From Rivularia sp. PCC 7116 (lineage in GTDB: Bacteria > Cyanobacteriota > Cyanobacteriia > Cyanobacteriales > Nostocaceae), in assembly GCF_000316665.1 (NCBI RefSeq), contig NC_019678.1, forward strand, positions 682,001 to 746,000: 64,000 nucleotides of DNA, read 5' to 3'. The notes under the pieces were generated by a model. The model did no database searches. It was not told the origin of the DNA and saw nothing but the letters and a program-made list of their open reading frames with translations. This document shows positions 1-64,000 of this stretch, piece after piece. How positions within the stretch are numbered: position 1 is the first letter of the stretch; every line of letters begins with the position of its first letter. Both the position numbers and the translations under genes were made by a program.

Positions 1-1042
1 GTTTGCCCAAAACAATTTGATTTTCTGTCAAACCAATTGACTGAGCATCCATAATTTCATAGGTGAGCTTGTTTTTCAACACCCCATCTTGATGAATTCC
101 AGATTCGTGAGCAAAAGCATTTGTACCGACAATTGCTTTGTTTGGCTGCACCAACATTCCCGTTAAATTAGAAACTAAACGAGAAGTTTTGTATATCTGC
201 TGAGTATCAATATTAGTTAATCCTGCTTCCGAATCAACTGCTCGCCCCAGGAAAGGATTAAAGTACTGCCTGCGAACGTGCAAAGCCATTACCAATTCTT
301 CCAAAGCTGCATTTCCAGCGCGTTCTCCAATACCATTGATGGTACATTCTAGTTGCCTTGCACCATTTTTTACTGCTTCTAAAAAGTTCGCGACAGCTAA
401 TCCTAAATCGTTGTGTCCGTGAACCGAAATAATCGCTTTATCTATATTAGAAACATTATCATTAATTCCCTTAATTAAAGCTCCAAATTCGCTTGGAGTT
501 ATATAACCAACAGTATCGGGAATATTAACTGTTGTAGCTCCTGCCGCAATAACTCGTTCCAAAACTTGATAAAGGAATTCAGGATCGGAACGTCCTGCAT
601 CTTCTGGTGAAAATTCTATATCATTAGTGAAACTTTTAGCATAAGCAACCATTTCTTCAGCAATTGATAGCACCTCTTCCCTAGTTTTTCTCAACTTATA
701 TTTGAGGTGAATGTCAGAAGTTGCTAAAAAAGTATGAATTCGACCTTTTGCTGCTGGCTTTATTGCTTCTGCCGCTGTCTTAATATCATCTTTCTTCGCT
801 CTTGCCAAACTACAAATTACTGGGCCATTTTCAGTACCTACAGTTTGAGCAATCCTGCTAACAGCTTCAAAATCTCCTGGACTTGTAAAGGCAAAACCCG
901 CTTCAATTACATCCACACCTAAACGGGCTAGCTGCTTAGCAATAGTCAACTTTTCATCAATATTTAACGCTGCTCCCGGAGATTGCTCCCCATCCCTAAG
1001 CGTAGTATCAAAAATAATGATTCGTTCTGAATTAGTTGTCAT
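1..1042 (-). CDS. leuA: 2-isopropylmalate synthase, N-terminal part (gene runs off the left edge)
   Basis: Catalyses the first committed step of leucine synthesis, condensing acetyl-CoA with 2-oxoisovalerate in the cytoplasm. About 347 residues are visible from ATG at 1042. The N-terminus has the family signature [15 protein letters not shown] at residues 12-26, with the metal-binding Asp and catalytic Arg. The TIM-barrel metal motif SVHGHNDLG follows further on, and then [14 protein letters not shown]. The C-terminal leucine-binding regulatory domain lies outside the window. The NYN gene lies 94 nt upstream in the same direction, so the two could be co-transcribed. Homocitrate synthase is related, but the NGIGERAGN context and overall sequence favour LeuA. 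The identification is firm; the gene is partial only because of the window edge. Confidence 0.96.
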
Positions 1043-1136
1043 AAGCTTATTTTTGTTGATTAATTCCTTGTGCCTAACAATACTTTCTAGTTTAAATTTT
1101 TTTACTATTAATTTTCTAAATAATTGTAAAGTTTCT

Positions 1137-1658
1137 CTACGCTTCAGTTTTTTCTATACTGTCTCTAATTTCGTTTAAATCAATATATCTATCGGTGGCA
1201 TTACGTAATTCTCTTGCTATCATTCCCTCTGTAGACACTACAGTTATATGAGTGTTTTTCGAGCGTAATAATTCAATTGCTCTTTCAAAATCTCCATCTC
1301 CGCTAAATAAAATTACTCTGTCATATTGGTCTACTGTATTAAACATATCTACGACAATTTCAATATCTAAATTAGCTTTTTGAGAGTAACGTCCGGAGGA
1401 GTCATCGTAGTATTCTTTGAGTATTTTAGTTCGTACTGTATATCCTAAACTAATTAGAGCGTCTCGGAAACCTCGTTGATCCTGTGGGTCTTTTAAGCCA
1501 GTATACCAAAATGCATTAATTAAATTTGTATGTATTTGCTCGTATTTGAAGTATTCTAATACTCGTCGCGGGTCAAAAAACCAACCATTCTTTTGTTGAG
1601 CATAGAACATATTGTTTCCGTCTACAAAAATAGACAGACGGGTCATATGAGATTCCAT
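1137..1658 (-). CDS. NYN domain protein, LabA/DUF88 type
   Basis: A 173-residue single-domain protein of the NYN (PIN-like) fold, a family of predicted metal-dependent ribonucleases. Visible acidic positions match the fold: FVDGNN at residues 11-16, the [11 protein letters not shown] segment in the middle, and SGDGDF later on. These would form the carboxylate cluster that binds a divalent metal. The cyanobacterial member LabA takes part in circadian output in Synechococcus; whether this copy does so is unknown. Met1 and Met5 are both possible starts, and the domain begins at once after Met5. It lies upstream of leuA on the same strand. Family assignment is confident, the specific role is not. 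Confidence 0.85.
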
Positions 1659-2723
1659 AGGAAATTACACCATTAAATATAAATGAATCTAGATTGAACA
1701 ATAGATTATAGCAATAATAAAATGACAAATTCGCGCCTTGTATATAAATTATATTGTCATGTATAGCTTTTATCTATCATTTGCCAATTTAGGAGATTGA
1801 CTAAAACATTAAACTGTGGTTAAAGCAACAAGAGATTGTTTTTCACCTTTGATATGCTTATAGACACCTGTAATCAAAATCTACCAATAAAATTGACTAA
1901 GTAACAGAGTTTTTAGCTGTATATTAGTTAAGTTTACTCCTAAAGCCGGTAACTAACTCTCAAGCCAGAGTTTGATGCTTGAGCATCCGACACTATTAAC
2001 GGGATAGTATGGTTTTTATGATTTTGAATAAACGCGGCTCTTAAGTACTGCTATGGGTAAAAAGAAGGAATGTATATTTTCTCATATATATTAAGAAGCA
2101 TTTCATTCGCTTTCTAGCTTTGCAGTATTTAGAAAGCGATGAGTGAGTAAAGATTTTTAACAATTGCTTACAGATAATAGAGTACCCACTCTTATACAGG
2201 AAATCATCTTAAATTAATAAAGCAATATGTCTAGCCTAAAATTAACTGACGTGAAAGACGCAATTCAATATTGCATTTTTCAGCCATTGCAAGGCTTCAA
2301 AAGAACTTCTATAAAATATTTTTGCCGTATTTAAACTTACTTGTAAAAATAATTTTAGGTATTAGGAAAAAACATTAGTTCTATTTTTGCTACAGGCATA
2401 GCATAAAGGCTACATATAATTAGAATATGAAATATACATATTTTTACTTGCAATCCCTTTAAGGAACGAAGTAGTTTATCCTTCATTTACGATCTACTCG
2501 ATTAAGTTAATACCCTTCTTCAATAGCTCAAGCCGTATTGATTCTGTAGTAGAAAATTTACTGATATATGACTACAAAAGATAACATCGAATCATCCTTT
2601 ATAGCTGTATAATATTTTCATATATATAGATTTATATTTAAGTATTATAAATAGGTTAACTTACACAAAATAACGTGTAAAGCGGAACGGCATTGTTGTA
2701 CGTAAATAAACTTCAAATACAAT
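1659..2723. other. Gene-free region with one strong inverted repeat
   Basis: AT-rich interval between two divergently oriented genes. No open frame here has convincing coding features. The clearest structure is a 10-bp inverted repeat, TCGCTTTCTA at 2107-2116 with TAGAAAGCGA at 2130-2139. It encloses 13 nt and has no T-run, so it is not an obvious terminator. The promoters of the NYN gene and the CHASE2 kinase should lie here, but I cannot place them confidently. Confidence 0.5.
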
Positions 2724-5054
2724 ATGGCAGAAGAACCTACATATAACATAACTAAAAAATATGTGTCTGCTGCCAAGAAACTGCTAAGTCTTCCGAAACA
2801 AGCTACTTCCACTGTATCGGCACAATCCTTTAAGATGATGGCTCGTTTAGGGCATATTCTTGCTGGTGCCTCGGTGTTAGGGGTTGTATTGCTAGCAGGT
2901 TCTGGCAATGATTTGACGATTTGGATAGAAAATCAAGCAGCAAGCGTTTTTTATTTAATACGAGGAAAAGAAACTCCCCCCAAAGACATCGTCATTTTAG
3001 CGATAGACGATGATTCAATATCACTTCCTAAGCAGTCTTATGAAATAGATTCTCAATCTTATTTAGAACTGCTCAATTCTTTCCCTTTTCGACGGCAAGC
3101 ATATGCCCTTGTAATTGAGAAATTAATTCAAGCTGGGGCGCGTCATGTAGCCGTAGACATACTTTTTGATTATCCAAGCAGTCATGGGCAAGCCGATGAT
3201 AAAGAATTTATTAATTCGCTAAATCGTTATGGAGATAAAGTTACTTTAGCCGCACTCTACGAAACATCTGAATCATACCAAGGAATTTCTTGGCAATTGG
3301 TACTGCCACATCAACAATTTCGCAGTACTTCGGTATCTATAGGAACGGTAAACTTTCCTCTTGAGGTAGATGCTAAAGTTCATAAATTAGCAAACGTTTT
3401 TCTCAAGCAGCTCGCAGAGCAAGATGGCATAATTCCCAACGCAATGCCTTCATTTGACCAATCCGTACTAATAGCCGCCAATATAAAATATCCCCAACCC
3501 AAAGGCGATCGCATCTATTTTTATGGAGGAGCGGGAACATTTAAAACTTTGTCTTTTTGGAATGTTTTTGAGCCAGAATTTTGGGATACTAATCTACAAG
3601 GCGGAAAGGTATTCAAAGACAAAATTGTTCTAATAGGCTCCACAGCTAGGACGCAAAAAGGAGATGATTATCACCAAATTGCTCTATCTTCTGGCTGGCT
3701 GTATCCAGAAAAAATGGCTGGAGTCGAAATTCATGCCAATGCGATCGCAACCTTAATGGAAGGGAAAGCTATTGCCTCTCCACTTTCGACCTCACTACAT
3801 CGTAGTCTTTTTGTACTAGTTTTGGTTGGTGGTTCTACGCTGTTAATTGCTAGAGTCAGACAAGGTACAGCGAGATTTGTCACCAGTGTTGTGCTTGCTA
3901 CAGTTTGGGCAGGAATTAGTTATAGTTTGTTTGTTTACGCTCAGTTAATTCTTCCTACTAGTCTACCGATATTTGCAATTTCTACGGTTGGACTTTGCTA
4001 TTTCGGAACCGAAGTAGCTCGTGAAAAGTTAAGGAAAACTCAACTCGTCGATATTTTACAAAGGCACGCTTCAAATCGCGTCGTACAAGAAATAATATCT
4101 CAACAAGATGATTTAAAAGATTTATTAGGACAGCGCTTAAAAGAAATATCGGGAAAAATATTAGATGGTAGATATAAAATTGTCGAAGTCTTAGGCTCTG
4201 GTGGATTTAGCGAAACTTATATTGCTGAAGATACCAAGCTTCCAGGCAATCCACGATGCGTTGTCAAGCAGCTCAAGCCAGTTAATAACAAAACGGAGCA
4301 ATTACAAGTAGCTAGACGCTTATTCAAATCAGAAGCTCAAACCCTACAGGTATTAGGAAATTATAATCAAATTCCCCAACTTCTAGCTTACTTTGAAGAA
4401 GAAGAAGAATTTTATTTAGTTCAAGAATACATCATCGGTAGTCCCTTGAATAGAGCAATATCTTCAGAAGAACGTCTTTGCGAACCAGAAGTAATTGAAA
4501 TACTCAAAGATTTACTGCAAACATTAGTATTTGTACACAACAAAGGTGTAATTCATCGCGATATAAAACCCAGCAATATTATCCGACGGCAATCAGATGG
4601 CAAGTTAGTATTGATTGACTTTGGTGCTGTAAAAAAAGTATCTACTCAAGTAATTAATTCTCAAGAGCAAACAGCTTTTACCATTGGTATTGGTACAAAA
4701 GGTTATGCTCCGCGAGAACAATGTTTGGGATATCCGCAATATAGCAGCGATATTTACGCTGTGGGAATGATAGGTATCTTCTTTTTAACTGGTATACCCC
4801 CTCATGAATTACCAATAGACGAAAACCAAGAAGTTGAATGGACTGAGAAAGCAACTACTAGTAAGGCTTTTGCCCAAATTCTTCGCAAAATGGTGCTTGA
4901 CAATCATGAATTAAGGTATAAGTCAGCCGTAGAAGCACTCGAAGCAATTTGTCAATTGACAGATTCTGCTTCTTCTAATTTTTTAACAGATAACTCATCG
5001 ATAGATACTATACCTTTGAAAGATGCCGATGCTCCTACGGAACCCTGGAATTGA
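2724..5054 (+). CDS. CHASE2 domain-containing serine/threonine protein kinase
   Basis: A 776-residue membrane receptor kinase. A first hydrophobic segment lies near residues 45-60, followed by an extracytoplasmic CHASE2 sensor domain (about 70-350, opening with DIVILAIDDDSI). A cluster of membrane segments follows at about 358-440, then a cytoplasmic Hanks-type kinase. Kinase motifs are complete: glycine loop GSGGFSETY from residue 491, Lys515 in CVVKQLK, HRDIKPSN with catalytic Asp613, metal-binding Asp632 in IDFGAVK, and the GTKGYAPREQ activation segment. It should therefore be active. It ends about 90 nt from the convergent FecR-domain gene. CHASE2 proteins and FecR proteins are often neighbours in cyanobacteria, so a shared envelope signal is plausible but inferred. 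The ligand is unknown. Confidence 0.92.
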   Translation: MAEEPTYNITKKYVSAAKKLLSLPKQATSTVSAQSFKMMARLGHILAGASVLGVVLLAGSGNDLTIWIENQAASVFYLIRGKETPPKDIVILAIDDDSISLPKQSYEIDSQSYLELLNSFPFRRQAYALVIEKLIQAGARHVAVDILFDYPSSHGQADDKEFINSLNRYGDKVTLAALYETSESYQGISWQLVLPHQQFRSTSVSIGTVNFPLEVDAKVHKLANVFLKQLAEQDGIIPNAMPSFDQSVLIAANIKYPQPKGDRIYFYGGAGTFKTLSFWNVFEPEFWDTNLQGGKVFKDKIVLIGSTARTQKGDDYHQIALSSGWLYPEKMAGVEIHANAIATLMEGKAIASPLSTSLHRSLFVLVLVGGSTLLIARVRQGTARFVTSVVLATVWAGISYSLFVYAQLILPTSLPIFAISTVGLCYFGTEVAREKLRKTQLVDILQRHASNRVVQEIISQQDDLKDLLGQRLKEISGKILDGRYKIVEVLGSGGFSETYIAEDTKLPGNPRCVVKQLKPVNNKTEQLQVARRLFKSEAQTLQVLGNYNQIPQLLAYFEEEEEFYLVQEYIIGSPLNRAISSEERLCEPEVIEILKDLLQTLVFVHNKGVIHRDIKPSNIIRRQSDGKLVLIDFGAVKKVSTQVINSQEQTAFTIGIGTKGYAPREQCLGYPQYSSDIYAVGMIGIFFLTGIPPHELPIDENQEVEWTEKATTSKAFAQILRKMVLDNHELRYKSAVEALEAICQLTDSASSNFLTDNSSIDTIPLKDADAPTEPWN

Positions 5055-5110
5055 TGCTGTAAGGTGTCTCTGCGGTTTTTTAAAGAGAGTTTATAAGCCC
5101 TCAGCATCAA
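5051..5110. terminator. Possible bidirectional terminator between convergent genes
   Basis: TTGATGCTG at 5051-5059 is repeated in inverted form as CAGCATCAA at 5102-5110. The arms flank a 42-nt spacer that contains a T-run. It overlaps the stop of the kinase gene and sits before the end of the converging FecR gene. The loop is long, so the terminator role is tentative. Confidence 0.35.
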
Positions 5111-5143
5111 TGTGGTGGAGCTATAACGCACCATTGTATTTAT

Positions 5144-7042
5144 CTAAGTAGATATTGGAGGTGGTTCGTTAACTGGTGGTTCAGCCGCTGGAGGCTCTGT
5201 TGTTGGCGGATTTGGAGGAGTTTGTGGAGTTGTCGGTGTTGGACTTCCACCGCCGTTTGTGGGTGGAGGTTCCGGTGTTTGTGGCATTGGACTTCCACCA
5301 CCGTTGGTTGGTGTTGTTGGTGAAGGTTCCGGTGTTTGTGGCATTGGACTTCCACCACCGTTGGTTGGTGTTGTTGGTGAAGGTTCCGGTGTTTGGGGCA
5401 TTGGACTTCCACCACCGTTGGTTGGTGTTGTTGGTGAAGGTTCCGGTGTTTGTGGCATTGGACTTCCGCCGCCGTTGGTTGGTGTTGTTGGTGAAGGTTC
5501 CGGTGTTTGGGGCATTGGACTTCCACCACCGTTGGTTGGTGTTGTTGGTGAAGGTTCCGGTGTTTGTGGCATTGGACTTCCACCACCGTTGGTTGGTGTT
5601 GTTGGTGAAGGTTCCGGTGTTTGTGGCATTGGACTTCCGCCGCCGTTGGTTGGTGTTGTTGGTGTTGTTGGTATTGTTGGTGTTGTTGGTGAAGGCTCCG
5701 GTGAAGGAGTCACTGGTGTTGGACTCCCACTACCTGTTGTTGGTGTCGTTGGTGTTGTTGGTGAAGGCTCCGGTGAAGGAGTTACTGGTGTTGGACTCCC
5801 ACTACCTGTCGTTGGTGTTGTTGGTGTTGTTGGTGAAGGCTCCGGTGAAGGAGTCACTGGTGTTGGGCTCCCACTACCTGTTGTTGGTGTCGTTGGTGTT
5901 GTTGGTGAAGGCTCCGGTGAAGGAGTTACTGGTTTTGGACTTCCACCGCCGTTGGTTGGTGTTGTCGGTGTTGTTGGTGAAGGCTCCGGTGAAGGAGTTA
6001 CTGGTTTTGGACTTCCACCGCCGTTGGTTGGTGTTGTCGGTGTTGTTGGTGAAGGCTCCGGTGAAGGAGTTACTGGTGTTGGATTTCCACCGCCGTTGGT
6101 TGGTGTTGTTGGTGTTGCAGGCGTTGGACTTCCGCTATTACTAGGTGGGGTTAAATTATTGTTGTTATTGGATGGTGATTTATCTTCGTTTATCTCAGGA
6201 GTATCTGTAATAAAGTCTCCCGTTTCTAACCAAGTATTTGTAGGTGGATTATCAGCAACTTGCTCGCCTGGTTGTTCCGAAGCAACAGGACTCAATTCTA
6301 GAAAAGATGGATTTTCAACTATTTTATCGCCAACAATCGGCTCCTGTTTTGCTACAGCTTCAGACGTTTCTGCTTGAACACTAGCTATGGCAGCATCTTC
6401 AGATCCTGTATCGCTTGAGTTAGTTAAATCAAGTCCCCGTACTAAATCGCTTGTATCATAAAAAGTTCTGAGGTCAAAATTGTATAATCCCTCAATTCTT
6501 CCTTTAACTACTACTATTAACTGTCCCGCTTTAAGTACTCGAGAGCGAGATTCATCTTTATTAAAAACTTCTATACCGCTATTAGTCAGCGAACCTACTA
6601 CTGTAGTATCTGTTTGCTCATCGTATCGTACAAACAATGCCGAACCACGAATAGTTGCAGCCGCGCTACGGGTTCTTACTCTTGTTCGTCCTTGCCCAGG
6701 TGGTATAAGCAATAGCACGGTTCCGTTCGATAGTCTAAATGTTCGAGTTCTGGGCAAAAATCTAAATACTGCTCGCTCACCAATCCGCGCTAAAGAACCA
6801 TCGTTGAAACGCAAGTCAGCCAAAGAAGCCCTACCTGTAGCTAGTCCATCTCCAGGATTCATAGTATCCCTCCTTCTGGCTCGCCGTTTAGGTCGATTCC
6901 GAGGCATAAGTTGTACCCAGTTATGCAACTTCTTTACTACAGCCCTAGTCAAAGGAGTTGATGCACTTGCCTTTTGTGGCATTGGCATCACTACAACTCC
7001 ACATAATGTAACAATCGCTAAAGGAACTAACTTGCGGAACAT
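5144..7042 (-). CDS. Secreted FecR-domain protein with long Pro/Thr/Gly/Ser repeat tail
   Basis: A 632-residue exported protein. An N-terminal signal peptide has a hydrophobic stretch in residues 6-22 and ends near KASAS. A FecR-type domain follows at about 60-190, with the pattern ATGRASLADLRFNDGSLARI and then VRTRSAAATIRGSALFV. In cyanobacteria such stand-alone FecR domains are predicted periplasmic or surface ligand-binding modules rather than iron regulators. Residues from about 295 to the end are low-complexity repeats. The first set has units such as TTGSGSPTPVTPSPEPSPTT. The second has about seven copies of the 19-residue TNGGGSPMPQTPEPSPTTP. The tail resembles an extended linker that could span peptidoglycan. 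The repeats create long meaningless frames on the other strand. Confidence 0.85.
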   Translation of the reverse strand: MFRKLVPLAIVTLCGVVVMPMPQKASASTPLTRAVVKKLHNWVQLMPRNRPKRRARRRDTMNPGDGLATGRASLADLRFNDGSLARIGERAVFRFLPRTRTFRLSNGTVLLLIPPGQGRTRVRTRSAAATIRGSALFVRYDEQTDTTVVGSLTNSGIEVFNKDESRSRVLKAGQLIVVVKGRIEGLYNFDLRTFYDTSDLVRGLDLTNSSDTGSEDAAIASVQAETSEAVAKQEPIVGDKIVENPSFLELSPVASEQPGEQVADNPPTNTWLETGDFITDTPEINEDKSPSNNNNNLTPPSNSGSPTPATPTTPTNGGGNPTPVTPSPEPSPTTPTTPTNGGGSPKPVTPSPEPSPTTPTTPTNGGGSPKPVTPSPEPSPTTPTTPTTGSGSPTPVTPSPEPSPTTPTTPTTGSGSPTPVTPSPEPSPTTPTTPTTGSGSPTPVTPSPEPSPTTPTIPTTPTTPTNGGGSPMPQTPEPSPTTPTNGGGSPMPQTPEPSPTTPTNGGGSPMPQTPEPSPTTPTNGGGSPMPQTPEPSPTTPTNGGGSPMPQTPEPSPTTPTNGGGSPMPQTPEPSPTTPTNGGGSPMPQTPEPPPTNGGGSPTPTTPQTPPNPPTTEPPAAEPPVNEPPPIST

Positions 7043-7398
7043 AAAAATTGTGCGCCTTGCATAATTTTACAATTACCACACCATCCAAAAGGGATAGTGA
7101 AGTCAAAATTTGAGCCTGTAAACTGTTATAGCAGTTTTTTTACGTAAATTTGCTTAAATAGTATTCAAAATTAAATGTATAAGATAGGCAAATGTACTAT
7201 ATAGTATGAACTTCCAATTTATTTTCTTACCCCAAAGAAAATCTTATTTATCTTTTCTCAATGATTATGATTAATTATATTGATTTTCGTTATTATTTTA
7301 ATCAATTATAAATACTGAATTTGGGCAGAATTTCAGATTGTAAGCAGGACATTTATAAATCTCTCAGTTGAGTCTAATCAAACTAAACAAGTTTTAAG
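7043..7398. other. Divergent intergenic region, FecR protein / barrel protein
   Basis: About 356 nt of AT-rich sequence between the divergent starts of the FecR gene and the barrel-protein gene. It must hold both promoters. I found no repeat, RNA gene or clear operator in it. Confidence 0.4.
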
Positions 7399-8940
7399 AT
7401 GAAATTAAAAGATTGGAAAAAATTGTGTTCGTATGCAATGTTAGCCTCGGGCAGTACAGCATGGTGTTGTACTGACGTAGAAGTGGTAGAAGCTGCCAAT
7501 CGAAGTATCCAAATTAATAAAGAGGAAATTGTCTCAGAATTAAATTCCCAGCCACTAAATCAATCTTCTTTAAATCTTGACCGCATCAGAGTAGATGATA
7601 AGAAGAATATAAACATCCCAAGGTTTTCAACAGATAGAAACTTTTTTCATATTTCAGAACCCGAAAAGGATGAAATTGCTTTACAACAAAAAGAAGTAAT
7701 TATACCCACCATTGTTTCTGACATCCCAAATCCAAATAAGCAATTAAATCATAAGTCACGAGATAGAATCTCAAAAAATGGGACTCAACGGCTTATTCAA
7801 CAGCCTGCCCCATTTTTTTGCGAAAATTGTAGACTAATACAAGTAGTGCAAAATCCGGACTTGCAACCACCACCGCCTCCGGAAAATGTCGAAAAAGATC
7901 CGCCACCACCACCACCACCATCTCCAGAAAATGTTGAAAAAGATCCTCCACCTTTAGAAAGCCAGCCTACAGATTTTCCTGCAACTTCTCAGGAAGAAGT
8001 CGAACAAAAGTTGGATACTCTTGAAGACGAACGTTCCAAAAGATTAGAAAGGTTGTTGGAGCGACTCGAAGAGAATGAAAAACAAATGGGTTTTTTTAAT
8101 AATGAATTAGGTACTATTAGAGCGGAGAAAGTTCCTATCGAAGCACCCCAACCTCCAGAAAAAAAACAACCGCAACCAATAGAAAAGCCCGTACAAAATT
8201 TTAAACCTGTCGGATATTTGTTAGGTCGTGTCGGCTACTTCCATACAAGTAATATCTTTTCTTCTAGAAATAACCCAATCGATGATGGTTTAATATTTTC
8301 TGGACTTACACTTGCAGCAGCACCCTTCAAAATTGCACCTAAAACGTACCTGAATGGTTCAATTGACGGCAATATAATTCGATACAGCGAACAATCTGAA
8401 TTTGACTATAACCAAATTAGATTTAACTTGGGTATTTACCAGCAACTGACTAATAAAATGTACGGAGAAATCGGATGGAATAATCAGCAGTTATTTTATT
8501 CAAAAAACAGCGATCGCTTTAATTTTTCCTCCGGTGATAAATTTTTAAATGAAAACTCTTTCCGTTTATCTGTAGGAAGAAGAGACGCTTTAGCGCCAAA
8601 GTTAAACTTGGATAGTTTTTATGAATTTCGCCTGAGTCTTACAAACCCACCTGAAAAACGCAACCGAGTTATTAACTATGTCTGGTTATCTTTAAACTAT
8701 AATTTACAACAGTCATTGCGAGTCGGTATTGACTATCAGTTTAACTTATCCAACTTTTTAGAAAGAAGCAGAGAAGACCAGTATCATCGAATATCCGCTA
8801 ACTTGAAATACGGTATATCAGAACTCAGCAGCATCAACCTACAAAGCGGCTTCACTTTAGGTGGCTCCACAGATCGGAATATTGACTTTGATGGCTGGTT
8901 TTTCGGGATTAATTACAATTGGGATATAGGACAGTTTTGA
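7399..8940 (+). CDS. Putative outer-membrane beta-barrel protein with Pro-rich and coiled-coil linker
   Basis: A 513-residue protein not assignable to a named family by eye. The N-terminus is signal-like but not classical. A proline-rich segment with PPPPP runs spans about residues 155-190. A charged Glu/Lys/Arg-rich helix, likely coiled coil, follows at about 200-245. The C-terminal part from about 270 has alternating polar and hydrophobic strands rich in Tyr, Asn and Gly. It ends in Phe (INYNWDIGQF), the terminal signature of outer-membrane barrels recognised by BamA. It is divergent from the FecR-domain gene. I infer an outer-membrane protein with a periplasmic stalk; substrate and function are unknown. 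Confidence 0.6.
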   Translation: MKLKDWKKLCSYAMLASGSTAWCCTDVEVVEAANRSIQINKEEIVSELNSQPLNQSSLNLDRIRVDDKKNINIPRFSTDRNFFHISEPEKDEIALQQKEVIIPTIVSDIPNPNKQLNHKSRDRISKNGTQRLIQQPAPFFCENCRLIQVVQNPDLQPPPPPENVEKDPPPPPPPSPENVEKDPPPLESQPTDFPATSQEEVEQKLDTLEDERSKRLERLLERLEENEKQMGFFNNELGTIRAEKVPIEAPQPPEKKQPQPIEKPVQNFKPVGYLLGRVGYFHTSNIFSSRNNPIDDGLIFSGLTLAAAPFKIAPKTYLNGSIDGNIIRYSEQSEFDYNQIRFNLGIYQQLTNKMYGEIGWNNQQLFYSKNSDRFNFSSGDKFLNENSFRLSVGRRDALAPKLNLDSFYEFRLSLTNPPEKRNRVINYVWLSLNYNLQQSLRVGIDYQFNLSNFLERSREDQYHRISANLKYGISELSSINLQSGFTLGGSTDRNIDFDGWFFGINYNWDIGQF

Positions 8941-9001
8941 TAACAGCTAACAGTTACCAGTTACCAGTTACCAATTACCCATTAGCAATTACCAATTACC
9001 T
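8941..9001. repeat. Short tandem heptanucleotide repeats (STRR type)
   Basis: Just after the barrel-protein stop come repeated 7-nt units of the form TTACCAG/TTACCAA, read as cagttaccagttaccagt and variants. Such short tandem repeats are typical between genes of filamentous cyanobacteria. Related units recur at 14187-14236 and 14324-14356. Confidence 0.7.
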
Positions 9002-9040
9002 AGCCTCAAAGATATGATAACTGTTTAACAGAAGATGATA

Positions 9041-9865
9041 TTACTCGTAATAACTAATCCAATCGCTCCAACTACCAGGATAAAGTTTACCCGTATTAAT
9101 ACCTGCCAAATCTAAAGAAAGTAAATTAACGCAGGCTGTAACACCTGAACCGCAATAAACTATGATTTCTCGATCATTTTCTAATTTTTCCCAGCGCTGG
9201 CTTTGCTGTTCTCGGGGAAGTAAATAACCATTAGAATCGGTTACTTCTTTCCAAGGATAATTCATTGCGCCAGGAATATGACCAGCTATCTTATCTATTG
9301 GTTCTCTAAGACCTTGGTAACGCTCATTGTCTCTTGAATCTATAAGAGCGGTATGAGATGAGTCTTTACTATTCTTTACAGTTTCTCTATCTACTATCAT
9401 TTGAGTTTGCGGCTGAGGTATAAATGCTCCCTTGCAAGAAGTGGGAAGAATATCTGTAACGGGAAATTCTGATGCCAGCCATCCATTAAAACCCCCATCT
9501 AGGACTGCAACTTGTTTGTGTCCTAAATAGCGTAACAACCACCACAACCGAGATGCAAAAGCAAAACGTGAATCATCATAAGCTATTACAAAAGTTTCTT
9601 CATAATTCACTCCCATCGCAGATAATTTATCTGAAAATTCCTCAATATCGGGTAAAGGATGTCTTCCTCCATGCTGTTGTACCTTTGATGAAAGGTCTTG
9701 ATTTAAATCTAAATAATACGCTCCTGGAATATGGCTAGTTTCATACTGCTGCTTTCCCTCTTGTGGATTAGCTAGGGAGAAACGACAATCAAATATAGCA
9801 ATATCGGGATGGTTGAGATTCTCAAAGAGCCATTGATTAGAAACAATTGAAGAAGTGTGTTTCAT
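9041..9865 (-). CDS. sseA: Thiosulfate/3-mercaptopyruvate sulfurtransferase (double rhodanese)
   Basis: A 274-residue protein with two tandem rhodanese domains (about 10-125 and 155-272). The N-terminal domain is the inactive half. The C-terminal domain carries the active-site loop CGSGVTA with catalytic Cys238. The CGSGVT form is typical of mercaptopyruvate sulfurtransferases, while thiosulfate sulfurtransferases usually have CRxGxT. It would move sulfane sulfur from 3-mercaptopyruvate to thiol acceptors or cyanide in the cytoplasm. There is no signal peptide, and length matches the family. It is flanked by unrelated genes and divergent from the MnmD-like gene. Substrate preference is inferred from the loop only. 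Confidence 0.9.
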   Translation of the reverse strand: MKHTSSIVSNQWLFENLNHPDIAIFDCRFSLANPQEGKQQYETSHIPGAYYLDLNQDLSSKVQQHGGRHPLPDIEEFSDKLSAMGVNYEETFVIAYDDSRFAFASRLWWLLRYLGHKQVAVLDGGFNGWLASEFPVTDILPTSCKGAFIPQPQTQMIVDRETVKNSKDSSHTALIDSRDNERYQGLREPIDKIAGHIPGAMNYPWKEVTDSNGYLLPREQQSQRWEKLENDREIIVYCGSGVTACVNLLSLDLAGINTGKLYPGSWSDWISYYE

Positions 9866-9999
9866 AATGATTTATTATCGGCTAACAACTGTAATATCGT
9901 CAAAAAACTCTAAAAGTTTAAACACAAAAACTAAAAGTTATAAGTTTTAAATTTTCAAATCTGTATTATAAAAATCTAAAATATCAAATCTAAAATTTA

Positions 10000-10905
10000 A
10001 TGACTAATCAAGATTTTACACCTAAACTCACAGCAGATGGCTCATATACTTTCTTTTCTGAAGAATTTAACGAATCATTTCATAGTCATTTTGGAGCCAA
10101 GCAGGAAAGTTATTTCAAGTATGTTGTTCCTACTTTATTAATAGAAAAAGCTGGATTAGGAGTTGTGCGATTATTAGATATTTGTTATGGGCTAGGATAC
10201 AACACGGCAACAGCAATTGAAACAATTTGGGAAGTTAATCCTGAGTGTTTTATACAAGTAGTTGCTTTAGAAGTAAATCCAACAGTACCCCAAGCAGCGA
10301 TTAAGCATCAATTATTTGAAAATTATAATAGTAATTCAATAGACATTTTGACTAAGTTAGCTTTTAATTTTCATGTCAATACACCATCTTTCAAAGCCGA
10401 ACTGCTAATTGGTGATGCTAGAGATAAAATTAACCAAGTGTATCAATCCGGTTTTAAGGCTGACGCAATTTTTCTCGATCCTTTTTCGCCGCCTCAGTGC
10501 CCTCAGCTATGGACAATTGAATTCTTAAATCTAGTTTCTCAGTGTTTACAGCCAGATGCTTTACTAGCCACTTATTCTTGCGCTGCTGCTGTACGCACTG
10601 CACTTTTACATTGTGGATTAAACATCGCTTCAACTTCTCCGGTAGGTAGAAAAGCACCCGGAACTGTTGCAAAATTGAATTCTCTATGTTCCATAGACAA
10701 GCAAACAAAAGACTTAAATTATTATCCACATCAATTTGCTTCTCTCTCACAATCAGAAAAAGAACACTTACAAACTCGCGCAGCTATTCCCTACCGAGAC
10801 CCAAAATTAATCGATTCCCCAGAGGCAATCATTAAACGGCGCGAACTCGAACAACAGGATTCCGATTTGGAAGCTACATCGCGTTGGCGTAAACGTTGGC
10901 TTTAA
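10000..10905 (+). CDS. MnmD-like tRNA 5-aminomethyl-2-thiouridine methyltransferase
   Basis: A 301-residue SAM-dependent methyltransferase resembling the N-terminal domain of MnmC (DUF752). That domain methylates the nm5 group of modified uridine at tRNA position 34. It opens with the typical TADGSYTFFSEEFNESFHS segment (about residues 10-28). The SAM-binding motif LDICYGLGYNTATA comes next, then FLDPFSPPQCPQLW, the counterpart of the FLDGFAPxxNPxxW motif of MnmC. The oxidoreductase domain of bifunctional MnmC is absent, so this is the stand-alone form. The start ATG lies after an AT-rich leader and no strong ribosome site is visible. Methyltransferase family is confident, the exact substrate is inferred. 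Confidence 0.85.
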   Translation: MTNQDFTPKLTADGSYTFFSEEFNESFHSHFGAKQESYFKYVVPTLLIEKAGLGVVRLLDICYGLGYNTATAIETIWEVNPECFIQVVALEVNPTVPQAAIKHQLFENYNSNSIDILTKLAFNFHVNTPSFKAELLIGDARDKINQVYQSGFKADAIFLDPFSPPQCPQLWTIEFLNLVSQCLQPDALLATYSCAAAVRTALLHCGLNIASTSPVGRKAPGTVAKLNSLCSIDKQTKDLNYYPHQFASLSQSEKEHLQTRAAIPYRDPKLIDSPEAIIKRRELEQQDSDLEATSRWRKRWL

Positions 10906-11500
10906 AGAAAATAGTTGATTTCTATTGAGGAAATTGCTGGTATAATACTTGTCTGCACGTAACGGTAACTTTTCCCATTACCTAGTTATAGTTGATGCTT
11001 AAGATTGTGCTTTATTAAGTAATATAAACTATATTAATTTTACTTACTATCAACAATATCTATTACTTATACAATAATTTAACTTTAGGATCGTAATATG
11101 TTGAGCATAGAGTATAGGTTCATAAATATATTGTTGGTTCGGCAAAAATACTATATGTACTTTATAAAATAAATTTTTTAAGTTTAAGTAATTGTATTTC
11201 CTGATATATATACCGTAATTCAAAGATTATGTGAACGCCGCTATCAATATAAATATCCGTGTAAAACCTGATTGAATATTGGCTTTAGTTGAACATACTA
11301 TAATTATAGAACTGTGGAAAAATGCTATCAAATTTCTCCACATTCTTTAAAAAAACATTAAATAAATTAGTATTGTATTTTGTGTCAAAGTACCTAGGTA
11401 TCAATGATTAAAAGCCTAGAAAAATGCTTTTTGAAATACATTAAAGTACTAAACTAGTTTTTGAAACATTGCATTGTTGCTAAACAAATGGAGTGCCTTT
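10906..11500. other. Gene-free region upstream of the HD-GYP regulator
   Basis: About 600 nt, very AT-rich. No open frame, RNA gene or clear operator was recognised. The promoter of the downstream regulator is expected here. Confidence 0.4.
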
Positions 11501-12727
11501 GTGATTCAATGGAAATCCAATTATACAGGTTCTACCGAGCTAAAAGTTGCTGGGTCAAACCCCACAAACCGATACAACAGAGTCGGTAAAAATCATGCCT
11601 TACCAACGGAATCTGAGCGTCATAGTTCGGAATTATCTACTCATGATTTAAAAGTACAACAAACTGACAGCGAGGATTCTAGTAATTATGGTCTGAAAAA
11701 TACCAATAGCAATTTATTGTTTTCAGCAACCTTACAGAACAAAGAATATAGTTTAGATTGCTTTGAAAATGATGTTCCCAAAGTTTTAGTAGTTGACGAC
11801 CATGCTGCTAGTAGGATGACAGCAGTAGCACTTTTAGGAATGGAAGGCTACGAAGTGATTGAAGCAGAAAGTGGTTCTGTTGCGGTGCATTTGGTCAGCG
11901 AAAAACAACCGGATTTGATTTTGCTTGATGTCATGATGCCCGAAATGGATGGCTTTGAAGTTTGTCAACTACTCAAGCAGGACGAGCAAACCAGGCTGAT
12001 CCCCGTGATTTTCATTACGGCTCTGAACGATAGGCGATCGCGAATTCGGGGAATTGAAGTAGGAGCGGATGATTTTTTAAGCAAACCCTTTGACAGAGTG
12101 GAATTGGCCGCACGGGTTAAGTCTTTAGTTCGTCAGAAGCGTCTGAATGAAGATTTAGATCATGCAGAAAAAGCACTGTTTTCTATTGCAAGAGCGATTG
12201 AAAGCCGCGACCCCAATACCGGCGATCATTGCGAACGGCTGGTAAACTTAGGAAAAGCTTTCGGCGAATATCTTGGTCTTTCGCGCAATCAAGTTAGAGA
12301 TTTGATGTGGGGAGGCTATCTTCATGACATTGGTAAGGTGGGAATTTCCGATTCGGTATTGCTCAAGAAAGGAAAATTAACACCTGCTGAGTGGGAAGAA
12401 ATGAGACAGCACGTTTTAATTGGAGAGCAAATCTGTCAGCCGTTACGCAGTATGCGCGGAGTAATCCCCATTATCCGCAGCCACCACGAACGTTGGGATG
12501 GTAGTGGCTATCCTGATGGACTCAAAGAAAATGAAATTCCCCTCTTGGCTCAAGTGTTTCAAATGATTGATATTTATGATGCCTTAACAAGTGAAAGACC
12601 CTATAAAAAGGCTTTTACACCTACTGAAGCATTATCAATCATGATGGAAGAAACAGACAAAGGTTGGCGCGACAAAAAACTAATGCAGCAGTTTACTGAA
12701 TTCATCAGCACCATAAATCACAGTTAA
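11501..12727 (+). CDS. Response regulator with HD-GYP phosphodiesterase output
   Basis: A two-domain regulator. A variable N-terminal region is followed by a receiver domain beginning PKVLVVDDH. The phosphoacceptor Asp is in LLDVMMPEMDGF (Asp143 from the chosen start) and the conserved Lys is in SKPF. The output domain is a complete HD-GYP domain: LHDIGK (His275, Asp276), HVLIGE, HHERWDGSGYP (GYP at 336-338). It is predicted to hydrolyse cyclic di-GMP. I chose GTG at 11501 because GGAG at 11490-11493 gives good spacing. An in-frame TTG at 11474 would add nine residues, and no ATG precedes the receiver domain. It lies 98 nt upstream of glmU on the same strand. Confidence 0.88.
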   Translation: MIQWKSNYTGSTELKVAGSNPTNRYNRVGKNHALPTESERHSSELSTHDLKVQQTDSEDSSNYGLKNTNSNLLFSATLQNKEYSLDCFENDVPKVLVVDDHAASRMTAVALLGMEGYEVIEAESGSVAVHLVSEKQPDLILLDVMMPEMDGFEVCQLLKQDEQTRLIPVIFITALNDRRSRIRGIEVGADDFLSKPFDRVELAARVKSLVRQKRLNEDLDHAEKALFSIARAIESRDPNTGDHCERLVNLGKAFGEYLGLSRNQVRDLMWGGYLHDIGKVGISDSVLLKKGKLTPAEWEEMRQHVLIGEQICQPLRSMRGVIPIIRSHHERWDGSGYPDGLKENEIPLLAQVFQMIDIYDALTSERPYKKAFTPTEALSIMMEETDKGWRDKKLMQQFTEFISTINHS

Positions 12728-12825
12728 TTGTAAGCGATTAACATTTCGGTTTGCTATGTAATCGGGTATATTTTAAGCCGAAAATAAAATATGTAATCGT
12801 ATTTATCTATAGCTGTTGGCTGATT

Positions 12826-14181
12826 ATGGTAGTAGTAGCAATTTTAGCGGCTGGTCGCGGTACAAGAATGAAATCAAACCTACCAAAGGTTTTGCATTCT
12901 TTAGGCGGAAAATCTCTTGTCGAAAGAGTTATTCAAAGTGTTGAACCACTGCAGCCGGAACGTCGGATAGCGATTGTAGGTTATCGAGCCCAAGAGGTAA
13001 AAACAGCCTTGCAACCCATTCCTGATGTTGAGTTTGTCGAACAAACCGAGCAGTTAGGAACGGGTCATGCCATCCAGCAATTACTACCTCATTTAGAAGG
13101 GTATAGTGGGGATTTGCTTGTTCTTAATGGTGATGTACCGCTCTTACGCAGCGAAACTTTAACACATTTCTTACAAATCCATCAAGAAAATCAAAATGCG
13201 GCTACTGTTCTTACAGCAAAACTACCCAATCCTAAAGGATATGGGCGAGTTTTTTGCGATGACAAGAATGTATTACAGCAAATTATTGAAGATAAAGACT
13301 GTACTGCCGCTCAAAGAGAAAACCAGCGTATTAATGCTGGGGTTTACTGTTTTCGTTGGAAAGATTTAGAAAAGGTATTACCTCACCTACAGACAAACAA
13401 CGCTCAAAAAGAATATTATCTCACTGATGCCGTTACTAAAGTTACCCCAGTTATGGCGGTAGATGTAGAAGATTTCCAAGAAATTGGAGGCATCAACGAC
13501 CGCTTACAATTATCAGGTGCTTACGATATATTGCAAGCAAGAATCAAAGAAAAATGGATGAAAGCTGGCGTAACTTTGATCGATTCCGCCAGTATCACTA
13601 TTGATGAAACAGTAGAATTAGAACCAGATGTAATTATTGAACCTCAGACTCACTTACGGGGCAATACAGTTATTAAAGCGGGAAGTCGTATTGGTCCGGG
13701 AAGCTTAATTGAAAATAGTTTGATTGGCGAAAACGTCACCGCCAAATATTCGGTCATTTCTGATAGCACAGTCCAAAATTCAACCCAAATTGGACCTTAC
13801 GCCCACTTACGCGGTCATGTAGAAGTTGGTGAAAAATGTCGCGTAGGTAATTTCGTTGAATTAAAGAATAGTAAATTAGGCAACGGAACCAAAACCGCTC
13901 ACTTATCTTACTTAGGAAACACAACCACAGGTACCAAAGTAAATATCGGTGCGGGTACAATTACAGCCAACTATGACGGTGTAAACAAGCATAAAACCAC
14001 AATTGGTAACAATACCGGAACTGGCTCCAACAGCGTTTTAGTTGCACCAATAACCTTAGGAAATAATGTATACGTAGCAGCAGGTTCAACAGTAACAGAT
14101 GATGTCCCCGACGACAGCTTAGTTATTGCACGTCAGCGTCAAACCGTCAAAGAAGGATGGAAGATGAAGGGTAAGGAGTAG
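12826..14181 (+). CDS. glmU: Bifunctional GlcNAc-1-P uridyltransferase / GlcN-1-P acetyltransferase
   Basis: Makes UDP-N-acetylglucosamine for peptidoglycan and lipopolysaccharide in two steps: acetylation of glucosamine-1-phosphate, then uridylylation. The N-terminal nucleotidyltransferase domain starts directly with [16 protein letters not shown] and has LNGDVPLL with the metal-binding Asp. The C-terminal half is a left-handed beta-helix of hexapeptide repeats, with the family segments [19 protein letters not shown] and [14 protein letters not shown]. Length of 451 residues matches the family. The frame is open further upstream to 12751, but the extra 25 residues are unlike GlmU, so ATG at 12826 was chosen. 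There is no sign of damage. Confidence 0.96.
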
Positions 14182-14186
14182 GAGTA

Positions 14187-14360
14187 ATGGTAATGGGTAA
14201 TTGGTAATAGGTAATAGGTAACAGGTAACAGGTAACAGGTAGTCATTCACCGCTCGTAATAAATTTACAATTCCCCGTATCTTACTCTTACCAGTTTCCT
14301 AATTTCCCAATTACTAGTTGCTTGCCAATTAGCAATTACCAATTAGCAATTACCCATTCC
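14187..14360. repeat. STRR repeat clusters between glmU and the isoaspartyl peptidase
   Basis: Two clusters of short degenerate direct repeats. At 14187-14236 the unit is GGTAATA/GGTAACA, seven nt, repeated about seven times. At 14324-14356 the complementary type appears, as CCAATTAGCAATTA units. They fill the space between two convergent genes and could form snap-back structures. Typical of filamentous cyanobacteria; no function is assigned. Confidence 0.75.
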
Positions 14361-14397
14361 CAAACTTTGACCTTTGACCTTTACCCTTTAACCTTAA

Positions 14398-15351
14398 TTA
14401 AAGACATCCAACCTGCATTACTTCGGAAGCTTCCAAAGTATCACCAATTTTTTCGCCGTCATGGTAAGCAGCAAGTAAGACTTCGCTGGTTTTGCCCCAA
14501 GCAATTGTTCCTTTTGCATCAAGGGCGATCGCTCCCAAATCTCGTTTATTTTGATGCGATTCATTAAATGAACGCTGCATGGCATCTTGAAGAGTCATTC
14601 CATCACCCACACGCACCACAATTCGTGGTGCTAAACATTCATCGATAATATCTTCACCAATACCCGTGCAGCTTACTGCTGCATCTTTAGTAGCGTAGTT
14701 GCCTGCTGGCATGGCGGAATCACTAACCCTTCCGATACGCTCAAAACCCTTACCTCCGGTAGAAGTTCCAGCAGATAAATTTCCTTGACTATCTAAAGCG
14801 ACTACGCCAATAGTGCCTCGTCCGGCATTGCCGTTTGATACAAGTTCTTTTTCGGCTACTACTCCAGCCATCGTCTTTTTAAAATTATCTTGACGCTCCT
14901 GCAACCACTCTTCCAAACGTAGGTCGGTTAGAGGATTATAACTAGGTATCTGTAATTCCCGTGCTAACTCCGCAGCACCATAATCCGAAAGAACTCTATC
15001 CGAAGAACTTTGTAAAGCTTTAGCTAAATCAATCGGATTTTGGATTCGTGTAATATTAATGACACCACTAAAACTTTGTGTTATGCCATCCATTAAAGCA
15101 GCACTCATGCGAACTTGACCATCGGATTGCAGTACCGAGCCAGTACCGGCATTAAAACAAGGATCGTCTTCTAACATTTGACAACCCTTGACAACCGCTT
15201 CACTTGCACTACCTCCGGACATCAGCACAGAATAAACTTCTTCTACTACCTTATGAAGAGAGCGGCGTACCTTTTCCACTCCTCCTTTACCTTGAAGAGA
15301 GCTACCAGCTCCTCCATGAATAATTAATTTAGGTCGCACCTTGAGATTCAT
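14398..15351 (-). CDS. iaaA: Isoaspartyl peptidase / L-asparaginase (plant type, Ntn hydrolase)
   Basis: A 317-residue precursor of the plant-type asparaginase family. It hydrolyses beta-aspartyl dipeptides and L-asparagine after autocleavage. The N-terminus has LIIHGGAGSS, as in the family, and HGGAG lines the fold. The cleavage site is in NAGRGT-IGVVALD, making Thr180 the new N-terminal nucleophile of the beta subunit. The substrate-binding segments TSTGGKGFERIGRVSDSA and CTGIGEDII follow. Length agrees with IaaA/EcAIII. It converges with glmU and stands alone. Distinguishing isoaspartyl peptidase from asparaginase activity needs biochemistry, since family members often do both. Confidence 0.93.
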   Translation of the reverse strand: MNLKVRPKLIIHGGAGSSLQGKGGVEKVRRSLHKVVEEVYSVLMSGGSASEAVVKGCQMLEDDPCFNAGTGSVLQSDGQVRMSAALMDGITQSFSGVINITRIQNPIDLAKALQSSSDRVLSDYGAAELARELQIPSYNPLTDLRLEEWLQERQDNFKKTMAGVVAEKELVSNGNAGRGTIGVVALDSQGNLSAGTSTGGKGFERIGRVSDSAMPAGNYATKDAAVSCTGIGEDIIDECLAPRIVVRVGDGMTLQDAMQRSFNESHQNKRDLGAIALDAKGTIAWGKTSEVLLAAYHDGEKIGDTLEASEVMQVGCL

Positions 15352-15588
15352 TTTTATTATTTACTGTTTAATTTTTTATAGACATGACTTAGGTAAGTTT
15401 CACAACACTCGGGTAGTGCGTGACACTATAAGCCTTATTATTAACTTCAAAACGAGTCAAAGTATCACAACCCCTACAAACAAATGTGCCGGTTGTCTAA
15501 GTCCTAATAAAGTCAGTTGATTTGCAATTACTCTTGGAAGCATCAATAAGTTTCCAGAAGTAATATTCATAATCTCATTTTCTAGCAC

Positions 15589-15756
15589 TTAATTTTCATC
15601 ATTATTACTAGCTTCCGAGCGCCGACGACGGCAACGTTCAGAACAATATTTTACGTCATCCCAACAATCTGCCCATTTTTTGCGCCAGGTAAAAGGACGC
15701 TGACACACCGGACATATTTTCGATGGTAAATCCGATTTAGAACGGTTGCGTCCCAT
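15589..15756 (-). CDS. DUF2256 small zinc-ribbon-like protein
   Basis: A 55-residue protein read from ATG at 15756 to TAA at 15589. It has a Cys pair in ICPVCQRPFTWRKKW and a second pair in YCSERCRRRR. This CxxC...CxxxC arrangement with the WRKKW segment is the DUF2256 family, probably a zinc-binding mini-protein with a basic C-terminus. Function is unknown; homologues are widespread in cyanobacteria and proteobacteria. It is isolated between two genes on the same strand. Confidence 0.85.
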   Translation of the reverse strand: MGRNRSKSDLPSKICPVCQRPFTWRKKWADCWDDVKYCSERCRRRRSEASNNDEN

Positions 15757-15869
15757 GAGTCTAAGCCGATCTCCGAAAAATTTATTATAAGTTAGGGCGC
15801 GGTGCAGTGAAGGAGAAAGGGAATATAATTACTTACCCTCAAACTATTTCATGCCCAATACCCAATCCC

Positions 15870-18737
15870 CTATTCCTCAATCGGTAAAAGCAAACGACTA
15901 ACTACTCTAGCATCTGGTAATTGATAGAAATCCAATTGCCCTTGAAGTTGTTGTATTAGTTTCTTACATATCAATAATTGCTTTATAGGTAAGTGTTCTT
16001 GCTTAGATTGAGTGAGTAAGTCGGGGAAAGCATCTTGCTGTAATTCTTCTAATAGCTCGGGATTAATAGTACCGTTGTCTGTAATTGAAACTTCTAGGGT
16101 TTGCGGTTCTAAACGACGGCACCAAATATCTATTCTGCCGCCATCTTGAGAACGATGACAAGCTGCAATTAATAATTCGCTGACAATTAACTCAATTTTG
16201 CGGATGTCGCCGCTGACTATTATTTGTGAATTAGAGATGAAAGAATCATCAATATAAGAATCTTCACCTTCAAGTTTTTGTCCTAAACCATGCACTCCTA
16301 CCCAAAGTTTATGCTGTTTAAGCAATTTATTAATTCCTTTCAAAGAACCTTTTAATAGACTTGCGATCGGTAAAGTTTCTTTATGAAAAACTAGTTGCGA
16401 CTGTTCGAGCTTTAATAATGCAGTTGATGAAGCAACAGTATTATCTAATTGTCGTAATAATTGCTGATAGCGTGTCAGAGTTATTTCGTCATCTGGAATA
16501 CCTAAATCGTGTATTTGACTCAGTAATGTGACAGTATTTTGCCTGACATTTTCAAATGTTCGATGTTTATACCAATTTAGTTGCTGCAATTCCTCATTTT
16601 TCGCACAAGCAAATTGTGTAAATTGTTTTTGCCGACTAAACCAGGCTAGTTGATTAACAAGGGTTTCTACAGCATCCAAAATTTCTGGTGACCACTGTCG
16701 GTGAGGATAATCAGCCATTAATATTACGCCAGTAGGTTCGTGTTCTTGCCGCGTGCGTAAAGCAATAAGCAAAATTTCGCCAATTCCAGTACCGCAAAGC
16801 CACTCTCTAGTTGATTCGGGCAATTCTGAAGCATTAATGCTGACTAAACCTTCTACTTTTAGTGCTGAGCTAATCAGTATGTCATTTTGGAGCGGTATCG
16901 TTGTTTCTGCAATCACTTTAAAATGATTGTTAGCAACAGTCCCAGGTATAATTTGAGCAAATTCGTCACCAGTATTCCAAGATAGGAGCAGAGTTAAAGG
17001 ACAATTAAGAATTGTGGCTATTTGTTCTAGTACCAAGCTTTCAGCGAGATGTTCTCCTTCACCAGATTTGCTATCTTCTACCGTTTCAAGAACGCGCAGG
17101 CTTTGCCCGAAAGTATGCCAAATTTTTTGCTGATTTTGAGTTTGCTGATAAAGTTGCCACTGACGAAAAATTACCCCTACTTGTTGAGCAACGGTTTTGA
17201 CTAACTCTTTTTCTAAAGTGGTCCAAGATCGATTGTTTTCGCTGCCAATAATTAGAATTGCATCATTGTTGTCTTGAGGAGTACAGTTGCTAACTAAAAT
17301 AGAACGCAATCCTGCTTCAAGTAAAGAAGAACGCCAATTAAAGAATCGTAAATCTTCCTCTAGGTTTTCCACACTTACAGCTTGTGTAGAACGCTCCAAA
17401 AGTTTGGCATCTACTTCTTTTAATTCCTCTAAACCAAATTTTAAATGTCGCCGATTTGATAATTGGTTTTGGAAAAAAAAGTTGTATTTGTATAGTTCTC
17501 TATCGAAAGACAGTAATAAAAAACGATTTGCAGCTAATCTGTTTAAAACTTTTACCGCACAATTATGTAAAACCAACTCAATATCTTCATCGTTATAAAT
17601 GCCTTCTACTATTTGGCTTTTTAGGTAAGCATCTTCTTGAATTTGTTGAATAGTGCTTTCCATATTTTCGGTTAAAGAAACTAGCGAAATTAACCCAGCA
17701 GCACCTTTGACAAAGTTTTTATCGACTTCCGTCCAGATACGAGGTTCTTTTCCTTCCACTGCCAAAAAACCCAACAAATTCTTTTGCCAAAGTATTGGAG
17801 CAACTAAAAGACTGCGTGCATCAAGACGTTTGAGCAAGTTTTTTGTACTGTAACTTTTCAGCGAACTGCGTCCGTCTCCAATCCAGACAAGTTGATTTGC
17901 TGATAAAGCGTAATAAAAATCGCTTAAATCTTCTACCGTCAAAGCGGTTTTTGCTTTCTGTTGATTTGAAACTTTACCTAAGTTAAAAAACTGAGTGCTG
18001 ATTCTACGCCAAAAAGAACGTTCTTGGGGACTAAACCAGTAAACGTTTGTTCGAGTCGGAGCGATAAACTGGTGAGTAGCAGATACTACAGACTCCAACC
18101 TTTGTTCCAAAGTAGCCAGAGTTCTTAATTTTTCTAAAAGTCTTAGTAATACCTCATCTGGTTTCTTAGTTTGCTTGTTTTGTAAATCTATTTCTAGTTG
18201 GAAAAGTGCTGCTGCAAGTTCTCCCACTACAATCATTAGCTGAGCCTTGGCTTCGCTACCGATCAAGTAACCCCAACGTTTAGAGCCAAGTAATAAGACA
18301 CCTAAACAACGGTCTTTATGGCGGATGGGTAACATAATTGTTCCCTGAATATCGAACTTTGTCGCTATTTCTTGCCATCCTTCCGCTCGTTTTTCCATTC
18401 GTAAATCAGCTACACCCATTGGACGTTGCTGGATTACGACTTGTTCTAGCAAATCTCCCGGACTTAAAACTACCCGTTGTTGAAAATAACTATTGTCATA
18501 ATTACTATCCGGTGTCGCACCACCTTTGCCGAACAATATATGATTGAGACGGTCGTAAAGAGCAATCCAGATTAAAGAATAATCAAACTGCTCCTTAATA
18601 TATGAAATAGTCTTTTCAATCAGAACCTCAGCATTATCCTCTTCCCTCAAAGTTTGAAGGATGCGCCCCAAAGAGAAGATTTGCTGCTCTGCGGCTGTAA
18701 ATTTTTGATGCTGCCTCATCTGATTATTGGTAAACAT
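15870..18737 (-). CDS. Multi-GAF sensor protein with degenerate histidine-kinase-like C-terminus
   Basis: A 955-residue cytoplasmic protein. It contains at least three, probably four, GAF-type domains (about residues 30-180, 200-365, 370-530 and 550-695). A short helical segment follows, then a region resembling a histidine-kinase ATPase domain (about 850-950: IELIVSELLIAA and VSITDNGTI). I see no classical His-box with HE or HD followed by RTP. The glycine-rich ATP-lid motifs are weak, so catalytic competence is doubtful. No conserved chromophore Cys context was recognised. It is divergent from pyrD, with about 190 nt between. Likely a light, redox or small-ligand sensor that works through partners; this is inference. 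Confidence 0.75.
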   Translation of the reverse strand: MFTNNQMRQHQKFTAAEQQIFSLGRILQTLREEDNAEVLIEKTISYIKEQFDYSLIWIALYDRLNHILFGKGGATPDSNYDNSYFQQRVVLSPGDLLEQVVIQQRPMGVADLRMEKRAEGWQEIATKFDIQGTIMLPIRHKDRCLGVLLLGSKRWGYLIGSEAKAQLMIVVGELAAALFQLEIDLQNKQTKKPDEVLLRLLEKLRTLATLEQRLESVVSATHQFIAPTRTNVYWFSPQERSFWRRISTQFFNLGKVSNQQKAKTALTVEDLSDFYYALSANQLVWIGDGRSSLKSYSTKNLLKRLDARSLLVAPILWQKNLLGFLAVEGKEPRIWTEVDKNFVKGAAGLISLVSLTENMESTIQQIQEDAYLKSQIVEGIYNDEDIELVLHNCAVKVLNRLAANRFLLLSFDRELYKYNFFFQNQLSNRRHLKFGLEELKEVDAKLLERSTQAVSVENLEEDLRFFNWRSSLLEAGLRSILVSNCTPQDNNDAILIIGSENNRSWTTLEKELVKTVAQQVGVIFRQWQLYQQTQNQQKIWHTFGQSLRVLETVEDSKSGEGEHLAESLVLEQIATILNCPLTLLLSWNTGDEFAQIIPGTVANNHFKVIAETTIPLQNDILISSALKVEGLVSINASELPESTREWLCGTGIGEILLIALRTRQEHEPTGVILMADYPHRQWSPEILDAVETLVNQLAWFSRQKQFTQFACAKNEELQQLNWYKHRTFENVRQNTVTLLSQIHDLGIPDDEITLTRYQQLLRQLDNTVASSTALLKLEQSQLVFHKETLPIASLLKGSLKGINKLLKQHKLWVGVHGLGQKLEGEDSYIDDSFISNSQIIVSGDIRKIELIVSELLIAACHRSQDGGRIDIWCRRLEPQTLEVSITDNGTINPELLEELQQDAFPDLLTQSKQEHLPIKQLLICKKLIQQLQGQLDFYQLPDARVVSRLLLPIEE

Positions 18738-18929
18738 AGCCTGTTACCATATAAGATGCCCAAAAAATGGGCTTAAGTTTAGCTCTCAATTATTTTCAGA
18801 TGGGGAGATAAGGAGACAAGGGGACAAAGATAAAAATAATTACAGTTCTACTTATAACTTCTTACTCTTAACTCATAACTCCCAAATGCTAACTAAAAAC
18901 CGTAATTCTATTTTATTTTTCAAACTAAA

Positions 18930-20069
18930 TTGGATATTTATCAAGTTGCACTACGTCCGCTCTTATTCAACCTAATCAAAGCAGATCCCGAGAACCTGCA
19001 TTCAAAGACAATAAATACTTTAGAGTGGTTGGGAAATAATGCCCATAGCCAACCCAGTAGCTCTATTAAAAGTCGTTTGCAGCAATCGTTTTGTCTGCAA
19101 GATTCGCGTTTGTCACAATCTTTGTTTGGGTTACAATTTCCCAATCCCGTTGGCTTAGCTGCTGGGTTTGATAAAGATGGTGTTGCAACCCCTATGTGGT
19201 CTAGTCTGGGTTTCGGTTTTGCAGAAATTGGAACTGTGACATCACTTGCACAACCGGGAAATCCCCGCCCTCGCTTGTTTCGCTTACCAAAAGATGAAGC
19301 CGCTCTTAATCGCATGGGTTTTAATAACTGCGGCGCAGATGCAATGGCAGCACGTTTAGCAAAACTCACTTTAAAGCCTAACCCTTTAATTCCTATCGGT
19401 ATAAATTTAGGTAAATCCAAAGTTACACCCTTAGAAGAAGCCGCCAATGATTATCGTCACAGCTTTAACTTACTGAAAAATTACGGTGATTACTTTGTAG
19501 TAAACGTTTCTTCACCGAATACTCCAGGATTACGAAAACTGCAAGATGCAGCCATGTTAAGCTCTATTCTGGATGCTTTACAACAAGAAAATAATTTACA
19601 GAAACCAATATTTGTGAAAATTTCGCCAGATTTAGAATGGGAAGCAATTACAGAAATTGTCTCCTTGGCTCAAAGTTACAAATTGGCAGGAATTATTGCT
19701 ACTAATACAACTATTAAGCGTGAAGGATTAAATACTAAGATACTTGCTCAAACTGGTAAATCGCTATCAGAAGAAGCGGGTGGAATCAGCGGTAAACCAG
19801 TAAGAAAAACTTCCACAGAGGTAATTAAGTATATTTGGCAGCAAAGTCAAGGAGAAATCCCCATTATCGGCGTAGGTGGAATTTTTACAGCAGAAGACGC
19901 TTGGGATAAGATTACTGCTGGTGCTTGTTTAGTACAGATTTACACGGGCTGGGTTTATCAAGGACCGGGAATTATACGTAGCATTCTCCAAGGTTTGCTG
20001 TTGAAATTGGAACAAAACGGATTGAATTCCATTTCTGAGGCTGTGGGATTAGCTGTTAAAGATAGTTAG
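18930..20069 (+). CDS. pyrD: Quinone-dependent dihydroorotate dehydrogenase (class 2)
   Basis: Oxidises dihydroorotate to orotate in pyrimidine synthesis, passing electrons from FMN to membrane quinone. It is 379 residues long. The N-terminal extension typical of class 2, with helices that contact the membrane, runs from about residue 1 to 60. The barrel begins with [18 protein letters not shown]. The active-site loop [14 protein letters not shown] has the catalytic Ser of class 2 enzymes. FMN-binding segments are [16 protein letters not shown] and [12 protein letters not shown]. The start is TTG at 18930, the only one giving the full amphipathic N-terminus; later starts would truncate it. 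Confidence in function is high. Confidence 0.95.
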
Positions 20070-20181
20070 TGGTTAGTTGCTCTGCCATTCCCTTTTGAGA
20101 CAAATCAAAGGGTGCATCTGTTGTTACTCAATTAAGAACTGCTACAAAATATGCACCCAAAGAATTGAAAATTAACTTATG

Positions 20182-20943
20182 CTAACTTGATACTTTGCTT
20201 TCGTCTTCCACTGGAAAAAACTCCTTAGTATCTGGAGAAAAAGTCCAAGCAATTCCATCTGGATCTTTATTTCGACTCCATTCTGGAAATTGTGGATCGT
20301 CTCTACGCTTGAACACCGTGCTGGAATAAACTCCTAAACGTTTAGCAAGCTCGGATTGAATCAAAGAACCCAAGAACAGTTGTTTCTCCAGAGGCTTGTT
20401 GACATGCTCTGCGTGTTCTACAGTTTCTTCTGGCAATTCTTCCACAGTTGCTAATTCAACAACTGGCTCTCCCTCAACTTTTACGGGAACAGTTTCAAGT
20501 AGTTCTTTGTTTAAAGTCGCAGTCGGCTGCTTACTAAAGTCTATTTCCGGTTCGCTACTATCAAGGATGCTGCCTAAAGTATTAGCAGTCATAAAATAGT
20601 AGACTTTATTGCCATCATCCGAATCAGCAATACTCGCGCCAAATTCAGAAGCTTTAGCATCTAAATATCGCTTTGCCTTGCCTCCATTGAAATTACCTTG
20701 CAAAGCTAAATCCATAGGGGTAATTCGACCTTGGTTTTCTCCAATTAGCTTTTGGAAAACCGGGTTTACCTTACTACACCATTGCTGCCATCTATAGGTT
20801 CGCCACAAATTAAACCCAATAAGTACGGCAAAAAATCCCAGCAAGACTCGCCAAGCTGAGACTAGGAAGATAATTAAAAACGAAAGTGGCAAAAGTAGAA
20901 GCAAAAAACCTTTGCCCGAGGTTTCTAGTGTTTTTTCACTCAT
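20182..20943 (-). CDS. Conserved cyanobacterial membrane-anchored protein of unknown function
   Basis: A 253-residue protein. The N-terminus has one or two hydrophobic segments (residues 13-45, LLLLLLPLSFLIIFLVSAW and following). A soluble region then contains a small folded unit (about 60-120, RITPMDLALQGNFNGGKAKRYL), an acidic linker (about 135-185), and a compact C-terminal unit from about 190. The DLALQGNFNGGKAKRYLD part looks like a winged-helix-like helix-turn-helix. The C-terminal QSELAKRLGVYSSTVFKRR resembles a DNA-binding helix-turn-helix. That would be unusual in a membrane protein, and no function is claimed. No operon partner is visible. Confidence 0.6.
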   Translation of the reverse strand: MSEKTLETSGKGFLLLLLPLSFLIIFLVSAWRVLLGFFAVLIGFNLWRTYRWQQWCSKVNPVFQKLIGENQGRITPMDLALQGNFNGGKAKRYLDAKASEFGASIADSDDGNKVYYFMTANTLGSILDSSEPEIDFSKQPTATLNKELLETVPVKVEGEPVVELATVEELPEETVEHAEHVNKPLEKQLFLGSLIQSELAKRLGVYSSTVFKRRDDPQFPEWSRNKDPDGIAWTFSPDTKEFFPVEDESKVSS

Positions 20944-21391
20944 GCCTAATTTTATTGCTAAGTGATTTATTTTAGGAAATATTATTATCTTGGCAAAAAT
21001 TGGGACAAATATTTGTATTGTTTGTAGATTTGCTGGAAAATTTTTTGGAAATAATCAATTTATCTACAGTTGGAGATTATTGTAGATTCGCCAGCAAATC
21101 CTCAAACAAGACTATATTTCTGTGATTTTAGACATATAAAGGCAAAAATAGTCATGAGTATTACATTCAGGCAAAATGAGCAAATATTGTGACCAGCAAT
21201 ACCAGCATTAAATCAAATGTTATCGTTTGGTGATATTTGAGATCGAAGAGTTAGTGGTCTGTTTACTAGCTTTGATAGGGTTTATCCAATCCCACTACTT
21301 ATTTCTAATTCTCCAGTAGGCTGCTGTAAAACCTTTCAAATTTAATCCAATCTAACAGCAGCACTACCTAAAAGAATAATTTTTTAATCTC
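20944..21391. other. Gene-free stretch before the tRNA-Y RNA array
   Basis: About 450 nt without convincing frames. Short near-repeats of TTTGCTGGAAAAT and TTCGCCAGCAAATC are present at 21029-21097. Nothing else was recognised. Confidence 0.4.
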
Positions 21392-21420
21392 TTGACACTC
21401 TATAATACATATACTACATT
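21392..21420 (+). promoter_or_regulatory. Candidate sigma-70 promoter of the tRNA-Y RNA array
   Basis: A perfect -35 hexamer TTGACA at 21392-21397 is followed after 17 nt by TACATT at 21415-21420 as a -10. A start near 21427 would lie about 70 nt before the first composite RNA. It is the best promoter-like sequence upstream of the array and of the Ro gene. Predicted by eye only. Confidence 0.5.
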
Positions 21421-21498
21421 AGTAATACAGAGCGAGAAACACAGAAAATTGTTTCTGCTGTCTAATTACACAAAAAACTCAAAATTTCAAATATTTAA

Positions 21499-21628
21499 GC
21501 AGGGATAGTTTAGTAGCCTAGAACGCCGTAAATATCCTTATTCACAACTAGCCCCATAGGGGACGAAGAATTTAGGGTTATCGCCTTCCACGCCGGAGAC
21601 GCGGGTGCAAATCCCGCTCCCTGCTCCA
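21499..21628 (+). ncRNA. Composite RNA 1: tRNA-Gly(TCC)-like body with inserted Y RNA-type hairpin
   Basis: Acceptor GCAGGGA (21499-21505) pairs perfectly with TCCCTGC (21618-21624) and is followed by T and an encoded CCA. The D stem is GTTT/GAAC (21508-21524) and the T stem GCGGG/CCCGC (21601-21617). A 54-nt insert (21529-21582) splits the 5' strand of the anticodon stem between positions 29 and 30. Without it, CCGGC/GCCGG would form a perfect stem with loop CTTCCAC, anticodon TCC. The insert folds as a hairpin: CCCC (21552-21555) with GGGG (21559-21562), then GACGAAG at 21562-21568, matching the GNCGAANG motif of bacterial Y RNAs. Odd points: the T loop is TGCAAAT, not TTC, and the D loop lacks the GG pair. 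These suggest a tRNA mimic. Confidence 0.75.
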
Positions 21629-21661
21629 ATTAAATTTAATTCATGAGTTATAACTTTTGAG

Positions 21662-21826
21662 GTAGGGGTGGCCGAGTGGTTTAAGGCAGCAACTTTTATT
21701 CCTTGATTAACAACTTGCCCGCTTAAGGGACGAATATTAAGGGTTATCGTAATTTTTGACAATAGAGCTATCTGAAAATTAATTTTCAGAGGTATCTGTT
21801 CGTAGGTTCGACTCCTACCCCCTACA
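21662..21826 (+). ncRNA. Composite RNA 2: class II (Ser/Leu-like) tRNA body with inserted Y RNA-type hairpin
   Basis: Acceptor GTAGGGG (21662-21668) pairs with CCCCTAC (21819-21825). The D arm is GCC-GAGTGGTTTAA-GGC as in Ser tRNAs. The T arm is GTAGG/CCTAC with a normal TTCGACT loop. A long variable arm is present: CTGAAAA (21772-21778) with TTTTCAG (21783-21789). The Y-type hairpin core spans about 21698-21749, with CCTT/AAGG lower stem, ACAACTTGCCC, and GGGACGAATATT. Unlike RNAs 1, 3 and 4, I could not restore a clean anticodon stem by removing the insert, so the anticodon is undetermined. No CCA is encoded. Either a more decayed member or one that was never a working tRNA. Confidence 0.65.
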
Positions 21827-21857
21827 TCAAAAAAAAATCAAAACATCAATATTCATG

Positions 21858-21986
21858 TGGCGAGTAGCTCAGTTGGATAGAGCGACGGAAGTATATCCTT
21901 TTTCACAAACTTACCCTTCGGGGACGGAGAATTAGGTTTATCGTCTTAATCCGTGCGTCGCAGGTTCAAGTCCTGCCTCGCCACCA
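21858..21986 (+). ncRNA. Composite RNA 3: tRNA-Lys(CTT)-like body with inserted Y RNA-type hairpin
   Basis: Acceptor TGGCGAG (21858-21864) pairs with CTCGCCA (21977-21983), followed by CCA. The D arm GCTC-AGTTGGATA-GAGC and the T arm GCAGG-TTCAAGT-CCTGC are fully canonical. The insert lies at about 21890-21943, between position 31 and the U33 position. Without it, ACGGA (21885-21889) and TCCGT (21950-21954) pair perfectly around a loop ending TCTTAA, anticodon CTT (Lys). The hairpin tip is CCC-TTCG-GGG, a UUCG tetraloop, followed by GACGGAG. This is the member most like a true tRNA. A Lys-CTT tRNA is not usual in cyanobacteria, which normally decode both Lys codons with TTT (from general knowledge). 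Confidence 0.75.
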
Positions 21987-22011
21987 AAAAACCGAAACAA
22001 ATACATCTATG

Positions 22012-22136
22012 TGGTAGGTAGCTCAGGAGTTAGAGCGCTTAAACATCTTTGTTCAAAACTTGCCCTATCGGGGACGACGAATAAAGATTACCGCCTGTCA
22101 AGCGAGAGGTCGCGGGTGCAAATCCCGCTCTACCAC
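22012..22136 (+). ncRNA. Composite RNA 4: tRNA-Asp(GTC)-like body with inserted Y RNA-type hairpin
   Basis: Acceptor TGGTAGG (22012-22018) pairs with TCTACCA (22129-22135, one G-U). The D stem is GCTC/GAGC and the T stem GCGGG/CCCGC (22112-22128). The insert is 52 nt (about 22041-22092), again within the 5' strand of the anticodon stem. Its removal gives CTCGC or CTTGC pairing with GCGAG (22102-22106) and loop CTGTCAA, anticodon GTC (Asp). The hairpin lower stem is ATCTTT/AAAGAT, six perfect pairs differing from the sister copies by compensating changes. The tip is GCCC-TATC-GGGG, then GACGACG. The T loop is TGCAAAT as in RNA 1, lacking the U at position 55. It ends 36 nt before the Ro gene start. 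Confidence 0.75.
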
Positions 22137-22172
22137 CTTCCATTTTGTCCGTAAGGGCTGGGAGTTAAAATA

Positions 22173-23777
22173 ATGAACTATAAATTTTTTACTCAAAAAA
22201 ATCAAAAAACGCCACAAAATCAACCCATCCCTGGCAGAGAAGCAGAAATGATTCGGGGACGTAGCGGTGGTTATATGTTTGATGCTGGTATATGGCAAAT
22301 GCTGCGCCGCTGTTTGCTGATTGGTACCGCAAAAAGTACTTATTATGCTGGGAAGCGTGAATTAACAGAAGATTTTGTCTCAACCGTGCAAGAAGCTATT
22401 GCTAAAAATCCCAGTCGCGTTGCTGAAGAAATTCTTTATGCTAGCGATGGACGTGCCATCAACAACAGCGCTCCTATTTTTGCTTTAGTGTTGCTTTCTA
22501 TGGGTGAAACACCTGAAGCTAAAGCTGCTTTTACAGAAATCTTTCCGAAAGTTGTCCGTACTGGAAGTCATTTTTATGAATGGTTGAGCTATACAAAGTC
22601 GCTGCGAGGTTTTGGTAAAGTTGTGCGGGAAGCCGGTAAAACTTGGTTATCTCGCCCCGATGCTAAAGGTTTGGCTTATCAATTGTTGAAATATCAGCAA
22701 CGTCATGATTTTACAAACCGCGATGCTTTGAGGTTGTTTCACGTTAAACCACCAACTCCCGACCATGAATTATTGTTTCATTGGGTAGTCAAAGGTTGGG
22801 AAGAATTACCAACGAATATTCCCAGTGAAGCTTTGGCACAAATTTGGTGGTATGAATGGTTGAAGCGCAATCCAGATAGAGCTACTGAAGCAATTACTAA
22901 AGGACGCTTAACCCATGAAATGACTGCACCAGTAGCCAAAATGGATAAGCAAGCTTGGCAATTGTTATTCAATGAAATGCCAATTGGTGCAATGTTGCGT
23001 AACCTAGGTTCGCTAACTGAATTAGATGTATTACGAATCGATGAACCTGCAAGCCTCGATAGAGTTGAAGCTGTTTTAAATAGTAAAGAACATTTGCGTA
23101 AAGGACGTATTCATCCCATTGATGTTTTGAAAGCCCTCAAAACCTATCAGTCGGGAGGTAAATTAGGACGCAGTAAAAAAACTTGGAATCCAGTTAGCCG
23201 TATTGTAGACATTTTGGAAAAAGCGGTAGAACTGTCTTTTGATGTGGTCGAACCCACAGGTAAAGTGTTCATGCACGCTGTTGATATTTCTGGTTCCATG
23301 TCTTACACCAGTGTGAGTTCTATTGGACTTACCTGCTGTGAAATTGCCACAACGATGGCGCTGGTTACCGCAAAAGCTGAGAAAAACTACATGATTCGCG
23401 GGTTTGCTACAGACTTCCGCAACTTGGGAATTACTGCTAAAGATAGTTTTAGTTCGGCGATCGCCAAAGCTAGCAGTCAAAACTTTGGCGGAACTGATGC
23501 TTCAGTTGCTTATGAATGGATGATTAAAAACAACTTCAAAGCCGACGTAATTTGTTTTTGGACTGACTCAGAAAGCTGGGCTGGTAGAAGTCATCCATCG
23601 CAAGCTTTGGCAAGATATCGCGAAAGAGTAAATCCCAATGCCAAAGCTGTCTACGTCACTCTGGCACCTTACCGGATTACTTTGGTAGACCCCAAAGACC
23701 CTTTTTCCTGGGACATTGGCGGATTTGACCCAGGTGCGCCGCGTTTGATTCAGATGTTGGCTAAGGGTGGTTTCTAA
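22173..23777 (+). CDS. rsr: Ro60/Rsr-type TROVE and von Willebrand A domain RNA-binding protein
   Basis: A 534-residue orthologue of the Ro 60-kDa autoantigen. The N-terminal two thirds (about residues 25-360) are the TROVE HEAT-repeat ring that binds Y RNAs and the ends of misfolded RNAs. The C-terminal third is a vWA domain with a complete MIDAS: DISGSM near residue 371, the Thr in GGTDAS, and FWTDSES. In Deinococcus, Rsr and a Y RNA gate polynucleotide phosphorylase for RNA decay and quality control. The ATG at 22173 has GGGAG at 22160-22164. Four composite RNAs with Y-type hairpins lie just upstream and one downstream, strongly suggesting that these are its RNA ligands. The protein is intact. 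Confidence 0.93.
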   Translation: MNYKFFTQKNQKTPQNQPIPGREAEMIRGRSGGYMFDAGIWQMLRRCLLIGTAKSTYYAGKRELTEDFVSTVQEAIAKNPSRVAEEILYASDGRAINNSAPIFALVLLSMGETPEAKAAFTEIFPKVVRTGSHFYEWLSYTKSLRGFGKVVREAGKTWLSRPDAKGLAYQLLKYQQRHDFTNRDALRLFHVKPPTPDHELLFHWVVKGWEELPTNIPSEALAQIWWYEWLKRNPDRATEAITKGRLTHEMTAPVAKMDKQAWQLLFNEMPIGAMLRNLGSLTELDVLRIDEPASLDRVEAVLNSKEHLRKGRIHPIDVLKALKTYQSGGKLGRSKKTWNPVSRIVDILEKAVELSFDVVEPTGKVFMHAVDISGSMSYTSVSSIGLTCCEIATTMALVTAKAEKNYMIRGFATDFRNLGITAKDSFSSAIAKASSQNFGGTDASVAYEWMIKNNFKADVICFWTDSESWAGRSHPSQALARYRERVNPNAKAVYVTLAPYRITLVDPKDPFSWDIGGFDPGAPRLIQMLAKGGF

Positions 23778-23843
23778 TTGATTAAATAATTAAATATGAG
23801 ATGGGGAGATAGAATTAAAAATTTCTCTCCTTCTCTCAATCAC

Positions 23844-23954
23844 GGCGGGTTTTCCTTGTTCGCAACTTGCCTATCTGGGGACGATGAATTTAGGATTACT
23901 GGATAAAATCTCCACCATTGTGGGGATGAACGGGTTCAATCCCCGTACCCGCCT
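23844..23954 (+). ncRNA. Composite RNA 5: Y RNA-type hairpin in a reduced tRNA-like body (no D arm)
   Basis: Acceptor GGCGGGT (23844-23850) pairs perfectly with ACCCGCC (23947-23953). The T arm ACGGG-TTCAATC-CCCGT (23930-23946) is canonical. The D arm is missing: the Y-type hairpin starts right after the acceptor strand (core about 23853-23899, with GCAACTTGCC, TATCT, GGGGACGATGAAT and CCT/AGG lower pairs). A second hairpin of eight pairs follows, ATCTCCAC (23908-23915) with GTGGGGAT (23920-23927), with only a 4-nt loop and so no usable anticodon. This looks like a YrlA-type Y RNA whose tRNA-like module mimics only acceptor and T arm. It lies 66 nt after the Ro gene stop and could be co-transcribed. 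Confidence 0.7.
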
Positions 23955-24191
23955 TTATTTCTAATGTTTACAAATATATTATTTCTTTTATTCACTAAAA
24001 TATATTTCAATCACAAGAAGGTTTAATTTAATATTTAGTATTTGCTAATCATTAATTTAAACAGGATAAATGTGTACTAAGAATGATTTATTTATATTCA
24101 TAAATATGCCTTGAGAGCAGTTTAGTAAAAATATATAACTGTTAAATTATTGATGAAAATTATTTGCAGTTTATAATTTAATACCAAAAAA

Positions 24192-24866
24192 ATGGCATTT
24201 AAAGGCGTAATTTTAGATGTAGATGGAACTCTTGTTCTCAGTAACGATGCTCATGCTAATGCTTGGGTAGAAGCGTTTGCGAAATACGGTTATGAAGTCA
24301 AATTTGAGGAAGTAAGACCTTTAATGGGAATGGGTGGGGATTATATAATTCCTAAATTTGCGCCGGGACTTTCTGATGAAGAAGGCACAGGTAAAGAAAT
24401 TAGTAGTTACCGTAAGGAAATAGTTCTTGATAAATATATTCCGAATGTTTCTCCTGCAAATGGTGCAAGGGATATGGTTTTGAAGTTGAAGGAAGAAGGT
24501 AAACGTATTATAATTGCAACTTCAGCAAGCGATAAAGAACTCTCAGCTTTACTCAAGATTGCCAAAGTAGACGATATTCTCAGTCAAGATGACGCTACAA
24601 GTTCTGACGATGCCGAAAATTCAAAGCCAGCACCGGATATTGTAGAAGCTGCTTTGAAAAAGTTTGATATGCAGCCTGAAGAAATCGTGATGATAGGGGA
24701 TACTCCATACGATATTGAAGCTGCAAACAAAGCCGGAGTCAAAGTAATTGCAGTACGTAGCGGTGGTTTTGATGATTCTCGGCTTTCTAAAGCTATCGCA
24801 ATTTATAATGATGCCGCCGATTTGGTTGAAAACTATGACAGTTCGACTTTAGCGAGTGCGGGATAA
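24192..24866 (+). CDS. HAD-superfamily phosphatase, phosphoglycolate-phosphatase-like
   Basis: A 224-residue HAD hydrolase of subfamily IA. Motif I is LDVDGTLV with nucleophile Asp9 and acid/base Asp11. Motif II is IIATSAS, motif III includes the Lys in NSKPAPDI, and motif IV is GDTPYDIEAA. A helical cap lies between motifs I and II (about residues 17-85). The closest functional types are phosphoglycolate phosphatase and beta-phosphoglucomutase; substrate cannot be fixed from sequence. It is cytoplasmic. It follows the Ro locus by about 240 nt on the same strand, with no evidence of a functional link. Confidence 0.85.
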   Translation: MAFKGVILDVDGTLVLSNDAHANAWVEAFAKYGYEVKFEEVRPLMGMGGDYIIPKFAPGLSDEEGTGKEISSYRKEIVLDKYIPNVSPANGARDMVLKLKEEGKRIIIATSASDKELSALLKIAKVDDILSQDDATSSDDAENSKPAPDIVEAALKKFDMQPEEIVMIGDTPYDIEAANKAGVKVIAVRSGGFDDSRLSKAIAIYNDAADLVENYDSSTLASAG

Positions 24867-24975
24867 TATTTATATTTCTGTGTCGTTTGTAATAGATTTA
24901 CTTTTATCGTAGTGTGGTTAAGAAAGGGTTATCTGAATTTCTAGCCACTTACATAAAATATCAAATTCCGCATTT

Positions 24976-25272
24976 ATGAAATTAATTGCTTTAGTGCTGG
25001 TTTCTCTAAGTATTATATTTTCATTCGCTTTCCCCGCGAATGCTGCAATAACCTGCAAGGATTATAATGGACAAGAAGTGTGCGTTCTTAATATTAAGCG
25101 TAGTGCTAAGAGATATTGGAATTACAGAACGACTATTAGTATTGATGGCAAAAAACAACCTACAGAAATTTATAACTGTCGTAGCGAATACAAAATTAAA
25201 AATGATGGAAAACTAGTAAGGTTTAAGGAAGATGGTGTTGGTAATTTGATTTGTAAATATTTTAAGAAGTAG
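24976..25272 (+). CDS. Small secreted protein, unknown function
   Basis: A 98-residue protein with a clear N-terminal signal peptide (hydrophobic residues 3-19, cleavage likely after ANA at 21-23). The mature part is about 75 residues and rich in Lys and Tyr. It has four Cys (in ITCKDYNG, EVCVLN, YNCRSEY and NLICKYF), which could form two disulfides in the periplasm. I do not recognise the family. It stands between the HAD gene and a small membrane frame, with its own leader. The signal peptide and even Cys number make it a likely real gene. Confidence 0.6.
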   Translation: MKLIALVLVSLSIIFSFAFPANAAITCKDYNGQEVCVLNIKRSAKRYWNYRTTISIDGKKQPTEIYNCRSEYKIKNDGKLVRFKEDGVGNLICKYFKK

Positions 25273-25401
25273 TTGATGTTATCTGTTTGATAGCGATTTC
25301 TAAATAAATTAAACTGCAGAGACGCAGAGGACGCACAGATGATAAATAGAGAAATAGATAGCTCATTTTATTGTTAAAAATGAGTTTTTTTCGATGAGAT
25401 T

Positions 25402-25518
25402 TTATTTATTTTGTGCCACAAGTATACAAGCGAGAACAAATACGGTAAAACCTACATAGCTAAATACAGTTATCCAATCCTGCCAGTTTGGAGGAAGTAT
25501 TAAAGATGAATTATTCAT
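25402..25518 (-). CDS. Possible 38-residue single-span membrane protein
   Basis: A short frame from ATG at 25518 to TAA at 25402. It starts MNNSSLILPPNWQDW and continues with about 20 hydrophobic residues (ITVFSYVGFTVFVLACILVA), then a short polar tail. The layout resembles small subunits of photosynthetic or respiratory membrane complexes, but I cannot match it to a named one. No strong ribosome site is visible. Plausible, not proven. Confidence 0.45.
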   Translation of the reverse strand: MNNSSLILPPNWQDWITVFSYVGFTVFVLACILVAQNK

Positions 25519-25727
25519 TGGTTGAAAATTAAGAACAGATTTTAATTAACTTTCTCTAAATTAAATTTAAATTGAAAGTGGTTACTAAAGTCAATGGAAA
25601 AGTATAAAAATATCGAGAATATATTCAACGTATATTAACATATTATGCAAAAGTAGAACGTCGCATAATCCCGACGATTAATTGAAATATAAACTGTTTT
25701 TTATATAGTGTTTGAGATAGATTCTGT

Positions 25728-26105
25728 TTAATCTGTTACTTTGCATTGTTCAATTTCAGCGATAGCTAAGAGTAAAGTGTCTTCGATGTAAGAGCGGAAT
25801 TTAAGGGTTATATCAGAATCGCTATTCAAACAGTTTATGAGTAATTCATTCGCGAAGTAGTATTCATATAATAATTCTTCTTGTTTTTTATTGAACTGCC
25901 AATCATGTCCAATATTGCGATGTTTCACTAACATAATTCTTAATTTCTCAGAGAGTTCATTAAAATTACGTTCCCATTTTAATTTCCAGGAATTTGCATC
26001 TTCTTCAAAAGACGTGGTAGATGAAAATATTTTTAGTTGTAAAATTCGCCGCACTTTAATCGTTGTAGCTTTACCAGATAGAGAAGCTGAAATATTTGAA
26101 TTCAA
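25728..26105 (-). CDS. Orphan C-terminal helical segment of a cyanobacterial NACHT protein
   Basis: A 125-residue soluble helical protein. The stretch IGHDWQFNKKQEELLYEYY followed by ANELLINCLNSDSDITLKF and IEDTLLLAIAEIE matches, from memory, the C-terminal helical region of large cyanobacterial NACHT NTPases. Those are NLR-like proteins, many with defence or signalling roles. Here there is no NACHT ATPase domain in the frame or beside it. The frame is either a relic of a lost NLR-like gene or a stand-alone partner. The first 30 residues (SLSGKATTIKVRRILQ) may be unrelated sequence fused by decay. Family assignment is moderate. Confidence 0.5.
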   Translation of the reverse strand: MNSNISASLSGKATTIKVRRILQLKIFSSTTSFEEDANSWKLKWERNFNELSEKLRIMLVKHRNIGHDWQFNKKQEELLYEYYFANELLINCLNSDSDITLKFRSYIEDTLLLAIAEIEQCKVTD

Positions 26106-26197
26106 TAGAACAAGCTTGATTGACTATTGGAAACTCTGGAATTATCGACTTAAAATATTTATAATCTGAATTAATTAAAAATATTGTACTTCTTTTT

Positions 26198-26251
26198 AGT
26201 CTGCACAGGCAGACTTTGTTTATGTAGCCCCAGACTTGTAGTCTGAGGGCT
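26198..26251 (-). terminator. REP-like double palindrome, probable terminator of mobA
   Basis: First palindrome AGTCTGC (26198-26204) with GCAGACT (26209-26215). Second, nested: AGCCC (26226-26230) and CAGAC (26231-26235) with GTCTG (26241-26245) and GGGCT (26247-26251). It lies just after the mobA stop on the minus strand. The same layout occurs at 35474-35527 with different inner sequence, so it is a dispersed repeat. Confidence 0.55.
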
Positions 26252-26255
26252 ATTA

Positions 26256-26861
26256 TTATTTCAAATCCCCCGGATAATTACAATTCAACAACATCAAATC
26301 AATTTTTTCATCAACTTCTAAAGCTTCAACTTCAATCCCTGAAAGCAATTTTTGAAACGAACGCTTTCCAGATTTCAAAAAACTATCTAATTCAATTTTC
26401 ACCTCTTTACGATAACACCCACACATCGGTTCCCAAATATCCGCACGTCGAGGGACTAAAGCCAATGTTGAAGCTGGTATTTGTGAAAGTTTATTTATCC
26501 AGCTTTGAATAATTTCTACATCTAATAAAGGTAAATCGCAAGCAAGTAATAGTATCCAATCAGCAGAAATTTGTTCCAACCCCTCGGATAAACCATTTAC
26601 TGGTCCTTTCCCCGGTTGCGTTTCAATTAGATAATTACAATTTGACGGCAAAATATTTTGATAGCGTTCAACCCAAGGAGTCAAAATGTAAACTTTTTGG
26701 GTACATTCAGCAGCAACTTGATAAACCCGTTGCAACATCGGTTTGCCTTTGTAGAGTAGAAGTGCTTTATCTATTCCCATACGAGAACTTTTACCACCTG
26801 CGAGTATTAAAGTAGCGATGGAGGAATTGGGAGATAGGGAGGTAGGGAGATGGGGAGACAA
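26256..26861 (-). CDS. mobA: Molybdenum cofactor guanylyltransferase
   Basis: Attaches GMP to molybdopterin to make the bis-MGD form of the molybdenum cofactor that nitrate reductase needs. The 201-residue protein has the nucleotide-binding signature LILAGGKSSRMGIDKALL near the N-terminus and LLLACDLPLL with the metal-binding Asp in the middle, as in MobA. Its place downstream of narB and narM fits supply of cofactor to NarB. No ATG precedes the signature; the start is probably TTG at 26861, in a G-rich repeat that makes the upstream region hard to read. Cytoplasmic. Confidence in function is high, in the start moderate. Confidence 0.92.
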   Translation of the reverse strand: MSPHLPTSLSPNSSIATLILAGGKSSRMGIDKALLLYKGKPMLQRVYQVAAECTQKVYILTPWVERYQNILPSNCNYLIETQPGKGPVNGLSEGLEQISADWILLLACDLPLLDVEIIQSWINKLSQIPASTLALVPRRADIWEPMCGCYRKEVKIELDSFLKSGKRSFQKLLSGIEVEALEVDEKIDLMLLNCNYPGDLK

Positions 26862-26865
26862 AGGT

Positions 26866-26903
26866 TAGAGGGGGTAGAGGGGGTAGAGAGGGAGAGGGGG
26901 TAG
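26866..26903. repeat. G-rich short tandem repeat
   Basis: Repeated units of GGGGGTAGA between narM and mobA, read as gttagagggggtagaggggg and a second variant block. It overlaps the mobA leader and may influence its translation. Confidence 0.6.
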
Positions 26904-26961
26904 ATTTTTAAATTCCTCAATCCTAATTCAAAATCTAAAATTTTAATGACCTTTGAGCTAT

Positions 26962-27414
26962 TTAAACTAATCCAAATTCTTCAACTGCTGGATAAAAGTT
27001 CTTATTCTCATGACTGGGACGACTCAATTTTATCAATGCAAAACGCTGTAATGGTGTCAATTTTTTCCATTCTTTAACTGTAATATTAACGCTGGATTCT
27101 GCTGCTTTTGTTTGTGTTGCTTGAGGAATCTCTTCCTCGTTCATCCAAGCAGGATTTTCTTCTATAGGAAGTTCTTTTGCGGGAGTTCCGGTTTTTTCAA
27201 CAATTAAATGTTGCAAGAATTCTCGATACTTCTGACATTCTTCTTTACTCGTACATGGCATTTCAACTAAGGTTTGACGTTCTGGTTCGGTAAATTGATG
27301 CCAGTGAGATAGTTTCAGTTTGACTCCGCAGTTGTCGAGTTTGAAGCGTACCTGCATGGGGATGCAGCGCAAGCTATCAACGAAATCAGCCTCGAATTGG
27401 AAAAAGTCGCTCAT
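26962..27414 (-). CDS. narM: Nitrate reductase associated protein NarM
   Basis: A 150-residue cytoplasmic protein of the cyanobacterial nitrate-reductase-associated family. It starts FFQFEADFVDSLRCIPMQVR and has KLKLSHWHQF and LTPLQRFALIKLSRPSHE, conserved family segments. In Synechococcus, NarM is needed for active nitrate reductase, probably in cofactor insertion or maturation; its chemistry is not known. It lies between narB and mobA, all on the minus strand, consistent with a set of narB helper genes. The gap to narB is 457 nt, so it may have its own promoter. Gene identity is confident. Confidence 0.9.
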   Translation of the reverse strand: MSDFFQFEADFVDSLRCIPMQVRFKLDNCGVKLKLSHWHQFTEPERQTLVEMPCTSKEECQKYREFLQHLIVEKTGTPAKELPIEENPAWMNEEEIPQATQTKAAESSVNITVKEWKKLTPLQRFALIKLSRPSHENKNFYPAVEEFGLV

Positions 27415-27871
27415 TAGGTTATGACGTAGCCGAATTCAAAATTTGTTGAGCAGTTTTATGCAGTTCGTATCTTTTACCGTCGCTTGAAAACCGTTTAATA
27501 AATTAACGATGAGTTATTTGCTTGGGTAGTGTTTGGGTCATAGTCAACGCATGAGCATATATTTGAATTTACCATTTTTAAAGCATCTTACTTTCGATAT
27601 GGTAAAGAGTGTTTATGAGACTAGTTTTTACACAATTCTGTAACTCTGGTTACTTTTTGTAAAAATAAACAGTTACATTCACTACATTTTTCAAATCTTT
27701 TCTAAAATGAAATTGCTGAATTATCTATCTTAGAAAAGATTTTTTAAATGAATATCAAACATTTAAGGACTGACATAGAAAATAATGGCGTACTTATCGG
27801 ATATCGCCAGCATAATATTCGCATGATTTTTTTAGTAGTATTTGGTTCGTTTGTCTTGGGTATAATTCCGA
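27415..27871. other. Intergenic region narB-narM, with doubtful small frame
   Basis: 457 nt. It should contain any separate narM promoter. A plus-strand frame (27748-27966, 72 residues) has one hydrophobic segment ([20 protein letters not shown]) but overlaps the end of narB by 95 nt in antisense. I regard it as doubtful and do not list it as a gene. No NtcA site was found with confidence. Confidence 0.4.
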
Positions 27872-30166
27872 TTACTTATGGTTTGAGGTTGACACCGGAA
27901 TCAACTCAGAATGCTGTAACTGTTCCTGGTGAGGCAAGTCTCTGGAAGCCTGTGGGAGAGCGCTAACTTTAACAAGTTGCACCGCACAAGCTTTGAGTTC
28001 TGGTTCTAAAGATATTGGACAAGATAAAGGATGGGTAAGGCTGTTTGCTTCGGCTTCCGTTGCCCACAAAGCGCCCCAGTGCATCGGAATAAAAACTGTT
28101 TTGGGTGCTATCGCTTTAGTTACTTTTGCACTAAATTTAGCTGTTCCCCGACGAGATTTTATTTCTACCCAATCTCCTTCTGTAATGTTTAATTTGACCG
28201 CATCGCGGGGATGAATTTCGATAAAGGGATGAGGATGCATTTTGACGATTTTCTCAATTCTCCCAGTGCGGGTTTGGGTATGCCAATGACCGTATAATCT
28301 TCCAACGGTAAGAATAAAAGGATACTCTTGGCACGGTGGTTCTGCTAGTCCGCGAGAATGATAAGCCGCAAATTTTGCTCTTCCATCTGCGGTATGAAAG
28401 CGTAAATCTGTATAAAGACGCTTTCCTTGGAGTGGTTCTTGTTTAGTGAAATTTTTTAATAACGACGAGAAGAAGCCGGAATCATTTTCCTCTATTTCTA
28501 TCTCTGCTTTTTGAGTGTCGTACCATTGCATTGGACCAATACTTGCTAAATTTTCGTGACTGATTTCTCCCATATCGCAAGGGCGATCGCGAGTTAATTC
28601 AACAAATTCGGCATGAACTGCGGCTGAATCGTCAAAAGCAAATTTATCCGCAAAACCAAGACGACGAGCTACTTCGGCGAATATTTCCCAATCAGCTTTG
28701 GCAACACCTGGTGGTTCTCTAAATTTTGGACACAAAGTAACAACTCGTTCTGAGTTGGTCATGGTTCCAGTTTTTTCACCCCATTGGGCTGCGGGCAATA
28801 AAAGGTGAGCGTAAGCAGAAGTTTCAGTGGGATAATAAGCGTCTTGATAAATCGTGAAGGGAGATTTAAGTAAAGCAGCTTTAGTTCGCTGCAAATCTGG
28901 CATACTTACTGCTGGGTTAGTTGCTGCAATCCATAATAAATCAACATCACCAGTTTCCAGTCCAGTTATCATACTCCATGCATCGCGACCGGGAAAACGA
29001 GAAATCTGCCCAGGATTCAAATCCCAAACTTGCTCTACTTCGGCTCGATGTTGGGCATTTTTGACGGAACGATATCCGGGAAGAATATGAGCTAAGCCTC
29101 CAGCTTCTCTACCACCCATTGCATTAGGTTGTCCGGTAAGGGAAAATGGGCCAGCACCTGGTTTGCAAATATTTCCCGTCATCAAATGCAGGTTGATTAA
29201 TGTACGTACTTTGGCAGTGCCTTCAGAAGATTGATTTATGCCCATCGACCATAAAGACAGCACTTTTTTAGAGTCAGCCCAGTAACGGGCAGCTTGTTCG
29301 AGTGCATCGATTTCAATACCGCATTTTTGCGAAACTATTTCTGGCGGATAATGGTGAATCACTCCGGCATAACTAGAAAATCCTTGAGTACATTCATCAA
29401 TAAATAAGCTATCAAAGGCACCCCAGCGCATTAATAAATGAGCAATACCGTTAAGTAAGTCAATATCTGTACCGGGGTTAATTGCTAAATGTAAATCTGC
29501 AACTTCTGCTGTTTTAGTGCATCGCGGATCTACAACTATCATTTTGACGTTGCGATTTCGTTTGTGATGCTTTCGCAAACGGTTAAAAACAATCGGGTGG
29601 CATTCAGCGGTATTGGTGCCAATTAAAAAGGCACAATCGGTTAATTCTAAATCTTCATAACAGCAAGGTGGTCCATCAGCACCAAAGCTTTGCATATAGC
29701 CTGCAACTGCTGAAGACATACACAAGCGGGAATTAGCATCAAAATTATTAGTTCCCAAACAGCCTTTGATTAGCTTTTGGGCAATATAATAGTCCTCGGT
29801 TTGAAACTGACCGGAACCATACATACAGATAGTATTTGAATCACCGCGACTTTGGCGAATATTTTGAATGCGTTCAACGATTTTATTAAAAGCTTCATCC
29901 CAACTTACTTGTTGGAAAGATTCTGACAAAGCATCTCGCATCATTGGATATTTGAGGCGATTTTTATCGAGAGACTCTGTAACGGTAGCTCCCTTAACGC
30001 AAACCATGCCTTTTGATGAAGGATGACTTTTATCACCAACTACTTTCCAAATGGGATTACCTTGACTATCTCGATGAGTTGCACGCCCCGAACTTGCGGG
30101 AGGAGAGACTTCTAAACCGCACCCAACTCCACAATAAGGACAAAGTGTTTTAAATGAGTCAGACAT
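27872..30166 (-). CDS. narB: Ferredoxin-dependent assimilatory nitrate reductase
   Basis: Reduces nitrate to nitrite with electrons from ferredoxin in the cytoplasm. The protein is 764 residues, of the molybdopterin oxidoreductase family. The N-terminal [4Fe-4S] site is [12 protein letters not shown], with the fourth Cys in MVCVKG. The Mo-bis-MGD domains follow: [31 protein letters not shown], and the C-terminal dinucleotide-binding domain with [17 protein letters not shown]. Membrane or periplasmic export signals are absent, as expected for the assimilatory enzyme. The sequence is intact. A terminator-like hairpin lies upstream, after nrtP, so transcription may be partly independent. NarM and MobA downstream provide maturation. 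Confidence 0.97.
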
Positions 30167-30400
30167 ATTTTATTTAGGGGTTACTAAATGTTAAAAGAAT
30201 ATTTCAGCTAATATTTTTGAAAGATATATATTAGTAGAATTATACATTTAGCTGTAATAATTGCATTAAAGGAAATTGTTTTTAAAATTAATATAATTAA
30301 TAAAATATTTACAACCAAAAAGATTATTTCTTCTTCAATTATTATTTGCAGAACTAGGCGTTAACAAATTTCAAACCACCGATTTAATTTTCCCTCACTT

Positions 30401-30448
30401 AAAAAAATAAAAAAGGAACCGATAAATAATCCATCGTTTATCGATTCC
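30401..30448 (-). terminator. Intrinsic terminator between nrtP and narB
   Basis: On the minus strand, 27 nt after the nrtP stop, arms at 30415-30426 and 30437-30448 pair in 11 of 12 positions (one C-A mismatch). They are followed by a T-rich run (30401-30414). This is a textbook Rho-independent form, placed inside the nirA-nrtP-narB cluster. Confidence 0.75.
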
Positions 30449-30474
30449 TGAAGTCAACCAAAGTGCAAACGCGA

Positions 30475-32019
30475 TTAATTTACTCTATTAGGTTCGATCA
30501 CTAATTCAGAGTACTCATCTTCTCCTTCATGATGTTCCGCAAAGGAACCTTCAGGTTCTTTCAAAAAGAACCAGCACAAGAAAGCAACTATTAAAGCCGC
30601 AATACCCATCATTTGGAAAAAGACTGTATTCGATTGAGCAATAATTGCTGGAGTCTGTTCTCCACCACCGCTTAACCATTCTGGTAACAAACTGAAGATA
30701 GTCAGATAGGCAACCGCACCAACGTTTCCATAAGCTCCAACGTTACCTGCAATTTGACCGGTAACGCGACGCTTGACTAACGGAACAATTGCAAATGTCG
30801 AACCCTCTCCAGCCTGTACAAAGAAAGAGCAAGCCATAACTAATAAGATTGCCAGTGGTAGCCACCAACTGCTGCCTACTGTTCCGAAAATCATATAGCC
30901 TACACCCATACCAGCAGTTAAGACAGCCATAGTTATTCTGCGGCTACCTAGTTTGTCCGAAATTAATCCACCACCAGGACGAGACACCAAGTTCATAAAA
31001 GCATAGCTAGAAGCAATCATTCCGGCCAAAGCTGGGTTTAAACTGAATGTTCCTTCAAAAAAGGCTGGAAGCATAGAAACAACAGCCAACTCCGAACCAA
31101 AGTTAACGATATAAGTTAGTTCCAGAATCGCAACTTGAGAAAAATTGTAACGGTCTTTCGCAGGATATTTTTTCTTACCCGAAAGCAAGTCTTTATTTAC
31201 AACCCAACAGTTATAAGCTTGGAATAAATATAAACCGGCTAATGCTGCCAATACTAATAAGAGAGTTCCGTCACCATATAAACCAACCTTCTTCAAGCGC
31301 CAAGCTAGAACCATCAAAATTCCAGTTAGAGGCAAGTTCATTAACATCAAGAACGAGAAATCACGCACGCTGGTTACTTCCAAACCTCTAGCATTCTTAG
31401 GCTTTTGGTAAACTTTTCCAGGAGGATGATCCTCTACATTGAAGAAATACAGGATTCCATACAGAGCGGCAACGATACCGCTTCCAGCAATACATAATCT
31501 CCAGTTAAGAGTACCACCTGCTCCAAAAGCTAAGAACGCACCAATTGTAGGTAAAGTAAAAGCCGCAGCAGCCGAACCAAAATTACCCCAACCTCCATAG
31601 ATGCCCTCAGCTAAACCAATCTCTTTAGGAGGGAACCATTCTGCAACCATGCGGATACCAATTACAAAACCCGCACCCACAATACTTAATGCCAAACGAC
31701 TAACTACTAACTGCGTAAAATTTTGAGCGCTAGCAAACGCTATACAGGGAATCGCTGCATAAATAAGCAATAAAGAATAAGTAATTCTAGGACCGAATCT
31801 ATCTAATAGCATCCCGATAATGATTCGCGCCGGAACCGTCAAAGCAACGTTACAAATTGCTAAGGTTCTGATTTGACCTACTTCCAAACCAAAGTCAGCT
31901 TTAACCTGTGTCGCTAACGGAGCAAGGTTAAACCAAACAAAGAATGAAAGAAAGAAAGCAAACCAAGTCATGTGCAGGATTTTGTACCTGCCGCGAAAAG
32001 ATAATAATTCTCCAAGCAT
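30475..32019 (-). CDS. nrtP: Nitrate/nitrite permease of the major facilitator family
   Basis: A 514-residue inner-membrane transporter with twelve predicted hydrophobic segments, of the nitrate/nitrite porter (NNP) family. The family motif region is visible: RIIIGMLLDRFGPRITYSLL near residues 62-82 and the second glycine-rich signature AGWGNFGSAAAAFTLP-like sequence (GGWGNFGSAAAAFTLP) at about 143-158. A long central loop with NARGLEVTSVRDF is as in cyanobacterial NrtP. It replaces the ABC system NrtABCD found in many freshwater relatives. It lies between nirA and narB. A strong terminator follows it. Confidence 0.94.
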   Translation of the reverse strand: MLGELLSFRGRYKILHMTWFAFFLSFFVWFNLAPLATQVKADFGLEVGQIRTLAICNVALTVPARIIIGMLLDRFGPRITYSLLLIYAAIPCIAFASAQNFTQLVVSRLALSIVGAGFVIGIRMVAEWFPPKEIGLAEGIYGGWGNFGSAAAAFTLPTIGAFLAFGAGGTLNWRLCIAGSGIVAALYGILYFFNVEDHPPGKVYQKPKNARGLEVTSVRDFSFLMLMNLPLTGILMVLAWRLKKVGLYGDGTLLLVLAALAGLYLFQAYNCWVVNKDLLSGKKKYPAKDRYNFSQVAILELTYIVNFGSELAVVSMLPAFFEGTFSLNPALAGMIASSYAFMNLVSRPGGGLISDKLGSRRITMAVLTAGMGVGYMIFGTVGSSWWLPLAILLVMACSFFVQAGEGSTFAIVPLVKRRVTGQIAGNVGAYGNVGAVAYLTIFSLLPEWLSGGGEQTPAIIAQSNTVFFQMMGIAALIVAFLCWFFLKEPEGSFAEHHEGEDEYSELVIEPNRVN

Positions 32020-32293
32020 TGTAATCCTCTTAATAGTTCGCAGTAAGATTTACTTTTAGGTCTAGCATTGACAAAACAAATGCTTTTAAGCTGATTGCCA
32101 GACAGGTATGGAATGGGAATAAAAATTGAGAAATGGAAATTTTGAGATCGAAAATAGCTTTCGATTTTGCCTATTTTATTGCGTCGGCTTGGAATTAATT
32201 ATGTTTGTTAGCGTTAAAAAGACTGTAATAATTAAAACGCTTTTACTATGCATAATTACTAATGAGACTGACCAATTAATTAGCGATTAAAAA

Positions 32294-33838
32294 CTAACTA
32301 TTCTTTGGTTTAGCGGCAAAAGAGTCGATCAATATTCGTTTTAAGACATTATTAAGTTCGTCGCAAGGAATACCTTTCTGCACGCAAGTTCCTAATTGGG
32401 CATCTTTGCCTACTTTGCCACCCATATATAAGTCCACCCCTTCCACCGTCTTGCCATCTTTACGGACTTTAGTGCCCATTAGTCCGATATCGGCTACTTG
32501 AGGTTGTCCGCAGGAATTAGGACATCCTGTCCAATGAATTCTTACAGGGTTTGGTATTTCTAATTCTGCATCGAGTTGTTTTGCTAAAGCTGAAGCTCGA
32601 TTTTTAGTTTCTACTAGTGCAAAGTTACAAAATTGCGCGCCAGTACAAGATACCAATGCTCTTTCTAAAGGTTGGGGACTAATAGAAAATTTTTCTAGCA
32701 AAGGCTCTGTAAAGAAATCTTCCAAATTATCATCAAGAATATTCGGAATAATTACATTCTGCTCGACAGTTAAACGAACTTCACAACTACCGTAAACTTC
32801 GGCTAAACGCGCTAAATCGAACATATCTTGAGCATAAAGCCGCCCCACAGGAACGTGCAAGCCAACGTAATTCAAGCCAGGTTGCTTTTGCTTGTTAATA
32901 CCGATGCAATCTCTTTTGTCCCAATCGATTTCATCTTTTGCGGCTGCACTTTCTAAAGTGCGTCCAAATTCTTGTTCAACCATTGAACGGAATTGATCAA
33001 TTCCCAATTCATCAATCAACCACATTAAACGAGATTTTTGACGATTAGCACGGGAACCGCGATCGCGAAATACAGATAAAATTGCTCGAGATAAATCCAC
33101 AACATCATCGTTGGGAGGTACCCAAGCATTCAACGGTATCGCAGCTTCACAGCGTCTTGCTGAGAAAAAGCCACCGACTAATACGTTGAATCCTAACTTT
33201 TCATTTTTATAAGCTGGAACAAAAGCAATATCGTTGATTTCGGCATGAACCGAGTTATCCCGTCCACCTTCAATAGCAATATTAAATTTTCGAGGAAGAT
33301 TGGTAAATGCATAATTACCTTTACCATTGTTGGTAATCATGTCTTGGACTTTCTGCACCAATTCGCGGGTATCAACAAGTTCCGAACCATCAATTCCCGC
33401 AACTGGCGAACCAGTAATATTACGGACATTATCCATCCCCGATTGCATGGAAGTCATTTCAGCGCCATCCAAACGACGGAATATATCCGGTATGTCTTCG
33501 AGACGAACTCCCCGCAACTGAATATTTTGACGAGTTGTAATATCGGCACTACCATCAGCACCGTAACGCTGCACAATCTCGGCAAGTACACGTAACTGGC
33601 TGGTAGATAAGATACCATTGGGGGTTCGCATCCGCAACATGAACTTACCTGGTGTTACGGGACGATAAAAAACTCCTACCCATTTAAGGCGATGTTCTAA
33701 ATCGGATTTCTCCATCGCTTCCCAACCGATTTGAGCAAAATTCTCTAATTCATCTTTGATATCTAATCCATCTTTTTCCGCTTTGATTTTTTCAAACTTG
33801 TTAAGAGTTGCCGGTTTCTGGGATTGGGTAGTAGACAC
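32294..33838 (-). CDS. nirA: Ferredoxin-nitrite reductase
   Basis: Reduces nitrite to ammonium with six electrons from ferredoxin, using siroheme coupled to a [4Fe-4S] cluster. 514 residues. The four cluster ligands are visible in SCTGAQFCNF (near residues 397-403) and GCPNSCGQ (near 437-443). The two ferrite-type repeats LRMRTPNGILSTSQLRVLAE and GLHVPVGRLYAQDMFDLARL are present. The start is GTG at 33838, giving MSTTQSQKP. It heads the cluster nirA-nrtP and faces a HEAT-repeat gene across 340 nt. Nitrogen control by NtcA is expected; a near-consensus site lies upstream. Confidence 0.97.
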   Translation of the reverse strand: MSTTQSQKPATLNKFEKIKAEKDGLDIKDELENFAQIGWEAMEKSDLEHRLKWVGVFYRPVTPGKFMLRMRTPNGILSTSQLRVLAEIVQRYGADGSADITTRQNIQLRGVRLEDIPDIFRRLDGAEMTSMQSGMDNVRNITGSPVAGIDGSELVDTRELVQKVQDMITNNGKGNYAFTNLPRKFNIAIEGGRDNSVHAEINDIAFVPAYKNEKLGFNVLVGGFFSARRCEAAIPLNAWVPPNDDVVDLSRAILSVFRDRGSRANRQKSRLMWLIDELGIDQFRSMVEQEFGRTLESAAAKDEIDWDKRDCIGINKQKQPGLNYVGLHVPVGRLYAQDMFDLARLAEVYGSCEVRLTVEQNVIIPNILDDNLEDFFTEPLLEKFSISPQPLERALVSCTGAQFCNFALVETKNRASALAKQLDAELEIPNPVRIHWTGCPNSCGQPQVADIGLMGTKVRKDGKTVEGVDLYMGGKVGKDAQLGTCVQKGIPCDELNNVLKRILIDSFAAKPKNS

Positions 33839-34004
33839 GATTGGTTTACTTTAAATAATCAAAGGTTAAGTTACAGCAAAGATTACACGGACTGTCATAG
33901 TCATACACTTAAGCAAATATTTTCAGCCCCAAGAAATTAATTTAAGTGTTTCAATCTTTACTTGGTTAAGTTCTTATTAAATCGATAAATAGATTGATTT
34001 TTTT

Positions 34005-34018
34005 GTATCAAGTGTAAC
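34005..34018 (-). promoter_or_regulatory. Candidate NtcA-binding site upstream of nirA
   Basis: GTA-N8-AAC on the plus strand (GTT-N8-TAC on the minus strand), one base off the NtcA consensus GTA-N8-TAC. It is 167 nt before the nirA start. About 23 nt further toward nirA comes TTTAAT, a possible -10. Spacing is right for class II activation. Single mismatch and no test, so tentative. Confidence 0.45.
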
Positions 34019-34178
34019 TTTTTTTGGATTTATCCCTAAATTTATGCATAATACGCATAAATTATATTTAGTTATTGCATAACTATCTGGCACAAAAGTA
34101 TTACGCATTCTATATATTGCTGGTAATTGCTGAAATTCATGACAAGCTAAATGAAGAAGTACTGCAACTGACGCTTAA

Positions 34179-35399
34179 TTGTTGAATACGCGAATGCTAA
34201 AAACCCTTGATATAATTGCCGATGCTGTATCAGAAGCGAATTGGATACTTGTTAACCAGCAGTTACAGCAGCTATTAGAGAAGAAAAATTTAGATTCACA
34301 GGTTGTAGATAATAGTGAATTGGAACAAGCTGTTGCAATAGTCATGGAGGTAATGAAAACTGGAGATTTTCAAACCCGATGGGATATAGCAAAGATATTC
34401 CCTAAAATCGGCAAGCCAGCAATAGCTCCTTTACTTGAAATACTTGAAGACGAATATGCTGATTTAGAAATTCGTTGGTTTGCTCTTCGCATCTTGGGAG
34501 AATTCAACGAACCTCAAATAGTTTTATCCCTAGTTAAATTGCTCGAAGAGACAGAAGAAGAAGAATTGGCGATCGCATCTGCTCGGGCACTCGCGAACAT
34601 TGGTAAACCAGCTATAGCAGCATTAATTGAATTACTTAAGGAAGAAAAATCCCGGTTATTAGCAGTAAAATCCCTGGCTCAAATTCGATGTTTGGAAGTT
34701 ATCGAACCTTTACTTTTAATTGTGAATGATAATGATTCTGTTGCTCAAGTAAGAGTTACAGCGATTGAAGCTCTGGGTAGTTTTCACCAAAAGCATTTGA
34801 TTCCTGTATTTATTCAAGCTCTACAAGATACAGATTGTTCCGTTCGCAAAGAAGCAGTTATTGCTTTAAAAATGCGTGCTTATCTTGAAGAAGAATTTGA
34901 TTTAGTCAATCATCTCCAGCCTTTGCTTTACGACATTAATTCAGAAGTGTGTCAGCAAGCAATACTAGCAATGGGATGTATGAAAAATGAAGCAGCAATA
35001 AAAGCGTTATTTGATATTTTAAAGTTTAAGAATGCTCCTTTATTTATTAAACAAGAAGCCGTGCGTGCTTTGAATTGGAGTAATAGTTTTTTAGCCTTAG
35101 ATTATTTAAAAGAAAGTCTTTATTCAAACGATATTGAACTAAGTAAAGAAATTATTTCTGTATTAGGAAGACAAGAATCAACAGAATTTAAATCTTATGC
35201 TGCTGAGATTTTGATTGACTTTGTTAATAGCGAGCAGGAAGTAACGCATCAGTTGGGAATAAAACAGGTAGTAGCGACATCTTTGGGAGAATTAGGAGAT
35301 TTACGCGCTCTGACTCATCTGGAAAAAATGAGTTTGGATGAGGATTCTAAGGTTAGATTGTATGCAAAAACTGCGATTAAGAAATTGAACGATAAATAG
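34179..35399 (+). CDS. HEAT-repeat protein divergent from nirA
   Basis: A 406-residue all-helical protein built of HEAT or PBS-lyase-type repeats of about 31 residues. Examples are AIAPLLEILEDEYADLEIRW, AIAALIELLKEEKSRLLAVK and LIPVFIQALQDTDCSVRKEA. Such proteins are scaffolds; some cyanobacterial ones are phycobilin lyases (CpcE/F type), others are not. Its position, divergent from nirA, is where Synechococcus has nirB, a gene needed for full nitrite reductase activity. I cannot confirm homology, so no symbol is given. A second ATG four codons on (MLKTLDI) is an alternative start. Confidence 0.75.
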   Translation: MLNTRMLKTLDIIADAVSEANWILVNQQLQQLLEKKNLDSQVVDNSELEQAVAIVMEVMKTGDFQTRWDIAKIFPKIGKPAIAPLLEILEDEYADLEIRWFALRILGEFNEPQIVLSLVKLLEETEEEELAIASARALANIGKPAIAALIELLKEEKSRLLAVKSLAQIRCLEVIEPLLLIVNDNDSVAQVRVTAIEALGSFHQKHLIPVFIQALQDTDCSVRKEAVIALKMRAYLEEEFDLVNHLQPLLYDINSEVCQQAILAMGCMKNEAAIKALFDILKFKNAPLFIKQEAVRALNWSNSFLALDYLKESLYSNDIELSKEIISVLGRQESTEFKSYAAEILIDFVNSEQEVTHQLGIKQVVATSLGELGDLRALTHLEKMSLDEDSKVRLYAKTAIKKLNDK

Positions 35400-35411
35400 C
35401 AATTCATCAAA

Positions 35412-35530
35412 GCGATACCCTTATAGGGTATCGCTACATTTACGAAGCCTGTTTTCACAGGCTTCAAATTCATAGCCCACGGAGGTGGGCTTGGTTTCTG
35501 TAGCCCCACCCTTCGAGGGTGAGGGCTTTT
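35412..35530. repeat. Cluster of four consecutive palindromes (REP-like), last with terminator T-run
   Basis: Four hairpins in about 120 bp after the HEAT gene. (1) GCGATACCC/GGGTATCGC at 35412-35420 and 35426-35434. (2) GAAGCCTGT/ACAGGCTTC at 35444-35452 and 35457-35465. (3) AGCCCAC/GTGGGCT at 35474-35480 and 35485-35491. (4) AGCCCC-ACCC/GGGT-GAGGGCT at 35502-35526, followed by TTTT. The last two share their layout with 26198-26251. The cluster probably also ends the HEAT-gene transcript. Confidence 0.7.
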
Positions 35531-36123
35531 GGATTGCGGATTACGAATTACAAATTTGTCTGAACCTCAGACTCTACCAAAGAAGCATTATCGCAAATAT
35601 TCCGAACTTCAATTGAGGTAATCAAATTGACCGTACAAGATGTATTTACCTCAGTTAATACACTTAACGACAATATTTTTGTGTAAATTCATCTATAACC
35701 CCTCGCAATTAGCTTCTGATGGGATTACTGTCCGAGGAATGATTTTTTACGCAAATTATTGAATTTTTTTGAAGTATTTTATTCTTTAGTGGCGAATATT
35801 CGCATTGATTTTTCTTCCGCTTTCACAAGCTGCTATCAGGGAGCGAGACGCTCCCACTACGAATGTGCTTTCCTTCAAAACTTATGCAGTAGACTACTAG
35901 TATTCGACCACATCAATCTAACAAGTATAAAAACTACAAAAGAAGCATTATTTTCCTCTTTAACACAGTTACAAAAGTGCTAATTAATACAAATTGACAT
36001 ATAAAAACAGTATTTATCTTAATATTCTATAATTTCAATTTAAAAATTTAATTTTTCCCAAAAGTAATAAATGTACAAATAAATATTAGAATATAAAGTT
36101 CGTCCAGGCGTGTAATTCCTCCC
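35531..36123. other. Gene-free region upstream of purL
   Basis: About 590 nt. A short palindrome GGGAGCG/CGCTCCC lies at 35839-35855. A 74-residue frame at 35759-35983 starts with a non-ATG-like context and has no coding features. I see no RNA gene. Confidence 0.4.
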
Positions 36124-38502
36124 ATGACCGCTACATCCCAACCTCCATTTTCGACCGAAGAAATAGCCAAAGAAGGCATAAAACCCCAAGAATATCAAGA
36201 AATCGTCAAAAGATTAGGTCGTCATCCGAATAAAGCCGAATTAGGAATGTTTGGCGTCATGTGGTCGGAACATTGCTGTTATAAGAATTCCCGACCTTTA
36301 TTAAAACAGTTCCCAACTACCGGAAAACGTATTCTTGTAGGACCGGGTGAAAATGCTGGTGTTGTAGATTTAGGTGATGGTTTACAACTCGCATTTAAAA
36401 TCGAATCTCACAATCACCCTTCGGCTGTGGAACCTTTTCAAGGGGCGGCGACGGGAGTTGGTGGAATTCTTAGAGATATTTTTACGATGGGTGCGCGTCC
36501 CATTGCTGTATTGAATTCACTGCGTTTTGGTAATTTGGAAGATGCCAAAACCCAAAGATTATTTAGTGGTGTGGTATCGGGAATTGCCCATTATGGGAAC
36601 TGCGTTGGTGTTCCTACAGTTGGTGGTGAAGTCTACTTTGACAGCGCTTACTCTGGCAATCCTTTGGTTAACGTCATGGCTTTGGGATTGATGGAAACGT
36701 CGGAAATTGTCAAATCTGGTGCATCTGGGATTGGTAATCCGGTACTCTATGTCGGCTCTACTACCGGGCGCGACGGTATGGGAGGTGCAAGTTTCGCCAG
36801 CGCGGAATTAACCGACGAATCCATTGATAACCGTCCTGCGGTACAGGTTGGCGACCCTTTTTTAGAAAAATCTTTAATCGAAGCTTGTTTGGAAGCCTTT
36901 AAAACAGGTGCAGTAGTCGCAGCCCAAGATATGGGTGCTGCGGGTATTACCTGTTCTACTTCCGAAATGGCTGCAAATGGTGGTGTCGGTGTGGAATTCG
37001 ATTTAGATAAAATCCCTAACCGCGAAACCGGAATGATTCCCTACGAATATTTACTCAGCGAATCTCAAGAGAGAATGCTGTTTGTTGCTCAAAAAGGTAG
37101 AGAACAAGAATTAATTGATATTTTTGTACGTTGGGGATTGAATGCAGTAGTAGCAGGAAAAGTCATAGAAGAACCGATTGTAAGAATTCTATATCAAGGA
37201 GAAATCGCAGCAGAAATACCAGCTACAGCTTTGGCAGAAAATACCCCAATTTACAACCGAGAATTATTAGCTGAACCTCCAGAATATGCTCGTAAAGCTT
37301 GGGAATGGACATCAGAAGAATTACCCGCTTGCACTCATGAAGGCATTGAAATAAAAGGTAAATTACAAACCTGGAACGATATTATTCTGACTTTACTTGA
37401 TACTCCCACCATCGCTTCAAAAAGTTGGGTTTATCGTCAATACGACCATCAAGTGCAAAACAATACCGTAATGTTACCCGGTGGTGCAGATGCGGCAATT
37501 GTGCGGTTACGCCCTGTTGGGGGAGATGGGGAGAAACTTTCCAATGCCCAAAAAGGAGTTGCAGCAACAGTTGACTGCAATTCTCGGTATGTTTATCTCG
37601 ATCCTTATGAAGGCGCTAAAGCTGTGGTAGCCGAAGCCGCACGCAATCTAAGCTGTGTGGGTGCCGAACCTTTAGCAGTGACGGATAATCTTAATTTTGG
37701 TAGTCCTGAGAAACCGATTGGTTATTGGCAGCTATCAGAAGCTTGCCGGGGATTGGCAGAAGGATGTCAAAAATTATCGACTCCGGTAACTGGAGGAAAT
37801 GTCTCTCTCTACAATGAAACTTTTGATACGAACGGTAATCCCCAGCCAATTTATCCTACTCCCGTTGTCGGAATGATAGGATTAATTCCCGATTTAACCA
37901 AAATTTGCTCCCAAGCTTGGCAATCGGAAGGAGATATAATTTATCTCCTCGGTTTACCAATTCAATCCGAAATCACATTAGGAGGATCGGAGTATTTGGC
38001 TACCATTCACGATACTGTTGCCGGAAAACCGCCAACAATTGATTTTGACTTAGAACTTCGCGTACAAAAATCTTGCCGCGAAGGAATTTGTCAAGGTTGG
38101 GTGCGCTCTGCCCATGATTGTGCGGAAGGTGGAATTACTGTTGCTCTGGCTGAATGCTGTATTAACAGTCATCTAGGTGCTGATATTCATTTTGAGTCAC
38201 CAGCGAACAATGCTCGAAGATGGGACGAAGTACTTTTTGGTGAAAGCGGAGCCAGAATTATTGTTTCAGTACCGTTAGCCCAGCAAGAAAATTGGGAATC
38301 CTACTTACAGGAAAACTTGAGCAGCAATTGGCAAAAAATTGGTGTAGTCAAAAACTCCCAAGCAGATTTAAGGGTATTTACTCTTGATAATAAAACTTTA
38401 ATAAACGTTACGATAGATAATGTAAGCAATCGCTATTATCACTCAATCACTAAGCGTTTAGCAGTTCATAAACAGTTAAACACTCAGTTAACAACCGAAT
38501 AG
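36124..38502 (+). CDS. purL: Phosphoribosylformylglycinamidine synthase subunit II
   Basis: ATP-dependent step of purine synthesis that converts FGAR to FGAM, working with PurS and the glutaminase PurQ (not in this window). The 792-residue length is that of the small, separate-subunit PurL. Family segments: [18 protein letters not shown] at about 43-60, [20 protein letters not shown], and [16 protein letters not shown], with repeats of the fold in the second half ([15 protein letters not shown] and [13 protein letters not shown]). The His of SHNHPS is catalytic. Start ATG at 36124 fits the family. It lies 200 nt upstream of purF in the same direction, as in many cyanobacteria. Confidence 0.97.
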
Positions 38503-38702
38503 CAGACAGTGCGCCATTAGCCTCAGTGAGCATAAATACTGTACTCTGGTAAATGGATGGTTAAGAATTAATTAAGTTTTATCGAATTTTTCTTCAGCTA
38601 TCCAGTTTCACAATCCCAGTGGCTTGACGGGCATTCTTAAAAGTTTTTCTTCAAAAAAAAATTAAGAAAACCCTTGACATCATCATCAGGAGCATAGCTA
38701 GC

Positions 38703-40205
38703 ATGATTCCCCCAAATACCAAAGCCGTCACTTCGGATAAATACGCCCAAATTAATAGCAATCCAATTAATTTAAACGAACGTCCTGACAAGCAAGAAGA
38801 AGCTTGCGGCGTTTTCGGCGTTTATGCACCCGGACAAGACGTTGCCAGACTAACTTACTTTGGACTGTACGCCCTCCAGCATAGAGGTCAAGAATCCGCT
38901 GGGATTGCCACTTTTGAAGGCAAACAGGTACACCTGTACAAAGACATGGGTTTAGTGTCCCAAGTTTTCAACGAATCTATTCTCGATCAATTACCTGGTA
39001 ACGTTGGCGTTGGTCATACCCGTTATTCGACTACAGGCTCTAGTCATGTGGCTAATGCCCAACCAGCTGTGGTAGAAACTCGATTGGGTGAGATAGCCTT
39101 GGCACATAATGGTAATTTAGTCAATACAACTCAATTGCGCGACGAGTTGCTCAAGAAAAGCTGTAACTTGACTACCACAACCGATTCAGAAATGATTGCC
39201 TTGGCGATCGGTGAAGAAATAAATGAGGGTGCCCAGTTATTAGAAGGCGCAATTCGTGCTTTTAATCGTTGTAGAGGAGCCTTTAGTTTAGTTATCGGCA
39301 CAAGTGAAGGCATAATGGGCGTGCGCGATCCGAATGGTATTCGTCCCTTGGTAATTGGTACTTTGGAAGGTAGTCCGACACGTTATGTTTTAGCTTCGGA
39401 AACCTGTGGTTTGGATATCATTGGCGCTCAATACTTACGAGACGTAGAACCAGGCGAGTTGGTTTGGATTACCGAAGAAGGTTTAGCATCCTTTCAGTGG
39501 AGCCAGAAACAAGAAAGAAAATTATGTATCTTTGAAATGTTTTACTTTGCTCGTCCTGATAGCATCATGAACGAGGAAAGCTTGTACAGTTATCGCATGA
39601 GATTAGGACGAAGATTAGCACAAGAATCTGTTGTTGATGCTGACATCGTTTTTGGGGTTCCAGATTCGGGAATACCTGCTGCAATTGGTTTTTCTGAAGT
39701 TTCTGGTATACCTTATGTCGAAGGATTGATTAAAAATCGTTACGTAGGAAGAACTTTCATACAGCCTACCCAAGCAATGCGCGAATCGGGTATTCGCATG
39801 AAATTAAATCCCCTCAAAGACGTATTATCTGGCAAAAGAGTAATAATCATTGATGATTCAATCGTGCGGGGTACTACAAGTCGTAAGTTGGTAAAATCCT
39901 TGTACGAAGCGGGAGCAAGGGAAGTACATATGCGAATTTCCTCTCCCCCAGTTACTCATCCTTGTTTTTATGGTATCGATACTGATACCCAAGACCAACT
40001 AATTGCTGCAACTAAATCAGTTAAAGAAATTGCCCAGCATTTGGAAGTAGATAGTTTGAGCTATTTAAGTTGGAAAGGAATGTTAGAAGAAACCAAGCAA
40101 GATATTAATAGTTTCTGTTCGGCTTGTTTCACTGGAGATTATCCTGTACCAGTACCTGAAAGACTCAAGCGTTCTAAATTAATTTTGGAAGAAGCAATGG
40201 TCTAA
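38703..40205 (+). CDS. purF: Amidophosphoribosyltransferase (glutamine PRPP amidotransferase)
   Basis: First step of purine synthesis: forms phosphoribosylamine from PRPP and glutamine. 500 residues. The N-terminal propeptide is 34 residues, cleaved before Cys35 in EEACGVFGVYAPG; that Cys is the glutaminase nucleophile. The Ntn domain includes YALQHRGQESAGIA and GHTRYSTTGSS. The PRTase domain has the PRPP motif VIIIDDSIVRGTTS at about 381-394. Three Cys positions in the C-terminal part (THPCFYGID, FCSACFTGDYP) fit the [4Fe-4S] cluster of Bacillus-type enzymes. Pairs with purL upstream. A clear intrinsic terminator follows. Confidence 0.97.
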   Translation: MIPPNTKAVTSDKYAQINSNPINLNERPDKQEEACGVFGVYAPGQDVARLTYFGLYALQHRGQESAGIATFEGKQVHLYKDMGLVSQVFNESILDQLPGNVGVGHTRYSTTGSSHVANAQPAVVETRLGEIALAHNGNLVNTTQLRDELLKKSCNLTTTTDSEMIALAIGEEINEGAQLLEGAIRAFNRCRGAFSLVIGTSEGIMGVRDPNGIRPLVIGTLEGSPTRYVLASETCGLDIIGAQYLRDVEPGELVWITEEGLASFQWSQKQERKLCIFEMFYFARPDSIMNEESLYSYRMRLGRRLAQESVVDADIVFGVPDSGIPAAIGFSEVSGIPYVEGLIKNRYVGRTFIQPTQAMRESGIRMKLNPLKDVLSGKRVIIIDDSIVRGTTSRKLVKSLYEAGAREVHMRISSPPVTHPCFYGIDTDTQDQLIAATKSVKEIAQHLEVDSLSYLSWKGMLEETKQDINSFCSACFTGDYPVPVPERLKRSKLILEEAMV

Positions 40206-40240
40206 TTGCTTTCTTTAGATATTATTAATCATAAATGTAG

Positions 40241-40268
40241 AGACGTAGTAATACTACGTCTTTTTATT
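40241..40268 (+). terminator. Intrinsic terminator of purF
   Basis: A near-perfect palindrome GACGTAG-TAATA-CTACGTC at 40242-40260, followed by TTTTTATTT. It lies 36 nt after the purF stop. Confidence 0.85.
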
Positions 40269-40541
40269 TACGTAAATTTACAAAATCAAAATATAGCAAC
40301 TAATACAATTCATCACTCAAAACTCAACTTCTTATTCCTAACTGCTCGCCAAACAGCAAAATAAATCCAAGAATTACTCGAACAATTAGATAAAACCAAA
40401 ATGTAGTATTACTCGCAGAAAAATTGCCATAGCCCATTCGCGCAGTGAGTCGCTAGACTAAGGGCAACGGTTCGCGTATCGCGCTTCAAAAAAATACTAC
40501 GTTCTTCTGATATTACTTATTAGCAATACCAATTACCAAAT
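40269..40541. other. Intergenic, nothing recognised
   Basis: About 270 nt between purF and the convergent small gene. No frame or RNA gene was recognised. Confidence 0.3.
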
Positions 40542-40826
40542 TCAACTTTGCACTAAAAATTCAATTGTAGGTAATAAAGGGTCAGTTACAATACCTACAC
40601 CATTAAAACTCCATCTTTGAAGTACGGTTTTTATCTGAGTACCTGAAATAGTCTCTACACCAAGACGATCGGCTAAATCGCCAGCATGAGTATTAAGATA
40701 GCTCAAAGCATCAAAATTTTCGCGAAATAACAACACGAAAGTAGAAGCATCATCTTCATTAGGACGTGCTGCTAAATAACGACCATCAGCTTTAGAGCGA
40801 ATTAAATAATATGTTTCTGACAACAT
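40542..40826 (-). CDS. Small conserved hypothetical protein
   Basis: A 94-residue soluble protein of mixed helix and strand content. It starts TYYLIRSKADGRYLAARPN, continues with TFVLLFRENFDALSYLNTHA, and ends IVTDPLLPTIEFLVQS. It has no signal peptide, metal motif or known active site. It looks like a conserved cyanobacterial protein of unknown function. It is followed on the same strand by an ABC permease gene, after a block of short repeats read upstream at 40827-40880. Coding is supported by codon use and clean ends. Confidence 0.6.
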   Translation of the reverse strand: MLSETYYLIRSKADGRYLAARPNEDDASTFVLLFRENFDALSYLNTHAGDLADRLGVETISGTQIKTVLQRWSFNGVGIVTDPLLPTIEFLVQS

Positions 40827-40828
40827 AA

Positions 40829-40875
40829 GAACAGTGAGCAGTTAACAGTTAACAGTGAGCAGTGAGCAGTTATAA
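40829..40875. repeat. Short tandem repeats (STRR type)
   Basis: Units of GTGAGCA and GTTAACA repeated about six times, upstream of the 94-residue protein gene. Similar in kind to the repeats at 14187 and 42011. Confidence 0.65.
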
Positions 40876-40950
40876 GTTAGAAATATTAGTTAATAATTTT
40901 CTACCCCCCTCTCCTTGTCGCCTCTTCTCCCCATCTGCCTAAATAATTAC

Positions 40951-42000
40951 TCAAGACTTCCCAAGCGTAATCCGAGGATCGGCAACTTTGAGTAATAAAT
41001 CTGCTACTAAATTACCAACGATTAATAGCACTGCGCCCATGATCAAACTAGCCATAAGTACGTATAAATCTTGGGCACGTACTGCTTGTAGAGTCAATCT
41101 ACCTAAACCAGGCCAGTTAAAGAAAAATTCTGCAATAAAAGCACCGCTTAATAAAGCTGCTAATTCAAAGCCTAATAAAGTAATTAACGGGTTAATAGCA
41201 TTACGCAGAGCATGAACGTAAATAACGCGGTTTTCTGGTAATCCTTTAGCGCGCGCTGTTTGAATATAATCTTGACGCAGTACATCTAATAATTCACCGC
41301 GAGTGATACGCTGCAAACCAGCAAAACTAGTAATGCTCAAAGCAATGGTAGGCAAAATCATGTGCCAAAGAATATCAATAATTTTCCCCAAAGGCGAAAG
41401 TTGAGCGTGATAAATGCTTGTCATGCCTCCAACGGGAAACAAAGGAGCGGTAATTTGAGCAAAAATCAGCAATAACAAAGCCGTGATAAAGCTGGGAAAA
41501 CCTTGTCCGGCATAGCTAATGACCTGTAAAATTCTGTCAGTAGCACGGTTTTGCTTTACGGCTGCGAAAATACCCAAAGGAATGGCGATCGCCCAAGTAC
41601 AAATCAAAGAAGCAAAAGCTAAAAGTAAAGTTGCAGGTACTCTTTCCCATATCAAAGAAGCTACCGAACGCTGATAGACAAAACTCGTTCCAAAATCTCC
41701 TTGGGAAATAATTCGCCACAGCCATAAAAAATATTGAATGTGCCAAGGTTTATCCAATCCAAATTGTTCTTGCAATTCCAGAATTCTTTCTGGAGAAATC
41801 TTGGGGTTCTGTCGTAGATTATCTAAATAATCTCCTGGAGCCAATTGAATAATAATAAAAGAAACTACCGACGCTAAAAAAATTGTCAGCAGTGCTTGTA
41901 ATAGTCGTTTGACAATATAAAGAAATGTTTCGCTAGTTACTATCTTCCGAAAAGAATCTCGACTTGATTCCCAAAAGCTTTTTGATGTTGTTGCAGTCAT
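40951..42000 (-). CDS. ABC transporter permease, DppB/OppB family
   Basis: A 349-residue inner-membrane permease with about six membrane segments. The family markers are the N-terminal segment FLYIVKRLLQALLTIFLASV followed by IIQLAPGD, and the cytoplasmic EAA-type loop RAKGLPENRVIYVHALRNA at about 257-275. Such subunits carry peptides, nickel or similar small solutes with a DppC partner and two ATPases. None of those partners lies in this window; in many cyanobacteria these genes are scattered. The substrate is therefore unknown. The gene ends about 120 nt from the 94-residue protein gene. Confidence 0.9.
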   Translation of the reverse strand: MTATTSKSFWESSRDSFRKIVTSETFLYIVKRLLQALLTIFLASVVSFIIIQLAPGDYLDNLRQNPKISPERILELQEQFGLDKPWHIQYFLWLWRIISQGDFGTSFVYQRSVASLIWERVPATLLLAFASLICTWAIAIPLGIFAAVKQNRATDRILQVISYAGQGFPSFITALLLLIFAQITAPLFPVGGMTSIYHAQLSPLGKIIDILWHMILPTIALSITSFAGLQRITRGELLDVLRQDYIQTARAKGLPENRVIYVHALRNAINPLITLLGFELAALLSGAFIAEFFFNWPGLGRLTLQAVRAQDLYVLMASLIMGAVLLIVGNLVADLLLKVADPRITLGKS

Positions 42001-42010
42001 AGCACCTGAA

Positions 42011-42105
42011 TTAAAAGGTTAAAGGTTAGAGGTTAGAGGTTAGAGGTTAGAGGCTTAAAACCGTTTATTCCTAACTGTTAACTGTTCGCTGTAAACTGTT
42101 AACTG
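42011..42105. repeat. Short tandem repeats between apt and the permease
   Basis: Units of GGTTAGA (about five copies, 42011-42053) are followed by CTGTTAACTGTT-type units (42077-42105). STRR class, no function known. Confidence 0.7.
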
Positions 42106-42107
42106 TT

Positions 42108-42626
42108 CTAATATTCCACAAGAGTAATAATAGGTACATCTGGTAACTTTTGACGACCTTGTAATTCTTGTAGCTCGATAATAAACGCAAATCCGACCAA
42201 TTCACAGCCAACTTTTTGAATCAATTCGGCAGTTGCACTCGCAGTTCCACCTGTAGCAATCAAATCGTCAGCGATTAAGACTCGGCTACCTTGTTGCAAA
42301 GCGTCCTGATGAACTTCTAAAGTGTCCGTACCATACTCTAGTGCATATTCAATTGCGTGTATTTCTGCTGGCAATTTACCTTTTTTACGGACGGGAATAA
42401 AACCTGCTTCTAGCTTATAAGCTAAAGGTGCCCCAAAGATAAATCCTCGCGACTCCATGCCTACTACAAAATCTGCCGTCATGCCAGCGTCGATACATTT
42501 TTGCGTAAATAAATCAATCGTGTATCTTAACCCTTGGGCATCGCGCAGCAAAGTAGTGATATCTCTAAATAAAATTCCGGGTTTAGGGAAATCGGGAATA
42601 TCGCGAATTAAAGATTTCAAATCCAT
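42108..42626 (-). CDS. apt: Adenine phosphoribosyltransferase
   Basis: Purine salvage: adenine plus PRPP gives AMP. It is 172 residues, the usual length. The N-terminus reads [20 protein letters not shown] and the substrate segment [14 protein letters not shown] follows. The PRPP-binding motif is [14 protein letters not shown] at about 121-134. A conserved C-terminal segment ends VPIITLVEY. Cytoplasmic. It precedes the ABC permease on the same strand, with STRR repeats between them. Function is clear. Confidence 0.96.
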
Positions 42627-43389
42627 AATATAGAAAAGTCTACAATTATTACTGTGATTAAATCTTTATCCCCCATGTTAGTGGCGGGAAAAGTTACTGT
42701 CGCACGGTCATCAATTTACTATATATTTTGCACCAACGCTGTTTGCGGCTGATTTAATATATTGTCTTTCTAAGAATCAAGAGAAAACTGACAATAAGCC
42801 CTTTATTAAAATTATTTTTAACTTCTTTTTAGAATATGAGGTCTAATATATAACGTTCGAGTAATTTTTACGATGGAGGTAAAAAACCAGTAAATCAGTA
42901 TTCTTACAAATGACTTTACCGATTAAGTAGCGGCAAAATAATTGAATTGACAACAAGATTGCTATAGAGTTAATACTCTACTCGAATATAGCTTTTAAGT
43001 AGATTCATCTATATGGTTATTGCTACAAATTGTTGACGCTAGCTGTAAATAAGACCCCGCAAAGGTTTAGGCTATAGTGGAGAAACCGTAAAAGTGGAGA
43101 GGTTTTCTTCAATTGTCCTATTTTTTCCTTGAATATATTGTTAATCCACAGTTAATGGAATCTACAATCGTAATCGCCGTTGTAATTGCACTACTATCTT
43201 CGCTTGGGGTTAAAAATGCTTTAAAACTTCGATTTTAGGTATACGGAAAGCTTGGATATGAAACAGTAATTAATGTATATATCAGGCAGTTGCATTACTG
43301 CCAGACTGCCAACATATTTATATTTGGCTACCATAGTTTAATTAATTTTACCTATTTTTCTTTGAATTTCCCCTACAAGGAACTGATAA
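42627..43389. other. Long intergenic region between apt and the DUF3038 gene
   Basis: About 760 nt. It contains one possible micro-gene (listed separately) and otherwise no clear feature. Confidence 0.4.
43155..43238 (+). CDS. Possible 27-residue hydrophobic micro-protein
   Basis: A short frame ATG to TAG encoding MESTIVIAVVIALLSSLG then VKNALKLRF. The first 18 residues form one membrane segment and the tail is basic. It has the size of small photosystem or cytochrome b6f subunits, but I cannot match it to one. No good ribosome site is visible, so it is a weak call. Confidence 0.3.
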   Translation: MESTIVIAVVIALLSSLGVKNALKLRF

Positions 43390-44016
43390 ATGAATGTTTC
43401 CGCTCCTTTAACGCCGTTCAATAGTCCGGCAGAACAAGATTTGCCCATGATTCTGGAAACGCTACCCGATCCCGCAGTAGAGGGGCAGGGATGCCCACGC
43501 AGAACTAGACAGCAAATTGACCTTATTTTACTTGCAATTGAAGCTTTAGATCTTGGCGGTTCCGAAGCAATTCTAGCCTTTGCCCAAGAGTTGGATCTGA
43601 AGGGAATTATCAAAGATCGAGTTAACTTATGGCGAATGCGTAGCACTAATCCTCTACGCAGAGCCAATATTCGCCGTCCTTTAACCATTATGGAAGCAAA
43701 AGCTTTAGTGGTTATTTCCTGCTATTTGGCAAGACGATTAACGGTTGTTATCCGACAGTTGTTAATGATAAATCAACAAATGGTTGAAAAGCAGATTCCT
43801 TTGGAACAGAATTTGCGTCTTTCTAATTATTTAGAAAGATTTAGAGCGCATTTCAGAAGCCGCATGAATAAAAGACGCTCTGGATTAATGGCACTAAATT
43901 CTGACGATAAATTAAATGAATTGGCTGTAAGTTTGTTAGCACAGCTACTTTTCTGTACGGGAACAGCCGGAATGCAGCGCTTTTGGATTAGTCTTTTTGA
44001 TGGTGAAGTAGAATGA
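43390..44016 (+). CDS. DUF3038 domain protein
   Basis: A 208-residue soluble helical protein of the cyanobacterial DUF3038 family. Recognisable segments: QIDLILLAIEALDLGGSEA at about 41-59, MRSTNPLRRANIRRPLT and LEALVVISCYLARRL-like sequence (ALVVISCYLARRL). Function is unknown. Its stop overlaps the start of the next gene by 4 nt (ATGA at 44013), so the two are translationally coupled. DUF3038 and DUF4335 genes are neighbours in many cyanobacteria, suggesting one complex. No catalytic motif is visible. Confidence 0.85.
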   Translation: MNVSAPLTPFNSPAEQDLPMILETLPDPAVEGQGCPRRTRQQIDLILLAIEALDLGGSEAILAFAQELDLKGIIKDRVNLWRMRSTNPLRRANIRRPLTIMEAKALVVISCYLARRLTVVIRQLLMINQQMVEKQIPLEQNLRLSNYLERFRAHFRSRMNKRRSGLMALNSDDKLNELAVSLLAQLLFCTGTAGMQRFWISLFDGEVE

Positions 44017-45449
44017 ATATTCAACGTAAATATAGTTTGCCTAATTGCACGCTACTTTTAGAAGGATTAAGCGACGCTTCCAAAACAGCACAGTTTCAGG
44101 AAATGCGCCCGGAACTTTCTATTTTGGTCAATGCAGAATGTACTTTATCTGGCTATACTCAAACTTTAGCAGGCGGTAGGGATTTTTTTGAAAGCTTAGT
44201 TAGAGCAGTCAGCGCCTACGCTCAAGAATTTTTGAGCAATATTTCTAACCCCCAAGCTCATAATTCTGAATCAGAATTAGTACAAATTGAAAAAGTTACC
44301 AGTAATATTCACAAATTAAGGGTACGCTCGGACATCCCTAAAGAGAATTTGAATAATACTGCTAGCGTCAATCAAACAATTGAAGTTGATTTGAATTCAG
44401 TACAGTTGTTCGACTTGGTAGAAGCAGTAGATCAATTTTTTGCAGATACACAAACTTTACCAGAATTGACGCTAGAGTTACAACCAGTTGCGAGGAAACA
44501 TGGTGCTGTTAATAGCGCTTTACTCGAACAAGCAGTACCAGCTACTGTTGGGCTTACCAGTTTAGCTGCTGCTGCCATCGCATTTAATTTAATCCCAGCA
44601 CCAAAATTCCCAGAAGAACCCGCAGCCCAAAACAAAGTAGACTCTACGACTCAAACTGTTAATTCTTCTGAAAATTCAAAAATTGAATCAAAACCCGAAA
44701 CTAATACAACTCAACAAACCCCAGTTCAGACTCCAACTACATCACCCGATGCACCTCAAGCAATTCAGGATTTGGAAAAACTTGTTAGTTCGGCTCCTGA
44801 AATAACCAATAGAAAGCAATTAACTAATTTAAACACTCAGGTATACAGACAAATTAACCAAGCTTGGAGTAGTCGTCAAGGACTACAATCTGACATAGTT
44901 TATCGAGTTGGTGCAGCCGCCGACGGTGCGATTGTCGGTTATAAAGCCGAAAATCAAACAGCTAATGATGCTGTTGAAAAAACTCCTCTCCCCAAAGTTC
45001 TTTACAGCCCTGCTGCGAGTGGTGCGATCGCTAACGAACCAATTGCCCAATTTAGAGTAGTTTTTAGAAAAACGGGAGTACTTGAAGTTTCCCCCTGGAA
45101 TGGATATGGAAACAGATCCGATAATATAGGAAGCCAAATCAACGATCAAAATACGCTTTCTAATCTAAATCAAAAACTATCAGCATCACTTAGCCAAAAC
45201 TCTGGCAGCAATACAACTTACAAAGAAGATTTGAAATATCGAGTCGCAGTTAAAGAAAATGGAAGTATAGCTGATTACGAACCGCTAAACAAAGCCGCTT
45301 TTGAAAATTTTCGACAAACGCCTATTCCTAAATTATTTCAAGGCGACAATACTCGAAATGCAGAACAGAAAGAACAACTGGCTCAATTTCAGGTGGAATT
45401 TAAACCAGGTGGCAAAGTGGAAGTTACACCTTGGCAAGGGTATCGGTAA
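44013..45449 (+). CDS. DUF4335 domain protein
   Basis: A 478-residue protein. The N-terminal part (about 1-195) is the DUF4335 domain, starting NIQRKYSLPNCTLLLEGL and including LQPVARKHGAVNSALLEQAV. A single hydrophobic segment follows (about 175-195, TVGLTSLAAAAIAFNLIPAP). After a Pro/Thr/Gln linker (about 205-250), the C-terminal part holds two copies of a roughly 85-residue unit. One contains YRVGAAADGAIVGYK ... VLEVSPWNGYG, the other YRVAVKENGSIADYE ... KVEVTPWQGYR. It may anchor to a membrane. Coupled to the DUF3038 gene. Function unknown. Confidence 0.82.
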   Translation: MNIQRKYSLPNCTLLLEGLSDASKTAQFQEMRPELSILVNAECTLSGYTQTLAGGRDFFESLVRAVSAYAQEFLSNISNPQAHNSESELVQIEKVTSNIHKLRVRSDIPKENLNNTASVNQTIEVDLNSVQLFDLVEAVDQFFADTQTLPELTLELQPVARKHGAVNSALLEQAVPATVGLTSLAAAAIAFNLIPAPKFPEEPAAQNKVDSTTQTVNSSENSKIESKPETNTTQQTPVQTPTTSPDAPQAIQDLEKLVSSAPEITNRKQLTNLNTQVYRQINQAWSSRQGLQSDIVYRVGAAADGAIVGYKAENQTANDAVEKTPLPKVLYSPAASGAIANEPIAQFRVVFRKTGVLEVSPWNGYGNRSDNIGSQINDQNTLSNLNQKLSASLSQNSGSNTTYKEDLKYRVAVKENGSIADYEPLNKAAFENFRQTPIPKLFQGDNTRNAEQKEQLAQFQVEFKPGGKVEVTPWQGYR

Positions 45450-45556
45450 CCAAAAGATATATGTAGAAGGTAAGAGGTAATGGCTAAGAAATTATTATTT
45501 TATTTCTCCTGCTTTAATACCATTACCTTAATACCATTACCAATCGGGTATTATAT

Positions 45557-47824
45557 TCACCTAACAACTTTACCCATATAATTTCCCCATAGTTGAGCAG
45601 CTTGAGCGCTGCTACCGGAAGTGGGAGAATTATCATCGTTTCCTAACCAAATACCCGTAGAAAGTCTTCTTCCGGGAATAAAACCAATAAACCACAAATC
45701 AACATTTTTATCTGTGGTACCGGTTTTTCCACCTTCTCCAAATCCAATAGCAGCACCGCGTCCCGTACCTCTTGTGACTACTTGACGCATCAGATTGGTC
45801 ATAGTACTTGCAACCTGGGTTTTCAAGACTCGCTTGTTGGCTTCTTGATCTTGATTGAAAGAATAAATTACGCGACAGGTTTTCAAGTCGTCGCGGTTTT
45901 TACAGTCGCTGCTATCAAGAATCCGCTTGATAGCATGAGGACGATTCCAAACACCTCTATTACTAATAGCGGCGAAGGCTCCGGTCATTTCTAATACGGT
46001 AGTTTCGCTTTGACCTAATACTAAACCAGGAACAGGATTTAGTTCCGAACGCACTCCCATAAGTTTTGCCAGTTTTACTACTGTATCTAACCCGACATCG
46101 CGAGCAACTCGCAAAGCGACGGGGTTTTCAGAAAGAGCATATCCAGTCGCAACAGTGATTGGAGCAGTACCACCTCTACAAGGTTTATACCTAATACCCT
46201 GCCATCTTACAGAAGTACAGTTATAGGTTCTTCCCGTCGAAATTCCTTTTTCGATAGCGGCAGTGTATGGAAAAACTTTGAAAGTTGAACCGGGCTGTCT
46301 TTTAGCTTGATAGGCACGATTAAACTGGCTAGTAGCAAAATCGCTACCACCAACCATTGCCAAGATACCACCCGTACTCGAATCAAGAGTAACTATTGCT
46401 CCTTGAGAAAAACCAAAAGTTGTTCCAGCAGTTTTGATATGGTTTTTTAATGAAGTTTCGGCTTGAGTTTGAATTTTTGGGTCTAGCTGAGTCTCAATAA
46501 TAAAATTCCCTTCAGCCGCTAAGTCTTTTCCCAAAATAAATTCAAGCTCGTTAAATACATAAGTATAAAAGTAGGGAGCAATTCTTTTGGCTTGACGCTC
46601 GCAAACTTTAGAGCTGACTTCAACCGGCGAACGTCTAGCGCGATTATACTCATCTTGCTTAAGCTCGCCCATTTCGCGCATTCGTTTTAGTACGCGGTTG
46701 CGATATCCGATAATATTTCGTCTGCTTCGGGCATCGCCACAAAAATTAAAACCATTGGGAGCTGGTAAAATTCCTACTAAAGTAGCGGCTTCTGCTGCTG
46801 TTAACTCTTTTGCTGATTTATCAAAATAATACCTTGCAGCATCCTCAAAGCCTGAAGTATTTACTCCTAAATAAACCCGGTTTAGGTAACTAAGTAAAAT
46901 TTCGTCTTTACTATAAAAAGTTTCTAGCTTTAAAGATACAATTGCTTCGCGTACTTTGCGTCCTAAAGAATCCTGTCTGCCTACATAATCCCGAAATAAA
47001 CTGCGGGCTACTTGCTGAGTAACCGTACTAGCACCTTGTTGAACACCACCACTACGAGTATTTATAAATACAGCACGCAAAATACCGTAGGGGTCAACAC
47101 CGAAATGCCAGTTAAAACGACTATCTTCTGAAGCTACTACTGCTGATGACAAATAAGGTCCAAAATCGGACAATTTTTTCAAATCTACGTGAGAGGTGGT
47201 TCGAGGCTCTTGCAAAGGTGTTTCACCATCCCCAGCATAAACTACCACTGGCCCTTGAGTCGCTGCCGGTAAAGGCTTTACAGAAAATTTCAGCCATTCT
47301 ACGCCAATAGCTAAAGCAAGCAAAGCACTGACACCAGCAACTCCCAAACCTGCCATCGTTGCGGCCTTTACGTAAAAAGGTGGGGGATCTACGTATTGTA
47401 AACGTACTGAAGCAGCCAGTTCTGGTGGTCCTAAAGTTAGAACATCACCGTGACGCAACTCCAACGAATCAACTCTACGCTTTCCTCGGTAAATGCCATT
47501 AGTAGATTTTTCATCTTTAATAACAAAAACCGGTTTGCGCTGAGAGGAATCTCGCGATAGCGACAGATGAATTTGGCTTACTACCGGATTTCGTACAACA
47601 ATATCGCAGGATTTGGAACTGCGACCGATCATATAGCGATCGCCAAGCAAAGGATACATTTGAGCCGCTTGAGTCCCAGCGTCTTGTACCCAAAGTTCTG
47701 GCACTCTGGCATTAGGCTTAAGAGCCAGCTTGGAAAAATCGACCCGAGCTTGAATTGTCTGTACTGCTTGAGTCAGTTGACCAAGTAAAGTTTGCGGCTT
47801 TTTAGGGGGTTGAGGGGAACTCAT
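45557..47824 (-). CDS. Class A penicillin-binding protein with N-terminal FHA domain
   Basis: A 755-residue bifunctional cell-wall synthase. An FHA phosphothreonine-recognition domain comes first (about 55-148: YMIGRSSKSCDIVV and KSTNGIYRG). A membrane segment follows near 155-175. The GT51 transglycosylase has catalytic Glu in ASEDSRFNWHFGVD (about 230) and GASTVTQQVARSL. The transpeptidase has the nucleophile Ser in GSTFKVF (about 523), SEN (SENPVALR) and KTGTT. All key residues are present. The FHA domain on the cytoplasmic side suggests control by a Ser/Thr kinase. PBPs with FHA are seen in cyanobacteria. It reads away from the next gene on the other strand. Confidence 0.94.
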   Translation of the reverse strand: MSSPQPPKKPQTLLGQLTQAVQTIQARVDFSKLALKPNARVPELWVQDAGTQAAQMYPLLGDRYMIGRSSKSCDIVVRNPVVSQIHLSLSRDSSQRKPVFVIKDEKSTNGIYRGKRRVDSLELRHGDVLTLGPPELAASVRLQYVDPPPFYVKAATMAGLGVAGVSALLALAIGVEWLKFSVKPLPAATQGPVVVYAGDGETPLQEPRTTSHVDLKKLSDFGPYLSSAVVASEDSRFNWHFGVDPYGILRAVFINTRSGGVQQGASTVTQQVARSLFRDYVGRQDSLGRKVREAIVSLKLETFYSKDEILLSYLNRVYLGVNTSGFEDAARYYFDKSAKELTAAEAATLVGILPAPNGFNFCGDARSRRNIIGYRNRVLKRMREMGELKQDEYNRARRSPVEVSSKVCERQAKRIAPYFYTYVFNELEFILGKDLAAEGNFIIETQLDPKIQTQAETSLKNHIKTAGTTFGFSQGAIVTLDSSTGGILAMVGGSDFATSQFNRAYQAKRQPGSTFKVFPYTAAIEKGISTGRTYNCTSVRWQGIRYKPCRGGTAPITVATGYALSENPVALRVARDVGLDTVVKLAKLMGVRSELNPVPGLVLGQSETTVLEMTGAFAAISNRGVWNRPHAIKRILDSSDCKNRDDLKTCRVIYSFNQDQEANKRVLKTQVASTMTNLMRQVVTRGTGRGAAIGFGEGGKTGTTDKNVDLWFIGFIPGRRLSTGIWLGNDDNSPTSGSSAQAAQLWGNYMGKVVR

Positions 47825-48276
47825 GGGCTATTCACACCACGGTTATTATTTAATAATCGGGCAAAGTAATGCCCTAAAATGCTGTCTTTTCACCATTCTA
47901 CTTATAAGAATATATGAAGTTTAGCAATACGGAATTGTTCCTTATTATATATGATACAAAAAACACACTTAATCATATTATATTTACGGTTGTTTTTATT
48001 ACAACATAACGGCTGCAATAAATCGATTCGTAATGAATTTACAGTCTCGAAAAATTTGTTTATTGTTGCCTTAGAGCTTTGTAAATTCATATTCCCGATC
48101 AAATTAATATAAGTATATTTATCAACTAAGCGGCTGCGAATAAATGATTAATTTTTTACAATTTAAATTTACTAAATATATAAATTTAAAAATACACATC
48201 CCCATTTAGACAGATTTTATAAAGACATTTGTTTGATTTAATGGGCGGTGGTATTAGTTTCGAGGAGTGAATAATT
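47825..48276. other. Intergenic region between PBP and repeat-protein genes
   Basis: About 450 nt, AT-rich. It must contain promoters for both divergent genes. A good ribosome site GAGGAG lies at 48259-48264 before the repeat-protein gene. No other feature was recognised. Confidence 0.4.
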
Positions 48277-49527
48277 ATGAAGGGCAAATTTATAACCCTT
48301 ATTGGCACAGCCCTGACTCTAGCATTAAGTAGCACTGTTGCGGTTGCTCAATCTACTAAATTCCCTGAGAGAGACTTCCCAGAGCGAGAAGAGCCTACAA
48401 GCGTTTCAGAAGCTGATGATACTCTTGTTGCAGCAGCAGAAGAAGAACTTTCGCCAGATGCAATGGAAATATTGTGCCAGCGTTTCCCATTAAATTCTCG
48501 TTGCCAAGGCGCAAATGCAGCAACACCTTCTTCTGACGAAACAACAGAGGAAAGCACTCCTGCCGAAGATAGCATTTCACCAGAAAATAGTATAGAAGAA
48601 ACTACACCAGGGGCACCTCTTCCCGATTCTTCTCCAGAAGGCATAACTCCAGCACCTGAAGAACCTCTTCCTGGAACAACTCCTGAAGGTTTAACTCCAT
48701 TGCCTGGTTCAGTTCCAGGAGACGAAGTAACTCCGAGTGAGGATGATGCTCCTACAAACATCACTCCAATGCCTGGTACAACTCCTGAAGGAGAAGTAAC
48801 TCCTAGTGAGGATGATGCTCCTACAAACATCACTCCAATGCCTGGTACAACTCCTGAAGGAGAAGTAACTCCGAGTGAGGATGATGCTCCTACAAACATC
48901 ACTCCAATGCCTGGTACAACTCCTGAAGGAGAAGTAACTCCGAGTGAGGATGATGCTCCTACAAACATCACTCCAATGCCTGGTACAACTCCTGAAGGAG
49001 AAGTAACTCCTAGTGAGGATGATGCTCCTACAAACATCACTCCAATGCCTGGTACAACTCCTGAAGGAGAAGTAACTCCTAGTGAGGATGATGCTCCTAC
49101 AAACATCACTCCAATGCCTGGTACAACTCCTGAAGGAGAAGCAACTCCTAGTGAGGATGATGCTCCTACAAACATCACCCCAATGCCTGGTACAACTCCT
49201 GAAGGAGAAGCAACTCCGAGTGAGGATGATGCTCCTACAAACATCACTCCAATGCCTGGTACAACTCCGAGTGAGGATGATGCTCCCACAAACATCACTC
49301 CAAACGAAGACAGCGTAACTCCTGAAGGAGAAGCAACTCCTAGTGAAGAGGATGATGCTCCCACAAACATTACTCCAACTCCAGACGGCGTAACTCCTGA
49401 TTCTGATTCTCCCAGCAACATGGATAATCCAGGAGGAACAAGTCTTCCCGATGCCGATATTCCTGCCAATACTGAAGAACAAACAAATCCCAGTGAAGGT
49501 GGAGCAAAAATATTAGCTCCTCAGTAA
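48277..49527 (+). CDS. Secreted acidic repeat protein (23-residue tandem repeats)
   Basis: A 416-residue exported protein. A signal peptide spans about residues 1-24 (LIGTALTLALSSTVAVAQS). A short N-terminal region contains two Cys (EILCQRFPLNSRCQ). Then come eight near-identical 23-residue units of the type GEVTPSEDDAPTNITPMPG plus TTPE, then degenerate copies. Each unit equals 69 bp in DNA. The mature chain is acidic and unstructured, with no membrane anchor or sorting motif visible. Possible surface or extracellular matrix component, or a Ca-binding linker. No known family. The repeats should be unstable and length-variable between strains. A strong ribosome site precedes the ATG. Confidence 0.75.
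   Translation: MKGKFITLIGTALTLALSSTVAVAQSTKFPERDFPEREEPTSVSEADDTLVAAAEEELSPDAMEILCQRFPLNSRCQGANAATPSSDETTEESTPAEDSISPENSIEETTPGAPLPDSSPEGITPAPEEPLPGTTPEGLTPLPGSVPGDEVTPSEDDAPTNITPMPGTTPEGEVTPSEDDAPTNITPMPGTTPEGEVTPSEDDAPTNITPMPGTTPEGEVTPSEDDAPTNITPMPGTTPEGEVTPSEDDAPTNITPMPGTTPEGEVTPSEDDAPTNITPMPGTTPEGEATPSEDDAPTNITPMPGTTPEGEATPSEDDAPTNITPMPGTTPSEDDAPTNITPNEDSVTPEGEATPSEEDDAPTNITPTPDGVTPDSDSPSNMDNPGGTSLPDADIPANTEEQTNPSEGGAKILAPQ
48719..49291. repeat. Tandem 69-bp coding repeats
   Basis: Eight copies of a 69-bp unit encode the repeat region of the secreted protein above. They are almost identical at DNA level, with only third-base changes and one GTA-to-GCA change. They continue as shorter degenerate units to about 49390. 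Recent expansion by slippage or recombination is likely. Confidence 0.9.
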
Positions 49528-49852
49528 CAGATAAAATCCGATACAAACTTAGTGGAAAACAAGAAAAAATAAGGGTAATACAAAAAGTAGATTCTGGTTT
49601 CTCAAGAATTGGTGGTTAGGTTGAAAGCTATACCTGAAGCCAATAATGAGTATCCAGAATTTTTTCTTATTTGCCCCCTTACTAACAAACCTGGTTCTCA
49701 AAACACCGGGTTTCTAAATATCTCAAACATTCATAGCTAAAATATTATTGCGAACCCCAAATCCAAGCAATCTTGCGATCTTAATATGAGATTATTAACT
49801 GTAGCTTTTTATTTCATAAGCTGATTTTCGCAAAATAAGAAATTAAGAAAGC
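49528..49852. other. Convergent intergenic region
   Basis: About 325 nt between the repeat protein and lspA. No clear terminator or gene was found. Confidence 0.3.
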
Positions 49853-50329
49853 TTATCGCATAGCACGGGGATTCGGAGGTGTTTTTTGGAAAGAAGCAAT
49901 GATTAAGCAGGCAATACCAATATTAATAAATACATCTGCCAAATTAAATACTGGAAAATTAATCAGTTTGAAATCAAGAAAATCTATAACATAGCTATAG
50001 ACAAACCTATCAATACCATTGCCCATCGCTCCACTTAAAATTAAACCGTATCCCCATTGCTCCCAGCGAAGCAAAAATGGAGTAAACAAAGCTAATGCCA
50101 TCAACGCCACGCTTACTAACAAAGATAGCCAGCGCAACCACTCTACTTTGCCCGCAAATAGACTAAAAGCAGCCCCAGTATTCTGAACATAAGTAAAGTG
50201 AAATATTCCTTGTATTAACGGTCGTGTTTCGCCTAAATTAAAAGTTTGTATAACCCAGTATTTTGTCAGTTGATCCAACAAAACACCAGCAATAGCAGCG
50301 ATCCAAAAGATGCGATTTCTTAAGTACAT
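49853..50329 (-). CDS. lspA: Lipoprotein signal peptidase (signal peptidase II)
   Basis: Cleaves signal peptides of diacylated lipoproteins in the inner membrane. It is 158 residues with four predicted membrane segments. Both catalytic Asp regions are visible: GAMGNGIDRFVYSYVIDFLDF (about 107-127) and FNLADVFINIG (about 131-141). The N-terminal LDQLTKYWV is also conserved. It lies 20 nt downstream of bioY on the same strand, a common cyanobacterial pairing. PstS in this window is one likely substrate. Function is clear. Confidence 0.96.
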   Translation of the reverse strand: MYLRNRIFWIAAIAGVLLDQLTKYWVIQTFNLGETRPLIQGIFHFTYVQNTGAAFSLFAGKVEWLRWLSLLVSVALMALALFTPFLLRWEQWGYGLILSGAMGNGIDRFVYSYVIDFLDFKLINFPVFNLADVFINIGIACLIIASFQKTPPNPRAMR

Positions 50330-50349
50330 AAAGTATTAGTTATTAATAA

Positions 50350-50937
50350 CTAATAAAACATTAAATGCCGCAGTACGTATGCTATTACGGTAACGACACA
50401 AACTACAGCTAATTGTCCCGGTAATGCAAACAATGAATACTTAAGGATTGCTTGCAATAATGATAAATTTTCTGTACCCTGCCAACCTAAAACATAAGTA
50501 ATGACCAAATAACTAATACCGCACAGATGAACTGTTAACAAGCCACAAATACAACTAAATGCCAAAGTTTCTAATTTAGGTCTGGCTTTAAAGGCAAACA
50601 AACCGCAAATCCAAGCTCCAGGAATAAAACCCACCAAGTATCCAAACTGAGAAAGCTTGACGTAGCCGATTCCTCCGCCATCTGCAAATACTGGCAATAG
50701 AGTCAAGCCCATAACTAGATAAGCAATCTGTGAAAGGGCACCAGCATTTTTACCTCCCAGACAACCAACTAACAGCACCCCACCAATTTGATAGGTGACT
50801 CCTAAAGAAAAAGCATGAACTCCTTGGTTACCCCAACTCCAAGGCAGGGTGGTAATATAGGCTTCCAAAAAGGTACCACCCATAGTTAGTAGTAAGCCAA
50901 TCATTGACCATAATAATTGGTTGGATGCGGCTAACAT
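50350..50937 (-). CDS. bioY: Biotin transporter BioY (ECF substrate-binding subunit)
   Basis: Membrane protein of 195 residues that binds biotin. It works alone at low efficiency or with ECF ATPase and T subunits, which are not seen here. Six hydrophobic segments are predicted. The BioY segments are ITLPWSWGNQGVHAFSLGV-like at about 29-47 and GGIGYVKLSQFGYLVGFIPG (about 87-106), with the family QxxYLVxGL-type helix QIAYLVMGLTLLPVFADGG. Unusually, the short N-terminal region has no BirA-type operator that I can see upstream. Followed by lspA after 20 nt, likely an operon. Confidence 0.9.
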   Translation of the reverse strand: MLAASNQLLWSMIGLLLTMGGTFLEAYITTLPWSWGNQGVHAFSLGVTYQIGGVLLVGCLGGKNAGALSQIAYLVMGLTLLPVFADGGGIGYVKLSQFGYLVGFIPGAWICGLFAFKARPKLETLAFSCICGLLTVHLCGISYLVITYVLGWQGTENLSLLQAILKYSLFALPGQLAVVCVVTVIAYVLRHLMFY

Positions 50938-51558
50938 TTAAAAAACACTCATACAAAAATCGGAAAATAATGTTTTGCTATTTGTTGAATAATTAACAAA
51001 TATACTAATGCTTCTTTATTTGTGTCGCATCCTAGTTTAATGCGTCTAACTACAAGTGTCCAAAATTCTAGTCAAAACAATGAGGGAAACCTACACTAGT
51101 TAGAACGCATTTTTAATCTTTACACTTACTAATATTTTTATAGCTTTATTGATATTGTCTTTACGGTTTCCACACCCATTCGGTAAAATATCTTAACTTG
51201 CATCTGGTTGTTAATACAAAAACACACATACTCAATATTTATTTATTCATATATATATTCTGTGCTTAAAAACTTTCATTACTCTTTAAAACAAGCTTGA
51301 TTTTGATCGACCTAACTTTGACTCAGTATAATTCGCAAATTAAAGAAGTTATTAGAGATATAGAACAAAATTTCTAATGTATTATTTATTTCTTTAATAC
51401 AAGCAAATACATGTAAGAAAGTTACGTTCGCAATAAATGTATGTTTTTGCGTAAATACAGTACAGATAAGCATAGTTAGCTGGTTTTGTTAACCTTATCT
51501 TTACTGATTAGCTGTATATTATAAACGATACCTGCAAAATTACTCAACTTGCACATCT
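50938..51558. other. Divergent intergenic region bioY / pstS
   Basis: About 620 nt that must hold the promoters of bioY and of the pst operon. A possible Pho box is listed separately. No RNA gene was recognised. Confidence 0.45.
51489..51506 (+). promoter_or_regulatory. Possible Pho box upstream of pstS
   Basis: TTAACCT at 51489-51495 and TTTACTG at 51500-51506 are two half-sites 11 nt apart. They resemble the cyanobacterial SphR/PhoB-type repeat (CTTAACCT units, 11-nt period). TATATT at 51515-51520 could be the -10. The second half-site is weak, so this is tentative. Confidence 0.35.
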
Positions 51559-52704
51559 ATGTTTTCTACTAAGTCTGTAGCGAAAAAATCTCGTTTTGCT
51601 TCTCTATTCTCAGTATTAGCACTTACTGTTACTTTGGCTGCTTGTGGCGGTGGTGAAGGAACCGATAACGCTGGTGGAGATAGTCCTAATGCTACCGATG
51701 TAGCTGCTAACACCAAATTAGATTTAGGTGGAGACACAACTTTAGATGGCGCGGGCGCATCTTTCCCAAGATTGCTTTATGAGCGTTGGTTTAAAGACAT
51801 TAATGCTAAGTATCCTAATCTCCGAGTGAACTATCAGTCAGTTGGTAGTGGTGCTGGTGTTAGACAATTTACCGCTGGTACAGTCGATTTCGGTGCAAGC
51901 GACGTAGCAATGAAGGACGAAGAAATCGAAAAGATAGACAGAGGCGTTCTGTTACTACCTATGACTGGTGGTAGCGTTGTATTTGCTTATAACTTACCCG
52001 GAGTAGAAGGTCTTAAATTGCCACGTGCAGTTTACACCGATATTTTGTTAGGCAAAATTACTAAGTGGAATGATGCCAAAATTGCTGCGGCAAACCCTGG
52101 AGTTAATCTTCCCGACCAAAACATCACAATAGTACATCGTTCCGATGGTAGTGGTACAACTGCTGTATTGACAAAGCACTTGAGCGCTGTTAGCCCAGAC
52201 TGGAAGAGCGGTCCTGGCGAAGGTAAAACTGTATCTTGGCCTACCGGAATTGGCGCTAAAGGAAATGAAGGTATTACCGCTCAAGTTAAGCAAACTCCTG
52301 GTTCTATTGGTTATGTAGAGTACGGTTACGCTAAGAACCAAGGTTTGACTATGGCGAGTTTGGAAAATAAATCAGGTAAATTTGTTGAACCCAGCGACGA
52401 AGCTGCATCTAAAGCTTTGGGAGCAATCGAACTACCAGAAAATCTCCGTGCTTTTATTGAAGATCCAGAAGGAGATGAAGTTTATCCTATTGTTACCTAC
52501 ACCTGGCTTTTGGCTTATAAGAAATATGACAATCCTGCTAAAGCCAAAGCTGTAGAAGCAATGGTTGAATATGGTTTGACTGAAGGTCAGAAAGTAAGTA
52601 CAGAACTTGGTTACGTTCCTTTACCTGCGAATGTTGTTGAGAAAGTCGCTGCTGCTGCTGACGCAATCAGCCCCGAGTACAACATTAATGTTGCTGCTAA
52701 GTAG
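51559..52704 (+). CDS. pstS: Phosphate ABC transporter substrate-binding lipoprotein
   Basis: A 381-residue periplasmic phosphate-binding protein. A lipoprotein signal ends in LTLAACGGG with lipidated Cys29, processed by LspA. The mature domain starts with TTLDGAGASFPRLLYERW and has VNYQSVGSGAGVRQF and FGASDVAMK. It also has HRSDGSGTTAVLTKHLS, the phosphate-contacting loops of PstS. Length is usual. It opens the pst operon: pstC follows 112 nt later. Expression is expected to rise under phosphate starvation through a SphS-SphR-type system. Confidence 0.96.
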   Translation: MFSTKSVAKKSRFASLFSVLALTVTLAACGGGEGTDNAGGDSPNATDVAANTKLDLGGDTTLDGAGASFPRLLYERWFKDINAKYPNLRVNYQSVGSGAGVRQFTAGTVDFGASDVAMKDEEIEKIDRGVLLLPMTGGSVVFAYNLPGVEGLKLPRAVYTDILLGKITKWNDAKIAAANPGVNLPDQNITIVHRSDGSGTTAVLTKHLSAVSPDWKSGPGEGKTVSWPTGIGAKGNEGITAQVKQTPGSIGYVEYGYAKNQGLTMASLENKSGKFVEPSDEAASKALGAIELPENLRAFIEDPEGDEVYPIVTYTWLLAYKKYDNPAKAKAVEAMVEYGLTEGQKVSTELGYVPLPANVVEKVAAAADAISPEYNINVAAK

Positions 52705-52816
52705 TAAGTAATGGTTGAAAGTAGATTGTTCAACCAAGTGCGATCAAAATTTAATTAGTCAAAGAATAATGTGGTTCGCTCCCACATTTTCTCTATTACA
52801 TGGGTAAAGTTTTTTT

Positions 52817-53779
52817 ATGAATGCACCAACCCAAAATAGTCAAACAGACGGAAAAAACCGCTCTGAAGCAGATAGAAAGCTTGACAGCAGTTTTATTTGG
52901 GCAACGCGAATTTTTGCTTTCGGTATTGCCGCCATTTTGCTATGGATCGGATTTCAGGTCGCTGTCCAGGGATTTCCGGCGCTACAGGAATTTGGTCTTG
53001 GCTTTTTATTCAATGCTGCTTGGGACCCAGTTAGAAGTAACTACGGAGTACTGCCCCAAATTTACGGAACTTTAGCTAGTTCTTTTATCGGTTTGTTAAT
53101 TGCAGTACCCATTGGCGTTGGAACCGCTGTATTGTTGAGCGAAAATATATTGCCGCTGTCAGTGCGAACCGTGCTGGTTTTTCTAGTGGAGCTGCTAGCA
53201 GCAATTCCCAGCGTTGTATATGGTTTGTGGGGAATTTTCGTTTTAATTCCTTTCTTGGGAGGTGTTGGTCAATGGCTGAATCAGTACTTTGGTTGGATAC
53301 CACTATTTAGCCGTCCCGAATCGGGAGCAATTGGCGGTCCTGGATTGCTACCTGCCGGACTTATCCTAGTAATTATGACTTTGCCGATTATTACAGCAAT
53401 TTCTCGCGATGCACTGGCTTCAGTACCTAACAATTTGCGCGAAGCTGCTTATGGATTGGGATGTACTCGTTGGGAAACACTTATCAAAGTAATTATTCCT
53501 GCTGCATTTTCCGGTATTGTCAGTGCCATTATGCTAGCACTCGGTCGGGCTATGGGAGAAACGATGGCTGTAACCATGTTGATTGGTAACTCCAACAGAA
53601 TCAGTCCTTCTTTGTTTGCACCTAGCAATACAATTGCTTCTTTATTAGCAAATCAATTTGCAGAAGCTGGTGGATTACAAATCAGTGCCTTAATGTACGC
53701 TGCTTTTGTACTGTTTATATTGACTTTGGTTGTCAATATTTTGGCTGAGTTAGTAGTGTTGCGAGTCAAGCAACTGTAA
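52817..53779 (+). CDS. pstC: Phosphate ABC transporter permease PstC
   Basis: A 320-residue inner-membrane permease with about six membrane segments after a polar N-terminal tail. The family region GFLFNAAWDPVRSNYGVLPQ (about 66-85) is the PstC hallmark, and the cytoplasmic coupling loop NNLREAAYGLGCTRWETLIK (about 209-228) contacts PstB. Forms a heterodimer with PstA, whose gene follows after 21 nt. Part of pstSCAB. Confidence 0.96.
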   Translation: MNAPTQNSQTDGKNRSEADRKLDSSFIWATRIFAFGIAAILLWIGFQVAVQGFPALQEFGLGFLFNAAWDPVRSNYGVLPQIYGTLASSFIGLLIAVPIGVGTAVLLSENILPLSVRTVLVFLVELLAAIPSVVYGLWGIFVLIPFLGGVGQWLNQYFGWIPLFSRPESGAIGGPGLLPAGLILVIMTLPIITAISRDALASVPNNLREAAYGLGCTRWETLIKVIIPAAFSGIVSAIMLALGRAMGETMAVTMLIGNSNRISPSLFAPSNTIASLLANQFAEAGGLQISALMYAAFVLFILTLVVNILAELVVLRVKQL

Positions 53780-53800
53780 AAAGACAAGGTGTGTTAAATA

Positions 53801-54682
53801 ATGACTAGTTTTTCCGACCCACAGGATTTCCCTCGGGGTAGCTTACAGGGTTCAGCAAGCTCTCCTCGCACGCTATTCAATAATTTAATGAATGGTGTGA
53901 TATTCGTTTGCGCTGGCTTAGCTTTATTACCTTTACTACTGGTACTTTCTTATCTACTTATCAAAGGCTTCGGTAGTCTAAGTTTAGATTTGTTTTACAA
54001 ATTACCTCCAGCACCTTTGGATAAAGGTGGTGGTTTCGGTAATGCCATTGTCGGTACTTTGATAATGGTGGGAATTGGGGCTGCAATTAGCGTACCAATT
54101 GGAGTCGCAGCAGCAGTTTATCTCACTGAATTTAGCAAGGGACAAACGGCTCGTTGGATTCGCTTCGCTACCAACGTTTTGAGCGGAGTTCCTTCAATTA
54201 TTGCTGGAGTTGTAACCTATGGTATTTTAGTCGCAACTAAGTATGTTGGATATTCTGCTATTGCAGGTGGGGTGGCTTTATCAATTTTGATGTTGCCAAT
54301 TATCGTTAGAACTACAGACGAAGCCTTGCAGTTAGTATCTAAAGATTTGCGCCAAGCAGCTGTTGGAATTGGAGCTACCAACTATCAAACGGTTTTACTA
54401 GTAGTATTGCCTGCGGCTTTACCATCAATTATTACTGGTGTTACCTTATCTATTGCTCGTGCAGCAGGAGAAACTGCACCTCTAATCTTTACTGCTTTAT
54501 TCTCCTTCTTCTGGGTCAGAAATTTAACCGAACCAACCGCTTCTCTTGCTGTTTTGGTTTATAACTTTGCAACATCTTTCGACAACAACCAGCAATCGGT
54601 TGCTTGGGCTGCATCTTTAGTTTTGGTACTAATGGTTTTAATTTCTAGCATCATTGCTCGCTTTACAACTCGTAGCAAATAG
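53801..54682 (+). CDS. pstA: Phosphate ABC transporter permease PstA
   Basis: A 293-residue membrane permease with six predicted membrane segments. GGFGNAIVGTLIMVGIGAAI (about 76-95) and the coupling loop KDLRQAAVGIGATNYQTVLL (about 181-200) are typical of PstA. It pairs with PstC to form the phosphate channel. The pstB gene follows after 147 nt, a longer gap than between pstC and pstA, but with no terminator visible. All on the plus strand. Confidence 0.96.
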   Translation: MTSFSDPQDFPRGSLQGSASSPRTLFNNLMNGVIFVCAGLALLPLLLVLSYLLIKGFGSLSLDLFYKLPPAPLDKGGGFGNAIVGTLIMVGIGAAISVPIGVAAAVYLTEFSKGQTARWIRFATNVLSGVPSIIAGVVTYGILVATKYVGYSAIAGGVALSILMLPIIVRTTDEALQLVSKDLRQAAVGIGATNYQTVLLVVLPAALPSIITGVTLSIARAAGETAPLIFTALFSFFWVRNLTEPTASLAVLVYNFATSFDNNQQSVAWAASLVLVLMVLISSIIARFTTRSK

Positions 54683-54829
54683 AGTTGCTCTAAAAAGTTA
54701 GGTAAAATTTGGGTTAGATTAAAATCAATATAATTTTTCCCAAAGGTAATAAAAGAGCATTTAGTCAGGCATCTAAGAGAAGAACGCAAGAGATTTTAAG
54801 CTTTCGGAGAAACAATTCACGTAATATTT

Positions 54830-55633
54830 ATGGCTACACATATTTCCACCGCGCAAGACACCCAAACTGTATTACGGACAGAAGCACTAAACGTTTATTA
54901 CGGTAAATTTTTGGCACTAAAGGATATCTATATGGATATCCCTAAAAATCAAGTAACAGCTTTTATTGGTCCTTCAGGATGCGGTAAAAGTACTTTACTC
55001 AGGTGCTTTAATCGTCTTAATGACTTGATTGACGTATTTAGAGCCGAAGGAAAAATTCTATATAATGGGGAAAATTTGTACGCCCCCAAAATCGATCCCG
55101 TAGAAGTACGCCGTAGAATTGGGATGGTATTTCAAAGACCAAATCCATTTCCCAAATCAATTTATGAAAATATTGCTTTTGGAGCTAGAATTAATGGCTT
55201 TAAAGGTGATATGGATAAGTTGGTGGAAGAATCCCTTAAAGGAGCGGGTTTATGGGAAGAAGTTAAAGACAAATTAAATCAAAGTGGATTGTCCATATCT
55301 GGGGGACAGCAACAGCGTTTGTGTATTGCACGGGCAATCGCAGTCAAACCTGATGTTATTTTAATGGACGAACCTTGCTCTGCTCTTGACCCCATTTCTA
55401 CAAATAAGGTAGAAGAATTGATTAAACAACTCAAAGAGCAATTTACCGTTGTTATCGTTACTCACAATATGCAGCAAGCATCACGAGTATCTGACATGAC
55501 AGCATTATTTTATGTAAACACAAAACAAGGTGGTCGCAACGGTTATTTGGTAGAATACAACCAAACTGAGAAAATTTTCCAAGACCCTCAACAAGAAGAA
55601 ACCAAAGACTACATCAGTGGCAAGTTTGGTTAA
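54830..55633 (+). CDS. pstB: Phosphate ABC transporter ATPase PstB
   Basis: A 267-residue ATPase that drives phosphate uptake by PstSCA. Walker A is GPSGCGKST (about 46-54), the Q-loop region is [15 protein letters not shown], the ABC signature [10 protein letters not shown] (about 152-161) and Walker [13 protein letters not shown], followed by the H-loop in [16 protein letters not shown] at the N-terminus is also typical. The gene ends the operon and is followed by a strong terminator. No PhoU gene follows. Confidence 0.97.
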
Positions 55634-55679
55634 ATCTTGGATATTTTTTAACACTAGCTACAAACTATGTTGAATACAA

Positions 55680-55715
55680 AAAATAGCCCCTGGATTTATC
55701 TTAGGGGCTATTTTC
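55680..55715 (+). terminator. Intrinsic terminator of the pst operon
   Basis: AATAGCCCCT (55682-55691) pairs with AGGGGCTATT (55703-55712). The 11-nt loop and T-run make a clear Rho-independent terminator 48 nt after pstB. The A-run before it could also serve the opposite strand. Confidence 0.88.
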
Positions 55716-55742
55716 AAAAATTACTTTTTTAATAACAATCTA

Positions 55743-55813
55743 AGCGGGCGGCGGGAATCGAACCCGCATCATTAGCTTGGAAGGCTAAGGTTTTACCACT
55801 AAACTACGCCCGC
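55743..55813 (-). tRNA. tRNA-Gly(TCC), canonical
   Basis: A complete 71-nt cloverleaf: acceptor GCGGGCG/CGCCCGC, D arm GTTT-AGTGGTAA-AAC, anticodon arm TTAGC-CTTCCAA-GCTAA (anticodon TCC), T arm with loop TTCGATT. CCA is not encoded. It has no insert, unlike composite RNA 1 at 21499. This shows that the genome has a normal Gly-TCC tRNA. Confidence 0.96.
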
Positions 55814-55864
55814 GTTTTTTCAACCCTATTACTATACTACAGTTGAAGATAAAAATCAAGAGCC

Positions 55865-57283
55865 TTACTGAATTTTTATGCGTATCAATGACTTGCTTGC
55901 ACGTGGTGTTTGCTTACCTGTTCTTGGATCTGTATCTGTTGCTGGATAAAACAATTTCTTACCCTTTAAATTTTTATCTACATATATTTGATATTGCTGT
56001 CTTTTTTGTCCCAACGTGTTTGGATCGACAAATAGCTCTTCGACTTTACCTTCCTCATCAATTGTTAAATATACCTGAAACTCCACAGGGTCAAAGTTAT
56101 TTTCTTGAGAAGTTTTAATTACAAAGTTTTTAGAAATATTTTCTCTAAGTTTAGGTGGATTCTCTGGTATGTCGTTTTTTGGCTGATAAGGAACTATATC
56201 CCAATTCGCTGTTAATAAGGCACCACTTTGGTTTAATTGAGTTTCTTGGCTTTGGTTGAGTGGAATATCCTCGTCTTCGTTGTTCTTGACAGGTGATTCT
56301 GGGGTTTGTTGATTGCTTGTGCTGGCTTGTTTTACGTTTTGCCCCTGTTGATTTATTATTTTATCGGTTATTTTTTCGCCATCTCCGGGATTTTGAGGCT
56401 GTTGTCTGGTTGCTAACCGACGCTGCTCTTCCGCTTCTAACTTACCCTGCTGTGCTAAGCGGCGATTATTTTCTTCTTGCTGACGTTGCGCTTCTAATTG
56501 ACGTTGTTGTTCTTCTTCTTGCTGACGTTGAATTTCTAATTGACGTTTTTGCTCTGCTTCTTGCTGACGTTGAATTTCTAATTGACGTTGTTGTTCTTCT
56601 TCTTGCTGACGTTGAATTTCTAATTGACGTTTTTGTTCTGCTTCTTGCTGACGTTGAATTTCTAATTGACGTTTTTGTTCTGCTTCTTGCTGACGTAGTT
56701 GTTGTGCTAGTATACGTTGCTGAAGTTTTTCTTGTTGAAGTATTTGAGCTTCTAGTTCTGCTTGTTTAATTTGTCTTTGACGTAATTGTTCTGCTAATTG
56801 CCGCTGTTGCTCTGCTTCTAAAAGACGTTGTTGTTCTGCTAATTGCTGTTGTTGTAATAATCTTTGCTGACGCTCTTGTTGGGCTAGTTGTTGTTCTATT
56901 TTTTGATTATTAAAAGCAATCGCATTCCCATCATTCGTAAAAACCGGAGGCTTGACGACAGTTGATAGATTCTCAGCAGATTGTGAGTTTTGAGGAACAA
57001 TAGGTTTTATTGCCTTTGATGAAACTGGTTTTGATTTTGGTTTCGATTTTGGTTGAACTGATGATGATTTTTGTGGAGAAATTTCAATAAATTCAATCGG
57101 CACAGGCGAACCATAATTAGCCGAACGCGATCCAAAAAGTTGATATGAACTAATAAACCAAAACGCTAGTAGATGCAGGATAACTGAACCACATGAAAAA
57201 GCAATCCACCATGTGGGTGAATCTGTTTGTCGTCTCCAAGCTTTTTCTGGGATGGAAGTTTTTTCTGCAACCGTTTGTGTCAT
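55865..57283 (-). CDS. TonB-like protein with long Gln/Arg-rich coiled coil
   Basis: A 472-residue protein with TonB architecture. A short cytoplasmic N-terminus is followed by one membrane segment (about 25-45, WWIAFSCGSVILHLLAFWFI). A Pro/Lys/Ser segment (about 72-95, QPKSKPKSKPVSSK) comes next. A long Gln/Glu/Arg coiled coil with repeats such as QRQQEAEQKRQLEI spans about 130-300. The C-terminal domain of about 90 residues has VEFQVYLTIDEEGKVEELFV, resembling TonB-C. It may link the inner membrane to outer-membrane transporters. No ExbBD genes are seen nearby, so energy coupling is inferred only. TolA-like function is an alternative. Confidence 0.7.
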   Translation of the reverse strand: MTQTVAEKTSIPEKAWRRQTDSPTWWIAFSCGSVILHLLAFWFISSYQLFGSRSANYGSPVPIEFIEISPQKSSSVQPKSKPKSKPVSSKAIKPIVPQNSQSAENLSTVVKPPVFTNDGNAIAFNNQKIEQQLAQQERQQRLLQQQQLAEQQRLLEAEQQRQLAEQLRQRQIKQAELEAQILQQEKLQQRILAQQLRQQEAEQKRQLEIQRQQEAEQKRQLEIQRQQEEEQQRQLEIQRQQEAEQKRQLEIQRQQEEEQQRQLEAQRQQEENNRRLAQQGKLEAEEQRRLATRQQPQNPGDGEKITDKIINQQGQNVKQASTSNQQTPESPVKNNEDEDIPLNQSQETQLNQSGALLTANWDIVPYQPKNDIPENPPKLRENISKNFVIKTSQENNFDPVEFQVYLTIDEEGKVEELFVDPNTLGQKRQQYQIYVDKNLKGKKLFYPATDTDPRTGKQTPRASKSLIRIKIQ

Positions 57284-57389
57284 ATATCTATATTAAAATC
57301 GGCAGGACAGCGGACTTTGTTATTCAATCTTACCGTTATTAAAAAGGTATATTAAGTTGTTTTAGGCTATCTCGAAAAATAACTATTTG

Positions 57390-60300
57390 CTATTCTAACG
57401 AGCGGACTACCAACTCTGAAGTCACGGCGAAAGTTAGAACTGTTTCATCTATTCCCTTCAACTCCAACGGTTTACCCTTAATAATTTCTTCTTCCTCCAA
57501 ATAATCAGCCACAGCAGCAGAAACAAGAATACTACCAGGGTCAGCTGCACCTTGCAAGCGAGAGGCAATATTTACAGATGGACCAATAGCCGTGTAATCG
57601 GCGCGTTCGGAACTTCCAAACATGCCCACCACTGCTGTACCTTGATGAATACCACAACGGAATTGAAGTCCACTGCGTCCGTCGCTATCAAAAATACCTT
57701 GCGATCGCCAACGTTCGTTAAGCTCGGAAAGACCTCTTAACATTGCTCTAGAAGTATTTACAGCTCGCCGTACCTGCTCGTTAGGTGTCAGTTCTTCTGG
57801 TGCCCCATATAAAGCTAAAATTGCATCTCCCATAAATTTATCTACGGTTCCGCCGTTATCAAACACAGCTTTTGTCATAGCTTCTAGATATTCATTGAGC
57901 AATTCTGCAACTTTTCGCGACCTTAAGGTATTCGATAATTGAGTAAAACCAACGATATCGCTGAATAAAACTGTAATTAAACGCGGTTCCGGACGTAAAT
58001 CTAGAACTAATTCGCCTTTTTGAGCTTTTTGAACCAAAACAGGGGGTAAAAATCGCTGAAGTACAGATTCTGTTAAATAGGTATTCAATTCCACGACTTT
58101 ACGTTCGTTTTCTTTTAAAGCTAAAAGGTTTCTTGCTTCTGCTAAAAGTTCTCTATCATTAAATGGTTTCGCTAAATAAGCATCTGCTCCCCTTTCAGTT
58201 CCTTCAATACGAGTATCTTCATCGACTTTAGCAGTAAGCAGAATAATTGGTATGCCTTTGAGCGTTTCCTCCAAACGTATAATCCGAATCATCTCTAATC
58301 CGGTTACTACAGGCATCATTAAATCTGTAATAATTAGATTAGGCAAAAATTCTTTAGCTATATTAAAACCTTCCGAACCATTTCGGGCTGTTTGTACTTG
58401 ATAGCCGTTAGCGCGAAGAATACTAGATACATAAGCTCGCATGTCAGGATTGTCGTCTACAACAAGAACTGATTGTCCTTTTCCTGTTTTTAAATCTGGA
58501 GATTCAACACTATTAGGCAACAATTCTCCTGGGATATTGTCAGTGTTATAAGTATCTGTTGATTCTATTAATTCTAAATCAGCTAACTCCACAGCAGCAC
58601 GACTAACATTCACTTGGGCTGCTGTTTCTACTACTTGTGAGGCATCTAAATGAGCGCTTCCTGGCTGAAGATATATTGTAAAGGTAGTACCGTGTTCATA
58701 TAGAGAATCAACAGTAACTTTACCTCCATGAATTTCAACTAATTCCTTAACTAAAGCCAAACCTAAACCTGTTCCCTCATAAGAACGATTTTCTGAACCT
58801 TCAGCTTGACGAAAACGTTCAAACAAGTGGGGAATTTCCTCTTCGGCAATACCAATTCCTGTATCTTCTATCTGCAAGACACAATCCGAACCTGTATACT
58901 GCACTCTAACTATAATATTACCGTTTTGAGGAGTAAACTTCATGGCATTCGATAGCAGGTTATAAACTACCTTATCGAATTTTTCTATATCTAAATAAAC
59001 CGCAGGACAATCTTCTAACTCAGTAAGCAGATTTAATTGTTTTTTCTCGCAGTACGGACGAAAAGACTCAACAATTTGACTTACAAATTGAACTAAATCG
59101 CACTTGCGGAAACTTGGCTGCATTCTTCGGGCATCCAAACGTTGTAGATCCAATAATTGATTTACCAGTCTTAATAAACGTCTGGAATTACGCAAGGCAA
59201 TGTTACTTTGTTCGTGAGATAGTCCTTCACCGCTACCAACGGCTGACTCTAAAGGACCTTGAATTAAAGTTATCGGAGTTCGGAACTCGTGAGAAATATT
59301 TTGGAAAAATTCGGTTTTTTGCCTATCTAATTCCAGCAATCGTTCGGCTTGTTCGCGGGTTTGCTGATAAAGTCGGGACTGCTGAACTGCTAGAGCAGCT
59401 TGAACTGCAACAGATACAGCTAACTCTATTTCAGATTTCAACCAATCGCGTTCCTTTGTACTTTGTCTTAAAGTAATACTGCCGATAATTTTTCCATCGG
59501 CAAGTAATGGAACTACCATCAACGAACGAGTAGCCATTTTTGAAGGTAAATCAAAACCTTTGACTTCGTTTGAGTAATCGTTAAGATTGTTAACAATTAC
59601 CGGCTCTTGAGTTTGCAAAATTTGTTGCAATATTTGGTTTCCGGTAATTGGTGCCAAAAGCTGGGGTAATTGATGAGTATTCAATCTGACTTTACCGTTT
59701 GAATAATGCTTCACCTCTACCTGAGAACTATCATACAAACCGACACATTCTACGAACTCATCTTCGGCAGTCCATAAAGACAAAACGCACCCATCCACCT
59801 GCAAAGCTTGTCCGAGTTGTTGCGTAATAGCCGCAAAGATTTCTTGGGGGTCTAAGCTAGAACGGATAGCACTAGTAATAGTATTAATTAATACTTCTCT
59901 TTGAGCGAGAGCATGTACCTGCTCGTAAGCGTGGGCTTGAGATAAAGCCAATGCTGCTTGATTCGCTACCATCACTACCAACTGCACATCATCTTCTTCC
60001 CACTCGCGTGACTCTTTAGCTTGATGCAGTGCTAATACAGCCATTAACTCTTGTTGGCAAATCAGCGGAACAACCAAACTAGAAAAAATTTGAGCATTAC
60101 CGAAGGTGAGAGCGCGATTGCTTTTCTCGGAAGTGTCTCCTTGAACCCGCTCATCCGTTGTTGCATCAGAAATTACCATCACTTCGCGAGTTTCCCATAC
60201 TGTATGGGCTAACAGTTCGGTAGAGGAAGGCAAACAATTGGCTTGAATTAATTCATCTTCATCCTTCTCAGAATCAGGTAATTGTGCTTCTTCAAGATTT

Positions 60301-60899
60301 TTTTGATAAATAAAACCTTCATTTACTAAATGTCCATTCTGGAAGGGACGTAAAAGACATACATCAACTTCCAACATATTACCTACATTATCTACAATCG
60401 CTTGCAGAATTTGCCGATAATCTAAGGCGCTGCGAATGGTATTAGTTAGAGAGTTAAGCAGCGATTCTTGACGTAATGTACGGGTTAATTCGTAAGTACG
60501 CGCTTTGAGGACATTATGAGTATCTAACGCTTGGCGCACTACTGCTTTAAGTTCTTCTGCTTCCCAAGGCTTCGTTACATATTTGAAAACCTTACCAGCG
60601 TTTATAGCTTCCACCAAGTCTTCGACATCAGTGTAGCCAGTTAAAATAATCCGGATAATATCTGGGTACTGAGTAGCTGTCAGGCTAAGAAATTCTGTAC
60701 CACTCATCATCGGCATTCGTTGGTCGGAAATAATTACTGATATATCTCCTTCTTTGGCTAATAATTCTAATGCAGCCGGACCACTTGTAGCTCGTAGCAC
60801 CTTATATTCACGATAAAAGGTACGGTATAGCAGATCGAGGTTGTCGGGTTCATCATCAACAACCAGTATTTTTGGCTTTCTGTTTACTTGGGATTTCAT
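57390..60899 (-). CDS. Hybrid sensor: REC-GAF-GAF-histidine kinase-REC-adenylate cyclase
   Basis: A 1169-residue cytoplasmic signalling protein. In order: receiver (about 10-125; ILVVDDEPD, ISDQRMPMMSG), GAF (about 160-320), GAF (about 335-515), histidine kinase with phospho-His in ISHEFRTP (about 537) and an ATPase domain with DTGIGI and GTGLGLALVK, second receiver (about 808-925; VLVVDDNPDMR, LIITDLMMP), and class III cyclase (about 970-1150). The cyclase keeps both metal Asp (LFSDIVGFT, FMGDAILALYG), the adenine-selecting Lys in VDKFMGD, and the Asn/Arg pair in GPSVNIASR. So it should make cAMP under control of a phosphorelay. A large gap of 1.7 kb lies upstream. Confidence 0.92.
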   Translation of the reverse strand: MKSQVNRKPKILVVDDEPDNLDLLYRTFYREYKVLRATSGPAALELLAKEGDISVIISDQRMPMMSGTEFLSLTATQYPDIIRIILTGYTDVEDLVEAINAGKVFKYVTKPWEAEELKAVVRQALDTHNVLKARTYELTRTLRQESLLNSLTNTIRSALDYRQILQAIVDNVGNMLEVDVCLLRPFQNGHLVNEGFIYQKNLEEAQLPDSEKDEDELIQANCLPSSTELLAHTVWETREVMVISDATTDERVQGDTSEKSNRALTFGNAQIFSSLVVPLICQQELMAVLALHQAKESREWEEDDVQLVVMVANQAALALSQAHAYEQVHALAQREVLINTITSAIRSSLDPQEIFAAITQQLGQALQVDGCVLSLWTAEDEFVECVGLYDSSQVEVKHYSNGKVRLNTHQLPQLLAPITGNQILQQILQTQEPVIVNNLNDYSNEVKGFDLPSKMATRSLMVVPLLADGKIIGSITLRQSTKERDWLKSEIELAVSVAVQAALAVQQSRLYQQTREQAERLLELDRQKTEFFQNISHEFRTPITLIQGPLESAVGSGEGLSHEQSNIALRNSRRLLRLVNQLLDLQRLDARRMQPSFRKCDLVQFVSQIVESFRPYCEKKQLNLLTELEDCPAVYLDIEKFDKVVYNLLSNAMKFTPQNGNIIVRVQYTGSDCVLQIEDTGIGIAEEEIPHLFERFRQAEGSENRSYEGTGLGLALVKELVEIHGGKVTVDSLYEHGTTFTIYLQPGSAHLDASQVVETAAQVNVSRAAVELADLELIESTDTYNTDNIPGELLPNSVESPDLKTGKGQSVLVVDDNPDMRAYVSSILRANGYQVQTARNGSEGFNIAKEFLPNLIITDLMMPVVTGLEMIRIIRLEETLKGIPIILLTAKVDEDTRIEGTERGADAYLAKPFNDRELLAEARNLLALKENERKVVELNTYLTESVLQRFLPPVLVQKAQKGELVLDLRPEPRLITVLFSDIVGFTQLSNTLRSRKVAELLNEYLEAMTKAVFDNGGTVDKFMGDAILALYGAPEELTPNEQVRRAVNTSRAMLRGLSELNERWRSQGIFDSDGRSGLQFRCGIHQGTAVVGMFGSSERADYTAIGPSVNIASRLQGAADPGSILVSAAVADYLEEEEIIKGKPLELKGIDETVLTFAVTSELVVRSLE

Positions 60900-62605
60900 G
60901 CACCGCTTCCATGCAGTAACGGCAGTCGGATAAACAATTTAGTTAGGTAAGAATGTTTTAACATTCGATTTAATGGCACAATATTTAAAATGCAATTGGC
61001 AATCGCTTAGTTTAAAGCAAACTTCTTGGTCATAAATTCTTAAGCCAAGACTTGGCTTACACGATTACCATGAAGCTTGGCATGATGCCCTTAATCTGCT
61101 TCATACTCAGCTTCAGTTGTCAAAACTAGATATCTGATAGCCATTTTTTTCTTCATCCACAGCAGGATTTTTTTAATTAAATGTACATTTGTCAACATTG
61201 GTTGAATTTATCTGCCCAGCATCTGTTTTATTAGTTTTCCCGAGTTAGCACCAACACTAACATCTGAAAGTAATTTTTATTCATCACAATCAGATGTTTC
61301 TAAGTTTTATTACTTATCTATGATTGTAATTTTAGTCTAATAAAGAACATATTGCGCCCGTGGAAAATCAGTATAAAGTTATCATACTGCTAGGTAGATT
61401 GCTATTTTATCAATCACATCTGAAGTTTGTTTAGCAATCCAATGACGATCGCTATGCAAATTATGCCTTAAGTGTTTGTAAGATAATTATTTCTAACCAA
61501 TACAAATGACCTAAAAATAATTCTAGTGACTGACGATCTAAGCGATAACTAAACCAAAGTCAATCATTAATCTAGCAACCTCGGCGATCGCATATGTTTT
61601 GTTAAGTGCTAAATCTAACTTATGACCTTATGTCTGAAAGTGATGAAAAGCATTTTAACAGGATGCTTACAAAGGTATTAGAGGCTGTTTCATAACTTAG
61701 CCTGCTTTAGAAATGACCATAGTGGCGACAAAAGACACTAAACATAGATTAGAATGTTTATTCCTCGTGTTGTACTTTGTTATGCAATATAGAGGAGATT
61801 TCAGCCAGTACTTCACCAACCTTCAAATTGCCGATTGAGAAAAAGGAGTTTCTTGTAGGGAGTAGCGAGAAGAAAGTTAACTTTGCTTTGTTGACTTAGT
61901 GAATTACTAATACCTTGTCCCATTGGTTTTACTAGTCTTTATTAAACCTGTATGCTATACATATTAAGGTTTTTAAGGATATTTGAATTCCTTAAAATTA
62001 ATGAGACAGACCATTAGAGAATCGTAACTAATTCAATTATTGAAGATGAAGTGCTTTTGCGGCGAGCTTTAAATTAAAAATTCGGTGTTTGATAAAGAAC
62101 TTGTTACTATCAATAGTCAGGAGGTAAAGAAATATCTATCATAAGCTTAAAATCAATTGATTTGTTGTATAACAAATCAGGCTAAAAATTTAGGTATTGC
62201 TGAATATCACTAATGAAGGGGGAATTATTTAAAGTTAGCTCCAAGTGAACTAGTGTTTTTCCATCTATCAACTAATATTACTATCCGTATTGTTACTTAG
62301 AACCTACAATTTTTGAATATTTTCATCTATTTTGCACAATTTTTGTTCATTACAGGGTGTTTGGTGCAAGGCAAAGCAGATAAAATTGAAAAAATTATGA
62401 ACTTATGTATCAAGTAGAGTCAATATATTAATCAATATAATTCTTCGGTTTCTCGCTTTTTCGTCTGTTCTTATACTTGTTTATTAAATCAGATATGTAA
62501 AAACACATTCGATGTCAAACTCGTATTTCTAAATTTTTCAATTTACAAAATAGAGTTTTCACGCCAAGACAAATGATATTTTACTAAATTTGACTACTAT
62601 TTTCA
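60900..62605. other. Long gene-free region (1.7 kb) with three palindromes
   Basis: No convincing frame over 1.7 kb. Visible structures: TAAGCCAAG-A-CTTGGCTTA (61041-61059), TGAAGC/GCTTCA enclosing GGCAT..ATGCC (61071-61103), and TGATTTGTT-GTAT-AACAAATCA (62158-62179). The first two lie in the leader region of the hybrid cyclase gene. A GGAGGT run at 62120 is not followed by a start codon. Non-coding RNA is possible but not shown. Confidence 0.4.
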
Positions 62606-63247
62606 ATGAACAACTTTAACAGTAGGCTTGCTTTGAATCCTTGGCTTTCTCTTCCGTCTCATCAAAAATCAGTTGCGGTAGTTAATACCCCAGTGAATTG
62701 CGGTTTCCAAATCAGGATTTGTACGGTTAGCGACTTAACTAGTATTGCTCAAATTATCGCCGAAAGTTTTCACTCCCGTGATGGCATATGGGGATGGGCT
62801 TTTCCTTTACTGCGTTTAGGTATTTATGAAGACTTAAAACATCGTTTAGCAACCTCTGCTCCTCATCATGTTTGTTTAGTCGCTGTTGATACTAGCACTA
62901 AAGCAAGTTTGGATTTGGTTGCAACTGTAGAATTAAGCGTGCGTTTGGGTGATGCTTGGACTTACGCGGGTACTCGAAAGAGTTATGCTTATTTATCCAA
63001 TTTAGCAGTACATCCACAATATAGAAGACAAGGAGCTGCTCGGGCATTGTTAACTAGTTGTGAAAAAGTTGCTAGTGATTGGGGATTTCAAGATTTATAT
63101 CTTCATGTTTTGGAAAATAACCATCAAGCACGACAACTTTATTTTAAATTAGGATACCGGATGCACCAGATTGATTCTAATTGGAATACATTCTTCTTTA
63201 GACGCTCGCGACAAATTTTACTTTATAAACATCTTTTGGACTATTAA
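62606..63247 (+). CDS. GNAT family N-acetyltransferase
   Basis: A 213-residue protein with a GNAT domain at about 33-195. The acetyl-CoA-binding motif is VHPQYRRQGAARALL (about 137-151), followed by LYLHVLENNHQARQLYFKLGY (about 171-191), as in RimI-like acetyltransferases. The first 30 residues are polar and variable. The substrate cannot be told from sequence. No operon partner. The gene stands between two long AT-rich gaps, and the ATG at 62606 has no strong ribosome site. Confidence 0.88.
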   Translation: MNNFNSRLALNPWLSLPSHQKSVAVVNTPVNCGFQIRICTVSDLTSIAQIIAESFHSRDGIWGWAFPLLRLGIYEDLKHRLATSAPHHVCLVAVDTSTKASLDLVATVELSVRLGDAWTYAGTRKSYAYLSNLAVHPQYRRQGAARALLTSCEKVASDWGFQDLYLHVLENNHQARQLYFKLGYRMHQIDSNWNTFFFRRSRQILLYKHLLDY

Positions 63248-64000
63248 ACAATCTTCTGATTGTGTACCGCTTATCAATAGTTTTGCTATAGAAATAATTA
63301 ACCAAAATGTAAATTACAATATTGACGAATTATGGTTCCGGTGTTAATAAGTTTTTTTTGAATTTATATAGTTTCGCATATAATACCCAATCGATATTTA
63401 AATAATTTTGTGTTTCAATCAAATAATGAAATAGATATTTAAAATTGATCTATATTTTTCTTCGTTAAAATATTTATGTTTAACTGGCTCAGCACTTTCT
63501 GCTGTAGATAGACGGCATGAGATTTTTTTAGCCATCTATATCACAAATTTCCTATAAATTAACAATAATAGATAGCGTACATCTAGTCTGGAAACTATTT
63601 AGGAGCAACATAAAGATATAAGGACACTACAACTTTAGCAAATTCTCTACTATATTTATATTTTCTTTAAAATCTTGTTGATGTAGTTGTAGTAAGCTAA
63701 TTTTGTAGAGATATTTAGCGGAATATATTATTAAGCTAGGTCCTCTTCTTACTGAGCACTATCATAATTTATTTTATAAAATTTAGATAGTTAAACCATC
63801 TGAAATTAAGTATTACAAGCTATAAGCGTAAAATAACAGTGAAATTGATTAATGGCTTACACTAACTTTGTATATAAAATATCTATCTTTATAGAAACTT
63901 TAAGTAAACATTCCTGTACTGCAAGACAAAACCAGTCAAATCACATAAAATATGGTTACTCGATAGGTTAATCTAATTTATTTTGATTTAAATTTAGTTA
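63248..64000. other. Gene-free right end of the window
   Basis: About 750 nt of very AT-rich sequence. No frame, RNA gene or repeat was recognised. Confidence 0.4.

Follow-up and report, generated by a model that had tools for sequence, protein, structure and literature searches.

A Ro60/Rsr locus of Rivularia sp. PCC 7116 enclosed by predicted Y RNAs in unpermuted tRNA form

The Ro60-binding motif consists of CUUG opposite GNCGAA(N)G within a bulged helix, and PNPase is the partner for the Deinococcus Y RNA. YrlA (RF02553; Salmonella structure 6CU1) shares with the locus analysed here that it adjoins a Ro60 orthologue, carries CUUG opposite CGA in its Ro stem and includes a module of T arm, acceptor stem and D arm; its order runs from the 5′ side of the Ro stem through T arm, loop-closed acceptor stem and D arm to the 3′ side of the Ro stem, and the 6CU1 RNA is described in passages of PMC11472068 as a circular permutation of tRNA. 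In Salmonella, Ro60, Y RNAs and RtcB are under shared stress-responsive control in the rsr-yrlBA-rtcBA RNA repair operon, a single RtcR-activated unit (excerpts of PMC7790460). In Anabaena PCC 7120, the translation-stress repressor TrcR acts at an 8-mer in the promoter −10 region, with rtcB and a tRNA-type array as targets, according to sections of PMC10272220, in whose main text "TROVE" and "Ro60" have 0 occurrences and rsr is unmentioned. Furthermore, cyanobacterial tRNA-Lys, tRNA-Gly and tRNA-Arg were reported to carry insertions of 22-49 nt, which are read as "group I introns" in PMC5733544, the relevant passages of which draw no connection to Ro60.

We analysed a window of 64,000 nt from contig NC_019678.1 of Rivularia sp. 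PCC 7116, in which rsr is enclosed by five tRNA-like RNAs, four on its 5′ side and one on its 3′ side. The features are as follows.

21392..21418, + strand: array promoter/operator, with TTGACA at 21392-21397, a 13-nt spacer and ATACTACA at 21411-21418
21499..21628, + strand: Y1, tRNA body GCAGGGA/TCCCTGC with D arm, T arm and TCCA end; Y hairpin at 21532-21583
21662..21829, + strand: Y2, tRNA body with a long variable region; Y hairpin at 21698-21749
21857..21987, + strand: Y3, 8-bp acceptor GTGGCGAG/CTCGCCAC and complete anticodon stem ACGGA/TCCGT; Y hairpin at 21893-21943
22011..22139, + strand: Y4, tRNA body with 8-bp acceptor GTGGTAGG/TCTACCAC; Y hairpin at 22043-22093
22143..22164, + strand: hairpin in the rsr leader, similar to the Y apex: TTTTGTCC-GTAA-GGGCTGGGAG, GGGAG in its 3′ side
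22173..23777, + strand: rsr, Ro60 orthologue of 534 aa with TROVE and vWA_Ro60 domains
23844..23957, + strand: Y5, acceptor GGCGGGT/ACCCGCC and T arm, D arm absent; Y hairpin at 23850-23901 right behind the acceptor strand; additional hairpin with CTCCACC

The initial annotation had described five RNAs sharing a hairpin of about 50 nt around a TROVE/vWA gene, and all five were found at the places it gave, each by a covariance model. Its start positions hold for Y1, Y2 and Y5, but Y3 and Y4 begin one base earlier (21857 and 22011), with acceptor stems of 8 bp; the long variable region of Y2 is a detail that it did not contain. The rsr product matched vWA_Ro60 (PF25045) with 126.7 bits (cut-off 27.7, 1.1e-36) and TROVE (PF05731) with 53.7 bits (cut-off 23, 2.6e-14), and scored 3e-69 against D. 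radiodurans Rsr (2nvo), with PDB 1yvp and 2nvo aligning across almost the full length. Residues D371, S373, S375, T441 and D465, which we take to be the MIDAS of the Rsr vWA domain, are unchanged in seven aligned Rsr proteins.

The hairpin was searched with covariance model R2, trained on 22 hairpins of other cyanobacteria with the window left out. R2 matched exactly the five hairpin positions listed above (36.1-52 bits, E 1e-10 to 7e-7) and nothing else in the 64-kb window at E<=10, and over the whole 8.73-Mb genome it returned these five only (E 1.4e-8 to 1e-4), the next match having an E of 2.8. When 27 hairpins were aligned with MAFFT, 95.5% of the stem cells paired versus a shuffled mean of 87.7, and 25 cells were altered on both sides of a pair versus 8.1 shuffled, neither value being reached in 500 shuffles; the claimed co-variation of the stems was thereby upheld, though the number of pairs with two-sided change (6 versus 4.0) is a weaker statistic, equalled in 28/500 shuffles. 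Across the window and 80 Rsr loci, 321 matches were obtained at E<=0.01, of which 292 contain CTTG, 257 contain GNCGA and 238 contain both in this order; the strict string GNCGAA(N)G, a reference motif taken in part from the RF02553 consensus, is present in 113/321. In the single-sequence minimum-energy fold of Y3, the consensus hairpin does not form. The hairpin that replaces the anticodon loop is predicted to be a Ro60-docking element that would be bound by Rsr.

The bodies around the hairpins had been called near-complete tRNAs of different identities. An acceptor stem and a T arm are present in all five and a D arm in four, whereas Y5 has none; the bodies do differ, but the anticodons given by ARAGORN shift with the option chosen, so no tRNA identities were assigned, and "different identities" is to be read as different bodies and not as proven amino-acid identity. 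ARAGORN called 0/5 RNAs as tRNA by default and 3/5 with introns allowed, and Rfam at gathering thresholds over the whole window found 0/5, while a local search of RF00005 on Y2 scored 36.8 bits (cut-off 29) and spanned the interrupted body. The ends of the RNAs pair as an acceptor stem with probabilities of 0.47-1.0 (32/37 pairs >=0.9), and the arms follow in tRNA order.

A tRNA-end parse requiring 7/7 acceptor pairs, a T stem and a length <200 nt succeeded for 222/262 upstream matches, compared with 10-19/262 for shuffled flanks (5 runs) and 87-92/262 when the 3′ flank was taken from another match (3 runs). A stricter parse that added U8, a D stem and T-loop bases succeeded for 197/262, versus 0-2 with shuffled flanks and 68-75 with a foreign 3′ flank. 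The 40/262 unparsed matches, which have T-loop inserts or are short or divergent copies, were excluded from the counts on 222. The parsed RNAs have 74 distinct acceptor stems that vary at each of the seven pairs; because 7/7 pairs was the filter, their 100% pairing is true by construction, and the flank controls are the fair test. U8 is found in 218 of the 222 and the D-loop GG in 190, whereas counts for T54, C56 and A58 are biased, as these bases were part of the parse score. CCA is encoded in 99/222 parsed copies. Upstream copy number ranges from 1 to 11 per locus, with T-loop inserts or small repeats in some copies. Measured against a tRNA, these RNAs have acceptor, D and T arms with the conserved bases, except that Y5-type RNAs are without a D arm, but instead of an anticodon arm of 5-bp stem and 7-nt loop they carry the hairpin in the place of the loop.

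In contrast to YrlA, these RNAs run from the 5′ acceptor strand through the D arm and a Ro hairpin closed by its own loop to the T arm and the 3′ acceptor strand, and the ends are formed by the acceptor stem, whereas in YrlA they are formed by the Ro-binding stem with the tRNA module permuted. YrlA itself mimics a tRNA whose parts are circularly permuted, so that its relation to these RNAs is one of permutation; the initial annotation, which mentioned a tRNA-like module in YrlA, did not bring out this relation. The best RF02553 match at the locus (26.8 bits, cut-off 69) runs from the T arm of Y2 to the D arm of Y3. An RNA of Gordonia phage Cashline also stays under the cut-off of 69, with 42.2 bits (E 2e-6), despite its YrlA order, and the Rfam gathering criterion is therefore strict. 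The Cashline RNAs contain the same motif words reversed in order, with a TTCG-closed acceptor and an open Ro stem, which is the permuted YrlA form. Phage Ro-like genes resemble the Rivularia locus in that Y-type RNAs lie immediately upstream of rsr, and unpermuted tRNA-embedded copies were found on viral contigs in 11 of the 18 matches inspected among 23 viral hairpin matches (E<=1, many weak).

The covariance-model check of co-occurrence with TROVE genes, set beforehand, was carried out on 386 genomes of the phylum with a hairpin limit of E 0.001, weaker hairpins being scored absent. Hairpin and Ro60 match occurred together in 32 genomes, the hairpin alone in 2, a Ro60 match alone in 10 and neither in 342, which bears out the predicted co-occurrence and supports the proposed Ro system with tRNA-embedded Y RNAs that Rsr would bind. 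The hairpin is present in 32/32 genomes with the cyanobacterial-type Rsr. One of the two hairpin-only genomes has a weak 30-nt match and the other (G385) a decayed relic, a degenerate hairpin copy with rsr gone, for which a search for rsr remains found none. The ten Ro60-only genomes comprise four with an Rsr divergent from that of the window and six with weak or partial Ro60 matches, and one of the ten (G044) has two weaker hairpins, of 30.8 and 30.7 bits, at its rsr locus. All 321 matches share the strand of rsr; 262 of them are located upstream of the gene, 58 are downstream and 1 falls within a long rsr match (L050). One locus (L037) has its match downstream only, and at another (L066) rsr is preceded by the leader hairpin but by no Y hairpin match in its 2.4 kb upstream. 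In Picosynechococcus PCC 7002, a widely used laboratory strain, rsr is on plasmid pAQ7 with one clear hairpin (46.8 bits) and one weak one (E 0.06), both within a stretch without a listed gene, in a gene table that omits RNA genes.

Upstream of the array, ATACTACA equals the TrcR site known from footprinting, TGTAGTAT, read as its reverse complement, and in 62/75 arrays the exact 8-mer lies <=420 nt before the first hairpin, versus 0.047 expected per such window. The 8-mer operator stands at the promoter −10 region as in the TrcR regulon, with the word reversed relative to PMC10272220; the array resembles the trn operon of Anabaena PCC 7120 presented there, a tRNA-type array that is a TrcR target with a −10 8-mer, rtcB being a target too, but has the opposite 8-mer orientation. 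This TrcR-type promoter was missed in the initial annotation. A strict promoter pattern occurs at 3 sites in the Rivularia genome (control 1), namely at the array, upstream of rtcB and at one further site, behind which the same strand holds no ORF >70 residues; a looser pattern gave 18 sites (control 7). In 60 genomes of the family, 57 sites fitted the strict pattern and 31 its reversed control; of the 57, 30 loci were read, and 17 of these lead to neither rsr nor rtcB. A published study records a TROVE gene that is up after erythromycin in Chlorogloeopsis (C. fritschii PCC 9212). The promoter sequence suggests that the array may be induced by translation stress jointly with the RNA ligase RtcB, each at its own locus behind a comparable TrcR-type promoter, unlike the single Salmonella operon (PMC7790460, excerpts).

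A leader hairpin like the Y apex, not noticed earlier, lies at the ribosome-binding site of rsr in 77/81 loci versus 2.2 expected, a post hoc test, as the motif was defined after inspecting leaders; the motif is lacking in L043, L053, L059 and L073. GGGAG on its 3′ side is probably the Shine-Dalgarno sequence. For viral rsr, 71/81 loci were entered, one without a start and two too short were left out, and the motif was found in 15 of the 68 counted, a fraction that overstates the independent cases because several viral loci are near-duplicates. The leader hairpin suggests autoregulation of rsr.

Other explanations were weighed against these data. In one alternative, the RNAs come from real tRNA genes and the hairpins are small introns, which would be cut out before the two halves are ligated, perhaps by RtcB, whose gene shares the promoter type. 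The insertions in PMC5733544 lie, in the passages concerned, at the same anticodon-loop position and share the motif words CTTGxCT, AAGxC and GAAGAAT, among them those of tRNA-Lys and tRNA-Gly. In a register-specific test, 5/5 anticodon-stem pairs were found in 23/115 distinct RNAs versus 2.5 shuffled, and with such a complete stem some, including Y3, could be tRNAs carrying an insertion. The mode is at 3. A less specific score, the longest run in any register, gave no excess of residual stem above shuffled partners; we rely on the register-specific test and do not call the stem absent. However, 84/115 have <=3 of 5 pairs. A group I core is far larger than 50 nt, and no Rfam group I intron match (catalytic core, RF00028) was obtained at E<=10 in 21300-24000. 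With the hairpin also tied to rsr across genomes and Y5 without a D arm, we regard the intron explanation as very unlikely. If the RNAs were tRNA pseudogenes in decay that share a repeated insertion and have no functional relation to rsr, this could account for the copy number of 1 to 11 and the small repeats, but the covariation, the partner-specific acceptors, the single orientation of all 321 matches, the 32/32 co-occurrence and the degenerate copy where rsr was lost (G385) make this extremely improbable.

That the RNAs are decoys soaking up anticodon nucleases or other tRNA-attacking toxins, a possibility raised for YrlA in part of PMC7790460, would agree with the promoter type common to rtcB and the copies in viral contigs; such toxins usually target the anticodon loop, however, which is what these RNAs lack, and we consider this very unlikely. 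The bodies might instead be a mere processing or stability device of Rsr-binding Y RNAs, with no effector, a variant of our preferred interpretation that does not exclude it. The hairpin is conserved while the bodies vary widely (74 acceptor stems), some copies have T-loop inserts, and acceptors of 8 bp together with reduced anticodon arms speak against a role in translation; yet U8, GG and the T-loop bases are kept, perhaps beyond the needs of a cutting handle, and the tRNA module of YrlA is described as an effector-binding domain (passages of PMC8394870), so that this variant appears possible but doubtful.

We hold it highly probable that an RNP operon for Ro60/Rsr is encoded here, with Y RNAs that bind Ro60 and keep the unpermuted order of a tRNA. 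A single transcript from the TrcR-type promoter (21392) would carry four tRNA-embedded Y RNAs and then rsr, with the fifth just past rsr, and each RNA would be excised like a tRNA, by RNase P and 3′ tRNA processing. The product would be a tRNA-shaped body whose anticodon loop is the hairpin with the CUUG/GNCGA motif, bound by Rsr, and the body might gate the Rsr ring or tether Rsr to a tRNA-binding partner, as has been suggested for YrlA. YrlA is a circular permutation of this module; in the Rivularia RNAs it is the Ro stem that is closed, while the acceptor end is open. Rsr in excess of Y RNAs would bind the look-alike leader hairpin and block its own translation. Under translation stress, the Ro RNP and RtcB would be induced, and the Ro RNP may then handle damaged or unfinished stable RNA. 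We tentatively combine these points as follows: the tandem tRNA-embedded arrays may be unpermuted, possibly ancestral, bacterial Y RNAs, from which YrlA would arise directly if the processing register moved by one unit, so as to take in the T arm of one RNA, the acceptor, the spacer and the next D arm; tRNA maturation would release several RNAs for Ro docking from a single stress-induced transcript, and Rsr may gauge the Y RNA supply via the hairpin that mimics the Y apex at the ribosome-binding site of its own mRNA.

The unpermuted form bears on the old puzzle that bacterial Y RNAs are tRNA-like yet scrambled in order, and it offers a possible explanation for the reported cyanobacterial tRNA "introns". 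A simple model of rsr autoregulation arises from the leader hairpin, and the shared promoter type points to Ro60 as a translation-stress component alongside RtcB.

The locus, carried on the forward strand of an 8.73 Mb genome, starts with a promoter followed by four tRNA-like RNAs; rsr, the gene for the Ro60 orthologue, and a fifth RNA complete it:

21392-23957 (+): whole locus, opening with the promoter
21499-22139 (+): Y1 to Y4, four tRNA-like RNAs 5′ of rsr
22173-23777 (+): rsr, encoding Rsr with TROVE and vWA_Ro60 domains
23844-23957 (+): Y5, the RNA 3′ of rsr

The best contig-search matches of this rsr were cyanobacterial. Acceptor-like paired ends and a T arm are common to Y1 to Y5, with a D arm added in Y1 to Y4. 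In all five the anticodon-loop position is taken by a hairpin of ~50 nt, the predicted Ro60 docking site. This hairpin is built of a lower stem, UUC/GAA, a CUUG strand facing GNCGA, and an upper stem capped by a small loop of its own, and it ends with a conserved GTTATCG-like stretch. In Y5 the acceptor strand leads directly into the hairpin, and an extra hairpin replaces the D arm.

A covariance model trained on 22 hairpins, all from other genomes, matched the five expected places and nothing else in the window at E≤10, and in a whole-genome scan with the same model the next match had an E of 2.8. The hairpin stems covary: in an alignment built without structure information, 25 cells were altered on both sides vs 8.1 in shuffled alignments, a value reached in 0 of 500 shuffles; the count of pairs altered on both sides was less decisive (6 vs 4.0, reached in 28 of 500). 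The minimum-energy structure of Y3 folded alone lacked the hairpin.

The distribution was assayed at E≤0.01 in 81 sources, namely the best 80 of 170 Rsr relatives plus the window. All 321 hairpin matches lay on the rsr strand, with 262 upstream of rsr in 79 of the 81 sources and 58 downstream in 57 sources; one locus (L050) had a single match inside its rsr match, another (L037) a downstream match only, and a third (L066) zero matches at this cut-off. Upstream copies ranged from 1 to 11 per locus in this best-80 set, the maximum being in Prochloron didemni (L043). Next to the upstream matches, tRNA ends could be parsed in 222 of 262; the controls gave 10-19 when the flanks were shuffled and 87-92 when the 3′ flank was borrowed from another match; with U8, D stem and T-loop bases added, the counts were 197, 0-2 and 68-75, respectively. 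An eighth acceptor pair was present in 209 of the 222 parsed RNAs (G-C in 182), and CCA was encoded in 23 by the 7-bp and 76 by the 8-bp reading. For the 58 downstream matches of the same best 80 of 170 plus the window, a 7/7 acceptor was found in 53, the GGCGGGT/ACCCGCC acceptor in 50 and CTCCA in 47.

Some T loops contain a short repeat insert of the GGTACCCTACGGGAAGC or GGTATGCCTCCGGC type, resembling small dispersed repeats (carriers L008, L009, L032, L033, L051, L055 and L056; second repeat type in L038 and L058). Elsewhere in the host genome, six tRNA matches, two of them weak and ~100 nt, lie within 800 bases on one strand (G000:C1:6855537-6856319); this is a second tRNA array, partly degenerate.

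Among 386 genomes of the phylum (hairpin limit E≤0.001, Ro60 scored by vWA match), 34 had the hairpin, 42 a Ro60 match (39 exceeding the curated cut-off) and 32 both; by coordinate comparison the hairpins of these 32 are no farther than about 3 kb from the Ro60 match, bar one extra site in G143. That site (L127, G143:C3:861366-861417) is a strong match distant from rsr, immediately behind a tRNA-like stretch. The two hairpin-only genomes are G248, with a 30-nt match, and G385, with a degenerate copy without rsr; the latter (L126) retains, at 5830-6182, hairpins in degenerate form together with an RNA of the downstream type although rsr is gone, which suggests that the array erodes after rsr loss. 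Ten genomes had Ro60 only, with a divergent Rsr in four and otherwise weak or partial matches; Rsr of G127, G021, G041 and G044 is just 31-37% identical to that of the window. ARAGORN called 21 tRNAs around rsr in G127 (L122, by eye perhaps phage-derived) and 27 in G044 (L125), the latter stretch also holding two weak hairpin matches within tRNA-like bodies and a YrlA match of 38.4, below the cut-off of 69. In 81 viral rsr loci, 23 hairpin matches at E≤1 were all on the rsr strand, and full tRNA bodies surrounded 11 of 18 inspected. Y-type hairpins 5′ of rsr in viral loci L191, L203, L147 and L169, some tandem, had no recognisable tRNA body.

The alignment of YrlA, the known bacterial Y RNA (RF02553), runs Ro stem 5′ strand, T arm, loop-closed acceptor, D arm and Ro stem 3′ strand (ACUUG), and an excerpt of PMC11472068 superposes YrlA (6CU1) onto tRNA via circular permutation. 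The cyanobacterial RNAs keep plain tRNA order with the Ro stem closed, whereas YrlA closes the acceptor and is permuted. In direct contrast to the cyanobacterial order, an RNA of Gordonia phage Cashline has, by eye, an acceptor capped by TTCG and the common motif words (GGGCCGGAG...CGGTTACC and ..CAACATGCCCGC) at both RNA ends; it matched RF02553 over its full length (42.2 bits, E 2e-6, under cut-off). The top YrlA match in the window (26.8 bits) spans from the T arm of Y2 to the D arm of Y3; a register shift within an array of this kind would yield a YrlA. In the first array RNA of L004, L005, L006, L009, L038 and L080 (e.g. L038 3154-3206), the Ro helix is, by eye, opened elsewhere: a CUUGCC..GGCCGA hairpin is followed by AUUGAGGG, which forms a closed stem with CCCUUAAU via a separate loop. 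This arrangement resembles a third way of connecting the same helix.

An excerpt of PMC5733544 reports insertions of 22-49 nt, termed 'group I introns', in the anticodon loops of three cyanobacterial tRNAs. Two of these, from Gloeocapsa PCC 73106 and Nostoc PCC 7107, have CTTGxCT, AAGxC and GAAGAAT in common, words that fit the hairpin of the window. Because 23 of 115 distinct RNAs have a complete 5/5 anticodon stem (shuffled 2.5), a minority, including Y3, could be tRNAs carrying an insertion; however, no group I match was found at the locus, and in most distinct RNAs the stem comprises roughly three pairs (4 pairs in 8, 3 in 51 and fewer in 33, vs 12.4, 32.0 and 68.2 shuffled). As a whole, the RNAs are quite likely Y RNAs that bind Ro60 and keep the tRNA form unpermuted.

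The rsr leaders are also alike in the 81 sources (best 80 of 170 plus the window), with a short TTG-stem-loop-stem right before the start codon that resembles the apex of the Y hairpin. A post hoc motif, composed after inspection of these leaders, was found in 77 of 81 vs 2.2 in dinucleotide shuffles, and three of the four misses carry GGCCGTAG instead; the stems compensate (CCC/GGG 40, CCT/AGG 30, CCT/GGG 4, TCC/GGG 3). Such a hairpin occurred in 15 of 68 viral leaders, several near-duplicates, vs 1.9 shuffled, some with the complete CTTG...CCGAA motif. The simplest reading, which we somewhat favour, is that Rsr would regulate its own gene through the leader; no obvious report of such self-control stood among the papers listed by a literature search.

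The array promoter consists of TTGACA, a 13-nt spacer and ATACTACA. According to an excerpt of PMC10272220, the footprint of the translation-stress repressor TrcR in Anabaena covers TGTAGTAT, located at the -10 box of the trn operon (26 tRNAs); rtcB is another target, and repression is relieved by elongation inhibitors. The window word is the reverse complement of this trn site, in the opposite orientation. In 62 of the 75 arrays that had sufficient sequence (best 80 of 170 plus the window), the operator word stands no more than 420 nt 5′ of the first hairpin; these loci hold 83 copies in 742,606 bases, or 0.047 expected per 420-nt stretch. The strict promoter pattern had three sites in the whole genome (reversed control, 1): the Y RNA array, 5′ of rtcB, and one without an ORF >70 residues downstream on its strand. 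In the rtcB gene itself (G000:C1:3553350-3555068; L219, L221, L223), the match to the RtcB domain is interrupted inside a single frame of 605 aa, and the junctions look intein-like. In 60 family genomes the pattern occurred 57 times vs 31 in the reversed control, and 30 sites read lay before rsr (8), before rtcB (5) or neither (17). This control count slightly lowered our confidence, and TrcR probably controls the array. In Chlorogloeopsis fritschii PCC 9212, excerpts report the TROVE gene dramatically up with erythromycin, for a reason unknown there (PMC6424891), and the TROVE (log2 4.5) and RtcB (log2 3.5) genes among the top risers in far-red coculture (PMC11423583); hairpins and operator are present in strain PCC 6912 (L004), the expression data being from the other strain.

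The sequence, its structural support, its distribution and the operator word are direct observations, and RNA processing, Rsr binding, a partner for the tRNA body and regulation would be the steps of the proposed mechanism. Chen et al. (2014) reportedly found Y RNAs beside Ro60 in many bacteria, a survey that may include cyanobacteria. The literature searched on Y RNA/Ro60/YrlA, cyanobacteria, tRNA arrays and introns did not describe this arrangement. Given the Y RNA reading, the tRNA body of these unpermuted RNAs would more plausibly act as an effector or gating module, and less probably as a mere processing handle.
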